This document shows positions 1 to 37,508 of a DNA stretch of 37,508 bases, piece after piece. The notes under the pieces were generated by a model. The model worked only from the letters and a program-made list of their open reading frames with translations. It ran no database searches and had not been told where the DNA came from. The translations under genes and the position numbers were made by a program. Source of the DNA: Acetobacteraceae bacterium (GTDB lineage: Bacteria > Pseudomonadota > Alphaproteobacteria > Acetobacterales > Acetobacteraceae); assembly GCA_027483125.1 (NCBI GenBank), contig JAIXVH010000385.1:1-37508 (forward strand). The letters run 5' to 3'. The first letter of the stretch is position 1; each line of letters begins with the position of its first letter.

Positions 1-92
1 AGGCGCCCGAGGACGAGGCCTTCGGCATCCACCACCACCCAGGCCTTCTGCACATCGGCAGGCTTGATGGAACGGGTTTGCGTGCTGAGCAT
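1..92 (-). CDS. rplM: 50S ribosomal protein L13, N-terminal part
   Basis: Only the first 30 codons are in the window; the gene continues past the left edge. From the ATG at 92-90 the reading is [11 protein letters not shown], followed by a W-V-V-V-D-A-E-G stretch and L-G-R-L. This matches the start of L13, where a short extended tail precedes the conserved W-x-[LV]-[ID]-D-A-x-G-x-x-L-G-R-L motif. L13 is an early-assembling large-subunit protein, usually followed by rpsI. The gene diverges from the binding-protein gene at 256. The ribosome binding site is weak (GCGAAAGACC). Confidence 0.85.
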
Positions 93-167
93 TGGTCTTT
101 CGCCGAGTAGGAAGGTGATAGGCGCGGCATATGCCCGCAAGCCCAGTCAGCGTCAAGCCTTTCTGAT

Positions 168-187
168 GGCGGTATCATAATACCGCC
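168..187. promoter_or_regulatory. Perfect 8-bp palindrome with 4-nt centre
   Basis: GGCGGTAT, then CATA, then ATACCGCC, a perfect inverted repeat in the 163-bp divergent gap between rplM and the binding-protein gene at 256. No T-run follows on either strand, so it does not look like an intrinsic terminator. Its place 69-88 bp upstream of the ATG at 256 fits an operator for that gene, but an RNA hairpin in the rplM leader is also possible. Confidence 0.4.
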
Positions 188-255
188 GCTGACGAAGAAT
201 CCTTGCGCCGCCAGGCCTGCCCCGCCACGCTGCCGCAAAACGACGGGAGGTCCGC

Positions 256-1218
256 ATGTCCATCCATCGCCGCGCCGTGTTGATGGCGCCGCTCGCAGCA
301 CCCGCCTTGGCGCAATCCTGGCCGGCGGGGCAGCAGGTCTCGCTTGTCATTCCCTATTCGGCCGGTGGCGCCTCGGATGTCGTGGGGCGCATCATCCAGG
401 GGGGGCTGCAGAAGCTCGGCGGGACGATCATCCTTGAACACCGCCCCGGCGCCACCACCACGCTCGCGGCGCGGCATGTGAAGGCGGCACGGCCGGATGG
501 CAACACGCTGTTCATGGGGACCATCGCCACCTTTGCTTTGGCGCCCAATTCCTTCCGCAACCCGGGCTACGATCCGCTGGCCGATTTCACGCATCTGACC
601 GAGGTGGTGGAATCCATCTCGGTGCTGGTGGCGCATCCGCGCTGGCAGAGCCTGGCGCAGCTGCTGGAGGCCGCACGCGCCAGGCCCGGCCAGCTCTCCT
701 ATGCCAGCTGGGGCGTCGGCAGCACGGCGCATCTGCCGATGCTGGAACTGCTGGGTCGCGCCAATGCCGATATGCTGCATGTGCCCTATAACGGCGCGCC
801 GCCGGCGCTGACCGACACCATCGCCGGCCGCACCGATGCGATGATCGTGCTGCTGGCCGCGGGCCGCGCGCAGATCGAGGCCGGGCGCGTGCGACCGCTG
901 GGCATGGTCAGCGGCACGCGCAATGATGCGCTGCCCGGCGTGCCCACCATCGCCGAGCAGGGCTTCGAAGGCTTCCGCCATTCCGGCTGGTTCAGCCTGC
1001 AAGCCCCGCCCGGCCTGCCGGTCGCTATCGCCGAACGCATCCGTGCCGCCATGCGCGAGCAGCTGGCCGACCCCGAGGTGCAGCGCATCTGCGCGCAGAA
1101 TGGCCTGGCGCCGACGCTGCCCGAGCAGCAGGGCGAGGCACCGATGCGCGCGCGCATCACGCGTGAGCTGGTGCAGTTCCGCGAGCTGATGGCGCGGGCA
1201 GGCTTGCAGCCGGAGTAG
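256..1218 (+). CDS. Bug-type (TTT family) periplasmic substrate-binding protein
   Basis: This 320-residue protein starts with a signal peptide (M-S-I-H-R-R, a hydrophobic stretch, A-L-A-Q near residue 20). The mature part opens with V-S-L-V-I-P-Y-S-A-G-G-A-S-D, the hallmark of Bug/TctC receptors, in which the P-x-x-x-G-G-x-x-D loop contacts a carboxylate ligand. Other family marks are E-H-R-P-G-A (the ENRPGA position), H-V-P-Y-N-G near residue 176 and V-P-T-I-A-E-Q-G near 232. The ATG at 256 has GGGAGG upstream. Bug proteins capture organic acids for tripartite tricarboxylate transporters; no tctA or tctB lies nearby, so it is an orphan receptor. The dehydratase starts 32 bp downstream on the same strand, suggesting the ligand is that enzyme's substrate or a precursor. 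Confidence 0.9.
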   Translation: MSIHRRAVLMAPLAAPALAQSWPAGQQVSLVIPYSAGGASDVVGRIIQGGLQKLGGTIILEHRPGATTTLAARHVKAARPDGNTLFMGTIATFALAPNSFRNPGYDPLADFTHLTEVVESISVLVAHPRWQSLAQLLEAARARPGQLSYASWGVGSTAHLPMLELLGRANADMLHVPYNGAPPALTDTIAGRTDAMIVLLAAGRAQIEAGRVRPLGMVSGTRNDALPGVPTIAEQGFEGFRHSGWFSLQAPPGLPVAIAERIRAAMREQLADPEVQRICAQNGLAPTLPEQQGEAPMRARITRELVQFRELMARAGLQPE

Positions 1219-1250
1219 CGCGAGCCGCGCATTGGACGCAGACTGCGCGA

Positions 1251-2945
1251 ATGACGAACGAACCCCAGGGCTTGGCCCGCAATGCCTCCAACTATGGCGA
1301 CCGGGAGCTGGCGCTCTATCTGCGCCGCTCCTTCGCCGCCTCGATGGGCTATTCGCGCGATGCGCTGTCCCGCCGCACCGTCGGCATTGCGGATACCGCA
1401 TCCGACCTCAACAACTGCCACCGCTCCATCCCCGATCTGATCGAGGCGGTGAAGCGCGGTGTCATGCTGGAAGGCGGCCTGCCGCTGGCCTTCCCGACGG
1501 TGTCGCTCTGCGAGCCGTCGCTCACACCCTGCTCCATGCATTTCCGCAACCTGATGGCACTCGACACCGAGGCGATGGTCAGCGCGCAGCCCCTGGATGC
1601 CGTGGTGCTGGTGGGCGGTTGCGACAAGACCGTGCCGGCGCAGCTGATGGCCGCGATTTCCGCCGATGTGCCGGCGGTGATGCTGGTCACCGGGCCGATG
1701 TCGGCCAATCGCTACATGGGCGAGAGGCTTGCGGCCTGCACGGATTGCCGCCGTTTCTGGTCGCAATACCGCGCCGGCAATGTCAGCGCCGAGCGCATCG
1801 CCGTCATCGAGGAACAGCTGGCCGCGACCGCGGGCACCTGCGGCGTGATGGGCACCGCCAGCACCATGGCCTGTGTGGTGGCCGCCATGGGCTTCATGCC
1901 GTTGGAAGGTGCGAGCGCACCGGCCGTGCATGCCGACCGCCTGCGCATCGCCGAGGCCGCGGGGCGGCTGTGCATGTCCAAGACGCTGCGCCGCCCTTCG
2001 CAGGTGATGAGCCTGAAGGCGCTGGAGAACGGCATGCGCGTGATCCTGGCCTTGGGCGGTTCCACCAATGCCGTGGTGCACCTGGCCGCGATCGCCGGCC
2101 GTGCTGGGCTGGAATTCGACCTCAAGCGCTTCGATGCGATGAGCGACGAGACGCCTGTCCTGGTGGACCTGAAGCCCACCGGCGATGGCTATATGGAGGA
2201 TTTCCACTTCGCCGGCGGCATGCGCGCGCTGCTGTGGGAATTGCGCGACCTGCTGCACCTGGACGCGACCGACTATGAAGGTCGCACCCTCGGCGAACGC
2301 ATCGGCGAGACCGCGCCTTGGGTGGACCGCACCTATGTCCGTGCGCGCGAAACGCCGGTCTCACCGGTGGGTGGGCTGGTCACACTCTATGGCTCGCTGG
2401 CGCCGGATGGCGCCATCCTCAAGCGCAGTGCCGCCACCGAATCGCTGTTCGAGCACGAGGCGGAATGCCTGGTCTTCGACGGGCTGGAGGATCTGGCCGC
2501 CCGCATCGATCGCGACGACCTGCCGGTGACCAAGGACACCATCCTGATCCTGAAGAATGCCGGCCCGCTCTCGCCCTATGGGATGCCCGAGGCGGGGCAC
2601 CTGCCCATTCCGCAGAAGCTGGCGCGGGCCGGTGTGAAGGACATGGTGCGCATGTCCGATTGCCGGATGTCGGGCACCGCCTATGGCACGGTGGTGCTGC
2701 ACATAGCGCCGGAGGCGGCGGCGGGCGGCCCGCTGGCGCTGGTGGAAAGCGGCGATCGCGTGCGGCTGTCGATCAAGAACCGCAGCCTGGATCTGCTGGT
2801 GGATGAGGCGGTGCTGGCCACGCGCCGCGCCCAATGGACACCGCGCGCAAGGCCCGCGCGCGGCTGGGACCGCCTGGTGCATGACCAGGTGTTGCAGGCG
2901 CCGCGCGGCGCGGATCTGCGCTTCCTGACCGCGTCCGGCGAGTAG
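1251..2945 (+). CDS. IlvD/Edd-family dehydratase, probably acting on a sugar acid
   Basis: This 564-residue protein belongs to the Fe-S dihydroxy-acid / sugar-acid dehydratase family. Three candidate cluster cysteines lie in conserved motifs: C56 (N-N-C-H-R-S), C124 (G-G-C-D-K-T, where K126 matches the Mg-binding carbamylated lysine) and C197 (A-G-T-C-G-V-M-G-T-A-S-T). The C-terminal motif S-D-C-R-M-S-G-T-A-Y-G-T is typical of L-arabinonate/D-xylonate-type members rather than biosynthetic IlvD, so I favour dehydration of a hydroxylated sugar acid to a 2-keto-3-deoxy acid. The ATG at 1251 lies 32 bp after the binding-protein gene, suggesting cotranscription. The stop directly abuts the stop of the convergent gene. 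The exact substrate cannot be read from sequence. Confidence 0.88.
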   Translation: MTNEPQGLARNASNYGDRELALYLRRSFAASMGYSRDALSRRTVGIADTASDLNNCHRSIPDLIEAVKRGVMLEGGLPLAFPTVSLCEPSLTPCSMHFRNLMALDTEAMVSAQPLDAVVLVGGCDKTVPAQLMAAISADVPAVMLVTGPMSANRYMGERLAACTDCRRFWSQYRAGNVSAERIAVIEEQLAATAGTCGVMGTASTMACVVAAMGFMPLEGASAPAVHADRLRIAEAAGRLCMSKTLRRPSQVMSLKALENGMRVILALGGSTNAVVHLAAIAGRAGLEFDLKRFDAMSDETPVLVDLKPTGDGYMEDFHFAGGMRALLWELRDLLHLDATDYEGRTLGERIGETAPWVDRTYVRARETPVSPVGGLVTLYGSLAPDGAILKRSAATESLFEHEAECLVFDGLEDLAARIDRDDLPVTKDTILILKNAGPLSPYGMPEAGHLPIPQKLARAGVKDMVRMSDCRMSGTAYGTVVLHIAPEAAAGGPLALVESGDRVRLSIKNRSLDLLVDEAVLATRRAQWTPRARPARGWDRLVHDQVLQAPRGADLRFLTASGE

Positions 2946-3926
2946 CTACCGCTCCAGCCGAACGCCGGTGCGCTGCACCACCTCCTGGTAGCGGCGCACT
3001 TCGCTTTCCAGGAAGGCGCGCGTGGTTTCCGGCGTGTTGGGCTGCGTCCAGATGCGCACGCCGGCGGTCAGGAAACGCTCGGCCAGTGCGGGCTCGCCGA
3101 TGGCAGCGACCAACGCCGCGTTCAGCCGCGCGAGCACGGGCGCAGGCATGCCGGGCGGGCCGATGATCATGTTCCAGGTGGTCAGCTCAAAGCCCGGCAG
3201 CGCGCCTTCGGCCAGGGTCGGCAGGTCGGGGAAGGCGGGGAAGCGGTCGCGGCTGGTGACTGCCAGGCCGCGCACCAGGCCGGAGCGGATTTGTTCGGCA
3301 GCACTCGCCAGCACGGCGATGCCGAACTGGCCCTCGCCCTGGTGGATGGCGGTCAGCATTAGGCCGCCGCTGCGATAGGGCACATGGGTGAAGCGGTTGT
3401 TCAACTGCGTGGCCAGCATCTCCACGCCCAGATGCGGGATGGAGCCGACGCCGGAGGTGGCATAGGCCAGTTCTTCCGGCCGCGCCCCGCGCAGGCGGGC
3501 GATGGCCTCGGCGGCGGTGGTGCCGGGGAAGCGCGGGTTGGTGATCAGCACCATGGGTGCCACGCCGATCATGCCGACTTGCGTGAAGTCGCGCACCGGG
3601 TCGAATGGCGTCCCGCCTTGCAGCGCGGCCGGAGCGATGGCGTGGGACGACACTTCGATCAGCATCAGCGTGTGGCCATCAGGCGCCTGCCGCCGCAGCC
3701 AGTCGCCGGCCACCGTGCCGGATGCGCCGGGGCGGTTCTCCACCACGATGCGCGCGCCGCCGCCGATATGGTGCGCCAGGCGTTCGCTCAGCAGGCGGGC
3801 GGCGATATCGGTGGAGCCGCCAGGCGCGAACCCCACCGAGAGCGAGATGCTGCGCTCAGGGAAGGTCTGGGCAAGGGCGGCGAATGGTGCGCACAGCAGC
3901 GCGCAGAGAAGGGCAAGGCGACGCAT
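2946..3926 (-). CDS. Bug-type (TTT family) periplasmic substrate-binding protein
   Basis: This is a second Bug/TctC receptor, 326 residues from the ATG at 3926, which is preceded by GGGAGG with good spacing; an in-frame ATG nine codons upstream lacks such a site. A signal peptide (M-R-R-L-A-L-L to A-L-A-Q, about 20 residues) precedes I-S-L-S-V-G-F-A-P-G-G-S-T-D. V-E-N-R-P-G-A-S-G-T, H-V-P-Y-R-S-G-G and L-P-T-L-A-E-G follow in the family order. It is in line with and downstream of the SDR gene (gap of 47 bp), so the two probably form an operon. It is only moderately like the receptor at 256, so this is probably not a recent tandem duplication. Confidence 0.9.
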   Translation of the reverse strand: MRRLALLCALLCAPFAALAQTFPERSISLSVGFAPGGSTDIAARLLSERLAHHIGGGARIVVENRPGASGTVAGDWLRRQAPDGHTLMLIEVSSHAIAPAALQGGTPFDPVRDFTQVGMIGVAPMVLITNPRFPGTTAAEAIARLRGARPEELAYATSGVGSIPHLGVEMLATQLNNRFTHVPYRSGGLMLTAIHQGEGQFGIAVLASAAEQIRSGLVRGLAVTSRDRFPAFPDLPTLAEGALPGFELTTWNMIIGPPGMPAPVLARLNAALVAAIGEPALAERFLTAGVRIWTQPNTPETTRAFLESEVRRYQEVVQRTGVRLER

Positions 3927-3973
3927 GGAATCCTCCCGATTTTTCGGAAGCATAGTCGCCTTGCCGCCCGGCG

Positions 3974-4723
3974 TCAGCCGCGCCCTTCGAAGGGCATCTT
4001 GGTCGCCTTGATGGTCATGGTGAAGACGTTGGAATCCAGGCTCAGGCTGTCCATGAACACCACCGCCTTGCCGATATCATCCACATCTATCGTGGGTTCG
4101 GGCTTCAACTCGCCATTGGCCTGTTTCACGCCGCGCTGCATGCGCTGCGTCATCGGCGTGGCGGCATTGCCGATATCGATCTGGCCGGCGGCGATGTTGT
4201 ATTTGCGCCCATCCAGCGCCAGGCATTTCGTCAGGCCCGTGATGGCGTGCTTGGTGGCCGTGTAGGGAATGCTGTCGGGCCGCGGCGTGTGCGCGCTGAT
4301 GCTGCCGTTGTTGATGATGCGACCTCCCTGCGGCGACTGCTCCTTCATCATGCGGAAGGCGGCCTGGGCGCAGAAGAAGCTGCCGTTCAGGTTCACGCCC
4401 ACGATCTCCAGCCATTTCTCGCGCGGCAGGTCTTCCAGCAGCACACCGGGCGCGTTCATGCCGGCATTGTTGAACAGCAGGTCCAGCCGGCCCCAGCGCT
4501 GCGCGATGGCGGCAAACAGCGCATCGACCTGTTCGGGCACCGCGACATCGGCGCTGAAGGGCAGGGCGTCCACATCCGCGCCGGCCATGCTGGCGGTTTC
4601 CTGCAACGCGTCCAGCCTGCGGCCGGCCAGTGCGACCGCATAACCCGCGTTGAACAATGCCAGCGCGGCGGCGCGCCCCACGCCGGTGCCGGCGCCTGTG
4701 ACCAATGCGATGCGCTTCGCCAT
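3974..4723 (-). CDS. SDR-family NAD(P)-dependent oxidoreductase
   Basis: This is a classical short-chain dehydrogenase of 249 residues. The nucleotide-binding T-G-A-G-T-G-V-G covers residues 9-16, N-N-A-G residues 85-88, an active-site serine lies in N-G-S-I-S (141-143), and the catalytic Y154-x-x-x-K158 sits in [12 protein letters not shown] at 33-36 may suit NADPH, but this is not decisive. The start has GGGAGG upstream. The gene diverges from the amidohydrolase at 4833 and precedes a Bug receptor. A sugar-acid or hydroxy-acid dehydrogenase role in the same pathway is likely by context only. Confidence 0.88.
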
Positions 4724-4748
4724 CCGGCGATCCTCCCTGTCGATGTCG

Positions 4749-4816
4749 CGGGCAGATTGCGTCGCGCCGCGAGGCGCGCAGATTGCGCTGGTCGTGCGCG
4801 GGCCGCAATCTGCCCG
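4749..4816. promoter_or_regulatory. Triple operator-like array in divergent promoter
   Basis: The 10-mer GCAGATTGCG occurs at 4752-4761 and 4778-4787, and inverted as CGCAATCTGC at 4804-4813. The three starts are spaced exactly 26 bp apart. The outer copies extend to a perfect 13-bp inverted repeat (CGGGCAGATTGCG at 4749-4761 against 4804-4816). The array fills the gap between the divergent SDR gene and the amidohydrolase, so it probably binds a regulator controlling both. A one-mismatch copy, GCAGACTGCG, ends 3 bp before the dehydratase ATG (1238-1247). Confidence 0.6.
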
Positions 4817-4832
4817 GATGACGGAGGAAGCG

Positions 4833-5696
4833 ATGGACTATACCTGCGCGCCCGCGCTCGAAGTCACAGGCCAGCCGCGCTGGCGCGCGCCCGATGGCGC
4901 CTGCGACTGCCATTTCCACATCTTCGGCCCCTATGACCGCTACCCGCTGAGTGCTGCGCGCCCCTACACGCCGCCGCCGGCGACCATCCCGCATTACCTG
5001 ACGGCGGCGCGCGCGCTGGGGCTGACGCGCTTCATCATCGTGCAGGCCAGCGTCTATGGCACTGACAATGCCGTCACGCTGGATGCGGTGGATGGCCTGG
5101 GGGCGGCGAATGCCCGCGCAGTCGTGGTGGTCGATGACAGCGTGGACGATGCGGCGCTGCGCGCCATGCATGCGCGCGGCGCGCGCGGCGTGCGGTTCAA
5201 TGCGGTTTCGGGCAATGGCACGCCGCTGGAGCAGTTGCGCGCACTGGCGCGCCGCATCGCGCCGCTGGGCTGGCATATCCAGATCTACGCCAAGGGCGCT
5301 GGGATGGTCGATCTCGCGCCCGTGCTGGCGGAACTGCCGGTGCCGATCGTGCTTGACCATATGGGCGGCGCGCCCGCGGTCGAGGGGCCTAACGGCCCGG
5401 TCGTGCGCGCCGTGTTGCGGCTGCTGGAAAACGGCCGCACCTGGATCAAGCTTTCCGGCTATCGCTCCAGCGCGGCACCTTGGACCGACCTTGCGCCGCT
5501 GGCGCAGCGCTACATTGCGGAAGCCGCGCATCGCTGCGTCTGGGGCACCGACTGGCCGCATACGCAGATCGCGCGGCCCGAGGACATGCTGGATGACGCG
5601 ATGCTGTTCGACTGGCTGGGCGATTGGGCGTCAGATGACACCACCCGCCAGCGGATTCTCGTGGAAAATCCATCGCTTCTCTATTTCTCGCCGTAA
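4833..5696 (+). CDS. Amidohydrolase family 2 (lactonase / decarboxylase type)
   Basis: This protein has 287 residues from the ATG at 4833, preceded by GGAGGAAGCG; an ATG 15 bp upstream has no Shine-Dalgarno. It is a TIM-barrel amidohydrolase of the PF04909 type. Near the N-terminus is [10 protein letters not shown] with the H-x-H metal motif, in the middle I-V-L-D-H-M-G-G, and near the C-terminus W-G-T-D-W-P-H-T with the metal-binding Asp. This pattern and length match 2-pyrone-4,6-dicarboxylate hydrolase and galactarolactone isomerase-like enzymes. With a sugar-acid dehydratase and Bug receptors nearby, a lactone of a sugar di-acid is a reasonable substrate guess, but an aromatic-pathway lactone cannot be excluded. 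Confidence 0.85.
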
Positions 5697-5705
5697 GGGG
5701 CTTTA

Positions 5706-5728
5706 ATTCGGACGCCAAAGGTCCTATT
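5706..5728. promoter_or_regulatory. Candidate Rrf2-type operator of the suf operon
   Basis: An imperfect dyad, GGAC-N7-GTCC (5710-5724), flanked by A/T-rich AATTC and TATTT, lies 33 bp upstream of the rrf2 ATG. Rrf2/IscR-type regulators bind dyads with similar half-site spacing, so autoregulation is plausible. The sequence does not strictly match the E. coli IscR type 1 consensus. Confidence 0.4.
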
Positions 5729-5756
5729 TGCCGGTCATCACAGCCGGAGACGGGCC

Positions 5757-6197
5757 ATGCTGCGATTGTCGAAGCTCACCGACTACGGTGTCGTGGTGCT
5801 TTCGCGCCTCGCCGGCACCGGGGCGCGTGTGGCTGCGGTGCCGGAACTGGCGCTGACCACTGGCCTGCCAGAACCCACTGTGGCGAAGGTTCTCAAGACC
5901 TTGGCGCAGGCGGGCTTCGTGGACAGCACCCGCGGTGCGCGCGGCGGCTACCGCCTGGCCCGCGCGCTGGAGGATATTCCGCTCGCCGAAGTGATCGTCG
6001 CCTTCGAAGGCCCGATCGCGCTGACCGCCTGCGTGGATGGCGCGACCGGAGGGTGTGAATCCGCCGGCCTCTGCCCAGTTCATGGCCGCTGGGACCCGGT
6101 CAACCGAGCTGTGCGCGAGGCGCTGACCAGGATCACGGTTGCCGACCTTGCCAGCCCCAATGCCTTCGTTGAAACCCGCGCGCCCGCCTATACCTGA
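5757..6197 (+). CDS. Rrf2-family Fe-S regulator of the SUF operon
   Basis: This 146-residue protein opens with [15 protein letters not shown], the signature of Rrf2/IscR winged-helix proteins. The recognition region follows ([13 protein letters not shown], then R-G-A-R-G-G-Y-R-L). Three cysteines, C92, C100 and C106, sit where IscR carries its [2Fe-2S] ligands (92, 98, 104), with a two-residue longer first spacing. It should sense Fe-S status and set expression of the operon it heads; sufB starts 8 bp after its stop. This arrangement is common in alphaproteobacterial SUF loci. Whether it represses or activates is not visible from sequence. Confidence 0.92.
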
Positions 6198-6205
6198 GGA
6201 ACACT

Positions 6206-7701
<1,496 letters not shown>

Positions 7702-7702
<1 letters not shown>

Positions 7703-8442
7703 TGTTGAAGATCGAAGGGCTGACCGCCGAGATCGATGGCAAGACGATCCTGAACGGGATCGACCTGGAACTGCCGACCGGCGAAGTGCACGCCATCATG
7801 GGGCCGAACGGCTCGGGCAAGTCCACGCTGTCCTATGTGCTCTCCGGCCGCGAGGGCTATGAGGTGACGGGCGGCTCCGTGACCTTCAACGGCATCGACA
7901 TTCTGGCGATGGAGCCGGAGGAGCGTGCGGCCACCGGCCTGTTCCTGGCCTTCCAGTACCCGGTCGAATTGCCCGGCGTGGGCAACGCGAATTTCCTGCG
8001 CACCGCGCTGAACGCGCAGCGCCGCGCGCGCGGCGAGCCGGAAGTGGATGCCATGCAGTTCCTCAAGCTCGCGCGCGCCAAGATGAAGGCGCTGAACATG
8101 CCCGAGGACATGCTCAAGCGCGGCGTGAATGTCGGTTTCTCCGGCGGCGAGAAGAAGCGCAATGACGTGCTGCAGATGGCGCTGCTGGAACCCAAGCTCG
8201 CCATCCTGGACGAAACCGATAGCGGCCTTGATATCGACGCGCTGAAGATCGTGGCCGATGGCGTGAATGCGCTGCGCGGGCCGGCGTTTTCCGCGCTGGT
8301 CATCACCCATTACCAGCGGCTGCTGAACTACATCGTGCCCGATCGCGTGCATGTGCTGATGGGCGGGCGCATCACCCGCTCCGGCGGCCCGGAACTGGCG
8401 CATGAGCTGGAAGCGCAGGGCTACGGGCAGGCCGCGGCATGA
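7702..8442 (+). CDS. sufC: Fe-S cluster assembly ATPase SufC
   Basis: This ABC-type ATPase of 246 residues starts at the ATG at 7702, not the in-frame TTG just before it. Walker A G-P-N-G-S-G-K-S-T is at 34-42. The SufC-specific signature F-S-G-G-E-K-K-R-N and Walker B L-A-I-L-D-E-T-D-S-G-L-D-I-D are intact. It powers conformational changes in SufBC2D and has no membrane partner. It overlaps sufB by one base and sufD by four (ATGA), so translation is probably coupled. AGGGGAG lies upstream of the start. Confidence 0.97.
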
Positions 8443-9677
8443 ACGCCATCACCCCGATCAACAACGCCGCGAATTTCCTTCGCCGCGCGGAGGGGCTGTC
8501 CGCGCCGGGATGGGCAGTGGCACTCCGCGCGGCCGGCCGGGACGCGCTGGCCGCCCGCGGCATGCCCACGCGCCGCGCCGAGGCGTTCAAATACACCGAC
8601 CTGGCGCCGGTGCTGAATGCGGGTTTCGTGGCACCCACCGGCTCGCGCAATGTGCCGCCGATGCCCGCGCAGCGTGGCCGCGCGCGACTGGTCTTCGTGG
8701 ATGGCGTGCTGCGCGGTGATCTCTCGACGCTGCCGCCGCGGCCGCTGTCGGACATGGCCGCCGTTCTAGGCGCGCTGACCACGCCGGATACGCAGCCCAT
8801 CACCGCGCTGAATGCGTCCTTCGCCGAGGACGGCCTGGTGCTGGAGATTCCGGCCGGCGAGGATGCCGGGCTTGTCGAACTGCTCAGCATCGTGACGGAT
8901 GGCGCGATCGCCTTTCATCCGCGGCACATCATCCGCCTGGGCGCGGGCGCGAAGCTGGCCTTGCTGGACACCGCCCAGGGCGCGGATGGCATCGCCTATC
9001 TGCACAACCCGGTCTTCGAGGTGTCGCTGGCCGAGGGCGCCACGCTTGCGCATGTGCGCGTGCAGGCCGAAGGGCGCGCGGCGTTCCATCTGTCCTCCGT
9101 GCATGCGGCGATCGGCGCGGGTGCCACCTATGACAACTTCACGCTGAACGCCGGCGGGCGCATCGCGCGCAATGAAATCCACGCCGCGCTGAACGGCGCG
9201 CAGGGCGCCTGCCACATGAATGGCGCGCAACTCGGCACCGATGGCCAGGTGGTGGACACGACCACGGTGCTGCATCACGCGGCCCCCGATTGCGCCTCGC
9301 GCCAGACCTACAAGACCGTGCTGAAGGGCCGCGCGCGTGGCGTCTTCCAGGGCAAGATCTTCGTGGCGCAGGTGGCCCAGCGCACCGATGGCTACCAGAT
9401 GAACCAGGCGCTGCTGCTGTCGGAAGACGCTGAGATGGACAGCAAGCCGCAGCTGGAAATCTACGCCGATGACGTGAAGTGCAGCCATGGCGCCACGGTC
9501 GGCGCGCTGGATGCCGAGCAGCTCTTCTACCTGCGCGCCCGCGGCATTCCGGCCGATGAGGCGCGCGCCATGCTGGTCGAGGCCTTCCTGACTGAAGCCG
9601 TGGATGGCGTAGCCAACGAAGAATGCCGCGCCGCACTCGATGAAGCGGTGCGCAGCTGGTGGGCGCGGGAAGCGTGA
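8439..9677 (+). CDS. sufD: Fe-S cluster assembly protein SufD
   Basis: This 412-residue SufB paralogue is the third member of the SufBC2D scaffold. The N-terminal part has R-R-A-E-A-F-K-Y-T-D-L, typical of SufD. The C-terminal beta-helix and tail carry the conserved Q-T-Y-K-T-V-L-K-G-R-A-R-G-V-F-Q-G-K, then D-D-V-K-C-S-H-G-A-T-V-G and L-F-Y-L-R-A-R-G-I. The start overlaps the sufC stop (ATGA) and the stop overlaps the sufS ATG by one base. The N-terminal half is more divergent than the C-terminal half, as usual for SufD. Confidence 0.95.
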   Translation: MNAITPINNAANFLRRAEGLSAPGWAVALRAAGRDALAARGMPTRRAEAFKYTDLAPVLNAGFVAPTGSRNVPPMPAQRGRARLVFVDGVLRGDLSTLPPRPLSDMAAVLGALTTPDTQPITALNASFAEDGLVLEIPAGEDAGLVELLSIVTDGAIAFHPRHIIRLGAGAKLALLDTAQGADGIAYLHNPVFEVSLAEGATLAHVRVQAEGRAAFHLSSVHAAIGAGATYDNFTLNAGGRIARNEIHAALNGAQGACHMNGAQLGTDGQVVDTTTVLHHAAPDCASRQTYKTVLKGRARGVFQGKIFVAQVAQRTDGYQMNQALLLSEDAEMDSKPQLEIYADDVKCSHGATVGALDAEQLFYLRARGIPADEARAMLVEAFLTEAVDGVANEECRAALDEAVRSWWAREA

Positions 9678-10918
9678 TGGACGGCGCCGCACCCAGCTTC
9701 GACATCGCGCGTATCCGGGCGGATTTTCCGATCCTGGCGAGCGAGCATCGCGGCAAGCAGCTGGTGTTCCTGGACAGTGGGGCCTCGGCGCAGAAGCCGC
9801 GCCAGGTGATCGACGCGATGGTCGATTGCATGCGCTCGGCCTACGCGAATGTGCACCGCGGCGCCTATCATTTGAGCGAGGCGGCGACCGCCGCCTTCGA
9901 GGCTTCGCGCGAGGCCACAGCGCGTTTCCTGAACGCGCCGAGCGCGCTGGACATCATCTTCACCAGCAACTCCACCATGGCGATGAACCTGGTCGCGCAC
10001 AGTTTCGGGCGCGGCGTGCTGAAGCCCGGCCAGGCGGTGGTGGCCTCCGAGATGGAGCATCATGCGAACCTGGTGCCCTGGCAGATGCTGCGCGACGCGC
10101 ATGGCACGGAATTGCGCATCTGTCGCATCACCGATGCAGGCGAACTGGACCTCGGGCACCTGGCCGAATTGCTCGCCGATGGGCGCGTGGGCCTGGTGGC
10201 CGTCACGCATATGTCCAACGTGCTGGGCACCGTGACGCCCGCAGCGCAGATCGCGCGCATGGCGCATGAAGCGGGCGCCAAGGTCCTGTTCGACGGCAGC
10301 CAGGCCGCCGTGCATCGGCGCGTGGATGTGCAGGCGCTGGATGCGGATTTCTACTGCTTCACTGGCCATAAGCTCTATGGCCCCACTGGCATCGGTGTGC
10401 TCTACGCGCGCGCCGAATTGCAGCGGGCAATGCCGCCCTTCCTCGGCGGTGGCGACATGATCGCGACTGTCGGCCTGCACCATTCCACCTGGGCTGAGCC
10501 GCCCGCCAAGTTCGAAGCCGGCACGCCGCCGATCATCGAGGCTATCGGGCTGCACGCCGCCATCAACTATGTCGAAGCCATCGGCATGGGCGCGATCGAG
10601 GCGCATGAACGCGCGCTGGTGGACCACGCCATGGCCACCCTCTCGCGCGTCGATGGGCTGACCATCCATGGCCGCGCGCAGGACCGCGGCGGCGTCTTCG
10701 CCTTCGGCCTGGACACCGCGCATGCGCATGATGTGGCGACCCTGCTGGACCGCGCAGGCATCGCCGTTCGCTCGGGCCGGCATTGCGCGGAACCGCTGCA
10801 CGAGCGCCTGGGAGCGGAGGGCGGCACCTGCCGCGCCAGCTTCGGCCTCTACACCACGACCACCGAGATCGATTACCTGGCGGAAACGCTGGTCTCCGCC
10901 CGGAAATTCTTCGCATGA
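9677..10918 (+). CDS. sufS: Cysteine desulfurase SufS (group II)
   Basis: This PLP enzyme has 413 residues from the ATG at 9677, which overlaps the sufD stop (TGATG); an in-frame GTG 18 bp upstream is less likely. The PLP lysine K232 lies in F-T-G-H-K-L-Y-G-P-T-G-I-G. The persulfide cysteine C370 lies in S-G-R-H-C-A-E-P-L. Both are offset by 6 from the E. coli SufS residues K226 and C364. N-V-H-R-G-A-Y-H-L-S near the N-terminus is also typical. It releases sulfur from cysteine as an enzyme persulfide. No sufE is present; the next gene, sufU, is the likely sulfur acceptor. Confidence 0.96.
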   Translation: MDGAAPSFDIARIRADFPILASEHRGKQLVFLDSGASAQKPRQVIDAMVDCMRSAYANVHRGAYHLSEAATAAFEASREATARFLNAPSALDIIFTSNSTMAMNLVAHSFGRGVLKPGQAVVASEMEHHANLVPWQMLRDAHGTELRICRITDAGELDLGHLAELLADGRVGLVAVTHMSNVLGTVTPAAQIARMAHEAGAKVLFDGSQAAVHRRVDVQALDADFYCFTGHKLYGPTGIGVLYARAELQRAMPPFLGGGDMIATVGLHHSTWAEPPAKFEAGTPPIIEAIGLHAAINYVEAIGMGAIEAHERALVDHAMATLSRVDGLTIHGRAQDRGGVFAFGLDTAHAHDVATLLDRAGIAVRSGRHCAEPLHERLGAEGGTCRASFGLYTTTTEIDYLAETLVSARKFFA

Positions 10919-11373
10919 GTTTCTCGGAACTGCGCGATCTGTACCAGGACATCATCCTGGACCATGGGCGCAAGCCGCGGAATTTCCGCAGGCTGGACGC
11001 GCCCACGCATCGCGCGCGCGGCGACAACCCGCTCTGCGGCGACCGGATCGAGCTGTTCCTGGATATCCAGCGCGAACACATCGTGGACGCCGCCTTCATC
11101 GGCCGCGGCTGCGCCATCAGCGTTGCCAGCGGGTCGCTGATGACCGAGACGCTGCCCGGCAAGACACCCGCCCAGGCGCGCGCTCTCTCCGACGCCTTCC
11201 GCGCCTTCGCCATGACTGGCATTTGCCCGGCCTGCGACGCGGAAGCGATGGAACGCCTGACCCCACTGGCCGGCGTGCATGAGTTCCCCAGCCGCGTGAA
11301 ATGCGCGACGCTGCCCTGGGTCGCGCTGAATGCAGCGCTCGACGGCCAGGGCCAGGAGGCGAGCAGTGAGTGA
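10915..11373 (+). CDS. sufU: SufU-type sulfur acceptor (NifU-like)
   Basis: This 152-residue protein overlaps sufS by four bases (ATGA). C41 and D43 (P-L-C-G-D), C66 (G-R-G-C-A-I-S) and C130 (V-K-C-A-T-L-P-W) reproduce the zinc/active-site pattern of B. subtilis SufU (C41, D43, C66, C128). An inserted segment between the second and third cysteines separates SufU from IscU scaffolds. The insert here contains an extra C-P-A-C pair (C104, C107), which I cannot assign a role. SufU accepts persulfide from SufS and passes it to SufBCD, replacing SufE. Confidence 0.93.
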   Translation: MSFSELRDLYQDIILDHGRKPRNFRRLDAPTHRARGDNPLCGDRIELFLDIQREHIVDAAFIGRGCAISVASGSLMTETLPGKTPAQARALSDAFRAFAMTGICPACDAEAMERLTPLAGVHEFPSRVKCATLPWVALNAALDGQGQEASSE

Positions 11374-11713
11374 AGTATCCACCTGGACGCCCGATGGCGA
11401 ACAGCACCCTCCGGTGACGGAAGAGGGCGTGATCGGCGCGCTCAAGACCGTCTTCGACCCGGAAATCCCTTGCGACATCTACGAGATCGGCCTGATCTAC
11501 GCGATCGAGATCGCCGATGATGGGGACGTCAAGATCGAGATGACGCTGACCACACCTTCATGCCCCTCCGCCCAGGAACTGCCCGAACAGGCGCGCGAGG
11601 CGGTGCAGGCGGTGGCCGGCGTGAAGCAGGCCCGGGTCGAGATCGTGTGGGACCCGCCCTGGGACCCCTCGCGCATGTCGGAAGACGCGCGGCTTGCGAT
11701 GAATCTGTTCTGA
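11366..11713 (+). CDS. sufT: SUF-associated DUF59 protein SufT
   Basis: This 115-residue protein starts at a GTG (11366) with AGGAGG six bases upstream, overlapping the sufU stop by 8 bp; no suitable ATG exists. The DUF59/MIP18 core shows F-D-P-E-I-P-C-D-I-Y-E-I-G-L-I-Y and T-T-P-S-C-P-S-A-Q (C66), with V-W-D-P-P-W-D-P-S-R-M-S near the end. SufT is an auxiliary Fe-S maturation factor important for loading particular client proteins under high demand, such as lipoyl synthase and aconitase in other bacteria. A lipA gene lies further along at 36027. Confidence 0.92.
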   Translation: MSEVSTWTPDGEQHPPVTEEGVIGALKTVFDPEIPCDIYEIGLIYAIEIADDGDVKIEMTLTTPSCPSAQELPEQAREAVQAVAGVKQARVEIVWDPPWDPSRMSEDARLAMNLF

Positions 11714-11726
11714 TGGAGGCCCGGCC

Positions 11727-12092
11727 ATGAGCACGACCACCGAAAAGCCCCGCGCCCGCGCGCTGCCGCCGCTGATCTCGCTGTCGGAGCTGGCGGTCGA
11801 GAAGCTGCGCGGCTTCTACGCCAATGCCGAGGCCGGCAAGCTGCTGCGCATCAGCACCAAGACCAAGGGCTGCTCCGGCATGGCCTATGACCTGCAATTC
11901 GTGGACGAGGCCGGCCCGAACGATGAACGCGTCACCGACCAGGGCGTGACCATCCTGGTGGACCGCAAGGCCACGCTCTATCTGATCGGCACGATGATGG
12001 ATTACGAGGTGAAGCCCATGTCCCAGGGCTTCGTCTTCGTGAACCCGAACGAAAAGGGCCGCTGCGGTTGCGGCGAGAGCTTCCACGTCTGA
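11727..12092 (+). CDS. sufA: A-type Fe-S carrier protein (SufA/ErpA/HesB family)
   Basis: This 121-residue HesB/IscA-type carrier has the three invariant cysteines: C49 in T-K-G-C-S-G-M-A-Y, and C113 and C115 in G-R-C-G-C-G-E-S-F. The first 15 or so residues (S-T-T-T-E-K-P-R-A-R-A) are a polar extension. It takes clusters from SufBCD to apo-proteins. GGAGG precedes the ATG and the gap from sufT is 13 bp, so this closes the operon. Family members are hard to separate by sequence; the name rests on operon position. Confidence 0.9.
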   Translation: MSTTTEKPRARALPPLISLSELAVEKLRGFYANAEAGKLLRISTKTKGCSGMAYDLQFVDEAGPNDERVTDQGVTILVDRKATLYLIGTMMDYEVKPMSQGFVFVNPNEKGRCGCGESFHV

Positions 12093-12111
12093 AGCACTCG
12101 ACGCGCTGGTA

Positions 12112-13083
12112 TCACAGCGCGCTGGACCAATCCGCCGGAAAGAACCGGAAGCCCTCGCCCATCGGCCCGATGCGACCCACCGCCGGGAAGGGGAAGTGAT
12201 ACGCTGTCATCAGCGCGCGCTCTGCGGCGATGCGCCCGAACAGCGCGCGCCGCGTGGCCGCAGCCGTCGCCCCGTCGATGTCGAACACCGAAGCCCAGCC
12301 AGGGTTGCGCAGGAACAGTTCGGGGCGTGATGCGGCGTCGGCCGTCACGAACAGCTGTGCGTTGCCATCGGCAACATGGAACACCGTGTGGCCCGGCGTG
12401 TGCCCATAGGCCGCAACCGCGCGCACGCCCGGCATGATCTCGGCGCCGGCGGCGAAGCGTTCCACGCGTTGGCCGTAGGGGCCGAAGCGCCGCGCCACAT
12501 TGGCGAAGGTGCCGCGCTGCGCCTGGGGCGCGCGACCTTCATTGGCGGTATCGCCCCAGAAGGCCATCTCGGCCTCCGGCACAAAGACCTGTGCATTGGG
12601 GAACACCACCGCGTTCTGCGCCGTGGTCAGCCCGGTGATGTGGTCGCCATGGAAATGGCTGACCAGGATGCGTGTGACGCGGGCGGGGTCGAGGCCGGCT
12701 GCCGCCATGTTCTGGATCATGCCGCCGCTGGTCGGCACCAATTGGCCGCCGGTGCCGGCATCGAACATGGTCAGCCCCGCCGGCGTTTCCAGGAAGGTGA
12801 CGATATAGGGGTTGGCCAGGCTCGTGGTGGACAGCATGGCATCGCGCAGCGCGCCTTCCACCGCGGCGGTGTCCGCGTTCATCACCCAGCCGGTGCCGGG
12901 GTTCTGGCGCGTGGCGAAGCCGTCCCAGATGGTGGTGGCGGTGAAGCTGCCGACGCGGAAACGGTGGAAGCCCGGCGCCTGCGTTGGCGCTGGCGCCGCG
13001 GGCGCGGCCGTCTGCGCCGCGGCGGGGCGCAGCAGCGCGGGCGCTGCCAGTGCACCCAGCATCATGGAACGACGTGCGGTCAT
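12112..13083 (-). CDS. Exported metallo-beta-lactamase-fold hydrolase
   Basis: This 323-residue MBL-fold protein has an N-terminal export signal (M-T-A-R-R-S-M-M-L-G, hydrophobic to A-A-A-Q at about 24), followed by an Ala/Pro-rich linker. H143-F-H-G-D-H148 is the binuclear metal motif. Y-G-H-T-P-G-H supplies a further histidine, and a later T-A-D-A-A the bridging Asp. The arginine pair near the start hints at Tat export. The stop lies 19 bp from the convergent sufA stop. It is the second gene of a pair with its paralogue (12-bp gap). The family includes lactonases and other hydrolases; the substrate cannot be named. Confidence 0.85.
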   Translation of the reverse strand: MTARRSMMLGALAAPALLRPAAAQTAAPAAPAPTQAPGFHRFRVGSFTATTIWDGFATRQNPGTGWVMNADTAAVEGALRDAMLSTTSLANPYIVTFLETPAGLTMFDAGTGGQLVPTSGGMIQNMAAAGLDPARVTRILVSHFHGDHITGLTTAQNAVVFPNAQVFVPEAEMAFWGDTANEGRAPQAQRGTFANVARRFGPYGQRVERFAAGAEIMPGVRAVAAYGHTPGHTVFHVADGNAQLFVTADAASRPELFLRNPGWASVFDIDGATAAATRRALFGRIAAERALMTAYHFPFPAVGRIGPMGEGFRFFPADWSSAL

Positions 13084-13095
13084 GGCGCTCTCTCC

Positions 13096-14064
13096 TTAAA
13101 CGGCGGTTGCCCAGTCGGCCGGGACGAAGCCGAAACCCTGCGTGTGCCTGGTGATGAAGCCGCTGGCCGGGAAGGGGAAGTGATAGCCGGTGACGCGGAT
13201 GCGATCGGTCGCGACCATGTCGAAGACGCGGCGGCGGACGGCGACGGCGGCGTCGCCATCGAAGTCGAAGACGATCTGCCAATCCGGCCGGCGGGCCATG
13301 ATTTCCGGGCGGTTCACGGTGTCGGCCAAGAAGATCATCTGCTCCGCGCCGTCATGCAGGCGCAGCAGCGTGTGGCCGGGCGTGTGGCCATGCGCGGGGA
13401 TCGACGCCACCCCGGGAATCACCTCGCCGCCGGGCGTGTAGGGCGTCACGCGGCCTTGGTAGGGGGCGAAGCGGCGGGCGGTGTTGGCGAAGGTGGCGCG
13501 CTGGCCTTCGGGGCTGCGGGTTTCGTTGCCGGCATCGGTCCACCAGGCCCATTCGGGGGCGGGGACCAGCACCTGCGCATTGGGGAAGGCCCGGCCGCCC
13601 TCGGCGTTCAGAAGGCCGTTGATATGGTCGCCATGAAAATGGCTGTGGATGACATGCGTGACGCGGGCGGGGTCGATGCCGGCGGCGGCCATGTTGGCGA
13701 TCATGCGGCCGGCAGTGGCGCCCGCGGGTGTCACGCCATTGCCGGTATCGAAGACCAGCAGCGTGTCGCCGCGCTGCGCGAAGGTGACGGTGAAGGGGAT
13801 CGCCAGTTGGTCGCCTGGCATGAAGCTCTCCGCCAGCACGGCCTGGACGTCCGCCAGCGGCGCGTTGCGCACGAAGCCCTCGACCGGGCGGCGGAAAAAC
13901 CCGTCGGAGACCGCTGTGACCAGCCAGCCACCGACGCGGTAGCGGAAGAAGCCAGGCGCCTGGCCGGGCGGCATCAGCGGCCCTGGCTGGGCCGCGGCGG
14001 GCAGGCTGGCGGCGGCTGCGATGGCAGCGGCACCGGCGAAGGCATGGCGGCGGGCGAGGAACAT
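13096..14064 (-). CDS. Exported metallo-beta-lactamase-fold hydrolase, paralogue
   Basis: This 322-residue protein is clearly a paralogue of its downstream neighbour: both share A-P-G-F-[HF]-R-[FY]-R-V-G, N-M-A-A-A-G-[LI]-D-P-A-R-V-T, S-H-F-H-G-D-H (here 141-147), G-H-T-P-G-H-T and Y-H-F-P-F-P-A. A signal peptide (M-F-L-A-R-R-H-A-F-A, hydrophobic, A-A-A-Q near 26) indicates a periplasmic location. AGGAGAG precedes the ATG. The pair probably arose by tandem duplication followed by divergence. Function beyond metal-dependent hydrolysis is unknown. Confidence 0.85.
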   Translation of the reverse strand: MFLARRHAFAGAAAIAAAASLPAAAQPGPLMPPGQAPGFFRYRVGGWLVTAVSDGFFRRPVEGFVRNAPLADVQAVLAESFMPGDQLAIPFTVTFAQRGDTLLVFDTGNGVTPAGATAGRMIANMAAAGIDPARVTHVIHSHFHGDHINGLLNAEGGRAFPNAQVLVPAPEWAWWTDAGNETRSPEGQRATFANTARRFAPYQGRVTPYTPGGEVIPGVASIPAHGHTPGHTLLRLHDGAEQMIFLADTVNRPEIMARRPDWQIVFDFDGDAAVAVRRRVFDMVATDRIRVTGYHFPFPASGFITRHTQGFGFVPADWATAV

Positions 14065-14095
14065 GCGGCGTCTCTCCTGGATCTAGGTCAGCGTC

Positions 14096-14403
14096 ATGCC
14101 TGCAAAACCGGAGAAAATCCACGTCGAAATACGCAGGCATCTCGACGCCAGCAGGTGGCCGCAATGGGCATGTGGAATCCGATGACGGGTTGCTGAAATG
14201 TGATCTCTTGGTGCCCATGGGCATGGGGTGCAGGGCGCATGGGCACCACCGATCCGGGGCAGCAGTTCGCCTGCAGCCATTGCGCGGGTTTCGGAGGCGC
14301 TGCGGATTTCGTGGCCGCGGCGTTGGTCGTCGCAGCGCACCATATATGCCCTTATTCGAAGGCGATGCGCGGCAATATCAACGTGGCGCTTTTGGTGGCG
14401 TGA
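14096..14403 (+). pseudogene. ohr: Decayed ohr (organic hydroperoxide resistance, OsmC family)
   Basis: Translating across frames recovers Ohr in order. From the ATG at 14096 comes M-P-A-K-P-E-K-I-H-V-E-I. After a frame change near 14132-14142, the frame at 14145 reads T-P-A-G-G-R-N-G-H-V-E-S-D-D-G-L-L-K. After a second change near 14215-14238, the frame of 14239 reads G-T-T-D-P-G-Q-Q-F-A, then G-F-G-G-A-A-D-F-V-A. That runs directly into [18 protein letters not shown], the Ohr C-terminus. Roughly 45-50 central residues are missing, and the first catalytic cysteine position reads Gly (A-G-F-G-G). Its 3' end overlaps the methyltransferase gene by 26 bp. It was recognised from motifs only. Confidence 0.75.
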
Positions 14404-15613
14404 ATCCGATCACCGCCTCCACATGCGGTGACCACAGAAACTGGTCGATGACCACGGCGCTGCTGGCGCGATAGCCGGCAGCGTGCAGCGTGCGCGCGTC
14501 GCGCTCCAGCGCCACGGCATTGCAGGAGACATAGACCAGTGGCGGGCCAGGCGCGCGGATGATCTGCGCGATCTGGTCGGTGGCGCCGGCATAGGGCGGG
14601 TCCAGCACGATGGCGCTGGCGGCCTTCATCTCGGCGGGCAGCAGCGGTTGGCGGAACAGGTCGCGGCGTGCTGCGGTGACGCGGCCGCCGGCGGCGCGGG
14701 CTGCGGCATCGAGCGCTGCTGTGGCATCGGCAGCACCTTCGAAGGCCTGCACGGGTGCCAGTTCCGCCAGCGGGAAGGACAGCGTGCCGACGCCGGCGAA
14801 GAGGTCAATGATCGGGCCGCGTTTGCGCTTGGCGGGAAGGGCGGCGAGGACGGCTGCGATGATTGCGGCCTCACCATCCGCGGTGGCTTGCAGGAAGCCG
14901 CCGGGGGGTGGTGAGACATGCTTGCCCGCGAAGGCATGGCGCACCGGCGCACGCTGCACGGCGATGCCGGCGCGGGTGGCGATGCGAGGGATGCCCGCAT
15001 CCTCCGCGAACCAGGCCAGGCGCTGGGTGTCATGGGCGGTGAGCGTGGCGTCCAGTCGCAGCAGGATGTCGGGGCCGCTGTCCAGCATGTTGATCGCCGC
15101 ATCGGCGCGCGCGTTGAAGCCGGAGAGCGAGCGCATGGCGTCCGCCAGCCGCGGCAGCAGCGCCAGCAGGTCAGGGTGCAGCAGGCGGCAATCCGGGATG
15201 TCCAGCACGCCGCCGGGGCCGTGGAAACCGATGGTGACGGCGCCATCAGCGCGCCGCAGAACCGACAGATCAGCGCGGCGGCGTGTGCCGGGGCGGGACT
15301 GGTGCGCGAGTGTCACCGGTATGTCCTGACCGGCACGCCGCAGCGCCGCTTCGACGCGACTGCGCTTCCACTCGGCCTGCGCCGGCAGCGCCCAGTGTTG
15401 CAGGGCGCAGGCGCCGCAGATGGCGGCGTGCGCGCAGGGTGGGGTGACGCGTTCGGGCGATGCGGCCAGCACGGCGTCCAGCGCGGCGCGGTCGGGCGCG
15501 ATGGGTGTGGCTCGCACGGCTTCACCCACCAGTGCGCCTGCGATGAACACCGGCCCGGGGGCGATGCCATCACCCGCGGTGCCGAGCTTCTCGATGCGGT
15601 ATTCCGTGCTCAC
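14378..15613 (-). CDS. Class I SAM-dependent m5U RNA methyltransferase (RumA/TrmA type)
   Basis: This 411-residue protein starts at a GTG that overlaps the upstream dehydrogenase stop (GTGA). Four [4Fe-4S] cysteines are present, C60-x5-C66-x2-C69 and C142, as in RumA/RlmD. The SAM-binding [10 protein letters not shown] is at 270-279, D-P-P-Y at 338-341, and the nucleophile C364 in Y-V-S-C-N-A with E370 as likely base. An N-terminal TRAM-like segment is short. It should methylate uridine C5 in rRNA or tRNA; the target base cannot be decided from sequence. Confidence 0.88.
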
Positions 15614-16800
15614 CCGAAGGCGTTCAGCCCCGTGATGGCTCGCCCCAGGATCAGGGCATGCACGTCATGCGTGCCTTCATAGGTGTTGACCGTCTCCAGG
15701 TTCATCACGTGGCGGATGACATGGTATTCGTCCACGATCCCATTGCCGCCATGCATGTCGCGCGACATGCGGGCGATGTCCAAGGCCTTGCCGCAATTGT
15801 TGCGCTTGATCAGGCTGATCATCTCGGGTGCTGCGCGACCTTCATCGAACAGTCGGCCAACGCGCAGCGCCGCTTGCAGGCCGAGCGTGATCTCGGTCTG
15901 CATATCCGCGAGCTTCTTCTGGATGAGCTGCGTGGCTGCCAGCGGCTTGCCGAACATCTTGCGGTTCAGCGTGTAGTCGCGCGCGGCGTGCCAGCAGAAT
16001 TCGGCGGCCCCCATCGCACCCCAGGCAATGCCATAGCGGGCGCGGTTCAGGCAGGAGAAAGGTGCCGCGAAGGACTTCGCGCCGGGCAGGCGGTTTTCTT
16101 CCGGCACGAAGACGTCTTCCATCATGATCATGCCGGTGATGGAGGGGCGCAGGCTGAACTTGCCCTCGATCTTGGGCGTGGTCAGGCCCTTCATGCCGCG
16201 CTCCAACAGGAAGCCGCGCAGCGTGTCGGATTCATCCTTGCACCACACGACGCAGACATCGGCGATCGGCGAATTGGTGATCCAGGTCTTGGAGCCGTTG
16301 ATGATCCATCCGCCATCCACCTTCTTGGCGCGGGTGCGCATGGAAGAGGGGTCGGAGCCCGCATCAGGCTCTGTCAGGCCGAAGCAGCCGACCCATTCGC
16401 CGGTGCGCAGCTTGGGCAGGAATTTCTGGCGCTGTTCCTCGGAGCCGTATTGGTGGATCGGGAACATGACCAGGCTGGACTGCACGGAAAACGCCGAACG
16501 ATAGCCGCTGTCCACGCGCTCCACTTCGCGCGCCATCAGGCCATAGGCCACATAGGACACGCCGGCGCAGCCATAGCCTTCGAGCGTGGCGCCCAGGAAA
16601 CCCTGCTCGCCAAAGGCGTTCATGATGGAGCGGTCGAAGGTTTCGTGCCGGTTGGCCATCAGCACGCCGGGCATCAGCCGGTCGGCGCAGAAGGCGCGCG
16701 CGGCTTCCTGGATCAGGCGTTCATCTTCGGTCAGCTGCTCGCTCAGCAGGAAGGCATCATCCCAGACGAAGCTGGCGCGGGGGGGCGAGATCGCGTTCAT
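15610..16800 (-). CDS. gcdH: Glutaryl-CoA dehydrogenase
   Basis: This acyl-CoA dehydrogenase fold protein has 396 residues. The catalytic glutamate E375 sits in [20 protein letters not shown], which is characteristic of glutaryl-CoA dehydrogenase. Other family marks are [13 protein letters not shown] near 140-152, G-S-K-T-W-I-T-N-S, and [12 protein letters not shown]. It oxidatively decarboxylates glutaryl-CoA to crotonyl-CoA in lysine/tryptophan and aromatic catabolism, passing electrons to ETF. No other lysine-degradation gene is next to it. It overlaps the downstream RNA methyltransferase start by four bases. Confidence 0.93.
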
Positions 16801-16848
16801 GGCGTTGTCCTCGGTAGGTGCCGCCGGGCGTGCCCGGCGGGAGAAACA

Positions 16849-18780
16849 TCAGGCGGCGGGTGCGGCTTCTTCGGCAGGCTCGGTCGCGGGCGCTGGGCGC
16901 GCGCGGCGGGCCTGGACCAACATGAAGGCGGGCGTGGCATCACCGAAGCCGCGCACGGAGGGGCCGAGATCATCGCGACGATAGCGGTCGCGGCGGTCGT
17001 CATCCCGCACGGCGCGGGGCCCATCATCGCGCGGCGGGCGCGCATCATCCCGGCGCGGACGATCCTCGCGCGCGGCGCGCGGGGCGTCGTCCCGCGGCGG
17101 GCGCGAAGAATCATCCCGCGGCGGGCGCGAAGAATCATCGCGCGGCGGGCGCGGAGCATCATCCCGGCGCGGGCGATCATCACGACGCGGCCGGTCATCG
17201 GCACGCGCCTCATCGCGGCGCGGACGATCCTCGCCATCGCGGCGGGGGCGGTCATCCCGGCGCGGGCGTTCCTCACCTTCGCGCCGCGGGCGCTCTTCAC
17301 GCCCAGGCCGGCGGTCACCGCCGCGGCCACGCGCATCGCGGCCACGCTCAGGCGCACCACCCCGCCCACGGCCGCGCTTGCGCAGCGCCGCATCGGCCAG
17401 GTCCTGCGCCGTCACCTCATCCAGGCCCGGTATGGCGATGCGCGGGATCTCGCGCCCGGTCAGTTTCTCGATGCCGGTCACGAAGCGCACATCATCGGCG
17501 GTCGCGATGGAGAAGGCCTTGCCCTCGCGCCCCGCGCGGCCGGTGCGGCCGATGCGGTGCACATAGTCTTCCGAGTGGATCGGCACGTCGAAATTGAACA
17601 CGTGCGAAAGCCCGCCGATATCGATCCCGCGCGCCGCCACATCGCTGCACACCAGCAGTTGCAGCTCACCCGCCTTGAAGGCGTTCAGCGTCGCGAAGCG
17701 CACCGACTGGTCCAGATCGCCATGCAGCGCGCCCACCTTGAAGCCGTGCTTGCGCAGCGACTTGAACAGGATGTCCACTTCAACCTTGCGGTTGCAGAAG
17801 ATCAGCGCGTTGTGAATCTCCTCCGAGCGGATCAGCCGGCGCAGCGCCTCGCGCTTGTCGTGCGGCTGCACATAGACCAGGCCCGCGGTGATGGTGGTCG
17901 CGACCGATGCAGGGGCGGAGACCGAAATCTCCTTCGGGTTCGACAGGAAGGCATCGGCCAGGCGGCGGATTTCCGGCGCCATGGTCGCGCTGAAGAACAG
18001 CGTCTGCCGCATGCCCGGCAACATGGAGACGATGCGCTCCACATCCGGGATGAAGCCCATATCCAGCATGCGATCGGCTTCGTCGATCACCAGCAGCTTG
18101 CAATCGGCCAATAGGATGCGGCCGCGATCGAACAAATCCAGCAGGCGGCCGGGGGTGGCGATCAGCACATCCACCCCGGCTTCGAGGGCGGCCTTCTGCT
18201 CATCCATGCTCTCGCCGCCGATCAGCAGCGCGTGGTTCAGCTGAAGGTATTTGCCGTATTTCTCGAAGTTTTCGGCGACTTGCAGCGCGAGTTCCCGTGT
18301 CGGCTCCAGGATCAGGCTGCGCGGCATGCGCGCCCGTGCCCGCGAGCCCGACAGGATATCCAGCATCGGCAACACGAAGCTGGCGGTCTTGCCGGTCCCG
18401 GTCTGTGCGCAGCCCAGCACGTCGCGGTTCATCAGCACATAGGGGATGGCTTGTTCCTGGATCGGCGTCGGGTGCCGATATCCTGCCTCGGTCACAGCGC
18501 GGAGCAGTTCTTCCGACAGGCCGAGATCGGCGAAGGTCGTGCGCGTGTCTTCTTCCGGCGCCTCGTCTTCGTCCTCGTTGTCATTGTCCTGCTCGGCGTC
18601 GTCGGCAGGCTCATCTGCCGCCATGACAACGGCCGGCTCTTCCACCGGCACGGGCGGTGTTTCGGGCATCCCGGGGGCCGCGGCCTCGTGTTCCGGGAGG
18701 GGTTGCGCACTGGCCTCGGCCGTGCGCGGTGTGGTGTCGTTCAAGATGCACTCATCTCTGTGGTGGCGGTGGTGGACCAT
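16849..18780 (-). CDS. DEAD-box ATP-dependent RNA helicase (RhlE-like)
   Basis: The helicase motifs are complete: Q motif (F-A-D-L-G-L to P-T-P-I-Q), motif I A-Q-T-G-T-G-K-T at about 125-132, D-E-A-D at 233-236, S-A-T at 264-266 and H-R-I-G-R-T-G-R at 408-415. An acidic segment (D-N-D-N-E-D-E-D-E) precedes the core. The roughly 150-residue tail is almost wholly Arg/Asp/Pro/Gly (R-G-G then P-R-R-D-D repeats), a likely disordered RNA-binding region. The start is uncertain. I chose the ATG at 18780, with GAGG 7 bp upstream, giving 643 residues; a TTG at 18744 is an alternative, and the longer ORF to 18918 seems less likely. Such helicases act in ribosome assembly and RNA decay. Confidence 0.9.
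   Translation of the reverse strand: MVHHRHHRDECILNDTTPRTAEASAQPLPEHEAAAPGMPETPPVPVEEPAVVMAADEPADDAEQDNDNEDEDEAPEEDTRTTFADLGLSEELLRAVTEAGYRHPTPIQEQAIPYVLMNRDVLGCAQTGTGKTASFVLPMLDILSGSRARARMPRSLILEPTRELALQVAENFEKYGKYLQLNHALLIGGESMDEQKAALEAGVDVLIATPGRLLDLFDRGRILLADCKLLVIDEADRMLDMGFIPDVERIVSMLPGMRQTLFFSATMAPEIRRLADAFLSNPKEISVSAPASVATTITAGLVYVQPHDKREALRRLIRSEEIHNALIFCNRKVEVDILFKSLRKHGFKVGALHGDLDQSVRFATLNAFKAGELQLLVCSDVAARGIDIGGLSHVFNFDVPIHSEDYVHRIGRTGRAGREGKAFSIATADDVRFVTGIEKLTGREIPRIAIPGLDEVTAQDLADAALRKRGRGRGGAPERGRDARGRGGDRRPGREERPRREGEERPRRDDRPRRDGEDRPRRDEARADDRPRRDDRPRRDDAPRPPRDDSSRPPRDDSSRPPRDDAPRAAREDRPRRDDARPPRDDGPRAVRDDDRRDRYRRDDLGPSVRGFGDATPAFMLVQARRARPAPATEPAEEAAPAA
17091..17162. repeat. 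24-bp tandem repeats within the helicase tail
   Basis: Three adjacent 24-bp units (17091-17114, 17115-17138, 17139-17162) encode 8-residue P-P-R-D-D-S-S-R-type repeats. The first two units are identical and the third has four substitutions. They sit inside a longer stretch, about 16980-17360, of less regular Arg/Asp repeats. All units keep the reading frame, so copy-number change would alter tail length without frameshift. Confidence 0.8.
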
Positions 18781-18951
18781 GCCGATGCCTCGCGGCCCGA
18801 CCCGGGCGCCTGCATGGCCAATGGGCCGGGCGGAGCGGATGGGGGGCGCGGCAGGGGCAGGCTTTCCCGCCCCGCGACGCGCGTGCATATGCGCCGCAAT
18901 CCCGCGCGCCGCAAGCATTTCCTGGCGCCCCCAACCCGGAAAAGCCGTACC

Positions 18952-19647
18952 ATGCCCCGAAATCTTCTCCTGTTGCCCGGCCTGCTATGTGATGCGCGGC
19001 TGTGGCGCGATGCTGCGCAGGGCCTGGTTGCCGACCTGACGCAGGATGACAGCATCGACGCAATGGCCGCGCGCGCCCTGGCTGCGGCGGATTCCGCATG
19101 GGGGCCAGAGTCGCGCTTCGCCGTGGCAGGATTGTCGATGGGCGGCTATGTCGCCTTCGCGTTGTGGCGCCTGGCCGGCCCGCGCATGACGCATCTGGCG
19201 CTGCTCGACACCTCCGCGCGCGCCGACACCGAGGAGCAGCGCGGCCGCCGCCAGGCGCTGATGGCGCTGTCCCGCCTGGGCCAGTTCAAGGGCGTGACGC
19301 CGCGTTTGCTGCCGATGCTGCTGCACCCCTCGCGGCTCGAAACACCGCTGGTCGAGGAGGTGATGGCAATGGCCGAGCGCGTCGGCCCCGCCGCCTTCCT
19401 GCGCCAGCAGCGCGCCATCATGGACCGCCCTGACAGCCTGCCGACCTTGCCGGGAATCACCGTGCCCACGCTGGTCGCCTGCGGTGCGCAGGATGTGCTG
19501 ACGCCGCCGGACCGCCATACCGAAATGGCCGCATTGATCCCCGGCGCGCGGCTGTTGCAGTTCGCCGGCTGCGGCCATCTGCCGACCATGGAGGCGCCGG
19601 CGGCGGTAGCGGCGGCACTGGCCAGTTTATTCGGCGGCGACGACTGA
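18952..19647 (+). CDS. Alpha/beta hydrolase
   Basis: This 231-residue alpha/beta-hydrolase starts M-P-R-N-L-L-L-L-P-G-L-L-C-D. The nucleophile elbow G-L-S-M-G-G gives S62. A likely acid, D181, is in C-G-A-Q-D-V-L-T-P, and H209 in A-G-C-G-H-L-P. There is no signal peptide. An in-frame ORF extends far upstream over the helicase gene but is antisense noise; this ATG matches the family start. The Shine-Dalgarno is weak (GGAAAAG). It is divergent from the helicase across 171 bp. The MhpC/esterase-like family is too broad to name a substrate. Confidence 0.82.
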   Translation: MPRNLLLLPGLLCDARLWRDAAQGLVADLTQDDSIDAMAARALAAADSAWGPESRFAVAGLSMGGYVAFALWRLAGPRMTHLALLDTSARADTEEQRGRRQALMALSRLGQFKGVTPRLLPMLLHPSRLETPLVEEVMAMAERVGPAAFLRQQRAIMDRPDSLPTLPGITVPTLVACGAQDVLTPPDRHTEMAALIPGARLLQFAGCGHLPTMEAPAAVAAALASLFGGDD

Positions 19648-19828
19648 CGTATTTGTGATCTAAAATCCCGCTTATTGAGACATTCCGCATCTGCGTTTTG
19701 CAAGAAACTTACCGCATATTCATCCTGGGAAATTCGGGAGAAGTGCAGATGGCCTTGCAATATGCAGCGCATCCTACATCCATGGCTTGGCATCGGGCTT
19801 GCAGCCTACGCGGGAGGCGGGGGGCTCG
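19648..19828. other. AT-richer intergenic segment
   Basis: This 181-bp gap is visibly A/T-richer than the surrounding DNA up to about 19750 (for example TATTTGTGATCTAAAATCCC). It presumably holds the promoter of the small gene at 19829. I see no convincing -35/-10 pair, no terminator hairpin with a T-run, and no RNA gene. Confidence 0.4.
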
Positions 19829-20059
19829 ATGCTACCCGAGCAGATCATCGAAGCCCGCATTGCACTCGCCAAGCGAGGGCCGGCGCGCACCCGTTTCGAC
19901 CTTGTGATCCCTGTGCTGGTCCTGGCCGCGATCATGACTCATACACTGGTGCCGGGGCTTGCGCTGCTGAACGCGGCGGCACCCTTCGCCGGCCTGTTGG
20001 CCGCGATCTTCATCGCCGATGATGGCGAGATGCCGGCCAGGCTGCCTATTCCAGCCTGA
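19829..20059 (+). CDS. Small hypothetical membrane protein
   Basis: This 76-residue ORF begins at an ATG preceded by a G-rich ribosome-binding stretch (GGGAGGCGGGGGG). A charged N-terminal helix (L-P-E-Q-I-I-E-A-R-I-A-L-A-K-R) is followed by two hydrophobic segments, about residues 25-41 and 43-60, joined by a short P-G turn. A polar tail ends in P-I-P-A. I do not recognise a family. The last 14 bp overlap the convergent binding-protein gene. The codon choices look coding-like, but without homologues the call is moderate. Confidence 0.45.
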   Translation: MLPEQIIEARIALAKRGPARTRFDLVIPVLVLAAIMTHTLVPGLALLNAAAPFAGLLAAIFIADDGEMPARLPIPA

Positions 20060-21005
20060 TGTTGTTGGCGCGGATCACGGCGCCGAGCTCGCGCACCTCG
20101 CGTTCCACCAGCGCGTCCATCTCGGCCAGCGTCATCGGTGCCACGGTTGCGCCGCCTTCGCGGGCGCGGCGGCGCACGGCGTCATCCTGCGCCAGTTCGC
20201 GCAGGGCGGCGTTGTAGCGCTCGCGGATCGGCAATGGTGTGGCTGCGGGGACGAAGAAGGCGAACCAGGCATCGATGGTGAAGCCTGGCAGTCCGGCCTC
20301 GGCCGTGGTCGGCACATCGGGCAGCGCCTCGGCGCGGTTGGCGCTGGCCATGGCGAGCGCGCGCAACCGCCCGCCCTGCACCAGGCCGATCGCGCTGGAT
20401 GGCGTTGTGATGAACATCTCGACGCGCCCGCCGGCGACATCCTGCAGCGCGGGTGCGGCCCCGCGATAGGGGACATGCACCATCTCGGCGCCGATCGCGC
20501 GGCTGAACAGCGCGCCCGCGATGTGCTGGATGCTGCCCGCGCCGGAGGATGCGTAGTTCAGCGTGTTGCGCCGCGCGAGTGTAATGAATTCCGCCAGCGT
20601 GGCCGGCATGTTGGGTGCAACCAGCACCACATGCGGCGCCATCGTGCCCATGCCGAGGCTCGCGAAGTCGCGCAGCGCATCGAAGCCCGCATTGGCCATC
20701 ATCGCCGGGTTGCCAGCGTGGTAGCCTGAATAATTCAGCAGGATGGTCTGCCCGTCGGGGGCTGCGCGCATCGCCGCCTGAATGGCGATGTTGCCATTGG
20801 CACCAGGCCGGTTTTCCACCACCATCGACTGGCCCAGGATGCGCGCCAGGCCGTCGCTGAACAGGCGGGCTGCGAAGTCGCTGCCACCGCCGGGCGGGTT
20901 GGGCACCAGCATGGTAATGGGGCGTGTGGGCACCCAGGATTGCGCGAGCGCGGGTGTTGCAAGTGCAGCGCCAATCAGCGCGCGGCGAGAAACGGCGTGA
21001 TCCAT
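20046..21005 (-). CDS. Bug-type (TTT family) periplasmic substrate-binding protein
   Basis: This third Bug/TctC receptor has 319 residues. The signal peptide is M-D-H-A-V-S-R-R-A-L to P-A-L-A-Q at about 22. I-T-M-L-V-P-N-P-P-G-G-G-S-D is the ligand loop, and V-V-E-N-R-P-G-A-N-G, H-V-P-Y-R-G-A-A and V-P-T-T-A-E-A-G follow. GGAGGAAAC precedes the ATG. Its first 31 bp lie inside the 3' end of the dehalogenase-like hydrolase gene, so the two are one transcript and translation is probably coupled. The ligand is therefore likely the hydrolase substrate or product, a small carboxylate. No tctAB genes are nearby. Confidence 0.9.
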   Translation of the reverse strand: MDHAVSRRALIGAALATPALAQSWVPTRPITMLVPNPPGGGSDFAARLFSDGLARILGQSMVVENRPGANGNIAIQAAMRAAPDGQTILLNYSGYHAGNPAMMANAGFDALRDFASLGMGTMAPHVVLVAPNMPATLAEFITLARRNTLNYASSGAGSIQHIAGALFSRAIGAEMVHVPYRGAAPALQDVAGGRVEMFITTPSSAIGLVQGGRLRALAMASANRAEALPDVPTTAEAGLPGFTIDAWFAFFVPAATPLPIRERYNAALRELAQDDAVRRRAREGGATVAPMTLAEMDALVEREVRELGAVIRANNIRLE

Positions 21006-21862
21006 GAGAGTGTTTCCTCCGGTGCTTCTTCGGCCAGATAGTGGCCACTATTGACCGCGCCGCCGGAGAGGGGGCCTGCGGCATACCGGCGCCAGACCTC
21101 CAGCGGGCGATACCATTTGCCGATCGCGCCCTTCGCACCCCACAGCACCAGCAGGGGGCATTGTACGCGCGCACCCGCATCGCGGCTTTCGCGGTCATGC
21201 ACCAGGTCGATGGTGGCCGCTGCGCGGTAGTCCTCGCAGATGGCGGTGACGGTGCCCGGTTCGCGCAATGCGGCCAGGTAGTCGGCGCGGGCTTCGGGGT
21301 GGAAGAAGGAACGATCCTTCGGCTCGCGGCTGGTGTGGATGTCGAACCAGGTTTCGATGTCCTGGTTGATCAGCGTCTCGGGCTTAGGGTGCGGCTGGGC
21401 CAGCCAGAACCAGTGATAATAGCCCATGGCGAAGGCGGCATCGGCATTCTCGAAATGGTGCAGCGTTGGCACGATGTCGAGCAGGGCGGCGCGTGTGACG
21501 GCGTCGGGTTGGTCGAGCAGCAGTCGATGCGCGACGCGCGCGCCGCGGTCATGCGCGAGCACGGCGTACTGCGCGTGGCCGAGGGAGAGCATCAGGCCAT
21601 GCACATCCTTGGCCATTTCGCGCTTGGCATAGGGCGCGTGGTCGGGGCTGGCGGGTGGTTTGGCGGAGAAGCCATAGCCGCGGATGTCGGCGCAGATGAT
21701 GGTGTGCGTGCGCGCCAGAACCGGCGCCAGCTTGTGCCACATGAAGTGCGTCTGCGGGTTGCCGTGCAGCAGCAGCAAGGGCGGGCCATTGCCGCCGATG
21801 CGGCAGCGCACCGCCATGCCGGCGACTTCGCGCCGTTCCTCCCGAAAGCCTTCGAATTCCAT
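20975..21862 (-). CDS. Alpha/beta hydrolase, fluoroacetate dehalogenase-like
   Basis: This protein has 295 residues from the ATG at 21862; a GTG seven codons upstream is an alternative. The pattern matches haloacetate/fluoroacetate dehalogenases (RPA1163 numbering in brackets): nucleophile D105 [110] in A-H-D-R-G-A-R-V, carboxylate-binding R106 [111] and R109 [114], acid D129 [134] in L-L-D-I-V-P-T, halide-pocket H150 [155], W151 [156] and Y212 [219] in C-E-D-Y-R-A, and base H274 [280] in S-G-H-Y-L-A-E-E. H-G-N-P-Q-T-H at 33-39 forms the oxyanion loop, with N where RPA1163 has F. It would hydrolyse an alpha-halo acid to the hydroxy acid; fluoride versus chloride preference is not certain from sequence. 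RPA1163 residues are from memory. Confidence 0.85.
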   Translation of the reverse strand: MEFEGFREERREVAGMAVRCRIGGNGPPLLLLHGNPQTHFMWHKLAPVLARTHTIICADIRGYGFSAKPPASPDHAPYAKREMAKDVHGLMLSLGHAQYAVLAHDRGARVAHRLLLDQPDAVTRAALLDIVPTLHHFENADAAFAMGYYHWFWLAQPHPKPETLINQDIETWFDIHTSREPKDRSFFHPEARADYLAALREPGTVTAICEDYRAAATIDLVHDRESRDAGARVQCPLLVLWGAKGAIGKWYRPLEVWRRYAAGPLSGGAVNSGHYLAEEAPEETLSWITPFLAAR

Positions 21863-21892
21863 CCGCGCAGCGTGGCACCGCACCGATTGACG

Positions 21893-21919
21893 CGCAACGC
21901 GCCCAGTCGCAGCGTTGCG
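21893..21919. promoter_or_regulatory. 8-bp inverted repeat in divergent promoter
   Basis: CGCAACGC (21893-21900) and GCGTTGCG (21912-21919) form a perfect inverted repeat with an 11-nt spacer. It lies in the 80-bp gap between the divergent dehalogenase-like gene (start 21862) and the CMD-like gene (start 21943). It is a plausible operator for co-regulating both sides; no regulator gene is adjacent. Confidence 0.4.
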
Positions 21920-21942
21920 GTGAGGACCAAGAGGAGGAACCG

Positions 21943-22392
21943 ATGGCCAAAGGCGACGAGACCCTGTTCAACAAGGGCCTGCCCATCCGCCGCGCTGTGC
22001 TCGGCAAGGAATATGTGGATGGCAGCATGGCGAAGGCGGACGACTTCATGATGGCCTTCCAGCGCGCCACCACCACCATTGCGTGGGGTTGGGCCTGGGG
22101 CGACCCGACGCTGGATCGCAAGACGCGCAGCCTGCTGAACCTGGCGATGCTGACCGCCCTGGGGAAGACACCGGAAATCAAGCTGCACGTGAAGGGCGCG
22201 CTGACCAATGGCGTGACGGTCGACGAGATCAAGGCAACGCTGCTGCACGCCACGGCCTATTGCGGGATTCCCGCGGGGTTGGATGCCTTCAAGGCGGCGC
22301 ATGAGGTGCTGGTGGCGGAAGGTGCGGTCAGCGGGCAGCCCTTGAAGCCCGCCAAGAAGAAGGCCGCGCCCAAGAAGGCCGCCAAGAAGTGA
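21943..22392 (+). CDS. Carboxymuconolactone decarboxylase family protein
   Basis: This 149-residue CMD/PcaC-like protein carries N-L-A-M-L-T-A-L-G-K near residues 67-76, H-V-K-G-A-L-T-N-G-V-T, and H-A-T-A-Y-C-G-I-P-A-G at about 107-117. Only one cysteine is present in that region, so it is not an AhpD-type CxxC peroxidase. An unusual Lys/Ala-rich tail (about 15 residues, K-K-K-A-A-P-K-K) ends the protein. GAGGAGG precedes the ATG. It may process a lactone or keto acid in a catabolic pathway. It is coupled to the dehydrogenase gene downstream. Confidence 0.85.
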   Translation: MAKGDETLFNKGLPIRRAVLGKEYVDGSMAKADDFMMAFQRATTTIAWGWAWGDPTLDRKTRSLLNLAMLTALGKTPEIKLHVKGALTNGVTVDEIKATLLHATAYCGIPAGLDAFKAAHEVLVAEGAVSGQPLKPAKKKAAPKKAAKK

Positions 22393-22403
22393 AGCGCATC
22401 GGC

Positions 22404-23297
22404 ATGAAGCATATATGCTTCATCGGCATCGGCAATATGGGTTGGCCGATGGCGGCCAATCTGGTGGCGAAGGGCTTCGATGTGGCGGTGGCCGACACGG
22501 ACGCCGCGCGGGCTGCGCGTTTTGCCGGCGAAACAGGCGCGCGCGCGGCTGCCGATGCGGCCGATGCCGCGCGCGGTGCCGATGCCGTCGTGACCGTCCT
22601 GCCGACCAGCAAGCAGGTGGCGGTGGTGGCGGCTGCGGCCAAGCCCGCCATGCGCGCGGGCGCGCTGTTCATCGACATGACCAGCGGCCAGCCGGGTGCC
22701 ACGCGTGCCATCGCGGCCGATCTGGCGGCGGTGGGCGTGACCATGCTGGACTGTCCCGTCTCCGGTGGCGTGTCGCGCGCCAAGACTGGCGAGCTTGCCA
22801 TCATGGCCGGCGGTGACGCCGCTGCCCTGGACGCCGCCGAGCCGGTGCTGCGCGCCATGGGCACATCCATCCATCGCTGCGGCGGCATCGGCGCCGGGCA
22901 GGCGATGAAGGCGCTGAACAACCTGGTCAGCGCCGGCGGTTTCCTGATCGGGATCGAGGCGCTGCTGATCGGCCAGAAATTCGGCCTGGATCCGGCGCTG
23001 ATGGTGGATGTGCTAAACGCGTCCACCGGCATGAACAATTCCACGCAGAAGAAGTTCAAGCAGTTCGTGCTGAGCCGGCGCTTCGATTCCGGCTTCTCGC
23101 TGGAGTTGATGGTGAAGGACCTGTCCATCGCGCTCGAAGTCGGGCGCGACAATGCGGTGCCCACGCCCTTCGCGGCGCTGTGCCGAGAAATGTGGGCGGC
23201 GGCCGCTGTGTCGCTGGAACCGGGTGAGGACCATACCGGCGTCGCGAAGCTGCCTGAACGTCTGGCGGGAACTGCCCTTGGCGGCGGCAACGCATGA
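22404..23297 (+). CDS. 3-hydroxyisobutyrate dehydrogenase family oxidoreductase
   Basis: This beta-hydroxyacid dehydrogenase has 297 residues from the ATG at 22404; a GTG at 22389 overlapping the previous stop would add five residues. The Rossmann motif G-I-G-N-M-G is at 8-13, the substrate-binding D-C-P-V-S-G-G at 116-122, and catalytic K169 with N173 in A-M-K-A-L-N-N. This family oxidises short hydroxy acids such as 3-hydroxyisobutyrate, tartronate semialdehyde precursors or glycerate relatives. It overlaps the next gene by four bases (ATGA). The substrate is not predictable from sequence. Confidence 0.88.
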   Translation: MKHICFIGIGNMGWPMAANLVAKGFDVAVADTDAARAARFAGETGARAAADAADAARGADAVVTVLPTSKQVAVVAAAAKPAMRAGALFIDMTSGQPGATRAIAADLAAVGVTMLDCPVSGGVSRAKTGELAIMAGGDAAALDAAEPVLRAMGTSIHRCGGIGAGQAMKALNNLVSAGGFLIGIEALLIGQKFGLDPALMVDVLNASTGMNNSTQKKFKQFVLSRRFDSGFSLELMVKDLSIALEVGRDNAVPTPFAALCREMWAAAAVSLEPGEDHTGVAKLPERLAGTALGGGNA

Positions 23298-24142
23298 CCC
23301 CGTCCGATGATCGCAGCGCGCAGCGCGGAGGGCTGAATCGGCCGGAACTGCTCTGGGAAGCCTACGCCATCCGCTACGCGCGGCACGAGCGCAGCGCGCG
23401 CGAATGCCACGCCTATGCCGTGCCCGATCCGCATGAAGCCATGCCGCTGGACTTCTATATCTGGCTTCTGCGCGCCCCGGATGGCCGCGAAATCCTGGTC
23501 GATACCGGCTATGATCCCGAGACCGCCGAACGCCGCGGTCGCCCGCTGGCGCGCCGTGTGGATGCCGCACTCGCCGCCATCGGCAGCGATGCCGCGCGCA
23601 TCCAGGACGTGGTGATCAGCCACCTGCATTGGGACCATGTCGGCAGCCTGGCGCAGCTTCCCGCCGCCCGCTTCCACATCCAGGAACGCGAACTGCATTT
23701 CGCCACCGGCCGGCATATGTGCAGCCGTGCCATCCGCATGCCCTTCGAATGCGAGCATGTGGTGGCGATGATCCGCGCCCTCTACGCCGACCGTGTCGCG
23801 GTCCATACCGGCGAGGCGGAGATCGCGCCCGGCGTCACCCTGCACCGCGTCGGCGGCCATTCGGACGGGTTGCAGGTGGTGCGCGTGATGACCGCGCGTG
23901 GCCCGGTCGTCATCGCCTCCGACGCCATGCATTTCTATGCGAATGCGGAACGCGAGAACCCCTTCCCCATCATATTCGACCTGGGCGAGATGGTGGCCGG
24001 CTGGCGCATCACCCGCGCGCTGGCCGGTGGCGTCGAAAGCGCCGTCATCCCCGGCCATGACCCCATCGTGCTGAAGCGTTTCCCCAACCTGCCAGGCCAT
24101 GAAGGTGAGGTCGCCATGCTGCACCTGCCGCCGCTATTCTGA
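23294..24142 (+). CDS. MBL-fold hydrolase, N-acyl homoserine lactonase-like
   Basis: This 282-residue cytosolic MBL protein has no signal peptide. The metal motif is H110-L-H-W-D-H115, with H189 in V-G-G-H-S-D-G, D210 in A-S-D-A-M-H and H255 in I-P-G-H-D-P. The H-L-H-W-D-H form and the I-W-L-L-R opening resemble AiiA/AttM lactonases. In this catabolic operon a small lactone, as for BlcC-type gamma-butyrolactonases, fits better than quorum quenching. It overlaps the dehydrogenase gene by four bases. Confidence 0.83.
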   Translation: MTPSDDRSAQRGGLNRPELLWEAYAIRYARHERSARECHAYAVPDPHEAMPLDFYIWLLRAPDGREILVDTGYDPETAERRGRPLARRVDAALAAIGSDAARIQDVVISHLHWDHVGSLAQLPAARFHIQERELHFATGRHMCSRAIRMPFECEHVVAMIRALYADRVAVHTGEAEIAPGVTLHRVGGHSDGLQVVRVMTARGPVVIASDAMHFYANAERENPFPIIFDLGEMVAGWRITRALAGGVESAVIPGHDPIVLKRFPNLPGHEGEVAMLHLPPLF

Positions 24143-24179
24143 TGCGGCTCTTCCATGGCGCTAGCGACCGGGCAGGGCC

Positions 24180-24276
24180 CTATAGCGTGATCCCGTTTCA
24201 CGGGAACACTCTATAGCCACTATACGAGGATGATTCGCCGCGCCGGCGATTCCGCCTTTGCGGATCATGCACTAAC
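24180..24276. repeat. 97-bp palindromic intergenic repeat, copy 1
   Basis: This copy aligns without gaps over 97 bp with the copy at 26142-26238, same orientation; 33 bp (24238-24270) are identical. It begins CTATAG and has the facing CTATAG about 30 bp on, with TCCCG-TTTCA-CGGGA inside. The conserved part contains GCGCCGGCG and TCCGC-CTTT-GCGGA dyads. It fills the gap between the convergent lactonase-like and DCC genes and overlaps the last codons of the latter. Confidence 0.8.
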
Positions 24277-24619
24277 GCCGCCAGATTTTGCGGAGCCGCA
24301 GGAAGCCGCCATAGGCCAGCTCCGCGCACCAGGCCACGCCAGGGGCGCGCATCACCCAGCCCAGCGCGCGCAGCCTTGGCAGCGCCTGCCAGATTTCTCC
24401 AAATGCTCGCGCGCCCTGCACCAGGCTGCCATCCGCGCGGCGCACATGCATCGCCGCCAGCGCCGTCTCGCGTGGCAGGTCACCCAGTGCCGCCGCATCG
24501 CAGCGCGCCGCGTCCACGAAGTCCAGCGCCTCCGCGCCACGCGCGCCGCGATAGGCCGCAATTTCGCGCGAACAGACCGGGCAGGCGCCGTCGTAATACA
24601 CCGTCAGCTTGCTCATCAT
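24272..24619 (-). CDS. Thiol-disulfide oxidoreductase DCC family protein (DUF393)
   Basis: This 115-residue protein begins M-M-S-K-L-T-V-Y-Y-D-G-A-C-P-V-C, the D-x-x-C-x-x-C signature of the DCC family (C13, C16), a thioredoxin-fold group of uncertain role. G-A-R-A-F in the middle and a basic C-terminus (R-L-R-K-I-W-R-R) are also typical. The start could be either of two adjacent ATGs. It diverges from coq7 across 50 bp. Redox activity is inferred from the CxxC. Confidence 0.85.
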   Translation of the reverse strand: MMSKLTVYYDGACPVCSREIAAYRGARGAEALDFVDAARCDAAALGDLPRETALAAMHVRRADGSLVQGARAFGEIWQALPRLRALGWVMRAPGVAWCAELAYGGFLRLRKIWRR

Positions 24620-24669
24620 CGTGATATGGGCCGCTTGCGCGCGGCGCCAAGCGCGCCATCTGCCCGCCC

Positions 24670-25197
24670 ATGAACACCCCTGACATGCCCGCCTGGCTGA
24701 TCGGCGAATTGCGCTCGGACCACGCCGGGGAGACGGGCGCCATCATGATTTATCGTGGCATTCTGGCCTTCGCGCGCGACCCGGCCCTGCGCGATTTCGC
24801 CACGCGCCATATGGAAACGGAAACCGGCCATCTGCGCATCCTGGAGGGCATTCTGCCCCCGGCGCAGCATTCCCGCCTGCTGCCGATCTGGCGTATCGCC
24901 GGTTGGTTGACGGGCGCCATCCCCGCCCTGTTCGGCACCCGCGCCGTCTATGCCACGATCGATGCGGTGGAGAGCTTCGTCGACCACCACTACCAGCAGC
25001 AACTGGACCGCCTGGATGCCGAGCGGGTCCTGCCCGAACTGCGCGCCACCCTCGCGCGCTGTCAGGAGGATGAAGTCCACCATCGCGACGAAGCGCGCGG
25101 ACTGGCCGGCGCGCCGCCGGGCCTCGCGCTGCGTGTCTGGACATCGCTGGTCGATGGCGGCTCGCGTGCCGCGGTGCTGGCCGCGCGCCGCGTGTGA
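24670..25197 (+). CDS. coq7: Demethoxyubiquinone hydroxylase (Coq7 family)
   Basis: This 175-residue diiron protein is of Coq7/CLK-1 type. Iron ligands appear as E21 (D-H-A-G-E-T-G-A), E51 and H54 (M-E-T-E-T-G-H-L), E101 (D-A-V-E-S-F-V-D-H-H), and E135 with H138 (D-E-V-H-H-R-D-E-A). This is the tandem E-x6-Y / ExxH pattern of the family. It hydroxylates the quinone ring at C6 in the penultimate step of ubiquinone synthesis and associates peripherally with the inner membrane. The usp gene follows 82 bp downstream on the same strand. Confidence 0.92.
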   Translation: MNTPDMPAWLIGELRSDHAGETGAIMIYRGILAFARDPALRDFATRHMETETGHLRILEGILPPAQHSRLLPIWRIAGWLTGAIPALFGTRAVYATIDAVESFVDHHYQQQLDRLDAERVLPELRATLARCQEDEVHHRDEARGLAGAPPGLALRVWTSLVDGGSRAAVLAARRV

Positions 25198-25279
25198 TTG
25201 CGCGGGGCCTTGATCCGCATCAAGGCAATCCTCGCCAAGCCCCGGCATTGTGCGCGCAGGAACTCAGGGAGAGACCGCC

Positions 25280-26125
25280 ATGCCCATCGCCGACATCCTC
25301 GTGCTGCTCGACGGCACGCCGGCCTCGATGCACCGGCTCGACATCGCCTGCACCATGGCCGCGGACCAAGGCGCGCATGTGGTGGGCCTGCGCTGCATCA
25401 ACCCGCTGTCGCAGGTGATGCTCTATGCCGATCCCAGCGCCGGCTACCTGATCGCCGACCTGCTGGCCAAGCTGCGCACCGAAGCACTCGCGCAAGCCGG
25501 CGCGCTCGAAGCCGCCTTCCGCGCGGCCACCGAGAAGGCCGGCGTCGCCGCCGAATGGCGCCTGGTGGAGAGTGCCGCGCTCGACCATATCGCGGTCCAT
25601 GCGCGCTATGCGGACATCGTGGTGCTGGGCCAGCCCGACCCCGCGCATGCCAGGCCCGGCATGGACGCGCTGATCGAGGAAGCGCTGTTCAATGGCGGCC
25701 GCCCGGTGCTGGTCATCCCGCACGCAACGACCTTGTCCCGCGTCGGCCAGCGCATCCTGCTGGGCTGGAACGCCAGCCGCGAATCCACCCGCGCCGCGCA
25801 TGATGCGCTGCCGCTGCTGCAACGCGCGCAGAGCGTGCTGGTCTTCGCCGCCAACCCGCGCACCGGTGTCACCGGCATGGGCGACCTGCCCGGCGCCGAC
25901 ATCGCGCGGCACCTGGCGCGCCACGGCGTGCCGGTGGATGTGCGCCAGGGCCACAGCGACGATCTCTCCGGTGGCGAGATGCTGCTGAACGAGGCCGCGA
26001 ACCTGGGCGCGGACATGATCGTCATCGGCGGCTATGGCCATTCGCGCTGGCGCGAGATGGTGCTGGGCGGCGTCACGCGCACCCTGATGCGGCAGATGAC
26101 CGTGCCGGTGCTGATGTCACATTGA
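25280..26125 (+). CDS. Universal stress protein, tandem UspA domains
   Basis: This 281-residue protein has two UspA-type domains. The first (about 1-140) starts I-A-D-I-L-V-L-L-D-G; the second (about 150-281) starts R-I-L-L-G-W-N-A-S-R-E. The second ends with the ATP-type loop I-G-G-Y-G-H-S-R-W-R-E-M-V-L-G-G-V-T-R, a G-x2-G-x9-G-type arrangement, while the first domain lacks a clear copy. The ATG at 25280 has AGGGAGAG upstream. USPs support survival under stress; specific partners are unknown. Confidence 0.88.
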   Translation: MPIADILVLLDGTPASMHRLDIACTMAADQGAHVVGLRCINPLSQVMLYADPSAGYLIADLLAKLRTEALAQAGALEAAFRAATEKAGVAAEWRLVESAALDHIAVHARYADIVVLGQPDPAHARPGMDALIEEALFNGGRPVLVIPHATTLSRVGQRILLGWNASRESTRAAHDALPLLQRAQSVLVFAANPRTGVTGMGDLPGADIARHLARHGVPVDVRQGHSDDLSGGEMLLNEAANLGADMIVIGGYGHSRWREMVLGGVTRTLMRQMTVPVLMSH

Positions 26126-26141
26126 TGCCAGCCAGCAGGTG

Positions 26142-26238
26142 CTACAGCGTGATCCCGCAACACGGAAACACGCTGTAGCCGTTGCGGGAGAATACTTCAC
26201 CGCGCCGGCGATTCCGCCTTTGCGGATCATGCTCTAGC
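26142..26238. repeat. 97-bp palindromic intergenic repeat, copy 2
   Basis: Second copy of the element at 24180-24276. CTACAGCGTG (26142-26151) pairs perfectly with CACGCTGTAG (26169-26178). TCCCGCAAC (26153-26161) also pairs perfectly with GTTGCGGGA (26181-26189), so two mutually exclusive stems are possible. A third, TCCGC-CTTT-GCGGA (26213-26226), lies in the conserved 33-bp core (26200-26232). It fills the gap between the convergent usp and DUF305 genes and may act as a two-way terminator. Confidence 0.8.
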
Positions 26239-26264
26239 CATTCCCCGTTTCGTCGCACTGCCGA

Positions 26265-26609
26265 TCAGCGCGGCAGGCGTTGCAGCATCGCGCGCATCTG
26301 CGCGATCTCGCGCTCCTGGGCTGCGATGATCTCCTCCGCCAGGCGCCGCACTTCGGGGTCGCGGCCGTGGCGCAGCGCGATGCGTGCCATGTCGATGGCA
26401 CCCTGGTGATGCGGGATCATGCCGGCGATGAAGTCGCGATCCGCCTGGCCGGAATAGCGGATGTCCATGTCCCGATGCATGCGCTGGTTGGCCTCGCGGA
26501 ATTCCCGCGTGCTGGCGGGTTCCTGCCCGCGGGCGGGCGTGCCGTGGCCGGCGTGCTGGGCCGTTGCCGGCAATGCCGCCAGCATCGCCGCGAAGATGAT
26601 GTGTTTCAT
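26265..26609 (-). CDS. Exported DUF305 protein of the copper operon
   Basis: This protein has 114 residues from the ATG at 26609, which overlaps the cueR stop (ATGA). A signal peptide ([10 protein letters not shown] to A-T-A, about 16 residues) leads into a His-rich mature start (Q-H-A-G-H-G). The DUF305 core shows [17 protein letters not shown]. Histidines and methionines along the helices suggest metal binding. DUF305 proteins often accompany copper-resistance genes, and the position after copA-cueR supports a periplasmic copper role. An upstream ATG in the same ORF gives a non-signal extension and is unlikely. Confidence 0.85.
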
Positions 26610-26997
26610 GGTCTTGTTCCTGATATGCCGTCGAGGATGGGGCACTCCGGCCGAGCATCGCCGTGGCAATGCGCGGCCAGATGGCGGATGCTCTGCGCCA
26701 TCTCGCGCAGTGCCGTGATCCGCGCCTCCAGCGCTTCCACATGCAGCAGCGCCATGCGCTTCACATCGGCGCTGGCACGTGTGCGGTCCTGCCAGAGCGC
26801 CAGCAATTCGCCGATCTGTTTCACGCCGAAGCCCAGGTCCCGTGCGCGGCGGATGAAGCGCAGCCGGTCGAGATCGACCGCGCGATAGATCCGGTATCCG
26901 GCTTCGGTGCGCGCGGCGCCGGGGATCAGCCCCTGCTCCTCATACCAGCGGATCATCTTGGCGGAGACGCCGGAGGCCTTGGCGGCTTGGCCGATAT

Positions 26998-27001
<4 letters not shown>
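26606..27001 (-). CDS. cueR: Cu(I)-responsive MerR-family regulator
   Basis: This 131-residue MerR protein starts [13 protein letters not shown], followed by the winged-helix R-W-Y-E-E-Q-G-L-I. The metal loop C112-H-G-D-A-R-P-E-C120 places cysteines exactly where E. coli CueR has C112 and C120, identifying it as a monovalent copper/silver/gold sensor. It should activate the two promoters at 29190-29242 by twisting the 19-bp spacer. Its ATG overlaps the copA stop (ATGA) and its stop overlaps the DUF305 ATG, so it is autoregulated through the copA promoter. Confidence 0.94.
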
Positions 27002-29175
<2,174 letters not shown>

Positions 29176-29181
29176 GGCTTG

Positions 29182-29212
29182 CATCTGGTGCTTCCCATCC
29201 TGGGAAGGTCAA
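29182..29212 (-). promoter_or_regulatory. CueR-type promoter of copA-cueR-DUF305
   Basis: Read on the minus strand, TTGACC (-35, 29212-29207) is followed by a 19-bp spacer and CAGATG (29187-29182) as -10. The box ACCTTCCCAGGATGGGAAGC (29209-29190) is the CueR dyad, close to the E. coli copA operator from memory. The over-long 19-bp spacer is typical of MerR-family control. The predicted start point falls on the ATG at 29175. Confidence 0.75.
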
Positions 29213-29219
29213 TGACGTC

Positions 29220-29250
29220 TTGACCTTCCCATGGCGGAAGGTGCGACATT
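29220..29250 (+). promoter_or_regulatory. CueR-type promoter of the copZ-like gene
   Basis: TTGACC (29220-29225), a 19-bp spacer, then GACATT (29245-29250). The CueR box is ACCTTCCCATGGCGGAAGGT (29223-29242), with perfect 7-bp arms ACCTTCC/GGAAGGT. It lies 13 bp from the opposite-facing box of the copA promoter. The predicted start point, seven bases after the -10, falls on the ATG at 29257. Confidence 0.75.
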
Positions 29251-29256
29251 GTGACC

Positions 29257-29454
29257 ATGACCCAGATCAACCTGACCCTCCCGGACATGACCTGCGGCGG
29301 TTGCGCCAAGGCGGTGACCAAGGCCGTGCAGAAGCTGGATCCCGCCGCTGTGGTGGATGCCGATCCGCCACGCCATGCCGCGCGCATCACCACCACCGCG
29401 CGCGAGGCTGACCTGCGCGAGGCGCTGGCCGCCGCGGGGTTTCCGCCGGCCTGA
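29257..29454 (+). CDS. copZ: CopZ-like copper chaperone (HMA domain)
   Basis: This 65-residue single-domain heavy-metal-associated protein has I-N-L-T-L-P-D-M-T-C-G-G-C (C14/C17 region), followed by the alpha-beta pattern ending A-L-A-A-A-G-F-P-P-A. It should carry Cu(I) in the cytosol to CopA. The ATG at 29257 is preferred; an in-frame GTG at 29251 exists. No Shine-Dalgarno is visible, consistent with a leaderless message. It is divergent from copA and shares CueR control. The aminotransferase follows 40 bp downstream. Confidence 0.85.
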   Translation: MTQINLTLPDMTCGGCAKAVTKAVQKLDPAAVVDADPPRHAARITTTAREADLREALAAAGFPPA

Positions 29455-29494
29455 ACGGGGGGTAGTTTCGCGGTTTCCAACCAAGGGAACCGCC

Positions 29495-30697
29495 ATGCCC
29501 GCGCTCGCCGATCGCCTGAACGAATTCAAGGTCTCCGCCTCCGTCATCATGGGCGTGAAGGCGCGTGAATTGGCGGCGCAGGGCATCAAGGTGATCAGCC
29601 TGAATGCGGGTGAGCCGGATTTCCCCACACCCGACCACGCGATCGACGCGGCACATCAGGCAGCACTTCGTGGGGACACGAAATACCCCCCGCAGGACGG
29701 CACGCCGGCGCTGAAGGCCGCGGTGCAGCGCAAGTTCAAGCGCGACAACAATCTCGACTACGCGATGGACGAGATCATCATCGGCAATGGCGGCAAACAG
29801 ATCATCTTCAACGCGCTGATGGCCAGCGTGAATCCGGGCGAGGAGGTGGTGATCCCCGCCCCCTATTGGATCAGCTACGCGGAGATGGCGAAGGTGCCCG
29901 GCGGCGTGCCGGTGCTGGTCACTTGCCCGCAGAATAACGGCTTCAAGCTGCGGCCGGAGGATCTGGAAGCGGCGATCACGCCCAAGACGAAATGGGTGAT
30001 GCTGAACTTCCCGAACAACCCGACGGGCGCGGCCTGTTCGCGTGCGGAAATGCAGGCGATTGCGGATGTGCTGCTGCGCCACCCGCATGTCTTCATCATG
30101 ACCGACGATATGTACGAGCACCTGATCTATGACGGCTTCGAATTCTGCACGATCGCGGAGGTGGAGCCGCGCCTGAAGGACCGCGTGCTGACGGTGAACG
30201 GCGTGTCCAAGACCTACGCCATGACCGGCTGGCGCGTGGGGTTCTGCGGCGGGCCGAAGGCGCTGATCAAGGGCATGAACAACATGCAGGGCCAGGTGAC
30301 CTCCGGCGTGTCCGGCATTTCGCAGGCGGCCGCGGTGGCCGCGCTGGACGGCCCGCAGGAACTGGTGCGCGAACGCGCCGCCGAATACCGCGCGCGGCGC
30401 GACCTGGTGGTGGAGATGCTGAACGCCGCACCCGGTATCGCCTGCCACAAGCCGGAAGGCGCCTTCTACGTGTTCCCCTCCATTGCCGGCTGCATCGGCA
30501 AGACCAGCAAGGGCGGCCGCAAGATCGCGACCGACACCGATTTCGCGCTGGCACTGCTGGAGGAAAACCATGTGGCAGTGGTGCAGGGCAGCGCCTATGG
30601 CATGAGCCCCTATATCCGCATCAGCTACGCCGCCGATACCGCGACACTGACCGATGCCTGCACGCGCATTCAGGAGTTCTGTCGGGCGCTGACATGA
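29495..30697 (+). CDS. Class I pyridoxal-phosphate aminotransferase (aspartate type)
   Basis: This 400-residue enzyme is the usual length of alphaproteobacterial aspartate aminotransferase (subgroup Ib). The PLP lysine K239 is in G-V-S-K-T-Y-A-M-T-G-W-R-V-G-F. N-F-P-N-N-P-T-G, D-D-M-Y-E-H-L and the substrate-carboxylate arginine in Y-I-R-I-S-Y are present. The N-terminal A-G-E-P-D-F-P-T-P is typical. AAGGGA lies upstream of the ATG; the longer ORF into copZ is unlikely. It transfers amino groups between aspartate or related acids and 2-oxoglutarate. It overlaps the GNAT gene by four bases. Confidence 0.92.
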   Translation: MPALADRLNEFKVSASVIMGVKARELAAQGIKVISLNAGEPDFPTPDHAIDAAHQAALRGDTKYPPQDGTPALKAAVQRKFKRDNNLDYAMDEIIIGNGGKQIIFNALMASVNPGEEVVIPAPYWISYAEMAKVPGGVPVLVTCPQNNGFKLRPEDLEAAITPKTKWVMLNFPNNPTGAACSRAEMQAIADVLLRHPHVFIMTDDMYEHLIYDGFEFCTIAEVEPRLKDRVLTVNGVSKTYAMTGWRVGFCGGPKALIKGMNNMQGQVTSGVSGISQAAAVAALDGPQELVRERAAEYRARRDLVVEMLNAAPGIACHKPEGAFYVFPSIAGCIGKTSKGGRKIATDTDFALALLEENHVAVVQGSAYGMSPYIRISYAADTATLTDACTRIQEFCRALT

Positions 30698-31686
30698 TCA
30701 GACCCGGCACGGATGCGGACGCGGCGGCCTATATCCGCCTGATCGGCGATGCGTGGCGCGAATATCCGGGTGTCGTCTTCGACGTGGATGCGGAACTGCC
30801 GGAACTGCGCGCCTTGGCCACCTGGTTCGCGCAGCAGAACGGCGTGCTGTGGCTGGCGGAGGAGAATGGTCGCGCGCTCGGCATGGTCGCGACACGGCCG
30901 CTGGGCGCCGATGACGCCTATGAAATCTGCCGCCTTTACCTCGATCGCTCAGCACGGGGCAGCGGCCTTGCCCAGCGGCTGCTGGACGTGGCGGAGGCGC
31001 ATGCGCGTGGTGCCGGGGCGGCGCGCATGGTGCTCTGGACCGACACACGCTTCGAGGCAGCGCATGCCTTCTACGAGAAGCGCGGCTACGTGCGGCAGGG
31101 CGCGATCCGGATCCTGGACGATCTCTCGCGCAGCCTGGAGTTCCGCTACACCAAGCCCGCGCAGGGCCTGGTGGTGGAGGCGATGGACGCCGCGGCCGCC
31201 ACCAGCGCGGAGCGCCCGCTGTCGCGCATCCTGGCCGAATGCGTGGCCGAAGGCGCGTCGCTGTCCTACCTGCCGCCCTTGGCGCCGGACATCGCGCGCG
31301 CCTATTGGCGCGGCGTGAGTGCGGAGGTGGCGCAGGGCCACCGCCTGCTGCTGCTGGCCTGGCATGAGGGCCAGCTTGCCGGTTCGGTGCAACTGGCCTT
31401 GCAGGTGCAGCAGAACCAGCCGCACCGCGTCGAGGTGGAGAAGTTGATGGTCGCACCCGGCCATCGCCGCCGGGGCGTGGGCACGGCCTTGGTGCAGCGC
31501 GCTGAACAGGCCGCAGCGCGGCTCGGCCGGCGCGTGCTGACGCTGGACACCCGCGCCGGCGCGGCCGGCGAGGCGCTGTTCCGCCGCTTGGGCTGGCGGG
31601 AAGCAGGGCGCATCCCGCGGCTGGAACTGGACCTCGCGCGCGTGCCGCAGGATGTGCTGTTCTTCTTCAAGGAGGTCGCGCCATGA
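30694..31686 (+). CDS. Double-GNAT N-acetyltransferase
   Basis: This 330-residue protein contains two GNAT domains in tandem. The first (about 1-150) has the acetyl-CoA motif R-S-A-R-G-S-G-L-A at 85-93 and F-Y-E-K-R-G-Y. The second (about 165-330) has A-P-G-H-R-R-R-G-V-G-T-A at 254-265 and L-F-R-R-L-G-W. Both loops look competent, so both halves may be active, on unknown substrates. It is coupled by ATGA overlaps to the aminotransferase upstream and the DinB-like gene downstream. Confidence 0.88.
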   Translation: MIRPGTDADAAAYIRLIGDAWREYPGVVFDVDAELPELRALATWFAQQNGVLWLAEENGRALGMVATRPLGADDAYEICRLYLDRSARGSGLAQRLLDVAEAHARGAGAARMVLWTDTRFEAAHAFYEKRGYVRQGAIRILDDLSRSLEFRYTKPAQGLVVEAMDAAAATSAERPLSRILAECVAEGASLSYLPPLAPDIARAYWRGVSAEVAQGHRLLLLAWHEGQLAGSVQLALQVQQNQPHRVEVEKLMVAPGHRRRGVGTALVQRAEQAAARLGRRVLTLDTRAGAAGEALFRRLGWREAGRIPRLELDLARVPQDVLFFFKEVAP

Positions 31687-32201
31687 TCACACCGGACTAT
31701 GCCCGCGTGATGGCCGCCTATAATGCCGAGATGAACCGCCGCCTCTACGCCGCCGCGGACACGCTGGACGATGCGGTGCGGCGTGCCGACCACGGCGCCT
31801 TCTTCGGCAGTCTGCATGGCACGCTGTCGCATCTGCTGTGGGGTGATGCGATCTGGATGGCGCGTTTCGACGGCTGGGAAAAACCCGATATCGGCATTTC
31901 CGGCAGCCCGGGATGGGAGCCTGACTGGACGCAGTTGAAGGCGCGCCGCATCGAACAGGATGCACGCATCAGCGAATGGGCCGCGCGCGTTTCACATGAT
32001 TGGCTGGCCGCGCCGCACACCTGGTTCAGCGCTGCTGCGGGTCGTGAATTGACGCGCCCGGCCTGGCTGTTGGTCACGCATGTCTTCAACCACCAGACGC
32101 ATCATCGGGGGCAGGCGCATGCGCTGTGCACGCGCCTGGGTGCGAAGGTCGCGGATACCGACCTGCCCTTCATCCTGCCGATGGATGCGATGCCAGCTTA
32201 G
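31683..32201 (+). CDS. DinB-family four-helix protein
   Basis: This 172-residue protein has the DinB/YfiT pattern: L-H-G-T-L-S-H-L-L-W-G-D (H45, H50) and V-T-H-V-F-N-H-Q-T-H-H-R-G-Q (H133, H137, H141), giving the usual His triad for a divalent metal. Members include thiol S-transferases and damage-inducible proteins; the role here is not known. It overlaps the GNAT gene by four bases and its stop is a few bases from the convergent rhodanese stop. Confidence 0.88.
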   Translation: MITPDYARVMAAYNAEMNRRLYAAADTLDDAVRRADHGAFFGSLHGTLSHLLWGDAIWMARFDGWEKPDIGISGSPGWEPDWTQLKARRIEQDARISEWAARVSHDWLAAPHTWFSAAAGRELTRPAWLLVTHVFNHQTHHRGQAHALCTRLGAKVADTDLPFILPMDAMPA

Positions 32202-32204
32202 CCG

Positions 32205-33719
32205 CTACACTTGGCCGAAGCGGGAATCGCCATCGCGCGCGACCTCGTGCACCAGGTCGATCTCCCAGGAGAGATAGGCGTGCATCGCTGCCTCAACGCC
32301 GCTGTTGCGGTCATAGGGGCGCAGGTAGAAATCGATGCAATCCTCATCGGCCGGCATCAGCCGATTGGCTTCCAGCGCGCGGCCGGAGGCGAGCCAGGCG
32401 GCATTGCCACCCTCCAGCACGCGCGCGCCTGGAATGTCGCCCGCCGCCAGATGCGCCAGCGCGGCATCGGGCGCCGTGACCACCATCGGGCGCGCGGGCA
32501 AAGCTGGCAGCCGCGTGCGCACCGCCCATAGCGCGCCAGGGATATGGCCGTCGCGGAAGGCGATGCTGCGCGCGAAATCGAGCACCAGCGCATCGGGTGT
32601 CGCGGCCAGTTCGGCCACCGAGATGCTCGGCGCCTGCGGCATTTCGGGCGCGGCGATGGCGGGCAGGCTGGGCACGCCGTCCAGCACATGCACCTCCCAC
32701 TGGCCCATCAGGCGAAGCCATGCCGCCGACATGCGGGCGCGCGCGCCATTGCCCATGTCGGTCAGCACCACACGGGCATGGCGGACGGCGATCCATTGGT
32801 CGGTGGCCTGCACCAATTGGCCACCGGGGGCGTGGCGGAAGCCGGGCAGATGGCCGGCGGCGTATTCCTCGGCCGCGCGCACATCCAGGCAATAGGTGGT
32901 GCGTGAGGTGTCGGCCAGCAGCGTGGGCAGTTGTGCAGCGGGCAAGATGCGCACGCCGGCCTGCTGCGCGAAGCTATCGGCGCGCGCCAATGCCAGGTCG
33001 GCGGTGGCGGGCGTGCCGGGCGCGTAGCTGTCGCGCTTGCCGCGGTCGCATTGCATGCCCGCCAGTTCCCAGCCCATGGTGCCGTTGCGCAGAGCCACGA
33101 TCCGGTTCGGCACGCCCGCGCGGCGCAGCGATTCAGCACCCATGATGCTGCGCGTGCGGCCAGCGCAGTTGATGACGATGGTGGTGCTGGCGTCAGGCAC
33201 CAGGTCGCCGATGCGGTAGACCAATTCGCCGCCCGGCACGTTGATCGCGCCGGGGATGGTCATGCGCTGGAATTCCTCCGGCGTGCGGCTGTCGAACAGG
33301 GCGAAGGGCTGGCCGCTCTCCATCAGCGCCTTCAGTTCCGGCGGGTCCAGGCTTTCGGTGTGGTAGTGGTGCTCGGCCCATTCGCCAAACGCCTTGGAGG
33401 GCACGTTGACGCCGGAAAACAGCACGTAGCCGGCGGCCTTCCACGCGGGCGTGCCGCCTTCGAGAACGCTGACATCGCTGTAGCCCTGGCCGCGCAGCCA
33501 GTCGGCCAGCTTTGCCGCATGGCCCTCGCCACCATCGGTGCAGACCACGCGCGTGGCCTTGCGCGGCACCAGTTTCGGCGCGCGCAATTCGCGCTGCGAG
33601 AGCGGGCAGGGGATCGCCCAGAACAAATGCGAGGCGCCGAATTCGCCTTCCTCACGCGCGTCCAGGATGGCGATTTCGCGGCCATCATGGAGCGCCGCCT
33701 TCAGCGCGGCGGCATTCAT
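32205..33719 (-). CDS. Four-domain rhodanese-related protein
   Basis: This 504-residue protein consists of four rhodanese-like domains. Domain 1 (about 1-100) has the loop cysteine C60 in V-V-C-T-D-G-G-E-G, domain 2 (about 122-225) C185 in I-N-C-A-G-R-T-R-S. Domains 3 (about 255-350) and 4 (about 365-450) have Thr at the equivalent positions (T320 in V-V-L-T-D-M-G, T415 in V-V-T-A-P-D) and are probably non-catalytic. D-V-R-A-A-E-E-Y in domain 3 confirms the fold. It lies 55 bp after the cysteine-dioxygenase-like gene, in the same operon, pointing to handling of sulfane sulfur from thiol breakdown. Confidence 0.88.
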   Translation of the reverse strand: MNAAALKAALHDGREIAILDAREEGEFGASHLFWAIPCPLSQRELRAPKLVPRKATRVVCTDGGEGHAAKLADWLRGQGYSDVSVLEGGTPAWKAAGYVLFSGVNVPSKAFGEWAEHHYHTESLDPPELKALMESGQPFALFDSRTPEEFQRMTIPGAINVPGGELVYRIGDLVPDASTTIVINCAGRTRSIMGAESLRRAGVPNRIVALRNGTMGWELAGMQCDRGKRDSYAPGTPATADLALARADSFAQQAGVRILPAAQLPTLLADTSRTTYCLDVRAAEEYAAGHLPGFRHAPGGQLVQATDQWIAVRHARVVLTDMGNGARARMSAAWLRLMGQWEVHVLDGVPSLPAIAAPEMPQAPSISVAELAATPDALVLDFARSIAFRDGHIPGALWAVRTRLPALPARPMVVTAPDAALAHLAAGDIPGARVLEGGNAAWLASGRALEANRLMPADEDCIDFYLRPYDRNSGVEAAMHAYLSWEIDLVHEVARDGDSRFGQV

Positions 33720-33774
33720 CGGCGCGGCCGATTCACGCTGCGCGACTTCGTCGCTTCGCGGTCGGATGCGCTGT

Positions 33775-34389
33775 TCATGCCTTGGCTTCGGCGGAAGGCT
33801 TCATGAAGTTCTTGTTGTAGGGCACGACCTCGCCCGTCTCGGCCATATACGCCTTCCGGCCATCGAGCTTTTCGAGCGCGAGCCCATACATATGAATGTG
33901 CCGTGTGGGCCGCGTGCCGGTGGTGTGGATCGAATGGATTGCATCCGGCATCAGGCAGATGCCACGACCTGGTTCGACCATCACCTCATGGTCCAGCACG
34001 ATCTCGCAGCGATCCGGATCGCTGCCGTCATCGAGGCGCTTGTAGACCTTGTTCAGCTCCTGCCCGTCCACGGCGACGACCACGGCCCAGGTGGTGTGGT
34101 CATGCGGCTTGGTCTCATTGCCGGGGTTCAGCGCGTTCAGATACATGGCGAAGCGCCCGCCCTCGGCCTCGATCAGCAGATAGCGGTTGGAGCCCTTCTC
34201 GCCATTGGGCGGCGGCGGGAATTCGGCGGAGGGGAAGAGATGTTCCTGTCCTGCCAGATCCATCAGCCGCGCGCGGATCGCCTCCAGCGCGGCGGGCGTC
34301 ACGCCCTGCGTGTGTTCGATGGCGCGCACATCGGCGAAGGTGGCGCCGATGGCTGCGGTGCGCGCGGCCTTGATGTCGGTGGCGTTCAT
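33775..34389 (-). CDS. Cysteine dioxygenase-family cupin
   Basis: This protein has 204 residues from the ATG at 34389, preceded by GGAGGAACC; an ORF extension to 34476 has no ribosome binding site. The cupin iron ligands are H96 and H98 in K-P-H-D-H-T-T-W, and H152 or H155 in D-A-I-H-S-I-H. The fold resembles thiol dioxygenases that oxidise cysteine or 3-mercaptopropionate to a sulfinate with O2. Which thiol is used is not clear. It heads an operon with the rhodanese protein and diverges from the Old Yellow Enzyme gene across 131 bp. Confidence 0.82.
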   Translation of the reverse strand: MNATDIKAARTAAIGATFADVRAIEHTQGVTPAALEAIRARLMDLAGQEHLFPSAEFPPPPNGEKGSNRYLLIEAEGGRFAMYLNALNPGNETKPHDHTTWAVVVAVDGQELNKVYKRLDDGSDPDRCEIVLDHEVMVEPGRGICLMPDAIHSIHTTGTRPTRHIHMYGLALEKLDGRKAYMAETGEVVPYNKNFMKPSAEAKA

Positions 34390-34520
34390 GGCGGGTTCCT
34401 CCTGCGGGCAGGATAGGGCGGGGCAGGGCGCGGCACCAGACGGTGAATGGCCGTCATCACCAAAGCGTATTTCCACGCGGCCCGCAGCGGGCGCACACAG
34501 GTCGTCGAAGGAGCTTTCCC

Positions 34521-35564
34521 ATGACCGACCTGTTCTCCCCCACCCAACTCGGCGACATCTCGCTCGCCAACCGCATCGTGATGGCGCCGATGACGCGCAG
34601 CCGTTCGCCCGGCGGCGTGCCGAATGCGCTGAACGCCGAATACTACGCGCAGCGCGCCTCGGCGGGCCTGATCATCACCGAGGGCACGGCGCCGGCGGCA
34701 CTCGGCGCGGGATACCCGAATATCCCAGCGCTGTTCGATGCGCGCCATGTCGCGGGCTGGCGCGCGGTTGCGGACGCCGTGCATGCGAAGGGTGGACGCA
34801 TCGTGGTGCAGCTGATGCACACCGGCCGCATCGCGCATGCGGAAGTGCTGGGCGACCAGCCTGTCGGTGCCTCGGCCATCGCTGCCCCTGGCCAGATTTT
34901 CACCGGCACCGCGATGCGCGACCATTCGACGCCGCGCCCGCTGACCGGTGCCGAGATCGAGCAGGTCATTGCGCAATACGGCACGGCCGCACGGCTGGCG
35001 CGCGAAGCGGGGCTGGATGGCGTGGAAATCCATGGCGCGAATGGCTACCTGCCCAACCAGTTCCTGGCGCCCAATGTGAATGACCGCAGTGACCAGTGGG
35101 GCGGTTCGGTCGAGAACCGCGCGCGCTTCCTGCTGGCTGCAACCGATGCTGCGGTGGCTGCGATCGGTGCCGGCCGCGTGGGCGTGCGGCTCTCACCGGG
35201 CAACCCGTTCAACGACATCGCGGATGCTGACGCGCCCGCCACCTACGCGCATGTCATGCGCGAATTGGCCAAGCGCAACCTGGCCTATCTGCATGTGATG
35301 AATGTGCAGCCTGGCTTCGACGTGCCGGCGCTGGTGCGCGCGAATTATCCGGGCCAGGTGATCCTGAATGGTGGCTATGATCGCCCACGGGCGGAGGCGG
35401 ATGTGGCGGCTGGTGTCTCGGCCATTGCCTTCGGTGTGCCCTTCATCGCCAACCCCGATCTGCCGGCGCGTTTGGCGGGTGGCCTGGCCTTGGCGGCGCC
35501 CGACAAGGCCACCTTCTATGGTGGTGACGCCCGCGGCTACACGGATTACCCGGCGGCCGCCTGA
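34521..35564 (+). CDS. Old Yellow Enzyme family alkene reductase (NemA-like)
   Basis: This 347-residue FMN TIM-barrel opens with L-F-S-P-T-Q-L-G-D-I-S-L-A-N-R-I-V-M-A-P-type sequence. It carries V-E-I-H-G-A-N-G-Y-L-P-N-Q-F and D-Q-W-G-G-S-V-E-N-R-A-R-F, the hallmarks of OYE/N-ethylmaleimide reductases. V-Q-L-M-H-T-G-R-I and a C-terminal G-V-P-F-I-A-N-P-D complete the FMN site. It uses NAD(P)H to reduce activated double bonds, such as enones and maleimides. GAAGGAG precedes the ATG. The 3' end overlaps the convergent Coq10-like gene by 19 bp. Confidence 0.93.
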   Translation: MTDLFSPTQLGDISLANRIVMAPMTRSRSPGGVPNALNAEYYAQRASAGLIITEGTAPAALGAGYPNIPALFDARHVAGWRAVADAVHAKGGRIVVQLMHTGRIAHAEVLGDQPVGASAIAAPGQIFTGTAMRDHSTPRPLTGAEIEQVIAQYGTAARLAREAGLDGVEIHGANGYLPNQFLAPNVNDRSDQWGGSVENRARFLLAATDAAVAAIGAGRVGVRLSPGNPFNDIADADAPATYAHVMRELAKRNLAYLHVMNVQPGFDVPALVRANYPGQVILNGGYDRPRAEADVAAGVSAIAFGVPFIANPDLPARLAGGLALAAPDKATFYGGDARGYTDYPAAA

Positions 35565-36025
35565 TTCGCCGGTGCGGGCGCCGCCGGGATCGGTGCGCGC
35601 CCGTAAAGCTGCATGGCGCGTCGTTCAAAGGCGCGCACCATCATCTGCACGGCTTCGTTGAACACGACGCCGATCGCGGCCTGCAGGATGCCGCTGCGGA
35701 ACTCGAAATCGACGAAGAAATCCACCTCGACGCCGTTCGGGTGCGGGATGAATTTCCAGGTGTTGTTCAGGTAGCGGAAGGGGCCGTTGAGGTAGCGCAC
35801 CTCGACCAGCCCGGGGCGGTCGAGCGTCACTTCGCTGCGGAAGGTCTCGCGGAAGATCTTGAAGCCGATCGTCATGTCCGCGACCAGCTTCGCATCATCG
35901 GCGGTGATGACCCGGCAGGCGGTGCACCATGGCAGGAATTCCGGGTAGCGCTTCACATCGGCCACCAGCGCGAACATCTGTTCGGGCGTATGGCGCAGCA
36001 CCTTTTTTTGCGCGTGGGTGGGCAT
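35546..36025 (-). CDS. Coq10/RatA-like polyketide-cyclase fold protein
   Basis: This 159-residue SRPBCC/START-like protein starts M-P-T-H-A-Q-K-K-V-L-R-H-T-P-E-Q-M-F and continues D-V-K-R-Y-P-E-F-L-P-W-C, the strong signature of the Coq10/RatA group. R-Y-L-N-G-P-F-R-Y-L and V-D-F-F-V-D-F-E-F follow. Coq10 proteins bind ubiquinone and assist its delivery; RatA was described as a ribosome-association toxin in E. coli. The ATG lies one base after the lipA stop (TGACATG). An Ala/Pro-rich tail ends the protein. Confidence 0.88.
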   Translation of the reverse strand: MPTHAQKKVLRHTPEQMFALVADVKRYPEFLPWCTACRVITADDAKLVADMTIGFKIFRETFRSEVTLDRPGLVEVRYLNGPFRYLNNTWKFIPHPNGVEVDFFVDFEFRSGILQAAIGVVFNEAVQMMVRAFERRAMQLYGRAPIPAAPAPANQAAAG

Positions 36026-36026
36026 G

Positions 36027-36995
36027 TCAGGCTGGAGCCAGCTGCCGCAGCCGCGCGGCCTTGAGTGCCGCGAAGTCACGATCCGCGTGATAGGAGCTGC
36101 GGGTCAGCGGTGTGGCGGAGACCAGCAGGAAGCCCTTGCCGCGGGCGGTTTTCGCGTAGTCCTCAAACTCGGTGGGTTCCACGAAGCGGGCCACGGCGGC
36201 GTGCTTCACCGTCGGCTGCAGGTATTGGCCGATGGTCAGGAAATCCACTTCGGCGCTGCGCAGATCATCCATCACCTGCGCCACTTCCATGCGCTCCTCG
36301 CCGAGGCCCGCCATCAGGCCGGATTTGGTGAAGATGGTCGGGTCCAGCTGCTTCACGCGGTCCAGCAGGCGCAGCGAATGATAGTAGCGCGCGCCGGGGC
36401 GAATGGTGGGGTAGAGCCGCGGCACGGTTTCCAGATTGTGGTTGAACACATCGGGGCGCGCGGCCACCACCACCTCCAGCGCGCCATCCTTGCGCAGGAA
36501 ATCGGGTGTCAGGATTTCGATGGTGGTCTCAGGCGCCGCGGCGCGAATGGAGCGAATCACTTGGGCGAAGTGCTCGGCGCCCCCATCGGCCAGGTCATCG
36601 CGGTCCACGCTGGTGATCACGACATGCCGCAGCCCCAGCTTGGCCACAGCATCGCCGACGCGCCGCGGTTCGTCGGCATCCAGCGCCTTGGGCAGGCCGG
36701 TCGTCACGTTGCAGAAAGCGCAGGCGCGGGTGCAGATCTCGCCCATGATCATCATGGTGGCGTGACGCTGGGACCAGCACTCACCGATATTCGGGCAGGC
36801 CGCCTCTTCGCAGACCGTCACCAGCTTGTTCGCGCGCATCAAATCGCGCGTTTCAGCATAGACCGGATGCGTGGGCGCCTTGACCCTGATCCAGGCGGGC
36901 TTGCGCTGGATGGGATTGTCCGGGCGGTGCGCCTTTTCCGGATGGCGCTCGGCGCCAAGGCGGGTGCGGTGGTCGATTTCGGTGCGCGATGCCAT
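36027..36995 (-). CDS. lipA: Lipoyl synthase
   Basis: This radical-SAM enzyme has 322 residues from the ATG at 36995, which has AGGAGA upstream; an ATG at 37022 lacks a site. The auxiliary-cluster cysteines C62-x4-C67-x5-C73 and the radical-SAM cysteines C88-x3-C92-x2-C95 are present. The conserved T-R-S-S-Y-H motif near the C-terminus supplies the serine ligand. It inserts two sulfurs into protein-bound octanoyl groups, sacrificing its auxiliary cluster. That creates demand for the SUF system encoded earlier in the window. It is followed by the Coq10-like gene. Confidence 0.96.
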
Positions 36996-37055
36996 GCGCG
37001 GCGGTTCTCCTGCGCCCGTCATATAGGCGCAGAGTGAAGGAACGGCTACCGCGCG

Positions 37056-37508
37056 CTACGCTGTCTTCTGCACCGCGATGCCGAGCTCCTCGATCATGCG
37101 CTCCCGCATGATGAATTTCTGCACCTTGCCGGTGACCGTCATGGGGAAGGCATCGACGAAGCGGATCAGCTTCGGCACCTTGTAATGCGCGATCTGGCCG
37201 CGGCAGAATTCCTGGATATCCTCCGCCGTCGCATCCACGCCGGGCTTCAGTCGTATCCAGGCGCAAAGCTCCTCGCCATAGCGCTGGTCCGGCACGCCGA
37301 TCACCTGCACATCGGCGATGTGCGGGTGGCGATACAGGAACTCCTCCACCTCACGCGGATAGATGTTCTCGCCGCCGCGGATCACCAGGTCCTTGATGCG
37401 GCCGACGATGTTGCAGAAGCCCTCCGCGTCGATCACCGCCAGGTCCCCGGTGTGCATCCAGCCGGCCTGGTCGATGGCCTCACGCGTGCGCGGCTCGTCA
37501 TCCCAATA
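37056..37508 (-). CDS. AMP-binding acyl-CoA synthetase, C-terminal part
   Basis: The last 150 codons are visible and the gene runs off the right edge. [27 protein letters not shown] and T-V-T-G-K-V-Q-K-F (with the adenylation lysine) are the standard C-terminal motifs of ANL-superfamily acyl-CoA ligases. [11 protein letters not shown] resembles the medium/long-chain FadD/ACSF2-like group. It would activate a fatty or aryl acid to its CoA thioester. lipA starts 60 bp downstream on the same strand. Confidence 0.9.

Follow-up and report, generated by a model that had tools for sequence, protein, structure and literature searches.

Natural enzymes known to break the C-F bond are few, and the search for new ones depends on pocket residues. 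For the fluoroacetate dehalogenase RPA1163, His155, Trp156 and Tyr219 are described as stabilising the leaving fluoride, while in the FA1 enzyme the pocket Trp is reported to be required for fluoroacetate and not for chloroacetate; according to the same source, Alr0039 (NOS0089) and Daro3835 defluorinate both fluoroacetate and difluoroacetate (PMC11022551). Kinetics of the D4B fluoroacetate dehalogenase DeHa4 have been published (PMC12184663), and DeHa4 is presumably the same protein as that of entry 9c9f. In selections of the H-1 enzyme on FP (taken here as 2-fluoropropionate), Trp180 is stated to have been almost always retained and is called critical, while in RPA1163 smaller residues at the lid Trp site are said to have favoured bulky substrates (PMC12955510). 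Judging by an offset of five residues and by the mention of RPA1163 in that paper (PMC12955510), Trp180 of H-1 occupies the position of Trp185 in RPA1163. As for genetic context, the fluoroacetate cluster of Caballeronia S22 is described as carrying its dehalogenase together with CrcB, a fluoroacetyl-CoA thioesterase and an aconitate methyltransferase (PMC11812338).

Here, we analysed a stretch of 37,508 nucleotides (hereafter the window) which encodes a hydrolase of this type. The features considered are collected in Table 1. The open reading frame of the hydrolase runs from an ATG to the stop codon, and a longer version starting with GTG at 21883 is also possible. The protein matched Abhydrolase_1 of Pfam with 87.9 bits, and in NCBIfam it had no match above any cut-off. 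The closest solved chains found by phmmer were Alr0039 (3qyj, E = 8.7e-86), 9c9f (3.7e-84), 4nvr (1e-76) and RPA1163 (3r3u, 6.9e-76); by this measure the similarity to fluoroacetate dehalogenases is far above chance. The literature searched on haloacetate dehalogenases in Roseomonas and on fluoroacetate dehalogenases in Acetobacteraceae returned nothing on the activity of this clade.

Table 1. Features of the hydrolase locus, in window coordinates.
Feature	Coordinates	Strand	Basis
Alpha/beta hydrolase, fluoroacetate-dehalogenase type, 295 aa	20975..21862	-	ORF (ATG 21862, stop 20975), Pfam, phmmer, AlphaFold model, structure comparison
Bug/TctC solute-binding protein, 319 aa	20046..21005	-	PF03401 (183.6 bits; cut-off 27)
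31-base overlap of hydrolase 3' end and Bug 5' end	20975..21005	-	ORFs; overlapping start candidates in 14/15 loci with downstream Bug
Spacer of 80 bases between hydrolase and divergent CMD gene	21863..21942		ORFs
PcaC-like carboxymuconolactone-decarboxylase-family protein (CMD)	21943..22392	+	PF02627
3-hydroxyisobutyrate-dehydrogenase-like protein (HIBADH)	22389..23297	+	Pfam, NCBIfam, neighbour comparison
Metallo-beta-lactamase-fold, lactonase-like hydrolase (MBL)	23294..24142	+	NCBIfam lactonase matches below cut-offs
Asp105 codon, predicted nucleophile (RPA1163 Asp110)	21548..21550	-	Alignment
His150-Trp151 codons, predicted halide pocket (RPA1163 His155-Trp156)	21410..21415	-	Alignment; invariant in 67/67 and 49/49
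Glu180 codon at the RPA1163 Trp185 lid position	21323..21325	-	Alignment, residue tables
Tyr212 codon (RPA1163 Tyr219)	21227..21229	-	Alignment
His274 codon, predicted general base (RPA1163 His280)	21041..21043	-	Alignment

An earlier note on this DNA had named eight residues as those of the RPA1163 active site, and all eight agree with their counterparts in our alignment, in which Asp110, Arg111, Arg114, Asp134, His155, Trp156, Tyr219 and His280 of RPA1163 correspond to D105, R106, R109, D129, H150, W151, Y212 and H274 of the hydrolase. The Asp-His-Asp catalytic triad (D105, H274, D129) is present, as are the two Arg residues for the substrate carboxylate (R106, R109) and the His-Trp-Tyr halide pocket (H150, W151, Y212), the last read from the sequence alignment and not from side-chain geometry. 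The note had further stated that this pocket separates defluorinating members from chloride-only ones. Such a use of the pocket could not be upheld, since 4b9a, a 'probable epoxide hydrolase' of P. aeruginosa, keeps His, Trp and Tyr, yet has Thr as its triad acid, and since the lid Trp185 is replaced by Glu in the hydrolase. The pocket is thus a good sign of a candidate defluorinase rather than a proof. As 4b9a shows, having a halide pocket does not establish that halides are turned over, a point that counts against the dehalogenase reading. Going by their titles, some entries of the 4b9a series contain MFA as a ligand, taken here to be monofluoroacetate; in 4nvr the His155 position is occupied by Trp.

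The AlphaFold model of the hydrolase, built with 49 sequences and numbered one lower than the protein itself, reached a mean pLDDT of 93.4 and a pTM of 0.92, with lower values at the lid (79 for block 171-180 and 82 for 181-190) and around the pocket His (84 for 141-150). Pfam, the model and the structure comparison all give an alpha/beta hydrolase fold with a cap domain. In VIA-align the model fitted the structures of fluoroacetate dehalogenases with deviations of 1.0-1.5 A and Z scores of 46.8 for 9c9f (1.0 A over 292), 46.5 for Alr0039, 45.7 for Daro3835, 44.8 for FA1 and 44.3 for RPA1163 (3r3u_D, 1.4 A). By its predicted fold and its active site, we judge the hydrolase to be a genuine dehalogenase-type enzyme from a separate subfamily.

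Matches to the hydrolase at E<=1e-60 occurred in 110/200 genomes of the family and at E<=1e-100 in 82/200. A search of the class at E<=1e-100 gave 5/289 genomes, one of which is the window's own. Close relatives are concentrated in one family (82/200, against 4/288 others from the class, a sample in which at least three of the non-matching genomes belong to the same family). For residue comparison, peptides from the window protein served as seeds of a scan in which 80 out of 128 relatives were kept; of the 80 regions fetched, 67 hold a hydrolase copy at >=55% identity and 13 a more distant one. The nearest named relatives are L115, 98% identical and, going by its title, from a Lake Pavin MAG, and then Rhodovarius copies at 82% and 76%. 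Among the 67 close copies, His155, Trp156, Tyr219, Asp134, both Arg and His280 (RPA1163 numbering) were found in every one and Asp110 in 66, so that all eight residues are complete in 66/67; of the 13 distant copies, four keep His155. The eight residues are also invariant in 49/49 sequences of the A1 set, which is drawn from the window protein and the named sequences, SAR116 included. The one exception among the 67 close copies, L082, has Asn where the others have the nucleophilic Asp110, and its remaining listed pocket residues are intact.

In a tree of 61 rows, from which the long-branch rows L114, L199 and L105 were removed and to which 4b9a was added, a branch of 99/98 separates 40 window-set rows from 21 others, among them RPA1163, Alr0039, Daro3835, 9c9f, 4nvr and 4b9a; the split recurs in all 200 bootstrap trees checked. 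The value of 99/98 relies on this second tree and is weaker with the three long rows included, when four rows are shifted: in that first tree 37 rows stood with the window at 93/94, L114, whose pocket differs, lay inside the window side, and L088, L096, L101 and L185 lay on the other. The sequences of H-1 (DehH1) and FA1 stood outside both the trees and the residue tables. The hydrolase does not group with the characterised members, a grouping that does not define the fluoroacetate dehalogenase type, which is diverse. Separately, a plasmid gene (L197:5869-6762) bears the annotation 'haloacetate dehalogenase H-1', which may be misleading: its product carries Trp in place of His155 (YFWWFF) and falls among the 4nvr-like copies in the tree.

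The lid, two positions of which were missing from the earlier note's list, departs from that of RPA1163: Trp185 of RPA1163 is replaced by Glu180, and Lys181 by His176. Glu180 differs from the lid residue in all six reference chains and His176 from that in five, 4nvr sharing the His. In the 67 close copies the Trp185 position holds E in 43, H in 7, G in 6, S in 6, D in 4, V in 1 and W in none, and position 180 of the A1 set holds E in 43, G in 3, D in 2 and H in 1; a lid of HTSRE or near-HTSRE type appears in most A1 rows displayed, SAR116 rows among them. Trp at position 185 was seen in 3/13 of the more distant copies (<55% identity). According to their entry titles, recent RPA1163 structures with both lid positions mutated bound larger substrates. 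By analogy with the H-1 enzyme, loss of the lid Trp could lead to poor defluorination, and the replacement of Trp185 and Lys181 by Glu180 and His176 suggests a preferred substrate other than fluoroacetate, in which case defluorination, if it occurs, would be a side reaction or one activity among others. These lid residues speak for a dehalogenase of chloro- or bromo-acids, or an enzyme for non-halogenated alpha-substituted acids or lactones in the setting of CMD, HIBADH and MBL, that would not cleave C-F bonds to any meaningful extent. Against such an enzyme stand the Trp and Tyr tied to C-F cleavage, invariant in both sets examined (67 and 49), and the lid Trp itself, which is frequent in fluoroacetate dehalogenases and not defining: D4B 9c9f has Arg there, so Trp is not essential to that function name. 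We regard an enzyme without C-F cleavage as rather unlikely, although it is the likeliest of the alternatives.

The genes on the other side of the hydrolase bear on the same question. CMD, HIBADH and MBL, names that apply at family level, follow one another with successive 4-base overlaps and diverge from the hydrolase. A CMD orthologue (E<=1e-50) was found in 54 family genomes, and in 27 of the 86 linkage genomes it lies no more than 3 kb from the hydrolase (the linkage set being the 82 at E<=1e-100 plus four with fragments), and CMD and HIBADH both stand upstream in 24/67 named loci with enough sequence. Clustering of the neighbours in 80 named loci recovered the CMD, HIBADH, MBL and Bug genes along with antisense noise. 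By family, the neighbours (CMD, HIBADH, MBL and sometimes Bug) look like genes of small-carboxylate or lactone catabolism, and a lactone and hydroxyacid setting would also suit an enzyme that leaves the C-F bond alone. The setting points to ordinary small-acid catabolism, not to recognised fluoride-defence genes. Elsewhere in the window (16849-18918, minus strand) lies a gene for a DEAD-box helicase with a long repetitive Arg/Asp-rich C-terminal tail.

Downstream, the earlier note had paired the hydrolase with the Bug receptor, the receptor capturing a small carboxylate and the enzyme dehalogenating it. In its full form this would be a dedicated fluoroacetate-degrading unit, with Bug as the capture protein for a small haloacid and the hydrolase as the enzyme that removes the fluorine. 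The complete pocket agrees with this proposal, and so does the arrangement of the genes: the note's statement that the Bug gene begins inside the 3' end of the hydrolase is correct, its ATG at 21005 lying 30 bases ahead of the point where the hydrolase stop codon ends, and the overlap makes co-translation of the two likely. A same-strand Bug gene directly downstream was found in 15/77 named loci with enough sequence (14/76 when counted over another span), against 32 other Bug matches over about 722 kb of flanks, and in 14 of these 15 an ATG or GTG that could serve as the Bug start overlaps the hydrolase stop; the Bug of L121, one of the 15, is only 40% identical to that of the window. Bug orthologues (E<=1e-95) occurred in 23 family genomes; 11 of these have the gene within 500 bases of the hydrolase and 12 do not, and contig ends may conceal some neighbours, CMD and Bug alike. 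A subset of genomes (11/86) thus conserves this particular orthologous pair; these genomes are related and do not represent independent events. We also considered pure chance as the source of the adjacency and rejected it, given that a specific orthologue adjoins the hydrolase in 11/23 genomes, though these genomes are related. In one region (G177:C2:2908-4740) the CMD and Bug orthologues occur close together with no hydrolase orthologue among the matches listed, as if the hydrolase were a dispensable part.

The link to uptake fared less well than the overlap and the pair. The window's genome (G000, a 4.0 Mb assembly) gives at least 150 Bug matches, the number scored out of 206 candidates, with gene fragments at contig ends perhaps among them, and because of this number adjacency to a Bug gene alone carries little weight. 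The same genome has three TctA matches, two of them partial and none on contig C331, so that no TctA partner stands beside this Bug gene, as is the case for many Bug receptors; large Bug expansions with few membrane components have been described (PMC5994714). The orthologous Bug is away from the hydrolase in 12 of its 23 genomes, and CMD is near the hydrolase in more genomes (27/86) than Bug is (11/86). The hydrolase and Bug may share a substrate.

Fluoride-related functions argue against a dedicated unit as well. No CrcB, CLC or fluoride riboswitch was detected in the window's genome, whose assembly is 93% complete, and this result also favours an enzyme without C-F cleavage. CrcB is present in 172/200 family genomes and, in the same-genus genomes listed, in G072 and G141 and not in G188, the nearest to the window's. 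Its absence is weak evidence because it is missing from that nearest genome too, and assembly gaps could explain it. In a comparison by eye, no CrcB lay close to a hydrolase match among the matches listed for the family genomes. Searched with Pfam, nine window proteins yielded none of the families described for the Caballeronia S22 cluster, namely CrcB, fluoroacetyl-CoA thioesterase and aconitate methyltransferase (PMC11812338), and a spread over more than half of the family genomes sampled is unlike that of a specialist for a rare toxin. For all these reasons the dedicated unit is not supported, and we regard a pair that captures and defluorinates as possible but distinctly improbable. Plasmid homologues were also considered as a source of known fluoroacetate operons and rejected, since no fluoride exporter was found in the five regions with listed genes (of seven; two had no annotated gene). 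Two loci on plasmids, L200:3603-5906 and L201:3567-5873, from Pseudomonas psychrotolerans and Caballeronia NK8, carry a gene for a MerR-type regulator that diverges from a tandem pair of alpha/beta hydrolase genes; the product of the second gene in the pair is most like 4b9a.

That the hydrolase is no dehalogenase at all, being an epoxide-hydrolase-like or catalytically idle relative such as the shared fold of 4b9a and 4nvr (both named other than dehalogenase) and the altered triad acid behind the intact pocket of 4b9a might suggest, is highly improbable in view of the full Asp-His-Asp triad and both Arg residues in 66/67 close relatives.

On balance, we favour by a modest degree of belief a haloacid dehalogenase that works with an Asp nucleophile and belongs to the fluoroacetate-dehalogenase type, within which it has a subfamily of its own, with a preferred substrate that may not be fluoroacetate and with a setting in small-acid catabolism. 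From the residues, the fold and the pocket invariance observed in close relatives, we infer its catalysis, halogen and substrate as follows. Arg106 and Arg109 would bind the carboxylate group of a small acid substituted at its alpha carbon, from which Asp105 displaces the leaving group; His150, Trp151 and Tyr212 would take up the departing halide, and His274, oriented by Asp129, would activate a water molecule to split the ester. The product would be a 2-hydroxy acid, glycolate if the substrate were a haloacetate. HIBADH-family enzymes have 3-hydroxy acids as substrates, and none of the neighbouring genes is an obvious consumer of a 2-hydroxy acid, which counts against the dehalogenase that we prefer. 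The enzyme would probably act on small alpha-haloacids and hydrolyse them in vitro.

This clade, present in dozens of genomes including marine SAR116, has its halide pocket fixed and its lid rewritten. Its members could reveal whether defluorination can be predicted from the pocket by itself or is determined by the lid, and might yield enzymes with a different substrate range. A bolder proposal, which we put forward as speculative and on present evidence unlikely, is that Acetobacteraceae and marine SAR116 share a subfamily of native dehalogenases, marked by the invariant His-Trp-Tyr pocket and the HTSRE-like lid, that act on a naturally occurring alpha-haloacid or on a compound resembling one, working in some of the lineages through a small conserved catabolic cluster and with C-F cleavage built in.

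Compared with known systems, the hydrolase is closest in structure to the D4B fluoroacetate dehalogenase of Delftia acidovorans (9c9f), with which it shares the fold at 47% identity, the triad, both Arg residues, the His/Trp/Tyr pocket and the lack of a lid Trp; the two differ in the lid residue itself, Arg in 9c9f and Glu here, and 9c9f falls outside the window clade. Alr0039 of Nostoc, the best sequence match in the PDB, has the full active site in common with the hydrolase, whereas it keeps the lid Trp and has Cys at the Lys181 position. RPA1163 of Rhodopseudomonas palustris shares the eight residues and the fold and differs in both lid positions, the hydrolase also being two residues shorter right after the lid. 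The P. aeruginosa protein (4b9a and its mutants) has the same fold and pocket, with Thr where the hydrolase has Asp129 and with Met at the lid. Finally, the Caballeronia S22 cluster, as described, resembles the window in containing a fluoroacetate dehalogenase homologue, and differs from it in the fluoride exporter and fluoroacetate-resistance genes that flank its enzyme, none of which were seen around the window hydrolase (PMC11812338).
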